From a virus: a DNA stretch of 42,682 nucleotides. Location: positions 1-42,682 of IMG/VR virus record IMGVR_UViG_3300021960_000007. One strand, written 5' to 3'. Positions 1-42,682 of the stretch are shown here, piece after piece. The notes under the pieces are model-generated. The model did not search any database, was not told the DNA's origin, and saw only the letters and a list, made by a program, of their open reading frames with translations. How positions within the stretch are numbered: the stretch's first letter is position 1; every line of letters begins with the position of its first letter. A program made the position numbers and the translations under genes.

Positions 1-25
1 GCCAAGCAAGCCAAGGTAATACATT

Positions 26-35
26 TGTGATCACA
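26..35. promoter_or_regulatory. TGTGATCACA palindrome, copy 3 of 4
   Basis: This is a perfect 10-bp palindrome preceded by ACATT and followed by AAAGGGTG. It is one of four identical copies in the control region across the contig junction. The half-site TGTGA is that of CRP/FNR-type operators, but the halves abut with no 6-bp spacer, so it is not a standard CRP box. It may be a protein-binding iteron; the binder is unknown. Confidence 0.6.
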
Positions 36-58
36 AAAGGGTGTGGGGCAGTTACATT

Positions 59-68
59 TGTGATCACA
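59..68. promoter_or_regulatory. TGTGATCACA palindrome, copy 4 of 4
   Basis: This copy is identical to the one starting at 26 and lies 33 bp from it, with the same flanks (ACATT before, AGAGGGTG after). The shared flanks show that copies 3 and 4 are a duplicated unit of about 23 bp. The G-rich tract follows immediately. Confidence 0.6.
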
Positions 69-71
69 AGA

Positions 72-94
72 GGGTGGGCATGGGGGTGCGGGGG
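72..94 (+). other. G-quadruplex-forming motif
   Basis: Four G-tracts (GGG at 72-74, GGG at 76-78, GGGGG at 82-86 and GGGGG at 90-94) are separated by loops of 1, 3 and 3 nt. This satisfies the usual intramolecular G4 rule. Such a G-rich patch is exceptional in this A+T-rich noncoding region. It sits directly beside the palindrome cluster, which suggests a role in replication initiation, packaging or termination; that role is inference. The motif recurs at 42627-42649 in the terminal repeat. Confidence 0.7.
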
Positions 95-150
95 TATCCT
101 TGTGTATGTACAATGCGACTAAACACTTTCTCACAAAAATTTTCTAGATG

Positions 151-190
151 TAAAAAATAAAGCACACCAAGGAATTAACCAAGGTGTGCT
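151..190 (-). terminator. Rho-independent terminator, leftward
   Basis: An 8-bp perfect stem (AGCACACC at 161-168 with GGTGTGCT at 183-190), a 2x2 AA/AA internal loop, a GG/CC pair and a 6-nt loop form the hairpin. On the minus strand it is followed at once by a T-rich tract (160-151). There is no T-tract on the plus strand, so it acts only on leftward transcripts, such as one from the promoter at 297-325. Confidence 0.8.
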
Positions 191-290
191 GCACAACCAT
201 ACATAGGTGGATCTGGACTTGTCTTAAGTAAGATAACTATTAATAATATTACTTAAATAGTACTATAGGTATATACTCCCCGAAGCTACT
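151..290 (-). ncRNA. Candidate small RNA or attenuated leader
   Basis: A consensus leftward promoter (297-325) and a strong leftward terminator (151-190) bracket about 140 nt with no credible gene; the longest ATG reading frame inside is about 9 codons and lacks a clear ribosome binding site. The transcript would carry a second A/T-rich hairpin (224-231 with 249-256, 8 bp). It could be a phage small RNA, or the attenuated 5' leader of the leftward early transcript, whose first gene begins about 550 nt further on across the contig junction. The ends are estimates from the promoter and terminator. Confidence 0.5.
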
Positions 291-296
291 AAAGCT

Positions 297-325
297 ATTA
301 TACCATACTTTAGCACCTCTGTCAA
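297..325 (-). promoter_or_regulatory. Consensus sigma70 promoter, leftward
   Basis: The minus strand reads TTGACA (325-320), a 17-bp spacer, and TATAAT (302-297): a perfect consensus for host sigma70. It fires leftwards toward the candidate small RNA and, across the circle, the early genes. It is back-to-back with the rightward promoter at 375-403, with an A/T-rich stretch of about 50 bp between the two -35 boxes that could serve as UP elements for both. Confidence 0.8.
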
Positions 326-374
326 GACATAATAGTTAAAATAATAATTTATTTATTTATTGTCACTTTAGGGG

Positions 375-403
375 TTGACACAAGGTTAAATTTATGGTAT
401 ACT
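375..403 (+). promoter_or_regulatory. Sigma70 promoter for the rightward arm
   Basis: TTGACA (375-380), a 17-bp spacer and TATACT (398-403), one mismatch from consensus. It lies about 50 nt upstream of the terminase small subunit start, so it likely drives the first rightward (late) operon with a short leader. It is divergent from the leftward promoter at 297-325. Confidence 0.75.
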
Positions 404-455
404 TGTGGTTATGATTCGTTCTTATTAATAATAATATAAAGAAGTAACATAAACC

Positions 456-983
456 ATGATGTTCTCCCTAAGTCAGATCAAAAGTGCTAACGGTAAACCA
501 AGAACCAAAAGCCTATTCTATGAGTTATCCTATGATGATCCATCTGAGTCACTATTCACATTGAAAGAACGAGACATAGAAGTCAGGGGTCAGCAAATGC
601 TATCCCTTCAGCAACTCTACGTATCAATGGTTCCAAGTGATCCCACTGAGTATGAGTTTGCTATGACAGTATTTGGTTCATGGGACTGTTGGCAAGCCAT
701 GAACAGGTCTCCTTACCTTAAGCCACACATAGCTAAGTGGAGAGCAGAAGCTGAAGTTAAGGTTAAGTCAGAGGCAATTAAAGCTATAGCACAAGAGATG
801 AAGGAGGGTGGACGTAGTTCCTTCTCCGCAGCCAAACTATTACTGGAAAAGGGTTGGCTAGATAAAGAAGCAGCTTCTAAAGCTAAACAGAAATTAAAAG
901 AAAAAGAAGAGAAAGAACTAGACAAACAGGCACTCATGTTATTGTCTGAGGATGCTAACAGGTTAGGGATCAAGGTAAACTAA
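456..983 (+). CDS. Terminase small subunit (probable)
   Basis: This 175-residue protein probably recognises phage DNA and loads the large terminase for packaging. Its middle looks like a helical DNA-binding domain, and its C-terminal third (about residues 103-165) is a highly charged Lys/Glu helix likely to oligomerise. The size and acidic/basic helical tail suit the T7-like family, but no diagnostic motif is present, so the call rests partly on position as the first late gene. Two consecutive ATG codons (456 and 459) can start it; the Shine-Dalgarno is weak (GAAG). Unusually, TerL is about 9 kb downstream, separated by the fibre module. The next gene begins 2 bases after the stop. Confidence 0.6.
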   Translation: MMFSLSQIKSANGKPRTKSLFYELSYDDPSESLFTLKERDIEVRGQQMLSLQQLYVSMVPSDPTEYEFAMTVFGSWDCWQAMNRSPYLKPHIAKWRAEAEVKVKSEAIKAIAQEMKEGGRSSFSAAKLLLEKGWLDKEAASKAKQKLKEKEEKELDKQALMLLSEDANRLGIKVN

Positions 984-985
984 GT

Positions 986-1279
986 ATGGCTAAGACACCA
1001 TCAGTAACAACTATCGCATCAGGTTATGCCTCCACAACAACACTTAATGAAAATTTTGAATCTTTACGAAATGGATTTAATAATGTTGTTTCATTAGATG
1101 GAAGCACACCTAATACTATGACAGCAGACTTTGACCTGAATGGTAATGATCTGCTTAATGTTAGTGGTGTATACGTAAACGGAAATAACATACTTAATCT
1201 ACTAGATACAGTAACTGTCAGCACATCAGCACCATCAGGAGGAAACGATGGTGATGTCTGGTTCAAAGTCTCATCATAA
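986..1279 (+). CDS. Small tail-fibre-like protein
   Basis: This 97-residue protein resembles pieces of phage tail fibres: an N-terminal segment rich in Thr, Ser and Asn, a middle of the 'FDLNGNDLLNV' type seen in fibre shafts, and a C-terminal GDVWFKV end common to fibre modules that attach to another subunit. It is the first member of the adhesion module and follows the small terminase by 2 bases, so it is co-translated with it. It is probably a structural spacer or adaptor of the tail appendage. The exact role is unknown. Confidence 0.55.
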   Translation: MAKTPSVTTIASGYASTTTLNENFESLRNGFNNVVSLDGSTPNTMTADFDLNGNDLLNVSGVYVNGNNILNLLDTVTVSTSAPSGGNDGDVWFKVSS

Positions 1280-1304
1280 CTAGGAAAAACAAAGGAACGA
1301 AACA

Positions 1305-1700
1305 ATGGCTGCACTTTCAGACTACGCAGAAAACTTAGTACTTAATTGGCTTATGAGAGGCGAAGGTGAAACATCTCACCCGACCTCATGGCACATAGGT
1401 TTATTTACCGCTGCCCCAAACGATACAGGTGGAGGAACCGAAGTTTCAGGTAGTGGGTATGCTCGTCAAGCCTGTACTTGGGCTTCAGCTTCAGGAACAG
1501 GTGGTACGACATCTAATGAAGCAGTTGAAACCTTCACAGCTTCAGGCGGTTCTTGGGGATCAGTTACGCACATCGGCATTTTCGATGCAAGTTCATCAGG
1601 AAACCTGCTCTGGCATGGAGCACTAACTTCGTCTAAAACAGTGGCTGACGGAGATAGTCTTCAGTTTGCCATAGGAGCTATTGACTTAACTCTAGCTTAA
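1305..1700 (+). CDS. Phage fibre/appendage-like protein
   Basis: 131 residues. The N-terminus is helical (about 1-18), followed by a 'WHIGLFTAAP' strand segment, a Gly/Ser/Thr-rich central part with 'GYARQ', and a C-terminal half with 'VTHIGIFDASSSGNLLWHG'. This pattern is typical of small marine-phage tail-fibre or decoration proteins with a compact beta fold. It has a clear Shine-Dalgarno (AAAGGAACG). It sits between two fibre-like genes and is likely a virion surface protein; the specific ligand is unknown. Confidence 0.55.
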   Translation: MAALSDYAENLVLNWLMRGEGETSHPTSWHIGLFTAAPNDTGGGTEVSGSGYARQACTWASASGTGGTTSNEAVETFTASGGSWGSVTHIGIFDASSSGNLLWHGALTSSKTVADGDSLQFAIGAIDLTLA

Positions 1701-1715
1701 TAGAAAGAGTACCTT

Positions 1716-3014
1716 ATGGTTAAGCTAGTCAACAGAGCCAAGATGACCACCAGTACCACTGGCAGTGGGACAATAACTCTTGGCTCTGCCTCGGATGGGT
1801 ATCAGTCGTTCGCATCGGCAGGGGTGAGCAATTCTGATGTCGTGAGATTTGTCATAGAAGATGGTGATGCTTGGGAGCTAAGTTCTGGAACTTACACGGC
1901 CTCTGGGACTACTCTTTCACGAACACTTGGCGAAAGCAGCACGGGCAGTCTGTTAAACCTCACTGGCAATGCGGTGGTGTTTATCACGGCGGCGGCGGCT
2001 GATATTGGTGGTGGCGGCTCAAGTTTTACAAGTATTGTAGAAAATTACAGTAATGGTACTGCACCAAGTGTAACAGGAAATGACAGTGTGGGGATTGGTG
2101 ATAATGTTACTGTTTCTGCAAATGATAGTTACGCAATTGGTCATTATGCAACTTGCGCAGGACCACTGTCAATTGCACTTGGTCTGCAAGCTAACGTGTT
2201 GAGTGGAGCATCTCAAGCAGTCGCTCTAGGTGATAATGCGACCGTCAATGCAGGAACATCAGGGGTCGCATTGGGGACGAGTTATGTTTCAGCGACTGAT
2301 GCTTTTGCAGCGGCTATTGCAAACAACTCCTCTAGCTATGGTGCTACTGGTGCTAATAGTATTGCGATGGGGTATAAGGCGAAGGCAACTGGCAGTTACT
2401 CAGAAGCCATAGGCTTTCAGGCGCAAGCCACAAATACACACTCGGTTGCTATCGGCAGAGGGACAAACTCTAGCGGAGCCTCTGGGAGCGTGGCGATTGG
2501 CTACTACGCAGATGCAGATGGAGAATCTTCTCTTGCATTAGGGCATCGGTCAAAAAGCAGAATGATTGGTGAACTGGCTTTTGCCAGTCATAGCATTAGC
2601 GGAGATACTGGGGCCAGTCAGACGGCGATAAGAGTTCTAGTTTCAGCCACCACAGATGCAACTGCCGAGGCCATGACAACAAACGATAGTACTGCATCTA
2701 CAGACAACCAAATAGTCTTACCCAACAACTCAGCCTTTGCATTCCACGGCACTATCGTAGGCCGTCAGCAAGCGGCTGATGGTACAGCTTGTGCTGCATG
2801 GAAAATTGAAGGGTTAATTCGCAGAGAAGCTAATGCTGGCACAACTGTCCTAGTAAACTCAGCCACTACTGTCTTAGACAACACACCGTCTTGGGGGATG
2901 GCACTATCTGCTGACACAACAAATGGTTGCTTAAAGATTGAGGTAACTGGTGCAGCCTCCACAGACATCAGATGGGTCGCTACGATCCACACCTCAGAAG
3001 TAACTTACGCCTAA
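1716..3014 (+). CDS. Tail fibre with YadA-head-like repeats
   Basis: 432 residues. The N-terminal domain (about 1-100) is Ser/Thr-rich. Residues about 118-285 contain a series of roughly 14-16-residue repeats of the type SxAIGxxAxA (for example SIAMGYKAKA, SEAIGFQAQA and SVAIGYYADA), the signature of the YadA/trimeric-autotransporter head, a left-handed parallel beta-roll that trimerises. The C-terminal about 150 residues resemble a terminal domain found on other phage appendages. It probably forms a trimeric adhesin on the virion. It uses more G+C-rich codons than the fibre gene at 8524, suggesting separate origins. Confidence 0.7.
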   Translation: MVKLVNRAKMTTSTTGSGTITLGSASDGYQSFASAGVSNSDVVRFVIEDGDAWELSSGTYTASGTTLSRTLGESSTGSLLNLTGNAVVFITAAAADIGGGGSSFTSIVENYSNGTAPSVTGNDSVGIGDNVTVSANDSYAIGHYATCAGPLSIALGLQANVLSGASQAVALGDNATVNAGTSGVALGTSYVSATDAFAAAIANNSSSYGATGANSIAMGYKAKATGSYSEAIGFQAQATNTHSVAIGRGTNSSGASGSVAIGYYADADGESSLALGHRSKSRMIGELAFASHSISGDTGASQTAIRVLVSATTDATAEAMTTNDSTASTDNQIVLPNNSAFAFHGTIVGRQQAADGTACAAWKIEGLIRREANAGTTVLVNSATTVLDNTPSWGMALSADTTNGCLKIEVTGAASTDIRWVATIHTSEVTYA

Positions 3015-3026
3015 AAGGAGATACCA

Positions 3027-3326
3027 ATGGCTATTCAACACAACATCTCTGAGGCAAATTCCCAATACGGTATTTCGTTTTCAGGGGCTTACTACCGCAT
3101 CGTGACAGCGGCTGTCAGTCGTCAACGTGGGTCAGACCCAAAGTTCTCAGTAATGATTGACTTGTCAGCTTATGCGACAGCAACACCCACGGATGATACC
3201 AGAGAGGTGAATTTCCTCCGCTTGAATTGTCCTTTAGACACCATCAATTCTGCGAGTGGCGATGCCTTCCTCGACAAATGCTATTCTTGGGCAATGACAC
3301 AAATGGACGGATCAACGGCGGTATAA
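3027..3326 (+). CDS. Hypothetical protein in fibre module
   Basis: 99 residues, not recognised. It is predicted to be mostly beta with no membrane segment; there are two Cys in the C-terminal third. It has one of the strongest ribosome binding sites in the arm (AAAGGAG about 6 nt before the ATG), implying high expression, which would suit a structural subunit. It lies 12 bases after the YadA-like fibre and 3 bases before the LamG protein, so it is probably part of the same appendage or an assembly helper. Confidence 0.6.
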   Translation: MAIQHNISEANSQYGISFSGAYYRIVTAAVSRQRGSDPKFSVMIDLSAYATATPTDDTREVNFLRLNCPLDTINSASGDAFLDKCYSWAMTQMDGSTAV

Positions 3327-3329
3327 ATC

Positions 3330-5771
3330 ATGAGCCTCACGATAAACCATCAGACGAATGACATCTCGGCTTCCTCTGGCAGCATGACCATTGATGGCTC
3401 TGCCGTTGGCGGTGGTGGTGGAGCCGTGGTATACGCTACGGCTGACTTACTACCCTTGTCAGGTAATAGTGCAGGAGATATGGCTTACGTAACGGCTACT
3501 AATAGGTTCTACATAAATAATGGATCAGGGTGGTATTCTGTAAGCCTCGTTAATACTAATCCTAATATTACCTCTGCTCAAGATGCCTCATCAAATACTA
3601 CTCCGTTTACTTTAACAACAGATGGTACAGCTACAGTTATTACGATTACTGCAAGCGATCCCGAAGAAGTCCCTATAACATATGCGTATAGTGTAACTAG
3701 CGGCTCTTTGACCAATGGCGGCGGTACGACAGCTACAGTCTCGCAGGGTACTGGGGCTAACGTAAATAAATTTACTGTGACGCCCTCAACGACAGCGGCA
3801 TACGCTGGGACATTTACGCTTACCTTCACAGCGTCTGACGGGATTAATCAGGCCACAAGTGCTAATAGCTTTACCCTAAACTTTATTACGACGATTACTG
3901 ACTCTAAATACACTACAATGCTTGCTCAAGCGGTTGGCGCAAATAACGGCACTAACTCTTCACTCACTGATAGTTCTTCTAATACTGCTACTATTACAAA
4001 CACAGGTACTCCTGTAGCAGGAACATTCTCACCTTATCGCTCTGGTGGGTACAGCACCAACTTTGTCACTTCTAGCTACCTCACTTCTGGTATGACTGCT
4101 CTATCTACGTCAAATTATACTATAGAATGTTGGGTTAATTTTAGGGCGTTAACAGGCTCCCCTTGGATTCTAGAAGGCAGGTATGATGCTTCAAATAATA
4201 GTTATGGGAACGGTGGCCTTGGGATAAGGCTTGAAAGTTCAGGTAAGTTGAGGGCTTACCATAGTTCAAGTTATATAGACGGTACTACTGTATTAAGTTT
4301 AGATACATGGCATCACGTTATGGTTGTGCGGTCAGGCACAGGTACAAATGAATTTAAAGTATATTTAGATGGGAATTTAGAAGTTCAAGGGACAGACGCA
4401 AATTCCAAGACTTGCACGCACTTCAAAGTAGGCGCTGCTTATACTGGGGGTAATAACCCAAAAGCGCATATTCGTGACCTCAGAATATCCAATACCGCAA
4501 GAGCTACTACTTCCCCCACAGAACCTGTCGAAGCAGATAGTAATACGCTTTGGTTAGGCTGTAATAAGCAATACATTGTTGATGTATCAGCGAGTAGTAA
4601 CAGTGTAACAGTAACTGGTGATGTCGCAACCAAACCAATCGGCCCATACGACTCTGAAGAATATGCGGCAGCCGATCACGGCGGCTCTATATATTTTGAC
4701 GGCAGTTCGGGCGCATCGTTCTCTCAGATTAACTTAAGCAGCACATATACAGTTGAGTGTTGGTTTTATGCAACGAGTACTGATCAGTGGCAAACTTTAT
4801 TTTGGACTGCCTCTCCATTTAATCAATTCCTTGTTCGTTGGACTAGCTCTGGGGTAGAACTTCAATACTATACAAAAATAACACACCAGACAAAGACTGC
4901 TCTCAACACTTGGAACCATGCCGCATTAGTATCTGATGGGACTGATGTTTATCTGTATCTCAATGGAGAGAGGTCAACTAACTCTGTATCAGCTACCACC
5001 AACTCATTTAGTGTTAACTACTTAGGGTGGCGCAACGGCGAAGAGTTTACGGGTAATATAGCTGACACAAGGATTATTGACGGAACAGCAGTCTATTCGG
5101 GGGCTAGTTTTACACCACCAGCAGCCCCTCTATCGTCCTCTGGGACAGACATTCACCTCAAAGGTACAGACGCTTCAATCATCGACAAGTCTGGGTCTAC
5201 CCTTTTAACGCTTGGGGGGGATGCTAAATGCACCACTACCCCTGTTCGGTCAGGACAATTTGCTAACAGCAAATCCATGTATTTCCCCGGCTCGACTGAT
5301 TACATCACAACACAAAATCTTCCTGCTCTTGGAACCTCTGATTTCACTGCCGAAGCATGGGTATACGAAACCTCACAAGGCTCGTGGGGTGTGGTTATTG
5401 ACTGGAGGGAAGAAAGTAACACAGACGGTTCGGTGCTTCGCATAAACAATGGAGTTTTAAAGTGGGAGTATCTCGGTAGCTCCCGAATCACAGCAGGGAC
5501 AACTTTTTCCACCAACACATGGTATCATGTGGCAGTATCAAGATCGGGGTCTAGTACAAAATTGTTCATCAACGGCAGCCAAACTGGCTCGACGTATTCA
5601 GATACGCATAACTATCCCACCTATGAAGATAGACCCATTATGGGAACAAATGGATATGCCCCTACGAGCGGTTATGATTTCACGGGCTATCTCCAAGATG
5701 TACGAGTGACTGTGGGTAAAGCCAGATATACGTCTAACTTCTCTGTACCAACCGCACCACTTGAGGGCTAA
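3330..5771 (+). CDS. Large adhesin with three LamG/lectin domains
   Basis: 813 residues, probably a receptor-binding appendage protein. After a Gly-rich start, residues about 30-80 carry a fibre-attachment motif (FYINNGSGWY). Residues about 85-185 look like a cadherin/Ig-like domain ('ASDPEEVPITYAYSV', 'FTASDGI'). Three concanavalin A-like/LamG domains follow, each marked by a conserved strand: YTIECWVNF (about 270), YTVECWFYA (about 475) and FTAEAWVYE (about 675), with later 'WHHVMVVRSG', 'WNHAALVSDG' and 'WYHVAVSRSG' strands and 'DLRIS', 'DTRII' and 'DVRVT' ends. LamG folds bind glycans, so cell-surface polysaccharide binding is inferred. Three diverged copies suggest duplication followed by specialisation. 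Confidence 0.75.
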   Translation: MSLTINHQTNDISASSGSMTIDGSAVGGGGGAVVYATADLLPLSGNSAGDMAYVTATNRFYINNGSGWYSVSLVNTNPNITSAQDASSNTTPFTLTTDGTATVITITASDPEEVPITYAYSVTSGSLTNGGGTTATVSQGTGANVNKFTVTPSTTAAYAGTFTLTFTASDGINQATSANSFTLNFITTITDSKYTTMLAQAVGANNGTNSSLTDSSSNTATITNTGTPVAGTFSPYRSGGYSTNFVTSSYLTSGMTALSTSNYTIECWVNFRALTGSPWILEGRYDASNNSYGNGGLGIRLESSGKLRAYHSSSYIDGTTVLSLDTWHHVMVVRSGTGTNEFKVYLDGNLEVQGTDANSKTCTHFKVGAAYTGGNNPKAHIRDLRISNTARATTSPTEPVEADSNTLWLGCNKQYIVDVSASSNSVTVTGDVATKPIGPYDSEEYAAADHGGSIYFDGSSGASFSQINLSSTYTVECWFYATSTDQWQTLFWTASPFNQFLVRWTSSGVELQYYTKITHQTKTALNTWNHAALVSDGTDVYLYLNGERSTNSVSATTNSFSVNYLGWRNGEEFTGNIADTRIIDGTAVYSGASFTPPAAPLSSSGTDIHLKGTDASIIDKSGSTLLTLGGDAKCTTTPVRSGQFANSKSMYFPGSTDYITTQNLPALGTSDFTAEAWVYETSQGSWGVVIDWREESNTDGSVLRINNGVLKWEYLGSSRITAGTTFSTNTWYHVAVSRSGSSTKLFINGSQTGSTYSDTHNYPTYEDRPIMGTNGYAPTSGYDFTGYLQDVRVTVGKARYTSNFSVPTAPLEG

Positions 5772-5772
5772 A

Positions 5773-5874
5773 ATGTTAGGTTTCAGAGGCCAAGCTGCGA
5801 CATACCCGTCATTGCGTTGTCTAAATGGAAAACAAGATCAATGGTGGGATCAAAGATATTGCCACTATGATTGA
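5773..5874 (+). CDS. Possible 33-residue peptide or gene remnant
   Basis: The ATG follows the stop of the LamG gene by one base, with GAGGG upstream. The product begins MLGFRGQ and contains 'QWWDQRY'. Its MLGF start resembles that of the fibre at 8524, so it may be the 5' remnant of a replaced fibre gene, or a coupled leader peptide. It overlaps the next gene by 50 nt in another frame, which lowers confidence. Confidence 0.25.
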   Translation: MLGFRGQAATYPSLRCLNGKQDQWWDQRYCHYD

Positions 5875-6085
5875 GGCATACGACAATATCAAAGTGAAGC
5901 AAGGCATCGACGAGTGGGATGAAACAACATTTAAGCAAGAAGAAAAACGTCACCATGTGAGGCGTGGATTTGAGCTAATGTATCGAAACCTCATGGACGG
6001 CAGTCGTGCTTCGACAGCGACCATAGAGTATATGTGTCAATACGGCGTCCATCCTCAAGTTGGTTTGACGGAGATGACAGGGTGA
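5825..6085 (+). CDS. Hypothetical protein
   Basis: 86 residues, not recognised. It is mostly helical and polar (N-terminal 'IKDIATMIEAYDNIKV', then a charged basic/acidic centre and 'RRGFELMYRNLMDG'). It has no membrane segment. The helical character contrasts with the beta-rich fibre proteins around it, so it may be an assembly chaperone or a moron-like cargo gene. The start has no strong Shine-Dalgarno. Confidence 0.5.
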   Translation: MENKINGGIKDIATMIEAYDNIKVKQGIDEWDETTFKQEEKRHHVRRGFELMYRNLMDGSRASTATIEYMCQYGVHPQVGLTEMTG

Positions 6086-6087
6086 AT

Positions 6088-6147
6088 ATGACAAGTGATG
6101 AAGTAACTGCCCAAGTTTCAGCTTATTACGACAAAATGCAAGGTTAA
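6088..6147 (+). CDS. Possible 19-residue micropeptide
   Basis: An ATG two bases after the preceding stop opens a 19-codon frame (MTSDEVTAQV..., ending KMQG). It is tightly packed between two genes and helical in character. It could be a coupled micropeptide or a C-terminal fragment left by rearrangement. There is no independent support. Confidence 0.25.
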   Translation: MTSDEVTAQVSAYYDKMQG

Positions 6148-6159
6148 AAAGGCAACATT

Positions 6160-6585
6160 ATGGCTAATGTAAAACTATCAGAACTCACAGCAGCCTCAGC
6201 AGCAGCCGCAGCTAATGAGTTCGAGATCAATGAGGCAGGGACATCTAAGAAAGTTACTGGTACACAGATCAGTACATTTGTCAGGGGTAATATTGTTACT
6301 GCTGACTTAAGTGATACATCTGTTACAGCCGCTGAATTAAACTATCTGTCAGGTGTCACAAGTGACGTACAGACACAACTTAATGGTGCAGGTGGCGGTC
6401 TTTATAAAGGTGAGAATGGTGAAACAGGTGGTTCAGCAGGAGACATCTTTAGGATTAACGAACAAACCCTAAACACCAGTACAACCATTGACGCAGACGA
6501 AAATGCTAATGCAACTGGCCCACTAGCCATTGCATCGGGTGTCACTCTGACTGTCACAAGCGGAGGGAACTTGTCCATTGTCTGA
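6160..6585 (+). CDS. Tail-fibre shaft-like protein
   Basis: 141 residues. It starts MANVKLSEL followed by an Ala-rich helix, a pattern common at fibre N-termini. Residues about 57-78 carry the widespread fibre motif 'AAELNYLSGVTSDVQTQL', a short trimeric coiled coil. The end is a Ser/Thr/Gly beta region (about 80-141). Shine-Dalgarno AAAAGGC precedes the start. Its stop lies inside the beginning of the next gene (8-nt overlap), so it is coupled to the paralogue array that follows. Confidence 0.65.
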   Translation: MANVKLSELTAASAAAAANEFEINEAGTSKKVTGTQISTFVRGNIVTADLSDTSVTAAELNYLSGVTSDVQTQLNGAGGGLYKGENGETGGSAGDIFRINEQTLNTSTTIDADENANATGPLAIASGVTLTVTSGGNLSIV

Positions 6586-6985
6586 GGTTAGAACAAATAC
6601 AATAAGTGCAGCTAATGGGACTGACCCTGTTACGCTGACAAAGCAGAGTGCGGCGAAGGCTTGGGTTAATTTTAATGGGACTGGGGTTGTTGCTATTCGT
6701 GACAGTCAAAATGGCAGTAGCATTACAGACTTAGCGGCTGGAGAATATACCTTTAATTTTACGTCTAATATGGATAATTCCAACTATGGTACAAATGTAA
6801 CTTCGGCTTCAAACTCAAGTTACAATAGAGACGGTGTGCAAATAGCCTGTATTGCCAGTAATTTAACTGTTCCGATGACAAATGCTTCCGATGTATCAAT
6901 GATGACTTCTGGTGCAGCTAACGGCAATGGTAGTGACACTGGCGCACAGTGCTGCAACATAACTGTCCACGGAGACCTAGCATGA
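6578..6985 (+). CDS. Fibre-module paralogue 1 (TTG start)
   Basis: 135 residues. The start is TTG, overlapping the previous gene by 8 nt; reading from it gives MSEVRTNTI, matching the MST(I/L)xVxNI starts of paralogues 2 and 3. A conserved core (about 25-75: 'KAWVNFNGTG', 'RDSQNGSSITD') is followed by a variable C-terminal half and the ending HGDLA. It is probably a beta-sandwich appendage subunit of a kind common in marine phage fibres. It has two adjacent Cys near the C-terminus. It is linked to the next copy by an ATGA overlap. Confidence 0.6.
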   Translation: MSEVRTNTISAANGTDPVTLTKQSAAKAWVNFNGTGVVAIRDSQNGSSITDLAAGEYTFNFTSNMDNSNYGTNVTSASNSSYNRDGVQIACIASNLTVPMTNASDVSMMTSGAANGNGSDTGAQCCNITVHGDLA

Positions 6986-7353
6986 GTACAATAACAGTCA
7001 CCAACATCAAAGCCACAGGTGAAACAGCTAGTCGTGCAGTCTCAGGGGTTGCTGCGGCTTGGATAGACTTTGATGGAACTGGAACAGTTGAAATAAAAGA
7101 TAGTTTAAACGCAACCTCACTTGTTGATAACGCTACAGCAGATTATAGTTTTAGTTACGTTTCCAACATGGCTACTACGTCTTATGTTACTGCATTTGGC
7201 GGTGCAAACCCTAGAGGTGGTACAAGTTGGGGTAAAATTACAACAGAAAAAACTAGGGCCACTGGTTCTATGCGTGTTGTAAGTTCTTCTTTAAATCAAA
7301 CCGCTACAGACCACGAAGTTTGCAATACAGTTTTTTTTGGAGACTTAGCATGA
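6982..7353 (+). CDS. Fibre-module paralogue 2
   Basis: 123 residues from the ATG that overlaps the previous stop (ATGA); a longer upstream extension is possible but would not match the paralogues. It begins MSTITVTNI and has the core 'AAWIDFDGTG...IKDSLNATSLVD', then a divergent C-terminal half (Arg/Thr-rich) and the ending FGDLA. The homologous first half and unrelated second half suggest a conserved docking part with an exchangeable tip. Confidence 0.6.
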   Translation: MSTITVTNIKATGETASRAVSGVAAAWIDFDGTGTVEIKDSLNATSLVDNATADYSFSYVSNMATTSYVTAFGGANPRGGTSWGKITTEKTRATGSMRVVSSSLNQTATDHEVCNTVFFGDLA

Positions 7354-7733
7354 GTACACTGAACGTTTCCAACATCACAGATGGCACAACAACAGTCGAC
7401 ACAAGCTATGTGGTCAATGGGTCAGCTAAGGCTTGGGTTAATTACAACATATCTACAGTTCAGGATAGCTTAAATGTCTCGTCGTTGACTGACAATGCAC
7501 AAGGCGATCACACGGCAAACTTCTCAAATTCTTTCTCTTCTGCCAACCACGTTCCTACAACTGGAGGCCGCTTCGACAGCAGCTTTCATGGCCTTGTTTC
7601 TGTTGGAGATCGGGCGGCTGGCTCTGTTGATCTTTTTGGTATGACGGGTGGTAGCACAGCTACTTATCTAGGCTCAAGCTACAAGTCCGACATAGCACTT
7701 GTGGCAGCAGCAGTACACGGAGACTTAGCATGA
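7350..7733 (+). CDS. Fibre-module paralogue 3
   Basis: 127 residues from the ATGA-coupled start. It begins MSTLNVSNI, with the core 'KAWVNYN...VQDSLNVSSLTD' and the ending HGDLA. The DNA just before the three stops is nearly the same (GGAGACYTAGCATGA), so the array ends are conserved at DNA level and could support recombination between copies. Its C-terminal half is unlike those of copies 1 and 2. Confidence 0.6.
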   Translation: MSTLNVSNITDGTTTVDTSYVVNGSAKAWVNYNISTVQDSLNVSSLTDNAQGDHTANFSNSFSSANHVPTTGGRFDSSFHGLVSVGDRAAGSVDLFGMTGGSTATYLGSSYKSDIALVAAAVHGDLA

Positions 7734-8167
7734 CCCACGGACACCTATGGGACCGCCTAGCCGAAGCTAAGTCTCGCCTTGCACCTGTGCAGTCAAAGTA
7801 TCGTGTGGTCTTTGAAGACCCTGCCACACCAGACGAACCTGCCAAGGTTTTATGCCCTGATCCGAATTGGTTGGCCTGTGCATTAGAAGGCAACATCTTG
7901 CCACCAATTGACACCTACCAACGTGACAGAGATGTGGCTGACGGACAGCCAAAAGAACACCCATACGCAGAACCCATTGGCTCTATGTCAGAAGAAGAAG
8001 CCATTGAGTATCTCATAATGAAAGACATCGACCCTGCTGTTTGGCAGGAATACCGAGGTAACAGAACAATTATGAAGATTGTACCTGTTGAGTTAGTTCC
8101 AAGTGACAGATCATTTAGAAATGCTTGGAAGATTAAACAAGAAGCTGACGAGAGGATTGCAGCATGA
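7730..8167 (+). CDS. Hypothetical protein with DRSFRNAW motif
   Basis: 145 residues, ATGA-coupled to the array. It is largely polar and acidic, with an alpha-helical middle ('SEEEAIEYLIMKDIDPAVWQEY') and a C-terminal segment VPSDRSFRNAWK. The same PSDR(S/T)FR(N/G)AW motif recurs near the N-terminus of the next gene. Position directly after fibre genes and a helical, non-repetitive character suggest a fibre assembly chaperone or adaptor; this is inference. Confidence 0.55.
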   Translation: MTHGHLWDRLAEAKSRLAPVQSKYRVVFEDPATPDEPAKVLCPDPNWLACALEGNILPPIDTYQRDRDVADGQPKEHPYAEPIGSMSEEEAIEYLIMKDIDPAVWQEYRGNRTIMKIVPVELVPSDRSFRNAWKIKQEADERIAA

Positions 8168-8514
8168 CTACAACTTATATTAACATCAATGGGGATGTTC
8201 GTGATGCAGCATCTCTTACTGTCCCATCAGATCGTACTTTTCGTGGGGCTTGGCAGTTTACAGGTAGTGCCGTTACAGTAGATATGACAGCAGCTAAAAA
8301 CATTCATAAGGACAAACTACGGGCTGAACGCAAGCCACGTTTGGAAGCACTAGATGTGTCTTACATGAAGGCTCTTGAGTCTGGCTCAGGTGCAGGTGCT
8401 ATTGCCACACAGAAGGCAACCCTTCGTGACATTACGGTTGACAGTCGTATCGCAGGAGCAAGCACACCTGATGAACTTAAAGCACTGGATTTGGCTACCC
8501 TACTAGGAGAATAG
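8164..8514 (+). CDS. Hypothetical protein with DRTFRGAW motif
   Basis: 116 residues, ATGA-coupled to the previous gene. The motif VPSDRTFRGAW lies at about 20-30, followed by a long basic helix ('AAKNIHKDKLRAERKPRLEAL') and a helical C-terminus. It shares the motif with its neighbour, so the two probably work together, plausibly as tail-fibre assembly or attachment factors. Confidence 0.55.
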   Translation: MTTTYININGDVRDAASLTVPSDRTFRGAWQFTGSAVTVDMTAAKNIHKDKLRAERKPRLEALDVSYMKALESGSGAGAIATQKATLRDITVDSRIAGASTPDELKALDLATLLGE

Positions 8515-8523
8515 TAGACTCCT

Positions 8524-9825
8524 ATGTTAGGCTTTTCACCATTATCTTCTGGCCCACTAGGGTCAACAGGTGCAGCTAGTTCTTCTGTTGACGGTTTCCG
8601 TATTACAGAAGCATCAGATAGCCGTATCCTTGAGAATGGTGATACAAGGGTAACTGAAAATTTTGCAGGGGCTGTACACAGTGCTGCTTCCGTTTTAACA
8701 GCCACAGGAACTTTAGCAGCTTTAGGAGTAAGGGTACAGCCTTTAGCAAGTGCTTTAAGTTCTACAGGAACACTGGCTGCTATAGGAGTAAGAGTACAGC
8801 CTTTAGCAAGTGCTTTAAGTTCTACAGGAACTTTAGCAGCTTTAGGACTAAAATCTCAACAAGCCTTAAGTGCTTTAAGTTCTACAGGAAGTCTGTCTTC
8901 TGTAGCTTCAAAAATCCAACAAGCTACTTCTGCCTTAAGTACTCAAGGTTCAAAAGTAGCAGCCTCCACATTAGGTCTTGTTAGTTCAGCTAACTTAAGT
9001 TCTTCTACTAGCCTAGTCTCAGTATCCACTAAAACTCAACAAGCAGAAAGTTCTTTAAATTCTACAGGAACACTAGCTGCTTCAGGAGAAACTACATCAA
9101 ACCTCTTAGGTGAGGTTAGTCTAACATCTACAGGAAGTCTAACAGCTTCAACTATAAGCATACAGCAAGGTTTAAGTTCTTTAAATGCTGCTGGAACTTT
9201 AGCTGCTTCAGCAGAAACTACAACAAGACATGTAGGTGTTTCTTCTTTAAGTGCATCTTCTGGTTTAACTTCTGAAGCTACACTTACACAACCTTTAGTT
9301 TCAAGTTTAACTAGCTCAGGTTCTTTTTCAGCCGAAGCTACTAAAACACAGCAAGGACTAAGTACCTTAAGTTCTACAGGAAATGTAGTTTCTTTAGGTA
9401 GTCTTATACAAGAAGCTGCTAGTTCTTTGTCAGCAGCAGGTTCCTTAGAAGCACAGGCTACAGTAGTTGGTAATATACTCCCTGCTGAATCTTCTTTAAC
9501 TGGAAGTGCTACAGTATCTGCAACAGGCTCAAATGTTGTTTACGCTGAGTTTGGTGGCGTAGACACAGAAATTACAAGAATAACTGAGGACGGTAATACA
9601 AGAGTTACCGAAGACAGTAATGTTAGAATTACCTTTGAACTTACTAACTCAGCCATAAGTTCTATAACATCTCAGCCAACCTTTATTCTATTCTCATCGA
9701 CAGCTTATATTAAAGAAAATGGTGTATGGAAAGTATTTGATCCTTATGCTAAATACGAAGGTTCTTGGGTAGAACCTGAAAAGGTCTACTACAAGGAAGG
9801 TACATCATGGCGAAGAGCACACTAA
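8524..9825 (+). CDS. Repetitive Ala/Ser fibre, 20-residue repeats
   Basis: 433 residues. Residues about 60-320 consist of roughly 13 degenerate 20-residue repeats of the type STGTLAALGVRVQPLASALS. The DNA keeps a 60-bp period, and units around 8701-8880 are nearly identical, implying recent expansion. 'RITEDGNTRVTED'-type stretches flank the repeat region on both sides (about 33-43 and 345-365). The C-terminal about 50 residues are aromatic and charged (YIKENGVWKVF, EGSWVEPEKVYYKEG), a recurring virion-protein ending. It is likely an extended fibre or stalk. A+T-rich codons set it apart from the genes at 1716-5771. Confidence 0.65.
   Translation: MLGFSPLSSGPLGSTGAASSSVDGFRITEASDSRILENGDTRVTENFAGAVHSAASVLTATGTLAALGVRVQPLASALSSTGTLAAIGVRVQPLASALSSTGTLAALGLKSQQALSALSSTGSLSSVASKIQQATSALSTQGSKVAASTLGLVSSANLSSSTSLVSVSTKTQQAESSLNSTGTLAASGETTSNLLGEVSLTSTGSLTASTISIQQGLSSLNAAGTLAASAETTTRHVGVSSLSASSGLTSEATLTQPLVSSLTSSGSFSAEATKTQQGLSTLSSTGNVVSLGSLIQEAASSLSAAGSLEAQATVVGNILPAESSLTGSATVSATGSNVVYAEFGGVDTEITRITEDGNTRVTEDSNVRITFELTNSAISSITSQPTFILFSSTAYIKENGVWKVFDPYAKYEGSWVEPEKVYYKEGTSWRRAH
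8701..9480 (+). repeat. Tandem 60-bp coding repeats
   Basis: Units of 60 bp stay in exact register for about 13 copies, each typically ending TTAAGT followed by TCTACAGGAA at the next unit. Copies at 8701, 8761 and 8821 are close to identical, while later copies are diverged. Being multiples of three, gains or losses of units keep the frame and would change fibre length. Confidence 0.75.
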
Positions 9826-10094
9826 GTGAAGGCAGTTGGACTATGACTAAATCAATACCTATTAGTTTTATCTTAGCCATCATTGGTCAGACAATAGCTC
9901 TAGTCTGGTATGTCTCTAGTTTAGATAATTCCATAGAAAATAATAAAAAAGATTTAATTAAACATGAGACAAGAATAGAAGCCTTAGAAGCCGTTGTTCA
10001 AAGTCAAGCTGTTACACTTGGTCGTATGGATGAGAACATTAAAGCTATAAGAGACTCAGTGGAAAAGATGGCAAATAGGGATACGGAGCAATAA
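9807..10094 (+). CDS. Small membrane protein, holin/i-spanin candidate
   Basis: 95 residues from 9807; an internal ATG at 9843 with its own GAAGG gives 83 residues and places the membrane segment at the very N-terminus. There is one transmembrane segment ('ISFILAIIGQTIALVWYVSSL'-type, about 18-39) followed by a charged coiled coil of about 50 residues. It lies directly before TerL, where T7 carries its Rz-like gene, and N-terminal TM plus periplasmic coiled coil is the i-spanin layout. A holin or a virion membrane protein cannot be excluded. It overlaps the fibre gene by 19 nt. Confidence 0.55.
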   Translation: MAKSTLSEGSWTMTKSIPISFILAIIGQTIALVWYVSSLDNSIENNKKDLIKHETRIEALEAVVQSQAVTLGRMDENIKAIRDSVEKMANRDTEQ

Positions 10095-10099
10095 ATTAA

Positions 10100-11635
10100 G
10101 TGGCTATCAGAGAACAAATAAAAACAGCTGCTGAAAACAGTTTAGTTACATTTATTAATCTGGTAGCTCCTGAACAGGTGCTTGGGCAATGTCACGAAGA
10201 TGTCTGTGAGTGGTGGACAAGACAGGATGCTAAACCATTCCAACTTCTTTTGTTTCCAAGGGATCACGGTAAGTCAAGATTAGTAGCTTACAGGGTAGCT
10301 TGGGAACTAACTAAAGACCCAACACTTAGAATACTTTACATATCAGCTACAGCTAACCTAGCTGAAAAACAATTAGGGTTTATTAAAAATATACTAACCT
10401 CTAAGATATATCGTATGTACTGGCCTGACCATGTACACGAAGAGGAAGGTAAAAGAAAAAAGTGGACAGGCTCAGAGATAATGCTTGACCATCCACTTAG
10501 GGAGAAAGAAAATGTTCGTGACCCTTCGATCTTTACTGGTGGGCTTACTACTTCGCTTACGGGACTACACTGTGACATTGCTGTCTTGGATGATGTCGTG
10601 GTGTATGAAAATGCTTATACGGGTGAAGGACGCAATAAAGTTAAAAGTCAATACTCTCTTCTCTCGTCTATTGAAGGTGCTGAAGCTAAAGAGTGGGTCG
10701 TAGGTACAAGGTATCACCCATCTGATTTGTACCAAGAGCTTCAACAAATGGTTGAAGAAGTCTTTGATAAGGACGGTAATCAAATAGGTGAAGAAAGTAT
10801 TTACGAAACCTTTGAGCAACCCGTAGAAGGCAGGGGTGATGGAACAGGGGAGTTTCTTTGGCCTCGACAACAACGTAAAGATGGGAAATGGTTTGGGTTC
10901 GATATTGCAATTCTTGCTAAAAAACGAGGCAAGTACTTGGATAAAGGTCAATACCGAGCACAGTATTACAACGATCCATCTGACCCTGACAATGTTCCTG
11001 TAGGTAAAGAAAAGTTTCAGTACTTCGATAGGAAACACCTACGTCAGGAAAATGGTTACTGGTACTTTAGAGATGAAAGACTAAATGTATATGCAGCAGT
11101 TGACTTTGCATTTAGTTTGTCTAAGAGAGCCGACTATACAGCTATTGTTGTCGTAGGGATAGATGCTGACAATAACATTTATGTCTTAGATATTGACAGG
11201 TTTAGGACGGACAGGATTACTGAGTACTTTGAACACATACTTCATCTATCTACTAAGTGGTCATTCCGTAAACTAAGGGCTGAAACAACGGTAGCTCAGG
11301 TAGCTATTGTTAAACAACTAAAAGAACTAATCAAACAACACGGCTTATCTATTAGTATAGATGAGTACAGACCTAACAAAAACCAAGGTAATAAGCAAGA
11401 ACGTATATCTTCTATCTTAGAACCTCGTTACGATAACATGGCTATATGGCACTACAGAGGCGGCAATACTCAAGTACTTGAAGAAGAACTATCTTCTCGT
11501 AACCCACCACACGACGATGTAATTGATGCCTTAGCATCTGTGGTGGACATGGCAGTAAAACCCTCTCGCACTGTACGTAGAAACACAGATAACGTAGTAC
11601 AGTTTAATCAAAGATTTGGTGGAGTTTCCTTCTAA
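10100..11635 (+). CDS. terL: Terminase large subunit
   Basis: 511 residues; the DNA-packaging ATPase and nuclease. Walker A is PRDHGKSR (53-60), Walker B is DIAVLDD (159-165), and 'YISATANLAEKQLG' follows the ATPase beta-strand as in T7 gp19-type enzymes. The RNase H-like nuclease domain shows VDFAF with D335, 'RADYTA' with D345, and a distal acidic site PPHDDVIDA (about 465-480). The start is GTG at 10100, 5 bases after the preceding stop. The stop overlaps the portal ATG by one base. Length and motif order are normal for a T7-like TerL. Confidence 0.92.
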   Translation: MAIREQIKTAAENSLVTFINLVAPEQVLGQCHEDVCEWWTRQDAKPFQLLLFPRDHGKSRLVAYRVAWELTKDPTLRILYISATANLAEKQLGFIKNILTSKIYRMYWPDHVHEEEGKRKKWTGSEIMLDHPLREKENVRDPSIFTGGLTTSLTGLHCDIAVLDDVVVYENAYTGEGRNKVKSQYSLLSSIEGAEAKEWVVGTRYHPSDLYQELQQMVEEVFDKDGNQIGEESIYETFEQPVEGRGDGTGEFLWPRQQRKDGKWFGFDIAILAKKRGKYLDKGQYRAQYYNDPSDPDNVPVGKEKFQYFDRKHLRQENGYWYFRDERLNVYAAVDFAFSLSKRADYTAIVVVGIDADNNIYVLDIDRFRTDRITEYFEHILHLSTKWSFRKLRAETTVAQVAIVKQLKELIKQHGLSISIDEYRPNKNQGNKQERISSILEPRYDNMAIWHYRGGNTQVLEEELSSRNPPHDDVIDALASVVDMAVKPSRTVRRNTDNVVQFNQRFGGVSF

Positions 11636-13380
11636 TGTCTGGAACAACGATTGACCTTGACACACTTATCGAACCTCACGCAATAGCCTCAGATATTGCT
11701 GATCGTTGGACTACGTGGAATAACTCTCGTCAACAAAAAATTGAAGAGTGGAAAGAACTGCGTAACTACCTGTATGCTACTGACACTCGTACTACATCTA
11801 ATAATAAACTACCTTGGACTAATAGTACAACCACACCTAAGCTAACACAGATTGCTGATAACCTTCACGCTAATTATTTCTCAGCCTTGTTTCCTCAGAA
11901 GCGTTGGTTTAAGTTTGAGGCTAATGACCAAGAGTCAGACATCAAAAGTAAACGTGATGTTATTCAGGCTTACATGGAAAACAAAGTCCGTCAGTCAGAC
12001 TTTGAGAATACAACGGGCCGACTAATTAATGACTACATCCAGTATGGTAACTGCTTTGCTACTGTTGATTTTGTCAGGGACTATACTGAGTACGAAGACG
12101 GTGAACGTGCAGTAAACTATGTTGGCCCTAAGCTAGTACGTATATCTCCCTTTGATATTTGCTTTAATCCCTTAGCTCCATCCTTTGCTGACTCACCTAA
12201 GATTATTAGGTCAGTTCTTACTAAAGGTGAAATCAAACGTAAGATAGAGGAGACTGTTGACAATGAGTATATGACAGGCATCTTTAATCGTATGATGTCT
12301 AATCGTGTGTCTTACTCAGGTTCTAACATAGATGTGCATAAGGCTCATGGTTTCTTAGCTGATGGTTTCTCAGATATTAAACAGTATTATGAATCAGACT
12401 ATGTTGAAATCCTTACGTTCTACGGTGACATCTATGATGGTGACACAGGTGACTTCCACAAGAACCGTGTGGTAACAGTAGTTGACAGAGCATATGTTTT
12501 GTCTAACGAACAGAACCCTAGTTGGTTAGGTAAGGCTCCTGTCTTCCATGCAGGTTGGAGAGAACGTCCTGACAACCTATATGCTATGGGGCCACTAGAT
12601 AACTTGGTCGGTATGCAGTATCGTATTGACCACTTAGAAAACCTTAAGGCTGATGTCTTCGATCAAATTGCATACCCAATTCTTAAGATACGAGGTGATG
12701 TAGAGGATTTCGACTTTGAACCAGCAGCACGTATTTACATGGGTGAAGAGGGTGACGTAGGCTACCTAGCTCCTGACGCAACAGCACTTAACGCTGACTT
12801 CCAGATTCAAAACCTTGAAGGTAAGATGGAAATGTTAGCAGGTGCTCCAAGGGAAGCTATGGGTATCCGTAGTGCAGGTGAGAAGACAGCCTTTGAGGTT
12901 GGTCAGCTTATGACAGCCGCAGGTCGTATCTTTCAACACAAGACAGCACACTTTGAAAGAGTATTCCTTGAGCCAATTCTTAACTCAATGCTTGAGGCTG
13001 CACGTAGGAACATGGACTATGCTGACACAGTACGTGTACTGAACGAGGACAGTGGTCTATTTTTCTTTGAGGAAATTACCAAGGAAGACATTAAGGCTAA
13101 CGGCAAGATTATCCCTATGGGTGCTAGACACTTTGCTGAAAGAGCACAGAGAGTACAAAACATTACTCAGTTGTATCAGCTTAAACTGTCTGACCCATCT
13201 ATTGCTACACATATGTCAGGTAAAGAGTTTGCTCGTATATTGGCTGATGAACTTGGTGAGCCAACCTTGTTCTCAGAAAATGTAGCTGTAACTGAACAAA
13301 TGCAAACACAAAGGATTGCAATGGAAGCTCAGGTACAGTTTGAAGAAGAGCAAGAAATTGCAGCAGAAAAAGGATTGTAG
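11635..13380 (+). CDS. Portal (head-tail connector) protein
   Basis: 581 residues. This should form the dodecameric portal through which DNA is packed. Typical features are an N-terminal segment with 'KLPWTNSTTTPKL', 'FPQKRWFKFE', a clip/wing region with 'VEILTFYGDI' and a stem/crown part 'GAPREAMGIRSAGEKTAFEV', followed by a long helical C-terminus ending Gln/Glu-rich. Its place between TerL and scaffold/capsid supports the call. One-base overlap with TerL (TAATG) implies coupling. Confidence 0.85.
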   Translation: MSGTTIDLDTLIEPHAIASDIADRWTTWNNSRQQKIEEWKELRNYLYATDTRTTSNNKLPWTNSTTTPKLTQIADNLHANYFSALFPQKRWFKFEANDQESDIKSKRDVIQAYMENKVRQSDFENTTGRLINDYIQYGNCFATVDFVRDYTEYEDGERAVNYVGPKLVRISPFDICFNPLAPSFADSPKIIRSVLTKGEIKRKIEETVDNEYMTGIFNRMMSNRVSYSGSNIDVHKAHGFLADGFSDIKQYYESDYVEILTFYGDIYDGDTGDFHKNRVVTVVDRAYVLSNEQNPSWLGKAPVFHAGWRERPDNLYAMGPLDNLVGMQYRIDHLENLKADVFDQIAYPILKIRGDVEDFDFEPAARIYMGEEGDVGYLAPDATALNADFQIQNLEGKMEMLAGAPREAMGIRSAGEKTAFEVGQLMTAAGRIFQHKTAHFERVFLEPILNSMLEAARRNMDYADTVRVLNEDSGLFFFEEITKEDIKANGKIIPMGARHFAERAQRVQNITQLYQLKLSDPSIATHMSGKEFARILADELGEPTLFSENVAVTEQMQTQRIAMEAQVQFEEEQEIAAEKGL

Positions 13381-13381
13381 G

Positions 13382-13459
13382 ATGCCTTATAAAAAAGGTA
13401 AAGTCAAAGAATACAAAAACAAAACTAAAAAACCAGTGGCAAAGAAAAAGAAAAAATAA
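13382..13459 (+). CDS. Lys-rich 25-residue micropeptide
   Basis: A 25-codon frame starting MPYKKGKVKEYK and ending in AKKKKK: 14 of 25 residues are lysine. The ATG follows the portal stop by one base, and its TAA shares a base with the next ATG (TAATG), so it fits the operon's coupling exactly. Similar tiny basic peptides near structural genes are known in marine podoviruses; a DNA- or capsid-interior role is inference. Confidence 0.6.
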   Translation: MPYKKGKVKEYKNKTKKPVAKKKKK

Positions 13460-13701
13460 TGAAAGCCGTTTGGTTTAACAAATGTAAATCTAAAGAGGAT
13501 AAGTTTGGTGTACGCCAAGCAGTCTTGTCAAACCGTGACAGTCTAGACCGCCTCAAAGAAATTCTTGAGCCTATGCTTAAGGAGACACCGCCTACAGCAG
13601 ACTACGATAGCCCCTCATGGGCATTTAAACAAGCTGATAGGATTGGTTACAACAGAGCACTGACCCAAGTGCTAGACATTATCAACCTAGATAAGGAATA
13701 A
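13459..13701 (+). CDS. Hypothetical protein between portal and scaffold
   Basis: 80 residues, helical and charged (N-terminal 'KAVWFNKCKSKEDKFGVRQAV', C-terminal 'GYNRALTQVLDIINLDK'). Not recognised. It starts on the last base of the micropeptide's stop and ends 4 bases before the scaffold gene, so it is co-translated with head genes. It may be a minor head component or assembly factor. Confidence 0.6.
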   Translation: MKAVWFNKCKSKEDKFGVRQAVLSNRDSLDRLKEILEPMLKETPPTADYDSPSWAFKQADRIGYNRALTQVLDIINLDKE

Positions 13702-13705
13702 AATT

Positions 13706-14470
13706 ATGGTATTTACTGATGAGTCTCCAACCAAAGAGACAGATCAGATTGAGCAGACGCAAGAAGATACTCAAACCCAAGAGTCTTATTTGCAGAAACT
13801 CGTTCAGGCAAAGGGAGAGAACTGGAGTAATCCTGAAGTACTAGCCAAAGGCAAACTAGAAGCTGATGGTTATATTTCAAATCTTGAAAGTCAACTCACA
13901 GAATTGCGAGAAGAACTTAATAAACAAGACTACTCTAAAACTTTACTCGACCAACTTCAAGAACAGGCCGCTGACCCTACTACAGCAAAACTTGGAGAGC
14001 CTTCTAATAATAGTAGCACTAATTCACAGAATACCACTGCTAGTCTTAGTGAGGATGACCTTAAGAGCCTTGTTGAAAAGACACTTACAGAACGAGAAAA
14101 AGGTACGGCTCTAGCTAATAACCTTTCTCTTGTCGATCAAGAGCTAGAAAAAAGTTTTGGTACTGAGGCAAAAACCAAGGTAGCAAACAAAGCTAAAGAG
14201 CTAGGCATGTCAATGGAACGTATGCGTGAAATTGCTTCTGAATCTCCACAGGCTTTCTTTTCTCTTATCGGTGAACCAGAAAAAACCTTTAGCCCTATGG
14301 TGCAAGGTTCGGTTCGTACTGAAGGTGTTAATATGCAAAACTCTACGGAACGTGACTTCAGTTACTATCAAAAACTCCGTAGAGAAAATCGTAACTTGTA
14401 CTATTCTGCTAAGACGCAACAACAAATGTTTCAAGACAAAGGACGTCTTGGTGAAAAGTTTGGTGCATAA
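13706..14470 (+). CDS. Capsid scaffold protein
   Basis: 254 residues, strongly acidic and Gln/Glu-rich N-terminus, a coiled-coil segment at about 50-70 ('ISNLESQLTELREELNKQ'), a Ser/Asn-rich linker and a basic helical C-terminus ('KLRRENRNLYYSAKTQQQMF', 'GRLGEKFGA'). This composition and its position directly before the major capsid protein are those of podovirus scaffolds, which template procapsid assembly and are then lost. The C-terminal basic helix is the usual capsid-binding part. Confidence 0.8.
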   Translation: MVFTDESPTKETDQIEQTQEDTQTQESYLQKLVQAKGENWSNPEVLAKGKLEADGYISNLESQLTELREELNKQDYSKTLLDQLQEQAADPTTAKLGEPSNNSSTNSQNTTASLSEDDLKSLVEKTLTEREKGTALANNLSLVDQELEKSFGTEAKTKVANKAKELGMSMERMREIASESPQAFFSLIGEPEKTFSPMVQGSVRTEGVNMQNSTERDFSYYQKLRRENRNLYYSAKTQQQMFQDKGRLGEKFGA

Positions 14471-14486
14471 TAAAGGAACTTAGACT

Positions 14487-15449
14487 ATGGCTATGACCAC
14501 ATCTAATACTTCGTTCCTGCAACGTGCTCAGGTCTACTCATCAGAATTGAAAGAAATTCTACGTGATGAGATGATGGCACAACGGTATGTGCGTATGCTT
14601 GATGGTTTTCCTGACGGAAACACTTTCAACATCCCATCTATCGGGCAGGCTCAGGTAGACGACTATACAGAAGACAGTGCTGTTACTTACCGTCCACTCG
14701 ACACAGGTAACTTCACATTCTCAGTTGACAAATACTTGTCATCTGCTACCTACATGACCAAGAAGGCTGAACAAGACACGTTCTATTCTAATGAACTAAT
14801 GTCTCGTTTTGTTCCTGAACAAGAACGGTCAATCATGGAGCACTTTGAGACAACTACTCTTGCGGCTGCTGACACAGGCAACGCAAACAGTAACCGTTCT
14901 CTTAACGGTGTCAACATGCGTATCGCAGGTGGTGCATCAGGTGTAATCGAACTCGCAGACTTTGCGTATGCTCGTTATGCTCTGAAAAAACAGCACGTAC
15001 CTGACAGCAATTTGGTAGCTATCGTTGATCCATCAGTAGAGTTTCAATTGAACTCTCTGTCAAACCTTGTAAACGTGTCAAACAACCCACGTTTTGAAGG
15101 TGTAGTTCGTGACGGTATCGCAACTGGTATGCGTTTCGTAGCAAACGTATATGGTTTCGACGTATATTGTTCAAACTTCTTGCCTGACTCCAATTCTACA
15201 GACACGATCCTAGAACGTAACGGAAGCACAGACACCGATGTAGGTTCTGCAGCTAAAGTTAACCTGTTCTTCTCTGCGGATCAGTCTGTAAACCCATTCG
15301 TGGGTGCATGGCGTCAGATGCCAGAGGTTGATTACGATTACAACAAAGACAGCCAACGGCATGAGTTTGTAACTACTGCTCGTTACGGTGTTAAGTTGTA
15401 CCGTCCTGAGAACATGGTTCAAATTGTCGCTAAGACAACCATCTCATAA
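14487..15449 (+). CDS. Major capsid protein
   Basis: 320 residues, HK97-fold major head subunit of the T7 gp10/marine podovirus type. Supporting features are the N-arm 'FLQRAQVYSSELKEILRDEMMAQRYVRM', E-loop region 'GNTFNIPSIGQAQVDDY', the P-domain strand 'LVAIVDPSVEFQL' and 'GMRFVANVYGFDVYCSNFLP'. It follows the scaffold with a good Shine-Dalgarno (AAAGGAAC). Codon choice is visibly more C-ending (AAC, TTC, ATC) than in neighbouring genes, consistent with very high expression. Confidence 0.92.
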   Translation: MAMTTSNTSFLQRAQVYSSELKEILRDEMMAQRYVRMLDGFPDGNTFNIPSIGQAQVDDYTEDSAVTYRPLDTGNFTFSVDKYLSSATYMTKKAEQDTFYSNELMSRFVPEQERSIMEHFETTTLAAADTGNANSNRSLNGVNMRIAGGASGVIELADFAYARYALKKQHVPDSNLVAIVDPSVEFQLNSLSNLVNVSNNPRFEGVVRDGIATGMRFVANVYGFDVYCSNFLPDSNSTDTILERNGSTDTDVGSAAKVNLFFSADQSVNPFVGAWRQMPEVDYDYNKDSQRHEFVTTARYGVKLYRPENMVQIVAKTTIS

Positions 15450-15463
15450 AGGGGGTATAATTT

Positions 15464-15940
15464 ATGTCTTATGTAAACGCAGACGGTTTGGAAATCCTTA
15501 CTTCAGGTGAGGCAGGAACAGCCGCAAAAAAAGGTACAGCACTAGCTGGACACAAGAAAGCTCTTGTATTGAACTTGACAGGAACAGAGTTACCCTCTGC
15601 TGCTGCAACACCTCAAGACCATGATGCTTTCATCCCTGCAAACTCTTACATCACATCAGCAACTGTAATTATTTCAACAGCTTTCACTTCAGGTGGTTCA
15701 GCTACGTTGACAGTTGGTGCTTATCAGCAAGATGGTTCTACCATTGATGCCGATGGTGTTGATGCGACTGTTGCTTTGTCGGCTCTTAATGCCTCAACAA
15801 AGGCAGTAGCTTGTGATGGTGCTCTCGTTGGAGCAGCTTTGTCTGTAGGTGATAACGATTGTTACATCGAAGCCTACTACGGCACTGCAGCCTTTACCGC
15901 AGGTGAAGCCAAGTTGGTTATTGAGTACATCGAACCTTAA
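15464..15940 (+). CDS. Head decoration-like protein
   Basis: 158 residues, beta-rich and Ala/Thr/Gly-rich, no membrane segment. Typical strands are 'HKKALVLNLTGTEL', 'NSYITSATVIIS', 'SATLTVGAY' and 'CYIEAYYGTAAF'. It lies 14 bases after the capsid gene with a GGGGG/TATAA leader and the same C-ending codon bias, so it is probably an abundant virion surface or cement protein. Identification is by position and fold character only. Confidence 0.65.
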   Translation: MSYVNADGLEILTSGEAGTAAKKGTALAGHKKALVLNLTGTELPSAAATPQDHDAFIPANSYITSATVIISTAFTSGGSATLTVGAYQQDGSTIDADGVDATVALSALNASTKAVACDGALVGAALSVGDNDCYIEAYYGTAAFTAGEAKLVIEYIEP

Positions 15941-15953
15941 ACTATTAGGGTGT

Positions 15954-15970
15954 CCTTAGTTTTTCTAGGG
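15954..15970 (+). terminator. Weak hairpin after decoration gene
   Basis: CCTTAG (15954-15959) pairs with CTAGGG (15965-15970; one G-T pair) around a T-rich loop. Downstream sequence is only partly T-rich, so termination would be partial at best. It would lower read-through ahead of the new promoter at 15989. Confidence 0.3.
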
Positions 15971-15988
15971 GCATCCTTAACTTTTCTC

Positions 15989-16017
15989 TTGACAACTCTG
16001 TTAAAATAGTATATAAT
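15989..16017 (+). promoter_or_regulatory. Perfect sigma70 promoter in late operon
   Basis: TTGACA (15989-15994), exactly 17 bp, TATAAT (16012-16017). It lies in the only gap above 100 bp between head and tail genes, about 35 nt before the next gene. It restarts transcription for the tail, internal virion and lysis genes. Imperfect 20-bp direct repeats (15947-15966 and 15967-15987, both containing TCCTTA and TTTTCT) lie directly upstream and may bind a regulator. Confidence 0.85.
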
Positions 16018-16050
16018 GTCTTTACTAAGGCAGGGGCTAAAGGATAAACA

Positions 16051-16509
16051 ATGGCTAACGTACAACACAGTGCTCTTACTGCTAGTGATCTACACGAACC
16101 TAAAGGTGTAGCTTCAGCTACGGCAGGTAAGGTGTATATATCTGATGGCTCTGGTAGTGGTGCTTGGACTTCAGCAGGGGAAATTATTACTGGTTATATA
16201 GATGATGTTTCTACAGCAGAAGTTGTTCATGTCCCAATGCCCTTTGCAGGAACTATCTCTAAAGTTATAACTGTACTAGAGGGTGCTATTACTAATGCTG
16301 ATGCTACCATTACAGTTAAAAATGCTTCAGCAGCATCTATGGGTACTCTTACTATAACTCAATCAGGTTCAGCAGCAGGTGATGTAGATACTCTGTCTCC
16401 TTCAAGTAATAATACAGTTTCAGTCAATACTTTTATTACGGTAGAGACAGACGGTGGGTCTACAAGTCACAAAAAACTAAGGTTTGCAGTAGTACTGGAT
16501 AAATCATAA
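16051..16509 (+). CDS. Structural (decoration-like) protein
   Basis: 152 residues. N-terminal 'HSALTASDLHEPKGVASATAGKVYISDGSGSGAW' is a fibre/decoration-type attachment motif; the rest is a beta-rich domain ('VVHVPMPFAGTISKVITVLEG', 'ITVKNASAA', 'HKKLRFAVVLD'). It is the first gene after the internal sigma70 promoter, with AAAGGA upstream. Its stop shares bases with the next ATG. It is likely a head- or tail-surface protein. Confidence 0.6.
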   Translation: MANVQHSALTASDLHEPKGVASATAGKVYISDGSGSGAWTSAGEIITGYIDDVSTAEVVHVPMPFAGTISKVITVLEGAITNADATITVKNASAASMGTLTITQSGSAAGDVDTLSPSSNNTVSVNTFITVETDGGSTSHKKLRFAVVLDKS

Positions 16510-17240
16510 TGAAACGTACACTCCTAGAAATGGTTCAGTCTATCTTGTCCGACATGGACTCAGAGGATGTGAACGCTATCAGTGATACACTTGAGGCTCA
16601 ACAAGTAGCCTCAGTTATCGAAGATACATACTATAATATTATATCAGCTAGAGATATACCTGAGCATCAAGAACTATTAAAACTAACTTCTTTGTCTGAC
16701 AGTACAAGACCTACTCATTTTACATATCCCACTAATCTAAAACAAATAGAGACATTATCTTATAACACAGCTACTTCTGGTTCACAGTATTCAGAGGTTA
16801 AGTTTGTACATCCTTTAGAGTTTCTAGAGAGAATGGATGACACATCTAGCTCATCCCTTAAGGTGTCAGATAAGGTAGGTAACACAGATTTATTTGTCTA
16901 TAATGATATACATCCTACGTACTACACAACCTTTGATGATAACCATATTGTTATGAACTCATACAAAGCCTCTGTTGAGAGTACACTTCAGGCAAGTAAG
17001 ACAAGAGCCTATGGTACTGTCTACCCAACCTTTACTATTTCAGATAGCTTTGAGCCTGACCTAGATGATAACATGCTGCCTTACTTGTTAGCTGAAGCTA
17101 AGTCAACTTGTTTCTCTTTGTTTAAAGCAGGATCAGACCCCAAGGTAGAACAACAAGCTAGACGTTTAAAGTCCTATGTGCAAAACGATATGCACAAAAC
17201 CAAACAGGCCAACAAAAGACCTTACTACGGAAGAAGCTAG
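16509..17240 (+). CDS. Tail tubular protein A-like (adaptor)
   Basis: 243 residues, gp11-like head-to-tail adaptor ring. N-terminal helix 'TLLEMVQSILSDMDSEDVNAI', central 'EIKFVHPLEF'-type segment ('SEVKFVHPLEFLERM') and a C-terminal helical region 'LPYLLAEAKSTCFSLFKAGSDPKVEQQARRLKSYV', all normal for the family. Its position before the tail tubular B gene supports it. It overlaps the preceding gene by one base. Confidence 0.8.
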   Translation: MKRTLLEMVQSILSDMDSEDVNAISDTLEAQQVASVIEDTYYNIISARDIPEHQELLKLTSLSDSTRPTHFTYPTNLKQIETLSYNTATSGSQYSEVKFVHPLEFLERMDDTSSSSLKVSDKVGNTDLFVYNDIHPTYYTTFDDNHIVMNSYKASVESTLQASKTRAYGTVYPTFTISDSFEPDLDDNMLPYLLAEAKSTCFSLFKAGSDPKVEQQARRLKSYVQNDMHKTKQANKRPYYGRS

Positions 17241-17549
17241 ATGCTAAAGTTTGTAGAAGACACAGTGAACCAAACCTGTGTGTGTAAGTCAGACAAATAC
17301 ATGTCAGAAATATACATTAAGAAGTCAGTCGGTGGTAATATATTCTTTGAAATAACTCTTGAGAAGGGTGTCACACCACAGGAATTGTCAGGAAAGTACT
17401 CGTCCATACGTAAAGCTCAAGAAGCACTAGAACTTCACCTAAGAAATAAAAAAAGAACAAGGGCAACTAGGACTGAGTACTTTAACAAGCAACGTGAAGA
17501 ACGTAAGAAGGTAACTGATGGCTCAAAGTCTAAGTCAAAAGACAACTAA
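17241..17549 (+). CDS. Hypothetical protein between tail tubular genes
   Basis: 102 residues, not recognised. The N-terminal part is beta-like with three Cys, the C-terminal 40 residues are strongly basic (KKRTRATRTE, then Lys/Ser). It starts one base after the adaptor stop and overlaps the nozzle gene by 32 nt in another frame, which is a large overlap for this genome. It is probably a small virion or nucleic-acid-associated protein. Confidence 0.6.
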   Translation: MLKFVEDTVNQTCVCKSDKYMSEIYIKKSVGGNIFFEITLEKGVTPQELSGKYSSIRKAQEALELHLRNKKRTRATRTEYFNKQREERKKVTDGSKSKSKDN

Positions 17550-19662
17550 TACCTTTATCAAAGGTCTTATTACTGAGGCAGGTGAGCTAACCTTTCCTGA
17601 AGGTGCTTCAGTTGATGAGTTAAACTGTGACCTACGTAGGGATGGTTCTCGCCGTAGACGCTTAGGTGTTGCGACAGAAACTTCAGCCGTTTACTCTAGC
17701 TTTACTCTTTCAGATACGGAGTTAGTAACAACTGGTACATGGCAAAACGTAGGTGGTTTAGCTGACCTAGAATTTCTTGTATTCCAAAAGGGTGCTACTC
17801 TTTACTTTTATAATAAGTCAACAGCACCGTACTCTGAGCAGCTTTACTCAGACAGTATTAGTTTAGCTACCTATGAGATTTCTTCTGGTTCTGCCTCCCT
17901 TTATAAATGTCAGTTTGCTAGTATTAATGGAACACTTGTTGTGTCTTCCGAAGGTATTAATACTATTGTTATTTCTTTTGATAACTCAGCTAGTCCTAAG
18001 TTTACAGCATCAGCTATAGCATTTAAGATTAGAGACTTTGAGTGGCAGGGTGATGTAACTGGCTATGATGCAGCAGCAGCAACAAGTTCTAGCCGTACAT
18101 ATGACACAAAGAACTCAGGGTGGGTTGGCACTAAGGGTGCAGCAGCTTTAAGCACTTGGAGTGCAGCTAACTCTAGTAACTATCCACCTTTGACACACCC
18201 TTGGTATGCAGGTAAAGACTCAAGTAATGACTTCTCAGCCTCTGAGTGGGACAAAGTATTTGCAGGTTCTACTCTTACAGCTAATGGTCATTACATTATT
18301 GACTTTTTTAGCAGAGTTAGATCAGGTTTATCAACCGAAGTTATAAACACAAGATTTAAAAGTGTAACATCCTTCTCTGGTCGAGTGTTTTACGCAGGTA
18401 TCGCAGCATCTGAACATACAGGTACAGTTCTTTTTTCTAAAGTAGTTGACAATAATGATGATTTAGGTAAGTGTTATCAACAGAATGACCCTACGGCTGA
18501 GTATCTGTCTGATTTGTTAGCCACAGACGGTGGTTATATTTCTATACCTGATGCAATTAACATTCAAAGACTATATGCGTACCAATCCTCTCTATTTGTC
18601 TTTGCTGAGAACGGTGTATGGGCTATCACAGGGGTAGATGGTGTCTTCTCAGCCTCATCCTACGGCATAAACCGTGTTTCTAGTGTAGGTATTCTTAATC
18701 CTGAGTCATTTATAGAGGCTGAAGGTATTCCTTTTTGGTGGTCAAGGTTTGGTATCCATACTTTACAAACTGACCCTACATCAGGCCAAGGTAAAGAACA
18801 AAATTTAACTATTTCAACCATTCAATCACGTTGGGATAGTATTACAACAGAACAAAAGTCTAAAGTTACAGCAATATACGACAGTATAAGCAAAAAGATT
18901 TACTGGTCATACCCTAATGCAGGTGAAACTGTAGCATCTAAGCTAAACAACTTTCTTATACTTGACTTAGCCCTTCAAGCCTTCGTACCTTGGACTCTTT
19001 CAGATCAAGCATCTTCAACAGACAGTGTAGTAGGTCTAGCTTTCTACTCAGGTTTTGGTGCTGACTTTAATGTTGACGTTAGGTCAGGCACAGATGGTGT
19101 GGATGATGTACTCGCAGGTACTGATGATGTTGTGTCTACAAGTACCTCTGGTTTTACAACTGGTGATCCTGCATTAGTCCTTCTGATTAGAAAAGGTTCC
19201 GATAGTAAAATTACTATGGGTTCATTATCAAGTACTGCCTTCTTAGATTGGGGTGATACTAACTACACATCTTATGCTGAGACAGGGTATGACTTTGTTG
19301 GTGACTTGATCACTAAGAAAAATGCTCCATACATAGCTATATACACAAGACTGACAGAGGAAGGGTTTAACTACACAGGTTCAGCCTATGAATCTATTAG
19401 ACCATCCTCTCTTCTTGTCTCAGCAGCATGGGACTTTAACGATACGTTTAGTGCTACGCAACAAGCCTACAGACTTAAGTATCCAGTTGTTGTCAACCCT
19501 GATGATTTGACTTCTTTTCCATACCCTGAAGATGTCATAACCACAAGGCTAAAAATCAGAGGGCATGGTCGATCAGTCAGACTTAAATACTCAAGTGAAC
19601 AAGGTAAGGACTTTATTCTTTTAGGATGGGGTATAGTACAAGGAAGGAATACTAGGTTTTAG
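17518..19662 (+). CDS. Tail tubular protein B-like (nozzle)
   Basis: 714 residues, gp12-like tail nozzle. N-terminal 'FIKGLITEAGELTFPEGASVDELNCDLRRDGSRRRRLG' is the hallmark start of this family. Later 'FAENGVWAITGVDGVFSASSYGINRVSSVGI' marks the propeller-like part, and a C-terminal beta region with 'TTRLKIRGHGRSVRLKYSSEQGKDFILLGWG' closes it. It forms the hexameric tail tube tip after the adaptor. The start is inside the preceding gene. Confidence 0.85.
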   Translation: MAQSLSQKTTNTFIKGLITEAGELTFPEGASVDELNCDLRRDGSRRRRLGVATETSAVYSSFTLSDTELVTTGTWQNVGGLADLEFLVFQKGATLYFYNKSTAPYSEQLYSDSISLATYEISSGSASLYKCQFASINGTLVVSSEGINTIVISFDNSASPKFTASAIAFKIRDFEWQGDVTGYDAAAATSSSRTYDTKNSGWVGTKGAAALSTWSAANSSNYPPLTHPWYAGKDSSNDFSASEWDKVFAGSTLTANGHYIIDFFSRVRSGLSTEVINTRFKSVTSFSGRVFYAGIAASEHTGTVLFSKVVDNNDDLGKCYQQNDPTAEYLSDLLATDGGYISIPDAINIQRLYAYQSSLFVFAENGVWAITGVDGVFSASSYGINRVSSVGILNPESFIEAEGIPFWWSRFGIHTLQTDPTSGQGKEQNLTISTIQSRWDSITTEQKSKVTAIYDSISKKIYWSYPNAGETVASKLNNFLILDLALQAFVPWTLSDQASSTDSVVGLAFYSGFGADFNVDVRSGTDGVDDVLAGTDDVVSTSTSGFTTGDPALVLLIRKGSDSKITMGSLSSTAFLDWGDTNYTSYAETGYDFVGDLITKKNAPYIAIYTRLTEEGFNYTGSAYESIRPSSLLVSAAWDFNDTFSATQQAYRLKYPVVVNPDDLTSFPYPEDVITTRLKIRGHGRSVRLKYSSEQGKDFILLGWGIVQGRNTRF

Positions 19663-20124
19663 ATGACAGAATACACAATACGTGATGCAACCGAACAAGA
19701 CGTATTAGACACAGTACTAGCAGTCAAACAGTTTTGTAAAGAAATACCACACCCAGCTTGGGGGAAGTTTGATGCTAATAAAGTAAAACAACTTGTATCT
19801 AATCTAGTAGAACATGAGTTAGGTTTTGTCAAGATAGTCGTACATGATGAAGAGGTCGTTGGTGCTTTGATAGGTGCTATCTCAAGTCTACCCACTAATA
19901 ACATAACAGTAGCACATGAGTTAATGTTCTGGCTTGACCCTGATCATCGTAATGGAAAGACATCTTTTAAGTTAATAGATCAGTATGTTGAGTGGTCAAA
20001 AGAAAAAGGCTGTAACTATGCTAGGCTCTCATCACTAGACGAAACTTTGGGAACTAAGGCAGGTGTTCTGTTTAAACGTAAAGGCTTTAAGCCAACAGAA
20101 ACTGCTTATATAAAGGAAGTATAA
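19663..20124 (+). CDS. GNAT-like acetyltransferase in virion cluster
   Basis: 153 residues with GNAT layout: 'IRDATEQDVLDTVLAV' start, 'GFVKIVVHDEEVVGALIGAI' beta-hairpin, acceptor strand 'ELMFWLDPDHRNGKTSFKLIDQYVEWSKEKGC' containing a degenerate R-x-x-G-K cofactor loop, and 'GTKAGVLFKRKGFKPTETAYIKEV' C-terminus. It sits where T7 has internal virion protein A, so it may modify a host or virion protein or be packaged. It is adjacent to the nozzle gene with no gap (TAGATG). Confidence 0.7.
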   Translation: MTEYTIRDATEQDVLDTVLAVKQFCKEIPHPAWGKFDANKVKQLVSNLVEHELGFVKIVVHDEEVVGALIGAISSLPTNNITVAHELMFWLDPDHRNGKTSFKLIDQYVEWSKEKGCNYARLSSLDETLGTKAGVLFKRKGFKPTETAYIKEV

Positions 20125-20125
20125 A

Positions 20126-20632
20126 ATGTCATTTTTTACAGCACTAGCTATTATGGGTACGGCCTTTTCCGTACAGGCATCTGCCAAAGCAGCAAGAGCG
20201 CATAAAGAAGCTACTAAAGTTCAGATAAGACAACAACAAGCACAAGTCTCAAGAGAACGAAGGGGTACTGTACGTAGGGGTTTGATAGCTAGGGCTAGGG
20301 CAGCTAACGTAGCAGCTACTACAGGCATGGCAGAGACATCAGCTTTCCTAGGTGGTTCAGGTGCTATGTCCTCTCAAGTAGGGGCTAACTTAGGCTACGG
20401 TGGTATGATGTCAGGTCTTAGTCAAGATATTACACGGCTTTCAGGTAAAGCTGCACAGGCTCAAGGACAAGCTCAAATGTGGGGTCAGGTGGCTAGCTTA
20501 GGTATGCAGTTCGCTGACTTTGGTGCTGTAGGGGAAGGTATAAAAAATAAACTTCCGACAAACTGGGGAGGGTATGGTAGCTACGGCGGTGGTGCTCCTC
20601 CTATGAGACCTGAGAAATTCTCAAGGGGTTAA
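20126..20632 (+). CDS. Internal virion protein B-like
   Basis: 168 residues, gp14-like. N-terminal hydrophobic stretch (about 1-18, 'FFTALAIMGTAFSVQASA'), a long basic/Gln-rich helix ('KEATKVQIRQQQAQVSRERR'), then a Gly/Ala/Met-rich second half with 'GMAETSAFLGGSGAMSSQVG', ending Gly/Pro-rich. This is the usual build of the ejected core protein that forms a channel in the outer membrane. Its order (after the nozzle, before two very large proteins) supports the call. Confidence 0.7.
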   Translation: MSFFTALAIMGTAFSVQASAKAARAHKEATKVQIRQQQAQVSRERRGTVRRGLIARARAANVAATTGMAETSAFLGGSGAMSSQVGANLGYGGMMSGLSQDITRLSGKAAQAQGQAQMWGQVASLGMQFADFGAVGEGIKNKLPTNWGGYGSYGGGAPPMRPEKFSRG

Positions 20633-20655
20633 TAATAAGACGGTACTAGTAAAGT

Positions 20656-20706
20656 ATGAAGGCTCTTTCTGTAGCATCACCCTATGGACCACCAAGAGGT
20701 AGGTAA
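20656..20706 (+). CDS. Possible 16-residue micropeptide
   Basis: A 16-codon frame (MKALSVASPYGPPRGR) fills most of the 80-bp gap before the 1513-residue gene. There is no clear Shine-Dalgarno. Listed as a possibility only. Confidence 0.2.
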   Translation: MKALSVASPYGPPRGR

Positions 20707-20712
20707 GACTAA

Positions 20713-23700
20713 ATGTCATCAGCAGTAACACTAGAAAGTTTAGTTGAGTCAGCTAATATTCTGTCCACACTACAGGGTACAGAGGCTAAACCTAAACCTT
20801 TACTACCCTCTGATTCAGAGACAGTAACCAATAGGGTTCAGGAGCTATCTATTGCTACAGGTACATCTGAGGATGAAGTAAGACCCTCTGTTGTAAATGA
20901 GGATGGTGTCTATGAGGCTCAGGCTCAAACCCTAAATAATAATATAACAGCCGAAAGTATTATTGACTTTGGTAGAGAGCTAGGTCTAGAACCTACAGAT
21001 GTTTTAGCTTTAGTGGAGGGCAGAACAGAAAAGGTAAGCTCACTATCTGCTGACCAATTTCTTCTAGCTCAAAGTATGATGGCTGAAGATGGAAGTATTA
21101 CACCTGCTGCTCACAGTACTCTATCTAAAATAAATATCTTCGATCAGATCATGCAACGTAAGATAGAAGAAAATGATGACGGTGCAGTACGTAAGTTCTT
21201 CACATTTTTAGATGTCAATATACTAAGAGCAATTACTTTAGGTGCATTTGAAGGTGTGACATTTAGGTCTAACCGTGAGGGTAAGGAAATCCGTGAGGCA
21301 TTTACCTCTGGTATGACCAATGAAGAGTTTGAATCTTGGGCTGAAGACTACATAGATGAACGAAGCAATGAAGGTATCTTTAGTCGTGACTCTATATGGA
21401 CTTTACATACGATAGCTCACAATAAAACCTATGCAGGTAACGATCCTTATGCCCCAGTTAATGCAATATTTGGTGTAGTAGATATAGCTACCCTTGGGTC
21501 AACTAAGTGGAGTACAGCAGCACTTAAGGCAGGTTTTAAAGGAGGCAAGCAGGGTGGCATTAAGGTAGCTGAAGCCCTGAAGATACGTAAGCCAGTAGAT
21601 GCTGTAGCTCTTACTGAAGGTGGTGAGGCAGCAGCAGAAGTATTAGCTAGAAGTGTGGACGATGCAGGTGTACAGGCTGACCAGACACTAGCAGGTCGTT
21701 ACCTTCCAGAGGAACTAGACCCAGTTCAAAGCCCATCAGCTAGACCATCAAATGCTGCAGGTACTGAGTCAGTTATCCGTAGGACTATTATTGAAAAACT
21801 AGAGACACTTAACAGAAAGTTTGCTTTTGGTGAGTATCTTCCAGAAGAAACTATCTCTGCTTTAGCTACTAGGACAGCACAAAATATTGTTGCAAACTCA
21901 GGCAACAAGTTCGTTAATAGTTTTAGGTATTGGGATGAAGGTTCCAATGACTACAAGCTAGCTGTTCGCTTTGGTAAGAACGAAAGAGGAACACCCTTTA
22001 AGACAAAAGGTGATGCACAAAAGGTAGCTGATTTGTCAGAGGAAGCTAACCTGAGTGTTATTAAAAATGACACTGGCTATGGGTGGTTCTTACAGGCAGA
22101 AGAAAGATTAGATGTTCTGAATAAAGTTGACCCTATTGATCGTTTCGATAAGGGTGGTTTTATTTCTGATACCCTTAGTAAACTCTTTGGTGCTGCAAGT
22201 ATTCGTTTAGGTGAACGACTAGGAACTAAGTTTCTTCAGGCTGAGTCAGGCCAGTCTCTTGTCAAGGAGATTGTCAATCCTTTTGAAAAGAAAATTAATT
22301 CCCTTAAACCTAAAGAACAAGATAACTTAGCTAAGTATTTTGAAGAACTAAGGGACGGTCAAGGTAAAAGTAAAACAAGAAATGCCCCTAGTGTGGAGCA
22401 GTTTACAGCACAGTGGACAGTTACCCACGGTCAAGCACCAAGTAAAAAAGTACAGGATGCCTATGAAGCAGTCCTTGAGATTAACGATGCGAGTTGGCAC
22501 ATACAAGCAAGTGCAGCCCTTAAGAAAGCTATAAACCAAAACGGCAGACACCTAACAATAGCCGATGACTTTGAGCAAATAGGTTACCGTGTTGATGGTC
22601 GTAAGGTTACTATGCCAGAGGGTGAGTTAATATGGAGTCCCATTCGTAATAAAGCTCTCAGAGTATCTGAGCTAGGTTCTGATGCTGTTGTCTATAAATT
22701 AGCCGCACCCTTTGGTAGAGAACAAGGTGTAGCTAAGAGTGGCTTTATTTTTGTAACTGACATAAGAAAAACAAGAGCACTAGAACGTATTGACGTTATG
22801 CCATACAACATTGGTGGTCCAAGGAATAACGGTGGACTACGTTGGTTCTTAGGTTCTGACGTTGAGGTTACTCTTAAGTCAGGTAATAAATACTCAGGTG
22901 GTTTTAATACACTACTAGGTTCCTTCTCTAAAAGTCAAATACTAAAGGCTAAAGGTGAAGTCAAGGCTATTGTAGCTAAAGTAAATCAACTTCTAGCCTC
23001 TAAAGGTGTCACAGATATTAGTCAGCTTTCTTTGACTAAGGCTGAGTACGATGAGTTAGGTAAGGTTATTAGGGCTAACAATACTTGGAGGCCAACCCTC
23101 ACTGACCTAGAAGACTTGGTAAAGATTAAACAAACCCACGGCATTACCTTTACAAAAGAACTCGTAGAAAAAGCTAGGGATCAGAAGCCTATTATTAGGG
23201 TTGACTCAAAAGGTAGGTTAGGTGATGACCCTGTATTCATGGGTTCTAATGCAGCAGAAACTCTATCTATTCGTCTAAACAAAAGCCGTTCTGACACACC
23301 ACCCTTGGAGTTTGGTGGTAAGGACGTTAAGAATATTAATCCTATCGCTGCTATTGCTGACCAGTTTGGGTCTGAGGTCTACGGCTATGCTAATAGGGCA
23401 GCAACTCAGGATGCTTTGGTTGGTTGGGTTAAACTAGCCCAAGCTAATCCTAATGTAATTGATAACCTTCCTCAACTAAATGCTCTTAGCCCTCAAGACT
23501 TCTTAGGTAGATTTCTTTCAGCTAGAATTGTAAAGTCTAATGAACATACAGACCTAGCTAATCAGCTTATTGAACAACAAAGAGTTATTAAAGCTAGACT
23601 TAACATGCGAACAGATAGTAGTGTTAGGTGGGAAAATTTTACTAGTTCAGCTACTGAGGCTGTCTTTAATAAATCAGGTTTTAAAGTTGACTTCAGTAAA

Positions 23701-25254
23701 ATAGGTCTGTTCTCTGACCCGTCTTCTCAGCTACTTAAGGTTGGCTTCTACTCTAAGTTTGGTTTCTTTAACCCCGATCAGTTTACTCTTCAGGGTTTAC
23801 ATGGGTTGACAGTAGCTGCTATTTCACCTAGACAGGGCAGTAAGGCTCTGGCTTTATCTATGCCTATGATGATGATTACATCTGGTATGTTAAAACCAGA
23901 GGCTAGGGCTTTAGCTGTTACAAGATTAGCCCAAGTATCTAGGAGCATGGGCTTAGATGAAGACGAACTAAAACTCTTGATGCAGTACATTGATGATAGT
24001 GGTCGTAATATTATTGACACAACTATCCTTGAACTTCAAGCACCTCAAAACTTTGGTGTTTCCAGTACTCTTGGGCAAAGGGCTAAGAAGAGTGTTGGCA
24101 CAATGTTAGACAAGTCAACCCTTTTCTTTAAGGAAGGTGAACGTGTCTCTCGTATGACAGGAATGGTAACAGCTTTCCTTGAGCACAGAGCTAAACGTCC
24201 TAACATTAATCCTTTGAGTGCTGAAGGTAAGGCATGGATTATGTCAAGGGAGCAAGACCTAACCTTTAGGATGACATCAGCCAGTCGTAGCTTTGCTCAG
24301 AGTGGCCTTATGAGAGTACCTACTCAGTGGCTTACCTTTACACTTAGGGCTATGGAGAATATAGCTATAGGTCGTAACTTTAATGCAGGTGAAAGAGCTA
24401 GGATGGCCTTTGTGCTAGGCCCAATGTACGGTCTTACAGGTGTTGGCATGGGCAGGTTCGCAGGTTATGCCTCAGAAAAGATGGGCTTCAGTTCAGATGA
24501 CCCTGAGTCAATTAAAGTGTTTAACTCAGTTAAGTATGGTTTACTTGATCGTCTTCTGTCTGAAAGTTTTGGTGTCGAAACAGCCTATGCTAAACGTGTA
24601 GCACCTATCGAACAAGTAGAAGACACAATGAAGAAACTCTTTACTGATGAGTTCTACAAGGTAATCCTTGGCCCATCAGGTGAAATCACAGGTGACTTTG
24701 TAGCAGCAGCTATAAGTACTGTAGGTGCTTTAGCATCAGGTCAAACGTCAATAGCTAGGGAAGATTTAACACAACTTCTAAGAAATATATCTAGTGTTGA
24801 TAAGGCAGCTAAGATTAATGAATTAATTGAAACAGGGAACTACCGTAGCAGGACACGTAGACTATCTGTTGGTAATCTACCTGAGTTCCCTAGTGCTTTA
24901 GCAACTACTTTTGGTGCGACACCTGCACCTGTAGCTAACTTCTATGACTATCAAGACAGGGTATATAAGCTAGATAGTAAGTGGAGAAAGTTCGAGAAGA
25001 ACATGAGAAACAAGGCTAACTATGCTTTACGTCTTATGACTGATGGTGACGAAGAAGACTTTAAAAAGGGTGAGAAAATCTATAAAGAGATACAAGATAA
25101 GATTTGGTCTTCAGCTATGTCAGATACCCTTAAGTCTCAGATGACAAGACGTATGGTCAGGGGTGAGAATATACCTGACATAATGAGAAATGCTATTAGA
25201 TTAAAAACAGAAGTTGATGCTAACTTCTTAAGTTCACAGATGGAAGGACAGTAG
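20713..25254 (+). CDS. Large internal virion protein (gp15/16-like)
   Basis: 1513 residues, the longest gene. It occupies the position of the ejected internal virion proteins of T7-like phages, which form a channel across the cell envelope. It is acidic at the N-terminus and mostly helical, with long charged segments ('KKINSLKPKEQDNLAKYFEEL') and amphipathic Met/Ala-rich stretches around 1050-1260. I found no clear lytic transglycosylase motif at its N-terminus, unlike T7 gp16, so any peptidoglycan-degrading function must lie elsewhere or be absent. It is followed after one base by the next internal protein. Confidence 0.75.
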   Translation: MSSAVTLESLVESANILSTLQGTEAKPKPLLPSDSETVTNRVQELSIATGTSEDEVRPSVVNEDGVYEAQAQTLNNNITAESIIDFGRELGLEPTDVLALVEGRTEKVSSLSADQFLLAQSMMAEDGSITPAAHSTLSKINIFDQIMQRKIEENDDGAVRKFFTFLDVNILRAITLGAFEGVTFRSNREGKEIREAFTSGMTNEEFESWAEDYIDERSNEGIFSRDSIWTLHTIAHNKTYAGNDPYAPVNAIFGVVDIATLGSTKWSTAALKAGFKGGKQGGIKVAEALKIRKPVDAVALTEGGEAAAEVLARSVDDAGVQADQTLAGRYLPEELDPVQSPSARPSNAAGTESVIRRTIIEKLETLNRKFAFGEYLPEETISALATRTAQNIVANSGNKFVNSFRYWDEGSNDYKLAVRFGKNERGTPFKTKGDAQKVADLSEEANLSVIKNDTGYGWFLQAEERLDVLNKVDPIDRFDKGGFISDTLSKLFGAASIRLGERLGTKFLQAESGQSLVKEIVNPFEKKINSLKPKEQDNLAKYFEELRDGQGKSKTRNAPSVEQFTAQWTVTHGQAPSKKVQDAYEAVLEINDASWHIQASAALKKAINQNGRHLTIADDFEQIGYRVDGRKVTMPEGELIWSPIRNKALRVSELGSDAVVYKLAAPFGREQGVAKSGFIFVTDIRKTRALERIDVMPYNIGGPRNNGGLRWFLGSDVEVTLKSGNKYSGGFNTLLGSFSKSQILKAKGEVKAIVAKVNQLLASKGVTDISQLSLTKAEYDELGKVIRANNTWRPTLTDLEDLVKIKQTHGITFTKELVEKARDQKPIIRVDSKGRLGDDPVFMGSNAAETLSIRLNKSRSDTPPLEFGGKDVKNINPIAAIADQFGSEVYGYANRAATQDALVGWVKLAQANPNVIDNLPQLNALSPQDFLGRFLSARIVKSNEHTDLANQLIEQQRVIKARLNMRTDSSVRWENFTSSATEAVFNKSGFKVDFSKIGLFSDPSSQLLKVGFYSKFGFFNPDQFTLQGLHGLTVAAISPRQGSKALALSMPMMMITSGMLKPEARALAVTRLAQVSRSMGLDEDELKLLMQYIDDSGRNIIDTTILELQAPQNFGVSSTLGQRAKKSVGTMLDKSTLFFKEGERVSRMTGMVTAFLEHRAKRPNINPLSAEGKAWIMSREQDLTFRMTSASRSFAQSGLMRVPTQWLTFTLRAMENIAIGRNFNAGERARMAFVLGPMYGLTGVGMGRFAGYASEKMGFSSDDPESIKVFNSVKYGLLDRLLSESFGVETAYAKRVAPIEQVEDTMKKLFTDEFYKVILGPSGEITGDFVAAAISTVGALASGQTSIAREDLTQLLRNISSVDKAAKINELIETGNYRSRTRRLSVGNLPEFPSALATTFGATPAPVANFYDYQDRVYKLDSKWRKFEKNMRNKANYALRLMTDGDEEDFKKGEKIYKEIQDKIWSSAMSDTLKSQMTRRMVRGENIPDIMRNAIRLKTEVDANFLSSQMEGQ

Positions 25255-25255
25255 T

Positions 25256-27421
25256 ATGGTAGACTATGCTATGGATATAGGCGAAGCAGGTACTGCCTAC
25301 GAAAGACCAGTTCAAGCACCACAGACAACATCAGCAGGGATTGCCGCAGGTTTCCTTGGTGGTATTAATGATATGATTGACACCTATCAGTCAAGTGTTA
25401 AGTCAGGTCAACCGACAGAGGCCAGTATAAACAGAGAAGGCTTTGCTGATTTCAGTAAAAAAGTTAATGCTGTCTTAAATAAAGGTCTTAGTCCTTTAGA
25501 TGAAGAAATAAAAATAAGACAGATTATAACTGAGACAGAGAACCAAGGTTTTGAAATAACTGCTGCACACACTGACCTTATTTCTCGTAGGACAGGTTTT
25601 GATGCTACCAAACTTAAAACAAGTTCTGATCCTAGCAGAGCACTAGCTATAAGTGCCTATGAAAACATTAAAGATAAGCCAGCCCTTCTTTTACTTGGTC
25701 AAAAAGAAGCACAGAAGGTTTTTGGTCCTGATGCCACGGACGAACAAGCACTTCAAATGGCTATGGAGATTAATCAAAGAGATGAAGCTGCTGCTTTAAT
25801 GATAGCTTACTCTAAAAATGCTTCTCAGGCTGAATTTTTAACACAGGAACCTCTGTGGTTAAGTACTTTAGATAGTCTTCTAGACCATGGTATGGCAGGT
25901 ATGGCTATTGTCAATGCCCAAGGAAACCTTAGTCCTGAAACTATAGCAGGTTTTAGGGATAGGTATACAATTGTTGATGCTGCTACTAGCATACCTAGAA
26001 GTGTAACAACAGAACAGTTCCAAGAAGTGCAAAAGAAAAAGGATAAGATAAAAGGTATTATTGAACACCTAGCTACATACGAAGAGACAAAACTAAAAGA
26101 TTTAAACATTGATGTCTTAGGTGTCATAGCTAAAAAAATCTTGGCTGATCCGAATGCTGAGAACAGCCTTATAGCTGCACAACTTCTCAATGACAATGCT
26201 ATGGAAACATGGTCAGCAGGTAAGATTACTGAGACACTAAAGGCTATAGGTAGCTTGTCCCCTGAAGACTTTAACTATGTTGACTTTTCCTTTGATGAGT
26301 ACGATACAATAGCTTCAACATCATTAGGTCTAAAAGACTTGGACGATCCTAATGTAACTAAGGAGGCTATTCTTAATTCACCTGAGCCTCATCCAGCGGA
26401 TCAACTTAAGTTAGGTGAGGCTCAAGCACCTGAAGTCCGTTTAGCTAACATAAAAGAAGCTGCCAATACGCAGATCAGTATGACCACTACTGAGAGTATG
26501 TTAGATGAGAAACAAGGTGAGTACTCTAGGGACTTGTTCAGGATTGGTGTAAGCAGGGCAACCCTTAGTATCCACACAAGCCCTAGCATTTTAGAACAGG
26601 CTACCTTAAGTAAGGTCTTTAATCCTAACACATACAAGAGGCTTCACACTCTTACGTCTGTAGATGAGACAACTGGTCTAGTGCTTAAGGAGAAACTAAA
26701 GAAGGCTCTTCACAAACAGAAGACCGTTTGGGGTCAATTTATTTTGTCAGAACTAAAGGATAAACCTGCTACTATTGGCAGTGACTGGAAAATAAGGATC
26801 AATCAAGAAGGCTACTGGGATGAAGTTACCCCTAAGCTGTCTGATGGACAAAAGGCTCAAGTTCAAAACATCCACAACGAATACTATGATGGGGATTTTG
26901 AAGCTATGGTAATGGATAAGGGTCAAAAACTAAAGCAAGCTAACAGTCAATTATATACCTTAATCCAGAACTCTAATAATACTTTTTTTAGAAAGCAGAC
27001 TGTACTTGGAGATAAAATAAGAGAATATTCAGGGGCTTTAAAGTTCTTAGACAAACAAATGTTAGCTCTTGGTGCTACTTCCCTTGAGGTTGACACAATG
27101 ATTTATGGTCCAACTATTGAGAGTACTATGGCTGACCTTGAGTCAGAGACTACAGCAGCACAAACAGCACCTTCTCCTGAAGAAGTTAGTACAGCTTTGA
27201 CTATGCAAGAGGCTCGTAAGCAAGCAAGAATAGCTAACGAAGAAGGTCAGACACGTATAAAAACTAGCTTTATTACATCCTTTAACGCAGGAACAAAAAA
27301 CAATCCATATGTATTATACGGACCTGAGTCAGGGTGGGCAGAAATACTTAGAACTCAAGTACCTAAAGGAGCTTTTGTTATTAATCCTGATGTTGATGGT
27401 GCTCCTTGGAGGAGAAAATAA
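25256..27421 (+). CDS. Second large internal virion protein
   Basis: 721 residues, almost wholly helical and charged, starting MVDYAMDIGEAGTAYERP and containing 'TSAGIAAGFLGGINDMIDTYQS', a motif-like start seen in internal core proteins. No membrane segment or enzyme motif is recognised. Its place between the 1513-residue protein and the lysis enzyme suggests the T7 gp15 counterpart, although gene order relative to the larger protein is reversed from T7. It ends 1 base before the next gene. Confidence 0.65.
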   Translation: MVDYAMDIGEAGTAYERPVQAPQTTSAGIAAGFLGGINDMIDTYQSSVKSGQPTEASINREGFADFSKKVNAVLNKGLSPLDEEIKIRQIITETENQGFEITAAHTDLISRRTGFDATKLKTSSDPSRALAISAYENIKDKPALLLLGQKEAQKVFGPDATDEQALQMAMEINQRDEAAALMIAYSKNASQAEFLTQEPLWLSTLDSLLDHGMAGMAIVNAQGNLSPETIAGFRDRYTIVDAATSIPRSVTTEQFQEVQKKKDKIKGIIEHLATYEETKLKDLNIDVLGVIAKKILADPNAENSLIAAQLLNDNAMETWSAGKITETLKAIGSLSPEDFNYVDFSFDEYDTIASTSLGLKDLDDPNVTKEAILNSPEPHPADQLKLGEAQAPEVRLANIKEAANTQISMTTTESMLDEKQGEYSRDLFRIGVSRATLSIHTSPSILEQATLSKVFNPNTYKRLHTLTSVDETTGLVLKEKLKKALHKQKTVWGQFILSELKDKPATIGSDWKIRINQEGYWDEVTPKLSDGQKAQVQNIHNEYYDGDFEAMVMDKGQKLKQANSQLYTLIQNSNNTFFRKQTVLGDKIREYSGALKFLDKQMLALGATSLEVDTMIYGPTIESTMADLESETTAAQTAPSPEEVSTALTMQEARKQARIANEEGQTRIKTSFITSFNAGTKNNPYVLYGPESGWAEILRTQVPKGAFVINPDVDGAPWRRK

Positions 27422-27422
27422 T

Positions 27423-28715
27423 ATGGATGATTTTTTAGAAACTCTTACAGACCTCGTTGAACGGGTTGATCCAAATGTTTCTGTAAGTGAAGCACCTGAT
27501 GCTCGTAAAGCTATACCTGAGCAACCAATGGTTACGACTGGTGATATAGTACCACCCTCTCCTGCCCTTGATAATTTTGATGGGCTTAAGGCACTTGAGT
27601 CAACCTTTAAAGGTTTGGTAGATATAATAAATCAATCAGGTGTTATTTCTAATCCTCACCTAAACGCAGAAATGAAAAAAATTAGTGACCAATTTAATGT
27701 AGGTGCAGCAGAGCAAAACCTTGGGTCTTTTAGAGATACTTCTGCTGCTCAAGAAAGTCTAACAGGAACTAGAGGATTTGAAGCAGGTCAAAAGATTGTA
27801 GTCGAAAAAGGAGACACTCTTGATAGTATTGTAGAAAAGTATCCCTATAACAAAGAAGAGTTTTTAAAAGCTAATCCTCAAATAAAAGACCCTAATCTTA
27901 TTCAGGTAGGTCAGGAAATTAGTGTACCTGCTGTTGACAGAATGACTTCCACAGGTCTTGTAGAACCTATTAACTTAAACCAAAGTGAAGTAACTGAGAT
28001 TGCTAAAGAATTACCAGAAGATATGCAAGATTCTGTCATTAAGTCTAAACCTGAAAGCGTTGAAGAAATAAATAAAACTATTTTTGATGCCACTACATTT
28101 TCAGGACAAATTAGTACTCCTCAAAAGGGTGATGATCCTTTAACTTGGATAGCTCAAAATACATATGGACTAAATGAAAATGATCCTACTTTTCAAAAGG
28201 CTTTTAAACAGGTAGCAAATATTGATCCTTCTAAAACGCCTTGGTGTGCAGCTTTCGGTGCTTTTGTTTTAAAAAATTTAGGAGTAAAGTTACCAGAAAG
28301 AGCACAGTTAAATCCTAACCTAGCTTTTAACTTTGTTGAATTAGGTAGCGAGGTATACAATCACAATCCTACAACAAATAAGACATGGGCAGGAAGTATT
28401 TCTGATGTAAAGACAGGCGATGTTATAGTTTTTAATAATGCAAAAAGAAGATCAAACGGTTCTTTTAAATATGGAACAGGTCATCTATCTTTTATTGTGG
28501 GTGTTGAACCAGATGGGTCGATCCTAGCTTTAGGAGGAAATCAAGGAGGAGGTAAAGAGGTAACAGTAACTAAATACTCTCCTGATATAATTAAAAAGTA
28601 TTACAAAGGAGGTTTTACTGTTAGACGAATAGATGAGCTAGGTTTAAATCAGACTGATCCTGCTATATTAGCAGAAATTACTAAGAATATTTCACAAGGT
28701 ACAGCAGAACGATGA
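27423..28715 (+). CDS. Peptidoglycan hydrolase: LysM plus TIGR02594/CHAP-like
   Basis: 430 residues, starting at the ATG 1 base after the preceding stop; an in-frame upstream ATG at 27309 would run through the previous gene and was not used. A LysM domain at about 124-169 ('IVVEKGDTLDSIVEKY...LIQVGQEISVP') binds peptidoglycan. The C-terminal domain (about 240-410) has TPWCAAF (Cys275), 'GDVIVF' and GHLSFIVG (His354), then 'LALGGNQGG', the pattern of the TIGR02594/CHAP-NlpC cysteine hydrolases. It probably acts as an endolysin, or as a virion-associated wall hydrolase given the adjoining internal virion genes. No signal peptide. ATGA overlap with the next gene. Confidence 0.8.
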   Translation: MDDFLETLTDLVERVDPNVSVSEAPDARKAIPEQPMVTTGDIVPPSPALDNFDGLKALESTFKGLVDIINQSGVISNPHLNAEMKKISDQFNVGAAEQNLGSFRDTSAAQESLTGTRGFEAGQKIVVEKGDTLDSIVEKYPYNKEEFLKANPQIKDPNLIQVGQEISVPAVDRMTSTGLVEPINLNQSEVTEIAKELPEDMQDSVIKSKPESVEEINKTIFDATTFSGQISTPQKGDDPLTWIAQNTYGLNENDPTFQKAFKQVANIDPSKTPWCAAFGAFVLKNLGVKLPERAQLNPNLAFNFVELGSEVYNHNPTTNKTWAGSISDVKTGDVIVFNNAKRRSNGSFKYGTGHLSFIVGVEPDGSILALGGNQGGGKEVTVTKYSPDIIKKYYKGGFTVRRIDELGLNQTDPAILAEITKNISQGTAER

Positions 28716-29077
28716 GACTTATCTTAGCTCTATCCCTAGTCCTTACCTTGAGTGCTTGCCTCAACCCTATGTCTCTCTTAGGTGGACTAGGTGGTGGTGG
28801 CTCAGGCACGAATGTTAATGCTAACACTCAGGTAGGTGCTGAGAATAACCAGTCCCTACTAGATCAGAGTAGTGACATATCAGGTGAGAACGTAGCAGTT
28901 GACCAATCTAAGGGTGGTTTTACTGTAGATGGAGCTATCGAAAGCATAAAGGTTATGAACCAAGACATACCAACATGGGTTATCCTTATGATGATCCTTG
29001 GGTGGATGCTTCCCTCTCCCATAGAAATCTGGAGAGGTTTCCTTAAGACAATAACATTAGGAAGATACCGTGGGTAG
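28712..29077 (+). CDS. Lipoprotein with C-terminal TM, u-spanin candidate
   Basis: 121 residues. The N-terminal signal peptide ends in a lipobox (LSAC, Cys16). A Gly/Ser/Asn-rich linker of about 65 residues follows, then one membrane segment (about 86-101, 'IPTWVILMMILGWMLP') and a basic tail (about 105-121). An outer-membrane lipid anchor at one end and an inner-membrane helix at the other is the topology of unimolecular spanins such as T1 gp11, which fuse the membranes at lysis. It is ATGA-coupled to the wall hydrolase, as expected for a lysis cassette. Function is inferred from topology only. Confidence 0.6.
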   Translation: MRLILALSLVLTLSACLNPMSLLGGLGGGGSGTNVNANTQVGAENNQSLLDQSSDISGENVAVDQSKGGFTVDGAIESIKVMNQDIPTWVILMMILGWMLPSPIEIWRGFLKTITLGRYRG

Positions 29078-29306
29078 GAATATACTCCTGTCCTATTTCC
29101 CCTTGCCCTTCATGCCTTTCAATACTCACGAAAACATTGTCTTTGAGTCAGGTAAGAGTGAGAAAGAAACTAGAGTACAGGAGACACATAAGGCTGTAGA
29201 CAAGAAGGCCAACACATACAGGCATGAAGAACCCTATGCCTACCACCCTCACAGACCAAACAATAAACTCCCTCAAGGGGAACTAATAGATTTTGTGGTA
29301 GCATGA
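29070..29306 (+). CDS. Hypothetical protein (GTG start)
   Basis: 78 residues. GTG start inside the lipoprotein gene (8-nt overlap). The N-terminal 20 residues are hydrophobic and aromatic with two Pro; the rest is highly polar, His-, Lys- and Glu-rich ('HEEPYAYHPHRPNNKLP'). Unrecognised. Its place between two membrane proteins in the lysis area suggests an accessory lysis or membrane role. Confidence 0.5.
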   Translation: MGRNILLSYFPLPFMPFNTHENIVFESGKSEKETRVQETHKAVDKKANTYRHEEPYAYHPHRPNNKLPQGELIDFVVA

Positions 29307-29747
29307 ATGGACCCACTTACAATATTCGCAGGTGTGAAGGCAGGTTTAGCCGCAGGTAAGGAGATTGCATCCTTAGCTAAGGACTTAGGTAGTCTGTTCG
29401 ATGTTATTGACTCAGCTAAGTCAGACCACGACAAGAAAAGAAGCAGTCCCTTCTCGTCAGCTAATGAAGAAGCCTTAGACACATTCGTTAAACGTAAGCA
29501 AGCCGACGATATTGAGGAACAGTTAAGGGCTATCGTAATATCTACTAGGGGTTTCTCAGCTTGGAATGAACTACTTGCTTTACGTAAGGACATACGTGTA
29601 AAAAAGAAGAATGACCTAGCAGCTAAGAAGAAGAAACAGCAAGAGTTGTTTGACCAAATAATTTTATGGGGTTGTATAATCTTACTGGTTGTATTAACCG
29701 CAGGATTTGGTCTTCTAGGGGTAATGTACTACATGAACAAACTTTAG
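29307..29747 (+). CDS. C-terminally anchored membrane protein
   Basis: 146 residues. N-terminal helix 'GVKAGLAAGKEIASLAKDLGSLFDVID' (glycine-spaced amphipathic), a charged middle with 'AFSAWNEL'-type segment ('GFSAWNELLALRKDI'), then a Lys-rich stretch and a single C-terminal transmembrane segment (about 118-142). Such tail-anchored proteins with a conserved 'STRGFSAWNEL' region are widespread in marine phages. It is last in the rightward arm, just before the terminator, in the lysis region, so a holin-like role is possible. The start follows the preceding stop directly. Confidence 0.6.
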   Translation: MDPLTIFAGVKAGLAAGKEIASLAKDLGSLFDVIDSAKSDHDKKRSSPFSSANEEALDTFVKRKQADDIEEQLRAIVISTRGFSAWNELLALRKDIRVKKKNDLAAKKKKQQELFDQIILWGCIILLVVLTAGFGLLGVMYYMNKL

Positions 29748-29749
29748 GG

Positions 29750-29772
29750 AGAGCTTAACGGCTCTTTTTTTT
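29750..29772 (+). terminator. Rho-independent terminator of the late arm
   Basis: Stem AGAGC (29750-29754) with GCTCT (29761-29765), 6-nt loop, followed by a run of eight Ts (29765-29772). It lies 3 bases after the last rightward stop and ends rightward transcription where the two arms meet. There is no T-tract on the opposite strand. Confidence 0.85.
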
Positions 29773-29962
29773 ATGCTTGGTCTGTATTAAAGGCTACACA
29801 CTTAAAGTCAAGTACGAGAAGGTTCCTTTCTAATAGATTATTAATACCTTCCTGTATTGACATTTGGCAAGCCCTCTCATTAAGGAAGGCAGTACTGGCT
29901 GTATACCCTCTACACTCTGAGTAGTCTAAGGCACAAGCCAGCACTATAGGAACAAACATCAT
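29771..29962 (-). CDS. Small hypothetical, possibly exported
   Basis: 63 residues from the ATGA-coupled start at 29962; a longer start would overlap the preceding gene. It begins MMFVPIVLACALDYSECRGY: a short hydrophobic segment with Cys, then a polar C-terminal part with two more Cys ('RACQMS', 'LDFKCVAF'). The four Cys suggest a periplasmic or membrane-associated protein. It is the last gene of the leftward arm; its stop lies at the end of the terminator's T-run. Confidence 0.55.
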   Translation of the reverse strand: MMFVPIVLACALDYSECRGYTASTAFLNERACQMSIQEGINNLLERNLLVLDFKCVAFNTDQA

Positions 29963-30177
29963 CCCCCCATCTCCTGTATCAGTTTGTCTAGATACCACCT
30001 AGCCTTCTTCAAGTCCTCTACTGGCTTACCTTTGTAACGGTAACGATGTAAGTACTTCTTAGTGTTGCCCTCAAGATAACCCATAAACATCATAGCATCC
30101 ATGTTGTCTTTCATGTAGTCGATACATTCAATCTCTCCGTCACCGTAGTGGGGTGGCTCGTTCACTAGATCAGACAT
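29959..30177 (-). CDS. DUF3310 family protein
   Basis: 72 residues with the full DUF3310 pattern: VNEPPHYGDGEIECIDYM, then 'GYLEGNTKKYLHRYRYKGKPVEDLKKARWYLDKLI'. The family is common in phages; its function is not established, although some members are annotated as nucleotide-metabolism proteins. It overlaps the upstream gene by 8 nt and the downstream gene through ATGA. Confidence 0.85.
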   Translation of the reverse strand: MSDLVNEPPHYGDGEIECIDYMKDNMDAMMFMGYLEGNTKKYLHRYRYKGKPVEDLKKARWYLDKLIQEMGG

Positions 30178-30613
30178 TTATTAACTCCGCTTCTGTGTAA
30201 GGTATATGAAAGAACTTCTCACCCTTAGATATATACCTTCCGAAAGCCTCTTTCAAGGACTCATCTGTTAATTGTGTATCTTTTATTCTCCATACTTGTT
30301 TCATATCCTTACGGAATACATAGAAGTTTAAGACACCTTTCTCGTCTTGGTACTTAGATAGTAATCGTTTCTTCCGTTCAGGTATACGTATCTCCTTCCA
30401 ATGGGTAGGCCAATCTTCTGACCAAGCTGTCTTCACCTCTGCCTCATTGAAGTAGGTGTACCCTTCCTTCTGAGAGACAACATCAGCATAGTAGTCTTCA
30501 TCTGATGAGATTATGGTGTGACCCCTCTCAGAGAGAAGAGCCACCAGTTTATCTTTAGCTGTCTGATCATAGAGATCATAAGCTGCCTTGTTGAATTTAC
30601 GTTTAGCTGTCAT
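30170..30613 (-). CDS. Possible PD-(D/E)XK-type nuclease-like protein
   Basis: 147 residues. The N-terminus is helical and basic; then 'SSDEDYYADVVSQKEG' and 'TYFNEAEVKTAW' give a D...E-x-K arrangement (Asp about 43, EAEVK at about 57-61) compatible with a PD-(D/E)XK fold, followed by 'WKEIRIPERKKRLL' and a beta region. It is ATGA-coupled to the RNR. The fold call is inference from motif spacing; a purely structural or unknown role is possible. Confidence 0.45.
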   Translation of the reverse strand: MTAKRKFNKAAYDLYDQTAKDKLVALLSERGHTIISSDEDYYADVVSQKEGYTYFNEAEVKTAWSEDWPTHWKEIRIPERKKRLLSKYQDEKGVLNFYVFRKDMKQVWRIKDTQLTDESLKEAFGRYISKGEKFFHIPYTEAELINV

Positions 30614-32520
30614 GTCAAGTCCACTATTTCACAGACGTCACCTGAGCAAGCCATCGTTTGCATACCCACTGTGTTGTCTTCTTGTTCATACTCCGATAGT
30701 TTAGTCCAGTCAATCTTCTCTGGCATAAGTGATAATAGCATATCATAGTCAGTTTGTCCAACCTCTTGATAAGGTGCTTGCTGATATGTGTGCTCGTTGT
30801 ATGGCAGAAATGACACACCTGACATCTCATCGAAGTGTTCGTATACAAACGCACCTACAGAAAGCCACTCATTTTTCTGGACGTTAACAGTTATACTTGG
30901 TTTGTGTTCACACCAGAACCTTTGATATACCAACCATGTCTCAAGTTGTTGGATAGCTGTTAAGTCTTTAGTTACTACCGCACCATCAGGTGACTTGATA
31001 GGGAAACTAAACACAGTTGTTGCGTCAGGTTTCATTACATCTGGTTCATTAGGTATACCTTGGTCCTTCATAAACTGTGTCAAGGGGTCTTTGTTATCTC
31101 CTCTAACGGTTCTAATGTAGTAGTCTGAATGTCTGGCATGTATTCCAGAGGCACTGTCAACGAGTTGCGAGACTGTACCACTTGGTTTAACACAAGTAAT
31201 AGCAGTACTAGGCTCAATGCCAAGGCGATCTGCCCATTCCTTGTTCGTAGATATTGCTTCATTCCGTAAATAAACAAGGGTACTCTCCAAACCTTTGTTA
31301 GCTGTTGTCATTAACTTGTTGTCCATTATCCCTGTGAGAGACACACCGAGCAGTCGTTCTTCTTCTGTATTACGCTGCCACACCTTTCGCAAATAAGGGA
31401 ACCTTGTGGATGTACTTTGGATCGTCCCAAGTATTGTGGCACATCTAACCTTTCTAGCCAAGTCTTCCAACGTATCTGTGGCCCGTACCACAACTTCTGT
31501 AAGATTGCAGAACTGGTAAGGCCGTAAGATAATTTCGCTGCAAGGGTTAGTTCCGAACTCATAATCAGGATTGCGTCTGTTATTTTTTGCAGCCTGTTTC
31601 TTACTTGCTTCACGATTGAAGATACCACGTTCACCACTCCCACTCTCAACTAATGCCATCCATTCACGCATGAAGGATACCGCATCTGGTTTCTCTGTAT
31701 AACTAACACTGTTGTTAGCCAAGGCACGTTGAGGATCGTTCTCCCACCATGAACCTGACTTAGCATGACGCATACGATCATCACTCAGGTTGCTCAAGGA
31801 AATCATAGCTGACCTACGTACACCACCAACTACAACTACCTCACCAATCTTGCACATGATATCATGACACTCAATACTTGATAGCTTACGTCCCTGTGCC
31901 TCTTTAAATACTCTGACAACAAAGTTGAATAGGTCAATAAGAGGTGCAGGTCCACTTGCCCTACCACCAAAGGTCTTAAGTCTTGAACCAGCTGGACGTA
32001 CCTTAGATACATCCCACTGAGGAATTTCTCCACTATACAGGAGTGCTATCACTTGACGAAGGGACTTAGCCCAACCTTCCTTACTGTCTCTGACTACAAC
32101 GATGGTTTCACTATCATAGAGTTCAGGGATTTCTGGCAGCTTACTGATGAACTGCCTCTCGACACTGAAGCCCACGCCAGTGCCACACAAGAGAATGAAC
32201 ATAGCCTCATCGAAGGACTTAGGGTCATCTACGGGTAGGTAACTACAGTTGTACCCTGATGTGTTGTCCCTGTCTAGTGCTGCACCTGCTGTCATCATAG
32301 CTCTCATGCTAGGCATAACTTCTAAGCCAAGGATAGCCTCTTTAATTTCTGAAGCTATAGCTATTGTGTCTATATCCAAGGCACGTTTGACAACATTATC
32401 CATGTAACGATCAACTGTCTCAGCCCAACTCTCACGGCACTGTTCGTCATCTAACCACCTAGCATAACGGCTAGTAGCTATGAATGTCTGGTAGTCAGTT
32501 GGTAAGTAGTTATCTATCAT
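30610..32520 (-). CDS. nrdJ: Class II ribonucleotide reductase (B12-dependent)
   Basis: 636 residues from the ATG with GGGGAAGG just upstream; a start 24 nt earlier is possible. It reduces ribonucleotides to deoxyribonucleotides using adenosylcobalamin. All five functional Cys of the L. leichmannii-type monomeric enzyme are visible: YNCSYL and FCNLTEV (regulatory/redox pair), NPCSEI (thiyl-radical Cys, 11 residues before FCN) and the C-terminal shuttle pair ACSGDVC. 'LLCGTGVGFS' and 'VKPSGTVSQL' are also typical. It depends on host cobalamin, consistent with B12-using marine Rhodobacteraceae. It supplies dNTPs with MazG and ThyX nearby. Confidence 0.93.
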   Translation of the reverse strand: MIDNYLPTDYQTFIATSRYARWLDDEQCRESWAETVDRYMDNVVKRALDIDTIAIASEIKEAILGLEVMPSMRAMMTAGAALDRDNTSGYNCSYLPVDDPKSFDEAMFILLCGTGVGFSVERQFISKLPEIPELYDSETIVVVRDSKEGWAKSLRQVIALLYSGEIPQWDVSKVRPAGSRLKTFGGRASGPAPLIDLFNFVVRVFKEAQGRKLSSIECHDIMCKIGEVVVVGGVRRSAMISLSNLSDDRMRHAKSGSWWENDPQRALANNSVSYTEKPDAVSFMREWMALVESGSGERGIFNREASKKQAAKNNRRNPDYEFGTNPCSEIILRPYQFCNLTEVVVRATDTLEDLARKVRCATILGTIQSTSTRFPYLRKVWQRNTEEERLLGVSLTGIMDNKLMTTANKGLESTLVYLRNEAISTNKEWADRLGIEPSTAITCVKPSGTVSQLVDSASGIHARHSDYYIRTVRGDNKDPLTQFMKDQGIPNEPDVMKPDATTVFSFPIKSPDGAVVTKDLTAIQQLETWLVYQRFWCEHKPSITVNVQKNEWLSVGAFVYEHFDEMSGVSFLPYNEHTYQQAPYQEVGQTDYDMLLSLMPEKIDWTKLSEYEQEDNTVGMQTMACSGDVCEIVDLT

Positions 32521-32872
32521 CACCTTCCCCTTTAATTGTTCCATACCTTTTCCTACGGTCTAGTTTATCTAAGTTATTCTGTGCTATGTCTGACATATTG
32601 TAGCCTAAGTCTTTAGCCAGTGCAGCTATATACCAAAGGCAATCACCTAGTTCTTTTGCCATACCTTCTCTGTCTAGTTTGTTGTCCCTGATAATTTTCT
32701 TAGCTTTGTTAGCTACCTCACCTGCTTCCCCTGCTAGTCCCAAGGCAGGGTACAGTATCGAAGCACCAGCAGGGTAGATGGCTGTCTCTCTAGCCTTTCT
32801 TTGGTATTCGTTTAAGGTTAAATCATAGGCATGGTAAGCCTTAAATGCTTCTATGTCATGTTCGTTTATCAT
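32510..32872 (-). CDS. mazG: MazG-like nucleotide pyrophosphohydrolase
   Basis: 120 residues from the ATGA-coupled start. The MazG core is clear: 'LNEYQRKARETAIYP', then 'LGLAGEAGEVANKAKKIIRD' (the E-x-x-E metal-binding half) and 'KELGDCLWYIAALAKDLG' (the E-x-x-D half). Phage MazG proteins hydrolyse (d)NTPs or related alarmones; which substrate applies here is unknown. It overlaps the RNR start by 11 nt. Confidence 0.88.
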   Translation of the reverse strand: MINEHDIEAFKAYHAYDLTLNEYQRKARETAIYPAGASILYPALGLAGEAGEVANKAKKIIRDNKLDREGMAKELGDCLWYIAALAKDLGYNMSDIAQNNLDKLDRRKRYGTIKGEGDDR

Positions 32873-33054
32873 TCCTCTAATCTCCTCCATTCTTCTATTT
32901 CAGCATCAAAGTTAAAGTAGTCATCAAGGTCTAAGAAACCTTCATCGACTAGGTACTTGATAACGTGCATAACCCTTACATCACTTTCTTCCAGTAAAAA
33001 TTCTAGGTCATAGTTATCAGCAAGAGCACGTATTTTACTCTCTTCATCAAGCAT
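32869..33054 (-). CDS. Small acidic hypothetical protein
   Basis: 61 residues starting MLDEESKIRAL, two bases after the endonuclease stop, with AGGAAAGG about 9 nt upstream; a start 30 nt earlier would lie inside the endonuclease gene. It is very acidic and helical, with 'LEFLLEESDVRVMHVIKYLVDEGFLDLDDYF' resembling a short helix-turn-helix-like or adaptor module. Function unknown. Confidence 0.6.
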   Translation of the reverse strand: MLDEESKIRALADNYDLEFLLEESDVRVMHVIKYLVDEGFLDLDDYFNFDAEIEEWRRLEE

Positions 33055-33056
33055 TG

Positions 33057-33425
33057 TCAAGTACCTTTCCTTTCTTTTATCCACTCAACAGGTATTTTTT
33101 CTTTAGCATATTTAAAACCATACTTCTCACACCAACTCGCATATGTAGATTTAGAACCTTTGTATAGTCTAGCATTAGGATTACTGAATACAAACCGTAT
33201 GTCTAGGTCAGGGTGTTGTTCCCTTATCCTTAAGTGTTTGCTTCTGTCTGAGGGAATGAACCGTCCCTTTGTCTCAATTATTATTCCGTTGTCAAGTACG
33301 AAATCAGGTGTGTAAGTCCTGTGCTTGGATTGCCACTTGATCTTCATCTTTTCATAGGTGAACTTAACCTTTAGACTTCTTAGATACTCGGCTGTACGTT
33401 CCTCTAAGCCTGATCGGTAGTGCAT
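33057..33425 (-). CDS. T7 endonuclease I-like Holliday junction resolvase
   Basis: 122 residues, close to the T7 gene 3 product in pattern: SGLEE (Glu8), 'YTPDFVL' (Asp41), ETKG (Glu51, Lys53), 'HLRIREQHPDLDIRFVFSN', 'LYKGSKSTYASWCEKYGFKYA' and 'IPVEWIKE'. The catalytic set of a PD-(D/E)XK resolvase is complete. It debranches replicating DNA and helps break down host DNA. It overlaps the exonuclease gene by 22 nt. Confidence 0.92.
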   Translation of the reverse strand: MHYRSGLEERTAEYLRSLKVKFTYEKMKIKWQSKHRTYTPDFVLDNGIIIETKGRFIPSDRSKHLRIREQHPDLDIRFVFSNPNARLYKGSKSTYASWCEKYGFKYAKEKIPVEWIKERKGT

Positions 33426-34114
33426 TTAGGTGGCTCCCATATCTGACCTACAAACCTACGTAACCACAGAAGCCTACCGTTTTCTATCACTCTGTCCTCA
33501 TCACCACTGTAGCTTCTCAAGCAAGCCTCATACATATCCTCTTCACTCTCGCAGTCCTCAAGTATTACTTCAGCTTTCTTTGGACCTATGCCGTACAAAC
33601 CTATGATGTTGTCAGCCCTATCCCCTGTTAGTATTTGTGAATAGAAGAACCTATTACCATTCACCTTGGATACCTTAGAGAATGACCGTCTGTTAGGGTT
33701 GTAGTGATGACAAGGTAGCTGCATCATGTCCTTGTCAATTGACACAACAAGACAGTCAGACCCGTAGTCAGTAGACCAGATACCTATGAGGTCATCTGCC
33801 TCTTCACCCTCAGATACTATAGCATCCCACTTAGCTATCATGTGATCCCTGATGCCTTGTAGGTGTTGGGGTTTTTCTGCTCCCTTTCTGTTTCCTTTGT
33901 ACTCATGGGTAATAGCCATGTCATACCTGAAGTTACCTTTGCCAGTAAGGAACACCTGAAACCCATCCTCAGATACTTCCCACATAACCTTGTTCAAAGC
34001 ATCATCTATAAGTTCATCTACTTTATCAATTGCATCGTCTAAGCTACTGTCTTCACAAGAGAAAGCAGCACGATAGGCAAAGGTGTCTCCATCTACTAGC
34101 ACTTGTTTAGACAT
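33404..34114 (-). CDS. T7 gp6-like 5'-3' exonuclease
   Basis: 236 residues from the ATG at 34114, which has AAGGGTC upstream and avoids a 44-nt overlap. FEN/5' nuclease features are present: LVDGDTFAYRAAF, EGEEADDLIG, VSIDKDMMQLP and the helix-three-turn-helix segment 'LTGDRADNIIGLYGIGPKKAEVIL'. It removes RNA primers and degrades host DNA for nucleotide recycling. It is coupled with the resolvase gene. Confidence 0.9.
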   Translation of the reverse strand: MSKQVLVDGDTFAYRAAFSCEDSSLDDAIDKVDELIDDALNKVMWEVSEDGFQVFLTGKGNFRYDMAITHEYKGNRKGAEKPQHLQGIRDHMIAKWDAIVSEGEEADDLIGIWSTDYGSDCLVVSIDKDMMQLPCHHYNPNRRSFSKVSKVNGNRFFYSQILTGDRADNIIGLYGIGPKKAEVILEDCESEEDMYEACLRSYSGDEDRVIENGRLLWLRRFVGQIWEPPKCTTDQA

Positions 34115-34331
34115 TAGCTTGACCCTTCTCTTCTGATCTTTGTCTTTCACTCTTAGACATTGGCCTGATGTAAGACACTACCCTACCTGTGTTCCATCGT
34201 TTAGCTTCTTCTTCTGCCTCACCACGGTTATTAAACACCCATACTTTATGGTCTTCTGTCCAAGGGTTTTCCTTACGGACATAGGTAAACTCACCTAGCT
34301 CAATCTCAATCTCTACTGCGTAGGCCATCAT
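34107..34331 (-). CDS. Hypothetical protein upstream of exonuclease
   Basis: 74 residues, starting MMAYAVEIEIELGEF with an ATGA overlap to the upstream gene. An N-terminal beta strand, 'NRGEAEEEAKRWNTGRVV' helix-strand part and a polar basic C-terminus (SKSERQRSEEKG) are seen. Similar 'EAEEEAKRW' proteins occur in phage early regions; function unknown. Confidence 0.55.
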   Translation of the reverse strand: MMAYAVEIEIELGEFTYVRKENPWTEDHKVWVFNNRGEAEEEAKRWNTGRVVSYIRPMSKSERQRSEEKGQANV

Positions 34332-34480
34332 TCATTCTCCTTTTCTAGACCTGCCTTAACCAGAGCCACAAAGCCCACGTTAAATATAGCCGCAAAGGTT
34401 TCTGGATCACACTCTACTTGTAGTGTAGCTGAACCATCTTCATGCTCTTCTATCTCTATTATTTTTACTTCACTCATCAT
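34328..34480 (-). CDS. 50-residue hypothetical protein
   Basis: A 50-residue frame (MMSEVKIIEIEEHEDG..., ending LEKENE) fills the 145-bp gap between ThyX and the next gene. It joins both neighbours through ATGA overlaps (start at 34480 over the ThyX stop, stop over the ATG at 34331), which is strong evidence that it is real. It is acidic, with a beta start and a helical, hydrophobic second half ('ETFAAIFNVGFVALVKAGL'). Function unknown. Confidence 0.7.
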   Translation of the reverse strand: MMSEVKIIEIEEHEDGSATLQVECDPETFAAIFNVGFVALVKAGLEKENE

Positions 34481-35169
34481 CCTCTCCCTTTAGCTAGTGC
34501 CGTCCATGACACAGGGAATAGTTCGTGCATCTTTAAGCTGATCTTAGCTGCTACGTACTGTGTCTCTTCTTGAGTGTCACTGGCACAACGCAGTAGACAC
34601 ATATCAGACCAAGCATCTAATGACCCTGACCAGTACCACTCAGTCATAGTAGACTGTGGTAGTATCATACGTGCTTGCTCTGGTGCTACACCTGCCGTAA
34701 TCATGTCACGGTAGAGGTCAAGGCTGTGCATCTGATGCTTAAAAACACCATCGTGTACTGATTGTTCTCTAAATCCCTGCATACGCAGAGACTCCACAAC
34801 TGTGTCAGATGATCCTTGTTTCTTATCAGCACTACGTCCACGCCATTTATCAGGTACATAGAACTCAGGTTCATCATCCACATACCTACGACTGATCTCG
34901 TTCCATCTTAGGAACTTATGCTTGACCAACTGTCGTGCCACAAAGATAGGTGCTTTGATATGAAAGGATGCAAAACAGTGACCGAATGGTGACAGGTGTT
35001 TGTTCTTAGCTAGGTACTGGATTAGTTTGGTATCTTTCTGTGACATGACATAGACACCCTTGACCATATCAATACACTCAAGCTCACTCTTCTTACCAAA
35101 GGATACCCTAGCTGCATTAACTACACTAAGATCACTACCCATGTGGTCTACATATGTTACCTCAATCAT
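34477..35169 (-). CDS. thyX: Flavin-dependent thymidylate synthase ThyX
   Basis: 230 residues from the ATG at 35169; the frame is open further upstream but that part belongs to the preceding gene. ThyX makes dTMP from dUMP with FAD and methylene-THF. 'NAARVSFGKKSE', 'HLSPFGHCFASFHIKAPIFVARQLVKHKFLRWNEISRRYV' positions, and 'ILPQSTMTEWYWSGSLDAWSDML'-type C-terminal segment are ThyX features. The canonical RHRX7S signature is changed to KHKX7S (KHK then FLRWNEI then S). It overlaps the small basic gene by 8 nt. Confidence 0.92.
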   Translation of the reverse strand: MIEVTYVDHMGSDLSVVNAARVSFGKKSELECIDMVKGVYVMSQKDTKLIQYLAKNKHLSPFGHCFASFHIKAPIFVARQLVKHKFLRWNEISRRYVDDEPEFYVPDKWRGRSADKKQGSSDTVVESLRMQGFREQSVHDGVFKHQMHSLDLYRDMITAGVAPEQARMILPQSTMTEWYWSGSLDAWSDMCLLRCASDTQEETQYVAAKISLKMHELFPVSWTALAKGRG

Positions 35170-35290
35170 CCTTTGATCCTTTGTGTTTCTCTTTACGTAC
35201 TGGCTTAGGTTTCTTCTTGTCAGGCACAACCCTTGGCCTATACTTGGGTTGCCTCAAGTCCTTAGCCATTGGGTTGCGCCTGTTGTTCAT
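35162..35290 (-). CDS. Basic 42-residue protein upstream of thyX
   Basis: 42 residues, MNNRRNPMAKDLRQPKYR..., ending KGSKDD; about 40% Lys/Arg, no hydrophobic core, and a run of basic residues in the second half. Its stop overlaps the ThyX ATG by 8 nt, and its start lies just before the stop of the SSB-like gene, so it sits correctly in the operon. RNP-(M/V)AKDLR(Q/T)PKYR-like small proteins recur in T7-like phages. DNA or RNA binding is likely by composition; the role is unknown. Confidence 0.7.
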   Translation of the reverse strand: MNNRRNPMAKDLRQPKYRPRVVPDKKKPKPVRKEKHKGSKDD

Positions 35291-35291
35291 C

Positions 35292-35777
35292 CTACCAAGT
35301 GTCCACGTCAGCTAGTTCCTGATATGGAACATGCTCCAAGACACCCACCTTCTCTAGTCGAACAGATGCGGTTGCACCTTCACCATAGACAGAGATTCGT
35401 ACCTTGGCTTCAGTTCCATTACCTAGTTCTCCATCCTCAATGAAGTCCCAAGGAACAAGAGTTTCACCCTTGGTTACAGAAGGAGCACCGCCAAAGGGTT
35501 CGATACCAGACGGATGAACATTCGGACGCTTGAGTTTCATACCCTTACGTCCATCAGCTACACTGTATTCCTTGATCATTTGGTTTCCCATTGACTCAGT
35601 AGGGAACCCAAGGTCTACCATGCGGTTGATTTCTTCGTCATCCTTTGGGATGAACACAGTATTGTACTGACCTTGGGTACGTTCATGGTACTCACTGTCA
35701 TCCATGTTGTCGGTGTGTAGTCGGGCATAGTAGAGTGAGCCTACGAAATCACCGATTTTAGTTTCTTTTTTTGCCAT
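35292..35777 (-). CDS. ssDNA-binding protein-like (gp2.5-type)
   Basis: 161 residues. It lies between the polymerase and the ThyX/exonuclease block, where T7-like phages carry gp2.5. The second half looks OB-fold-like ('KVRISVYGEGATASVRLEKVGVLEHVPYQE'), and the protein ends ELADVDTW: a short acidic tail with a terminal aromatic residue, as in phage SSBs that contact polymerase. It has a near-perfect Shine-Dalgarno (AAAGGAG) and its own promoter at 35810-35839, implying heavy expression. There is no decisive motif. Confidence 0.6.
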   Translation of the reverse strand: MAKKETKIGDFVGSLYYARLHTDNMDDSEYHERTQGQYNTVFIPKDDEEINRMVDLGFPTESMGNQMIKEYSVADGRKGMKLKRPNVHPSGIEPFGGAPSVTKGETLVPWDFIEDGELGNGTEAKVRISVYGEGATASVRLEKVGVLEHVPYQELADVDTW

Positions 35778-35809
35778 TGTTATCTCCTTTAGGCGTTGCT
35801 GATTTGTTT

Positions 35810-35839
35810 AATATACACGAAAAGACATAGCTTGTCAAG
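35810..35839 (-). promoter_or_regulatory. Sigma70 promoter, leftward, before SSB-like gene
   Basis: On the minus strand: TTGACA (35839-35834), an 18-bp spacer and TATATT (35815-35810), one mismatch from consensus. It lies in a 105-bp gap between the polymerase and the SSB-like gene. It likely boosts transcription of the SSB-to-RNR block independently of the upstream replication genes. Confidence 0.75.
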
Positions 35840-35882
35840 AGGTAAATTAGAGGAAAGATAGAAATAATTATCCCTAGTATAC

Positions 35883-36914
35883 TCAATGGGTATCCTTCCA
35901 GTTCTTGCCTATGTCTGTCGATCCTGCTAGTGGACATAGCATGTTGAACTTAGCTCCTGTGTCCACGATACTCTGCCTTTGCATATCACCTAACTGTTCA
36001 GCTAACTGATACGATCCTTTTACTTCTGTCTGCCACTCATCGTGAGGCCATGTCACTAGCTTGAATGGAATGTCCTGTAGCTTGGCTACTCTTGTCCATT
36101 GCAAGGCTGCGTGTTTCATTATGACACTCTCACCATTCTGTAGCATACCTGCCAGTGCCTTGTGTTCAGATGGTACGACAACCTTACGTCCATCCAAGCC
36201 CTTGAAGTACCCACGTTTAGCTACATGAGGTATGATCTTCTTCTTTAGGTCAGCTAGTCCTTGGATAGATTCCATAAAGTTATCAACAGCTTGCTTGGCT
36301 TCACGTTGATTGACCTTAAGTATCTGACTGATCTTAGCTGTACCTGCCCCTAGCAGGAAGGCATAGATGAATGTCTTAGCCATGTCCCTAGTAATGTGTG
36401 ACATACCTAGAGCCTTACGGTTAAGGTTGTGTATGTCTGTCTCATCCTCTTTCTTACCTGACACAATAGCATGGACATACTCTTCTGACTTCATTAGGTG
36501 TGCCAATACCCGTAGTTGGATACCTTCAGCATCTGTGCCGACTAACCAACTGTCCTCTGGCACTGACCACAATGCCCTGAACTGTCCGTCATACTTAGCC
36601 TTCACCTCATCGACTGATGACTTAGGATCACCATGAAACTCAGAAGGTATGTTAGCTTGGTTAGGTGCTTTGTGTGCCATACGTCCTGTCCATGCACCTA
36701 TGCCCATAAACCTACCATGAATACGGCTATCGTCACCACAGTGTCCTAGCCACTCCACCAGTGAGCTTCTGCGTCCTTCAAGGGTCAACCACTCAGTTAA
36801 TCGTTTGGCTCCTGTAGGTGCTGTCTCAGGCAGTGTGCTAAGGTTTGCCTCAGATAGTGTCCATCCGTACCTAGCAAACTTAGCCCCACGATCTTTGGTT
36901 TTGTTCTCTGTCAT
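35883..36914 (-). CDS. DNA polymerase, polymerase-domain ORF
   Basis: 343 residues from the ATG at 36914, which has AAAGGA about 10 nt upstream; the frame is open to 36959. Family A motifs are in order: motif A VGTDAEGIQLR (Asp128), O helix RDMAKTFIYAF (Arg176, Lys180, Tyr184) and motif C PHDEW (His291-Asp-Glu293). Tyr184 matches T7 Tyr526 and Pol I Phe762. The residue matching T7 Tyr530/Pol I Tyr766 is Leu188. The exonuclease half is in a separate, overlapping ORF; a +1 shift would fuse them. Replicative polymerase of the phage. Confidence 0.85.
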   Translation of the reverse strand: MTENKTKDRGAKFARYGWTLSEANLSTLPETAPTGAKRLTEWLTLEGRRSSLVEWLGHCGDDSRIHGRFMGIGAWTGRMAHKAPNQANIPSEFHGDPKSSVDEVKAKYDGQFRALWSVPEDSWLVGTDAEGIQLRVLAHLMKSEEYVHAIVSGKKEDETDIHNLNRKALGMSHITRDMAKTFIYAFLLGAGTAKISQILKVNQREAKQAVDNFMESIQGLADLKKKIIPHVAKRGYFKGLDGRKVVVPSEHKALAGMLQNGESVIMKHAALQWTRVAKLQDIPFKLVTWPHDEWQTEVKGSYQLAEQLGDMQRQSIVDTGAKFNMLCPLAGSTDIGKNWKDTH

Positions 36915-37779
36915 ACGTAATGTGTCCTTTGGTTTTGTCCAATGGTTTCCAACCTGCATCCCATAGCCTTTCTATACGCATCTTAGGTGATGCAGGGTTG
37001 AACTCTACCCAATCATAGCATATTAATTGGGGTGGGTAAACTGATTTGTCAACCTTTGTCTTAGCATATTTTACTATTGCATTGACAACACCTGATACTG
37101 GTGAGCCATCTTTCTTCTTACGGTAGAGTATTCTATTCACCTCTTCTAGTTGTGGTGGAAAGTCTACCTGCAATCCTTCCTCTAGCTCTGTCATACGTAG
37201 TTCTATTTCATCTAGCAAATGGTCAGCAGGTTCTTTCTCGAAGTAGAAACCATTGCTTGTCATCTCTTCACATAGTATTTGTATGTCGTGTTCACACCTG
37301 ATAGCATCCTTCCATACAGGGTCTTGTATAACTGGTAAGAACTTCTTGTATAGTTTAGTAGTGACAACCACATCCTGATGGCAGTAGTCAATCATCTCTT
37401 GTGTCAAGACAGAGAAATCATTGAAGTCCATCTTGAAGTCACCTAGTCTTTTACCCCATGCCTTAAGGCCATGCCCACCCTTTAGTCCGTAGTCTATAAG
37501 GCGAGACAGAACAAGAGTATCAATAACCATAAAAGGATTGATGCAATCTTTCTTGACCAACCTGTTGATAACACCAGCGTCAAAGCCAATCCCATTGTGG
37601 AAAACAAAACGGTCAACTGTACTACAAAACTCAATGAACCTGCCCCTTTCCTCTGGTATTGTATCCACATTCAAGAACTGGTATGTCTCTCCTGTGCCTA
37701 CGTCCTGACCACAGACAACCCAAATGCGTGTAGCATCCAGTGCATCTGTCTCAATATCCATAGCAACTATCTTAGTCAT
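36880..37779 (-). CDS. DNA polymerase, 3'-5' exonuclease-domain ORF
   Basis: 299 residues carrying the proofreading half of a T7 gp5-like polymerase: MDIETDALD (Asp8, Glu10), 'FHNGIGFDAGVI', 'YCHQDVVVTTKLY' (ExoIII) and then the start of the polymerase region up to 'FNPASPKMRIERLWDAGWKP'. The stop (36880-36882) comes just after a G4 run (36884-36887), and the second ORF continues the homologous sequence in the +1 frame. Either the gene is naturally split, translation shifts, or an indel lies in the homopolymer. It overlaps the upstream gene by 8 nt. Confidence 0.85.
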   Translation of the reverse strand: MTKIVAMDIETDALDATRIWVVCGQDVGTGETYQFLNVDTIPEERGRFIEFCSTVDRFVFHNGIGFDAGVINRLVKKDCINPFMVIDTLVLSRLIDYGLKGGHGLKAWGKRLGDFKMDFNDFSVLTQEMIDYCHQDVVVTTKLYKKFLPVIQDPVWKDAIRCEHDIQILCEEMTSNGFYFEKEPADHLLDEIELRMTELEEGLQVDFPPQLEEVNRILYRKKKDGSPVSGVVNAIVKYAKTKVDKSVYPPQLICYDWVEFNPASPKMRIERLWDAGWKPLDKTKGHITYDREQNQRSWG

Positions 37780-37969
37780 CGTAGTGCCCTATTAAAATTT
37801 GTACAACTGTCACAGGCCATATAGCTGACACCATTGCAGCCCTTGTCTGATCCATCTCGTCATGCTTGTCAAGCAAATGGAAGATGGTAACGACATGAAG
37901 GTAGTGTAGTGCAGCACCGAATAGGTATATGACACCTGCGGTGATCATCCATATATCAGTAATCTCCAT
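37772..37969 (-). CDS. Small two-TM membrane protein
   Basis: 65 residues with two hydrophobic segments (about 6-30 and 46-60) joined by a charged loop (LDKHDEMDQTR). It overlaps the helicase-primase gene by 14 nt and the polymerase gene by 8 nt, so it is firmly within the replication operon. Unrecognised; it may tether replication to the membrane or be an inhibitor of host functions. Confidence 0.6.
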   Translation of the reverse strand: MEITDIWMITAGVIYLFGAALHYLHVVTIFHLLDKHDEMDQTRAAMVSAIWPVTVVQILIGHYDD

Positions 37970-39527
37970 ACTTTTCCTCTAGTGTGAATGACGCAGTGTT
38001 GAACTTGAGTTGACCTGCGTATCCTGTTGGGCCAACTGGTCTGTTCTTTGTGACCAGTAGCTTAGTTGTATTACGTTCATCAGCATCCTCTGCCATCTTG
38101 TCCCTCTGTAGTTCGACAACAACAGATGCTCGTTGCTCAATCATACGACAGTACTTGACAGCACCATCATCATTGGTGTGTCCGATAGTAATGATGCCGA
38201 CACCTAACTCAGCAGCTAACTTAGACAGCCTGACAGATAGGTCAGCTAGGAATTGTTCCTTGCCCTCATCCCCTGCCATGTTAGCAGCTATGTCCTGTAT
38301 CGGTTCAAAGAATATGTACCGAACACCACATGCCTGAGAAAGATACCTGATATGATTAAGAATGTCAAGGGGATCATCCTCATCATTCAAAAAGAATTGG
38401 TATAGCTTTTCGTCCTTGGTTAGGTCAACGATAGCTTCCTGTACTACTTCGTGTGCCTGTTCCTGTTCGATCAAGTCCTTTCGTGTCACGTTAGTACCTA
38501 AGTGATACGACACAAGACCTAAGATACTACGTAGCTTTGTCTCTTCCATATGCCATGCAGCGATAGGTATGTCAGGGTATTCCTTAAGGATATGGTACTC
38601 CAAGTACCGCATGAACTCCGTCTTACCTATGCCTGTCTGTGCCTTGAACAGGGTGAAGTGTCCCTGCATCAAGCCCATGCAAAGATCATCGAAGTCCTGT
38701 ATCCCTGTCTTGACGTAGACATGGTGCTCCGCATTGTTGTACAGCTTAAGAAACTGGTCAGAGGTATTGATAATATTCTCAGGTGTATACTTCTGAGCAT
38801 TGAACCAAGCATGAAAGTATGACTGACGTTGACCTGCCACAAGGAACTCGTTAGCATCCTTGTACTTATCGTGCTGCATACGATAGACTTTGTTAGGGAA
38901 TAGGTTAGCTATCCTCTGAGCTATCGAATTACCTGCGTCATCATGTTCTATTGACAATACAATCTTGTCGAATGACTTAAGCCAATCCGTTACGTTAGCC
39001 CATATGCGTTTGCTTGGGTTACTAGATGGCAGTGACACAAAGGCTGAGTTGTACTTAGGATTACGGCACATCTGGTATGCTGACATGGCATCCAGTTCAC
39101 CCTCAGTGATAGTCACAATCTTTCCTGACCCTGCGTTCCACAGGTTCATGCCGAACAGTTCATCAGCCTTCAAGTCCTTGGCTCTGAAATCTTTTGGGAA
39201 GAACCTAGTCTTGATACCGCCAGATGGATAGGGGTAGTCTTGCTTGACCTCTTCCCCTGCACTGTTCAGGTATGTCTTGACCCCATAGAACTCCATTGTA
39301 TCTTTGGATATTCCACGCAGCCCTCTGACCACAGGAGTTAGCACCTCAGTTGGCACTGGCCTGATGGTCTGTTGTTGTCTTTGTTCTGTCATTCCGTTAG
39401 CCTTCTCTCTATATCCACAGTCAGGGGTGAAGCAGTGAGCATGACCGTCAGAATACCTAGCCAAGTTATCGGCTGACCCACACTCAGGGCATGATTCCTT
39501 ACGGATAAAGGTACTCTCTTGCATCAT
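37956..39527 (-). CDS. Primase-helicase (T7 gp4-like)
   Basis: 523 residues, bifunctional replication protein. Zinc-binding domain Cys13, Cys16, Cys32 and Cys37 for template recognition; TOPRIM region with ITEGELDA (Glu142) and 'SIEHDDAG' (about 192-199); helicase domain with Walker A AQTGIGKT (296-303), 'AAWHMEE' and 'GVGIITIGHTND', ending in 'TKLLVTKNRPVGPTGYAGQLKFN'. The hexameric helicase unwinds DNA and makes primers for the polymerase. It starts MM with an ATGA overlap to the upstream gene. Confidence 0.92.
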   Translation of the reverse strand: MMQESTFIRKESCPECGSADNLARYSDGHAHCFTPDCGYREKANGMTEQRQQQTIRPVPTEVLTPVVRGLRGISKDTMEFYGVKTYLNSAGEEVKQDYPYPSGGIKTRFFPKDFRAKDLKADELFGMNLWNAGSGKIVTITEGELDAMSAYQMCRNPKYNSAFVSLPSSNPSKRIWANVTDWLKSFDKIVLSIEHDDAGNSIAQRIANLFPNKVYRMQHDKYKDANEFLVAGQRQSYFHAWFNAQKYTPENIINTSDQFLKLYNNAEHHVYVKTGIQDFDDLCMGLMQGHFTLFKAQTGIGKTEFMRYLEYHILKEYPDIPIAAWHMEETKLRSILGLVSYHLGTNVTRKDLIEQEQAHEVVQEAIVDLTKDEKLYQFFLNDEDDPLDILNHIRYLSQACGVRYIFFEPIQDIAANMAGDEGKEQFLADLSVRLSKLAAELGVGIITIGHTNDDGAVKYCRMIEQRASVVVELQRDKMAEDADERNTTKLLVTKNRPVGPTGYAGQLKFNTASFTLEEKYGDY

Positions 39528-39793
39528 ATCATCACCGCCTCAAACACTCCGTCCCAATACGTTTGCTCTAGAATGTCTATTATAGTCTTGTATTCTTTCT
39601 TTGTCAAGACATCTTGTGACCACTCATTACCTTGTTCATCGTAGAGGTAAAGGATACGCAGCTTAGGTGGATGTTCGACAACCCATGCGGTTGGGCTATC
39701 TTCCCAATCATCATAGTAATAAACTCCATCAGTTACTACTTGCCAACTGACTTCGTAGTTCTCACCTCTGATTGCAACGTCAATGTTATCCAT
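39524..39793 (-). CDS. Hypothetical protein upstream of helicase
   Basis: 89 residues, acidic, rich in Tyr and Trp ('YYYDDWEDSPTAWVVEHPP'), predicted mixed alpha/beta. AGAGGAAAAAT precedes the ATG. It is the first gene after the leftward promoter at 39866-39894, ATGA-coupled to the helicase-primase. Function unknown; coupling suggests a replication accessory. Confidence 0.65.
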   Translation of the reverse strand: MDNIDVAIRGENYEVSWQVVTDGVYYYDDWEDSPTAWVVEHPPKLRILYLYDEQGNEWSQDVLTKKEYKTIIDILEQTYWDGVFEAVMI

Positions 39794-39806
39794 TTTATTT
39801 TTCCTC

Positions 39807-39835
39807 TTGACAAGTTAGAAGAACACTTGTATAAT
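39807..39835 (+). promoter_or_regulatory. Perfect sigma70 promoter, rightward, antisense to early genes
   Basis: TTGACA (39807-39812), 17 bp, TATAAT (39830-39835): a perfect consensus on the strand opposite to the genes here. A transcript from it would run through the genes at 39874-40793 in antisense. It faces the leftward promoter at 39866-39894, with a perfect dyad between them. Confidence 0.7.
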
Positions 39836-39839
39836 AGGG

Positions 39840-39854
39840 CTTGCCTCTGGCAAG
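39840..39854. promoter_or_regulatory. Inverted repeat between face-to-face promoters
   Basis: CTTGCC-TCT-GGCAAG, a perfect 6-bp-arm dyad. Its centre (39847) is close to the midpoint of the two -10 boxes (39835 and 39866). It could be an operator binding one repressor for both promoters, or a 5' hairpin on the transcripts of both. Confidence 0.5.
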
Positions 39855-39865
39855 GGTACATATGC

Positions 39866-39894
39866 ACTATACACTATTCTGATGTGTATGTCAA
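39866..39894 (-). promoter_or_regulatory. Sigma70 promoter for the replication operon
   Basis: Minus strand: TTGACA (39894-39889), 17-bp spacer, TATAGT (39871-39866), one mismatch from consensus. It overlaps the 3' end of the 58-residue gene and would drive the genes from 39793 leftwards (helicase-primase, polymerase). Confidence 0.75.
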
Positions 39895-40050
39895 GTCACC
39901 CTTGCTGATCCTACTTATATAATATTCTTCTGCTTCACGTATTTGTTCCTCTGTTTCCTCTAGCCAGTCAGCTTCTAAGATACGATCATCTAATTCACTG
40001 ACTGACCTAGGGAGTATAGCAGACTTTTTCTTTTTATTATCTATTCCCAT
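39874..40050 (-). CDS. 58-residue Glu-rich hypothetical protein
   Basis: 58 residues, starting MGIDNKKKKSAIL and ending GDLTYTSE. The second half is a strongly acidic helix ('LEADWLEETEEQIREAEEYY'). Its start overlaps the stop of the upstream gene by 10 nt. Part of the promoter at 39866-39894 lies within its last codons. Function unknown; a helical acidic protein of this size may mimic DNA or bind a basic partner. Confidence 0.65.
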   Translation of the reverse strand: MGIDNKKKKSAILPRSVSELDDRILEADWLEETEEQIREAEEYYISRISKGDLTYTSE

Positions 40051-40232
40051 TTACTTTCCCATTCTTCCTGAGTTATGCCAGTCATTATAAACCCTCTCTC
40101 ATCTGGTGTCAAGTCAGGCATGACATCTTTGATAAGACTACCACCTTCCCATTCATTGATCTGTTCCTGAGTGACATCAATATCCATTGTAGATATATTA
40201 CCTGTCAAGCCAGACCGTCTTATGATAAGCAT
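40041..40232 (-). CDS. Conserved early phage protein (MLIIRRSG type)
   Basis: 63 residues from the ATG at 40232, which has a near-perfect Shine-Dalgarno (AAAGGAG); a longer start inside the preceding gene was rejected. The pattern RSGLTGN, MDIDVTQEQINEWEGG, 'LIKDVMPDLTPDERGFIMTGITQEEWE' is found in many phages as an uncharacterised small protein with paired 'hydrophobic-x-x-LTP(D/E)ER' helices. Function unknown. Confidence 0.75.
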   Translation of the reverse strand: MLIIRRSGLTGNISTMDIDVTQEQINEWEGGSLIKDVMPDLTPDERGFIMTGITQEEWESKWE

Positions 40233-40444
40233 TGGTTTGTCTCCTTTAAGTGTTTCCATGCTACGTCTGTAACATTTTCTATTTGATAAATCAACTCCAT
40301 AAAATCCCAATTCTCGTAGGGTTCATAGGTGTTTTCCTTTACCCAATGCTCTAGTGTGTTGTCAGGTAGACCGTTCCAGTACTCAGGTAAAGGTGTGGTC
40401 AGAAATTCACCTGACATTTCCCTAAGCAATTTATCATATGTCAT
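40220..40444 (-). CDS. Hypothetical acidic protein
   Basis: 74 residues, acidic and aromatic ('EYWNGLPDNTLEHWVKEN', 'YENWDFMELIYQIENV'). It has no recognisable motif. Its start is two bases after the preceding stop; its 3' end overlaps the next gene by 13 nt. Probably a small early host-takeover or accessory protein by position. Confidence 0.55.
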   Translation of the reverse strand: MTYDKLLREMSGEFLTTPLPEYWNGLPDNTLEHWVKENTYEPYENWDFMELIYQIENVTDVAWKHLKETNQCLS

Positions 40445-40445
40445 A

Positions 40446-40793
40446 TCAGAAACTTGTCTTTGTCATTGACTTGACCATACGTGCTGTACGTGACAAGACT
40501 TGACGTTGCTTTTGTACTTTAGTCAACTCTTCCTGAGCAAACCTAGCATCTCTGACACCAACAATTACTTTGGCCTGACGTAGAACCTGACACCTATAGA
40601 CAACACGGTTGAAGTATTCATTGTTGTCAAGTGCAATTTGTTTCATTGTCTTAGGCCATCCGTTCTCATAGTTGATACGCAATGCGTCATCAATGCTTGC
40701 ATAGTTGTACGAGTGGATCATTGCCTTGGTCATATGTCCAGTGTAGCTTGTGTACAGGTTAGGCATGTTAGTTTTTACGATAGGATTAGTCAT
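40446..40793 (-). CDS. Basic hypothetical protein
   Basis: 115 residues from the ATG at 40793, preceded by AAAAGGAAAACACA, the leader type shared by several early genes. It is helical and strongly basic in its C-terminal half ('KVQKQRQVLSRTARMVKSMTKTSF'), with the N-terminal half Tyr/Met-rich. Composition suggests DNA or RNA binding; unrecognised. Confidence 0.55.
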   Translation of the reverse strand: MTNPIVKTNMPNLYTSYTGHMTKAMIHSYNYASIDDALRINYENGWPKTMKQIALDNNEYFNRVVYRCQVLRQAKVIVGVRDARFAQEELTKVQKQRQVLSRTARMVKSMTKTSF

Positions 40794-40815
40794 TGTGTTT
40801 TCCTTTTGGTTAAGG

Positions 40816-41427
40816 TTAGATTGATACGATACATTCCACATGATAGGCTGAAACTTTACGGCCCGTCAAGAGTTTTTTATTGGCACGATTACCTGCGACA
40901 TATTTGCACCACGTATTCCACCAATAGGCACTACCCTTTTGTTGTGTCAGCTTTACATAGCTAGCAACTCTTTTGTCAATTAGTGCCTTGCTTGCACTCT
41001 TGCTGATTGTGACTTCAGAGTATTTCATTCCTAATCTTTTCAGATTGTGACTGTCGATGCAAGCCACATTGAAACCTAAGCATTGGGCAACAAAAGCTGC
41101 CTTGACCATACCTAAGTTAGGTACTTTCATCAATAGTTTGATAGCTTCTTCACAAGTCTCAGGCTTTCTTGCACCTTTTTCTAGCAGATACTGTAGCCTT
41201 GACCATAAGAAATCTTTGTTGTCTCTGGCATAGACTAAGCCGCATCCTTTTTGGCCCCAAAGAAACTTTGATTGAATGTCATTAGCCTTTATGTCTTGAC
41301 GTTGTGCCTTTACAGTAGATAACCCTGCCTGAATTGTACACAAGACAAATTCTATTACATCAACTAGGCCATCACTGCCTTTGTTACTTACGTGTTCTTT
41401 GATTAGTCCTACATCTTTGCGGTACAT
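40816..41427 (-). CDS. HhH-GPD-like DNA-binding protein
   Basis: 203 residues. The segment at about 98-132, 'KVPNLGMVKAAFVAQCLGFNVACIDSHNLKRLGM', matches a helix-hairpin-helix followed by the conserved Asp (about 123) of the HhH-GPD DNA glycosylase superfamily. The remainder is helical and basic with several Cys and Trp. It may recognise or excise modified bases, or protect replicating DNA. No iron-sulfur motif is obvious. AAGGGTG precedes the start. Alternative: an HhH protein without enzymatic activity. Confidence 0.5.
   Translation of the reverse strand: MYRKDVGLIKEHVSNKGSDGLVDVIEFVLCTIQAGLSTVKAQRQDIKANDIQSKFLWGQKGCGLVYARDNKDFLWSRLQYLLEKGARKPETCEEAIKLLMKVPNLGMVKAAFVAQCLGFNVACIDSHNLKRLGMKYSEVTISKSASKALIDKRVASYVKLTQQKGSAYWWNTWCKYVAGNRANKKLLTGRKVSAYHVECIVSI
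40840..40869 (-). promoter_or_regulatory. Possible sigma70 promoter inside the HhH gene
   Basis: Minus strand: TTGACG (40869-40864), 18 bp, TATCAT (40845-40840); five of six matches in each box. It lies at the 3' end of the HhH gene and could drive the four small genes from 40793 leftwards. Confidence 0.4.
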
Positions 41428-41454
41428 GGTTTCACCCTTTCTCTATGTGTTACC

Positions 41455-41646
41455 TTACATTCCATAAGTGTTTAAAATTTCTGTGGCATAATCAAATGCC
41501 TCTCTTTCATCTTCAATACCGTAGCAAGTAAAGCAATGATAGTCAACCCATTCACCACCTATAGGTGTTTGAAAGTTAAATGTAGCTTGACCATTCCATT
41601 CAATCCGAATGTGTTCGCCGTGGTATTCTAATTCTAAATGATACAT
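41455..41646 (-). CDS. Hypothetical small early protein
   Basis: 63 residues, beta-rich N-terminal half ('LELEYHGEHIRIEWNGQATFNF'), 'HCFTCYGIEDEREAFDYATEIL' near the C-terminus with two Cys. The leader reads AAGGAAGTGAAAATATAAA before the ATG. A TTGACA box lies 60-70 bp upstream on the same strand (41716-41721) but without a good -10. Function unknown. Confidence 0.6.
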   Translation of the reverse strand: MYHLELEYHGEHIRIEWNGQATFNFQTPIGGEWVDYHCFTCYGIEDEREAFDYATEILNTYGM

Positions 41647-41731
41647 TTTATATTTTCACTTCCTTGCTTGTTTAACTTTCCATCTTGTACCACTAGCTTA
41701 AGTGATACAAAAAAGAATGTCAAGGGTTATT

Positions 41732-41923
41732 TTACCTTCTATTTTTACCTATGCGAAACCATCCACCAAATGCACCATATAAAGTAAAAAAACTTATTGT
41801 ATCACCATTATTTTTAATTAAGCAAAGATAGTTGCATCCTGCGTTTGGACTACAGTCTGAACGATCTATTTTAAAAGGATTCCTAAACTTAATATTAGTA
41901 TTTTTACCTAATGATATCCACAT
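41732..41923 (-). CDS. Hypothetical small early protein, Cys-rich
   Basis: 63 residues from the ATG at 41923, with GAAAGGAAAACAAA before it. It begins MWISLGKNTNIKF and has three Cys (CSPNAGCNYLC), then 'SFFTLYGAFGGWFRIGK' and a basic end. Unrecognised; the Cys spacing could bind a metal. Confidence 0.6.
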   Translation of the reverse strand: MWISLGKNTNIKFRNPFKIDRSDCSPNAGCNYLCLIKNNGDTISFFTLYGAFGGWFRIGKNRR

Positions 41924-41993
41924 TTTGTTTTCCTTTCGGGTTTGATTTAACGTTCCATCGTGACCTTGCACATGGCAGGGCCAAAAGAGATCG

Positions 41994-42152
41994 TTAATCT
42001 TTCAAACTGTTTTTGTTATCAGAGAATAAAGTTATCTCAAACACACCACCTTCAGTTTTAATCCTTATTTTTTTGACCCATGAGCCCGTACCCTCTAGCT
42101 GATATGTTTCGGTTTCAATTTCTTCTACGTGATGGATGCTTAAGTTAGTCAT
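41994..42152 (-). CDS. First leftward early gene, hypothetical
   Basis: 52 residues from the ATG at 42152, with CAAAGGAAAAAACAAA upstream; a longer frame begins at 42215 but has no such site. It starts MTNLSIHHVEEIE and is a mixed alpha/beta protein ending KNSLKD. It is the first gene after the control region. Function unknown; position suggests an immediate-early host-takeover protein. Confidence 0.6.
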   Translation of the reverse strand: MTNLSIHHVEEIETETYQLEGTGSWVKKIRIKTEGGVFEITLFSDNKNSLKD

Positions 42153-42335
42153 TTTGTTTTTTCCTTTGGTTCGTTTCGATGTAATAACATTGGCATGAAC
42201 CAAAAGAGATTGCAAGAGAAATAAAGTATAGCTAAAATTATACTAAAGGATAATCAAAATGGGGCATTGGTACTAAATGGATTTTAGGTATCAGACCACT
42301 AGAGAAACCGTTTACCCCACTCAGAGAGGCTAATA
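42153..42335. other. Gene-free stretch upstream of early genes
   Basis: No gene is visible. It contains the leader of the first early gene, with a 20-bp element (TGGCA...CCAAAAGAGAT, 42191-42210) that recurs before the second early gene (41974-41991). The minus strand has two TATAAT-like boxes (near 42221-42243) without matching -35 boxes. Confidence 0.5.
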
Positions 42336-42500
42336 TTGAGTGTCAGAGCTATTTCACGGTTTGTTCTCATTTGTGTTGCCTGTTTGTTCCTATCAGCAGG
42401 ACTAGAAAAGGCATTAATAAGAACAGCTAAGGAACACCAAAGAACAAACCAAGGTGGTAGCATAGAAGGTGCAATGATTTCAAAGGGATGTAGCTTGTGA
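42336..42500 (+). CDS. Possible small membrane protein (TTG start)
   Basis: A 54-codon frame begins TTG with GAGAGG about 7 nt upstream. Reading from it gives a basic start, a hydrophobic segment ('FVLICVACLFLSAGL', about 9-23) and a polar, basic remainder ending KGCSL. This resembles a small membrane protein, and this genome uses TTG elsewhere (6578). It points rightwards, opposite to the early genes, and ends just before the palindrome cluster. Coding is uncertain. Confidence 0.3.
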   Translation: MSVRAISRFVLICVACLFLSAGLEKALIRTAKEHQRTNQGGSIEGAMISKGCSL

Positions 42501-42507
42501 GTGCATA

Positions 42508-42517
42508 TGTGATCACA
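42508..42517. promoter_or_regulatory. TGTGATCACA palindrome, copy 1 of 4
   Basis: Perfect 10-bp palindrome, 31 bp before copy 2. It is the outermost of the four copies that run from here across the contig junction to position 68. Confidence 0.6.
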
Positions 42518-42538
42518 TTTCCCATAGAAAATACATTA

Positions 42539-42548
42539 TGTGATCACA
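42539..42548. promoter_or_regulatory. TGTGATCACA palindrome, copy 2 of 4
   Basis: Identical to copy 1; the next copy (42581-42590, equal to 26-35) is 42 bp on. Centre-to-centre spacings of the four copies are 31, 42 and 33 bp, close to 3, 4 and 3 turns of B-DNA, which places the sites on roughly one face of the helix. Confidence 0.6.
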
Positions 42549-42555
42549 AAAGAGA

Positions 42556-42682
42556 GCCAAGCAAGCCAAGGTAATACATTTGTGATCACAAAAGGGTGTG
42601 GGGCAGTTACATTTGTGATCACAAGAGGGTGGGCATGGGGGTGCGGGGGTATCCTTGTGTATGTACAATGCGACTAAACACT
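42556..42682. repeat. Terminal direct repeat, right copy
   Basis: Exact copy of positions 1-127. Joining the ends at this overlap gives a 42,555-bp sequence in which the control region and early and late arms become continuous. Confidence 0.97.

Follow-up and report, generated by a model that had tools for sequence, protein, structure and literature searches.

The window, i.e., the whole stretch of 42,682 nt that was analysed (IMG/VR record IMGVR_UViG_3300021960_000007), is organized in two opposed gene arms, the leftward arm encoding replication and nucleotide metabolism functions (primase/helicase, a split DNA polymerase, thymidylate synthase, and ribonucleotide reductase), whereas structural functions (terminase, portal, and capsid) are encoded in the rightward arm. 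The window is most similar to the records of Roseobacter phage CRP-5 and Lentibacter phage ICBM2. Together with homology to Veravirus CRP-5, ICBM2, and CRP-4, this arrangement identifies the window phage, by sequence comparison, as a Cobavirinae-type (Veravirus-like) podovirus. The DNA polymerase (35883–37779) consists of two overlapping ORFs, corresponding to the exonuclease and polymerase parts; the annotations of CRP-5 and ICBM2 show this split, that of CRP-4 does not. In addition, imperfect tandem coding repeats of ~60 nt were noticed at 8694–9398, inside an ORF (8524–9825) without a PHROG family match.

A palindrome array between the gene arms

The divergent region between the two arms harbors copies of the palindrome TGTGATCACA, which were located by exact matching across the whole window. 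The array and the first gene of each arm are as follows:

42508..42517, no strand: palindrome 1, TGTGATCACA, exact match; outer edge of the predicted terminal repeat
42539..42548, no strand: palindrome 2, exact match, 31 bp from palindrome 1; conserved in the loci L372 and L377
42581..42590, no strand: palindrome 3, exact match, 42 bp from palindrome 2; same site as 26..35
42614..42623, no strand: palindrome 4, exact match, 33 bp from palindrome 3; same site as 59..68
26..35, no strand: duplicate of palindrome 3 at the contig start
59..68, no strand: duplicate of palindrome 4 at the contig start
41994..42152, minus strand: first leftward (early-side) ORF, with its ATG at 42152 after AAAGGA; the replication genes follow on the same strand
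456..983, plus strand: first gene of the rightward (structural-side) arm, phrog_8035, which served as the anchor for finding relatives

The four identical palindromes reported in the preliminary description are thus real, with exact matches starting at 42508, 42539, 42581, and 42614, and their start-to-start steps of 31, 42, and 33 bp correspond to 2.95, 4.0, and 3.1 turns at 10.5 bp. The array is located ~0.36 kb from the first early ATG. That the genome contains no other copy, as had also been claimed, does not hold literally, since the terminal duplication adds copies at 26 and 59. Window 1–127 is identical, letter for letter, to 42556–42682, and 127 nt is a common assembler k-mer length; this assembler-type terminal overlap implies that the contig represents a closed circle of 42,555 unique bp with exactly four sites. 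For the circular genome, in which TGTGATCACA occurs nowhere else, the claim stands.

One exact 10-mer is expected ~0.04 times per 42.5 kb, and four copies within 116 bp are therefore not due to chance. When up to 1 mismatch was allowed, 7 matches to TGTGATCACA were found in the window, a number that was never reached in 100 shuffles (mean 1.85). A chance origin of the array is excluded, locally by these shuffles and far more strongly by the arrays of other phages. While the half-sites are identical to those of the CRP site TGTGA-N6-TCACA, they are fused (zero spacer) in all window copies, none of which shows the CRP-like 6-bp spacer. A CRP-type site was therefore ruled out, and the fused 10-bp palindrome represents a different operator.

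Phased arrays in other roseophages

An exact scan of IMG/VR for two palindromes 25–55 bp apart revealed at least 119 viral contigs with phased arrays. Dereplication left 58 groups, i.e., distinct loci, most of which belong to HMO-2011-type roseophages and some to Cobavirinae. In control scans, for which all matches were listed, the reversed motif was found in 9 contigs and another palindrome, TGTCATGACA, in 44 contigs. Many of the array groups could be identified as HMO-2011-type via the portal, and others are Cobavirinae-like; the wider consensus of the phage sites is TTTGTGATCACAAA. Nearly all spacings within the 58 groups are 20–23, 29–34, 39–48, or 52–55 bp and none is 24–28, 35–38, or 49–51 bp, i.e., they cluster at 2, 3, 4, and 5 helical turns while the gaps between are empty. 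Phasing at 10.5–11 bp across the 58 dereplicated clusters is reflected in a Rayleigh R of 0.66–0.68 (n = 92, p ~1e-17). The near-whole-turn spacing that had been pointed out for the window was hereby confirmed through a stricter phasing than four sites could provide.

Among isolates, CRP-603 carries four sites, CRP-13 two and a third with 1 mismatch, CRP-1 and CRP-345 two each, and CRP-2 one. The CRP-603 array is placed much as in the window. It occupies part of the 1.2 kb that separate two divergent operons, lying upstream of gp01, on the replication side, at a distance of ~0.33 kb. No site was found in HMO-2011 (a SAR116 phage), HTVC115P and HTVC033P (SAR11), or phiM6 (Sinorhizobium), nor in ICBM1, ICBM2, SIO1, P12053L, CRP-4, CRP-5, and several further CRP phages. 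Host strain FZCC0023 is shared by CRP-13, which has sites, and CRP-4, which has none.

Relatives of the window phage were gathered by the neighboring protein (456–983) and not by the motif, and 31 of them had enough upstream DNA. At least one site was present 300–650 bp upstream in 21 of these 31 (exact in 14, with one mismatch in the rest), compared to 0 of 31 for the reversed motif. Absence from all close relatives, which the preliminary description had named as evidence against its reading, was thus not observed; the sites recur in the same place. The closest relatives L378 and L382 retain all four sites and their spacing, and L379 differs by one step of 41 instead of 42 bp, while L383 and L384 have four sites each in a different layout. 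In terminal-repeat alignments of three groups, variable columns amounted to 0 of 100 within palindromes and 52 of 458 elsewhere (Fisher p = 3e-5, a somewhat flattering value, as the alignment set was partly motif-selected). The remaining 10 relatives lack a site, and most of them keep the repeat end, the leftward promoter P_L, or both. Since siteless relatives retain these elements and phages of the same host differ, the array is optional and not essential.

The host operator and its regulator

In a bacterial scan, the palindrome was found nearly only in Rhodobacterales, almost always as a pair 20–21 bp apart (N10-11). In 48 of 119 loci this pair precedes sucC by ~60–150 bp, and at other loci it is located upstream of sdhC. 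The pair is present in 94 of 150 genomes from the family of the Planktomarina reference (Rhodobacteraceae) versus 3 of 240 across Alphaproteobacteria, and of the latter 3, at least 1 besides the Planktomarina reference also belongs to the family. Planktomarina is the lineage of the RCA hosts of CRP phages (PMC6918029). Its genome contains 15 palindromes, most of which are inside genes and not regulatory-looking; single copies are therefore weak evidence, and it is pairs and arrays that count. A search for a conserved promoter following the host pair gave nothing clear. The host sucC pairs (L140–L258) are often embedded in a longer inverted repeat, GCGACATTTGTGATCACA-N-TGTGATCACAAATGTCGC, of which phage sites 3 and 4 retain ACATT.

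The palindrome GTGATCAC was found among the AkgR binding sites of Rhodobacter sphaeroides (PMC6365646), and for the GntR regulator RSP_0981 the predicted targets are sucCD, sdh, and the genes for alpha-ketoglutarate dehydrogenase (PMC4344238). All four window sites contain the core GTGATCAC, and in hosts the motif is located upstream of TCA-cycle genes. We take RSP_0981 to be AkgR, and Imam et al. 2015 reportedly found that AkgR activates TCA genes. The motif also occurs at the regulator's own gene: in Planktomarina, a palindrome overlaps the start codon of a GntR+FCD gene that adjoins lpd and lies 9 kb from the sucC pair. This gene, located beside the suc operon, represents the AkgR ortholog. 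Most of the family possesses orthologs of it; an exact site at most 90 bp upstream was present for 13 of 30 orthologs, compared to 0 of 180 background windows.

The phage arrays share with the AkgR (RSP_0981) operators at Rhodobacteraceae sucC and sdhC the 10-bp palindrome, the TTT...AAA flank, the helical spacing, and the upstream position. They differ in copy number and spacing, since host AkgR loci have two copies 20–21 bp apart, whereas phages have two to four, mostly 30–34, 39–48, or 52–55 bp apart, in front of phage genes. No GntR gene was found in 31 phage records, window included, and a phage-encoded GntR protein was therefore dropped as a candidate. The view of the preliminary description that this is a cooperative-looking array of binding sites, probably for a host protein, thereby gains substance, and on the strength of the operator match it is very likely that AkgR binds the window palindromes.

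It could be argued that a phage regulator has escaped recognition among the small early ORFs, most of which lack a family match, and that the resemblance to the AkgR operator reflects coincidence or motif capture. However, the commonest small protein families of array-bearing loci have no member in the window, and the exact host operator, with its TTT/AAA flanks, is common to all arrays. Moreover, the traceable site-bearing phages infect Rhodobacteraceae, while no sites occur in comparable phages of SAR11, SAR116, and Sinorhizobium. We therefore consider such a regulator very unlikely.

The preliminary description had also brought up origin iterons. Iterons bound by a replication initiator would fit phased repeated sites in a noncoding region and the minimum of the cumulative GC skew around the contig ends. 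Yet the turn in skew coincides with the turn in gene direction and is confounded by it, no phage DNA-binding protein or candidate initiator was found among the early ORFs searched, and the host motif is located at sucC and sdhC, not at an origin. Iterons thus gain no support from this analysis, and we regard them as very unlikely.

Terminal repeat, promoters, and predicted role

Three further features frame the array:

42511..42669, no strand: predicted direct terminal repeat; approximate, placed by homology with the 159-bp ICBM2 length assumed
297..325, minus strand: P_L, TTGACA-17-TATAAT (12/12), pointing left to the array and the early genes once the ends are joined
375..403, plus strand: P_R, TTGACA-17-TATACT (11/12), pointing right to the structural genes

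The annotated 159-bp direct terminal repeat of ICBM2 ends exactly after ...GGGGGTAGCCTGCTGTATGTACAAT, i.e., after TGTATGTACAAT, and the G-tract together with TGTATGTACAAT recurs at window 103–114, which equals 42658–42669. This places palindromes 2–4 inside the predicted repeat and palindrome 1 at its edge; the distance of palindrome 1 to the repeat end is the same in L372 and L377. Terminal repeats measure 159–173 bp in Cobavirinae isolates, while that of the window is predicted by homology, its 127-nt contig overlap being of the assembler type. The earlier suspicion of a genome-end location was nevertheless borne out, in that the array fills the predicted direct terminal repeat. With the direct terminal repeats of the Cobavirinae ICBM1–3 (PMC6775973), the window repeat shares its place between the gene arms, the G-rich end, and TGTATGTACAAT. 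In contrast to the window repeat, filled by four copies, no TGTGATCACA was found in the repeats of ICBM2 and, by homology, CRP-5, both of which keep the repeat end. Of the further functions proposed at the outset, a required packaging signal is unlikely, and a packaging signal as such was ruled out, since ICBM2 and CRP-5 keep this end without palindromes; a partition site gained no support.

A role at the terminus could also take the form of AkgR, or a host protein of the same specificity, bridging or protecting the incoming linear ends or aiding concatemer processing or packaging. This would be in line with the Cobavirinae array filling the terminal repeat, with the innermost palindrome 57–60 nt from the repeat end in 12 of 12 motif-selected Cobavirinae contigs, and with the suggestion that the G+C-rich repeat end is an enzyme-binding site (PMC6775973). 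However, the innermost site of L034 is 118 nt from the end, the repeat ends of ICBM2 and CRP-5 show that palindromes are not needed for packaging, and terminal placement is a homology-based prediction that covers the Cobavirinae-type arrays and not those of HMO-2011-type phages. A terminus element is therefore improbable in our assessment.

With regard to promoters, window 297–403 contains back-to-back near-perfect sigma-70 promoters with a TG before the -10, of which the leftward one is kept across Cobavirus-like relatives. Nearly all relatives with at least 60% identity have a promoter matching P_L at positions -131 to -181 relative to the flanking gene, whether palindromes are present or absent. 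P_L is located on the far side of the array, 228 bp away, and no strong promoter was seen in the window between the array and the early genes. Across the phage array groups, a search for a -10 at a fixed distance from the arrays gave nothing clear, and no activator-type promoter at a constant distance was found. An activator-dependent promoter at TGTATGTACAAT, with a -10-like TACAAT 40 bp outside the array, was considered and dropped, as this element is the ICBM2 terminal-repeat boundary and is kept in phages without palindromes.

Taken together, the array probably constitutes a row of four host AkgR operators with a cis-regulatory function in front of the early operon, and its placement in the terminal repeat is probably the result of convergence. 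That two families with different genes both have the array at a fixed place before the early operon points to cis control, and we see roughly even chances that control of early transcription is the main use of the array. Under this reading, the phage would carry the operator while the host would supply AkgR, whose dimers may sit side by side on the phased sites along one DNA face, where neighboring dimers could touch each other, RNA polymerase, or a loop. AkgR occupancy might then tune transcription of the early operon, and early expression would follow the carbon and energy state of the host. AkgR could either activate or obstruct the leftward transcription that starts at P_L, or activate the early operon otherwise; since P_L is on the far side, the array would be inside the P_L leader in joined DNA, an arrangement at least as compatible with a block as with activation. 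On linear incoming DNA, the early-side repeat copy would instead form the most distal upstream element of the early operon.

Alternatively, the sites could act as a titration decoy, with replicating phage genomes soaking up AkgR and thereby lowering expression of the host TCA cycle, no phage promoter being regulated. Phage and host sites share a consensus, and each genome offers several near-perfect sites, doubled in the virion if they are in the terminal repeat. A decoy would, however, require neither helical phasing nor a fixed place, both of which are kept in two unrelated phage families, and we consider it unlikely. A more far-reaching scenario appears rather doubtful to us, namely that two unrelated lytic roseophage families independently built AkgR arrays, those of Cobavirinae in the terminal repeat, and that AkgR at the DNA end senses the metabolic state and gates early transcription, possibly bridging the ends as well. 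If end-bound AkgR did gate early transcription, infection timing would be set directly by the control that metabolites exert on host carbon flux.

The closest known parallel is provided by marine cyanophages, whose Pho boxes have been experimentally shown to be bound by host PhoB (PMC10976474). In both cases, lytic marine phages have the operator of a host metabolic regulator (in the window, as judged by sequence) in front of phage genes, which for the cyanophages include the DNA polymerase, an arrangement through which infection can track the physiology of the host; by analogy, the nearest kind is that of host-regulator operators captured by lytic marine phages. The Pho boxes differ in that they involve a response regulator and other hosts and are experimentally established, and no description presents them as arrays of phased palindromes located in a terminal repeat. 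What is new here is the central-carbon regulator, the phased palindrome arrays, the place in the terminal repeat, and the occurrence in at least two unrelated roseophage families. Promoters, palindromes, or sites of this type receive no mention in the papers on RCA, HMO-2011-type, and Cobavirus phages that were searched, and the literature search yielded no phage-related occurrence of the 10-mer.

Roseobacter phages are abundant in the sea, and the palindrome arrays bear on how phages read host physiology. If AkgR binds these arrays, control of the host TCA cycle would be built into lytic infection by phage groups through which much marine carbon is turned over, forming a heterotroph counterpart to the Pho boxes of cyanophages. 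For uncultivated Rhodobacteraceae phages, the palindrome may also be of use as a marker in host prediction.

Furthermore, it should be noted that additional site pairs and triplets were encountered. A separate phage group (L025, L056, and L067) has three palindromes 22 bp apart, near the host spacing. In Planktomarina, a 28-bp-spaced pair (L305, 1399–1436) is located between small hypothetical ORFs away from TCA genes and could be a further AkgR target or a mobile-element remnant. Finally, the TGTCATGACA control pair in 44 viral contigs (L320–L363) is often spaced ~25–27 bp apart and possibly represents another conserved operator pair.
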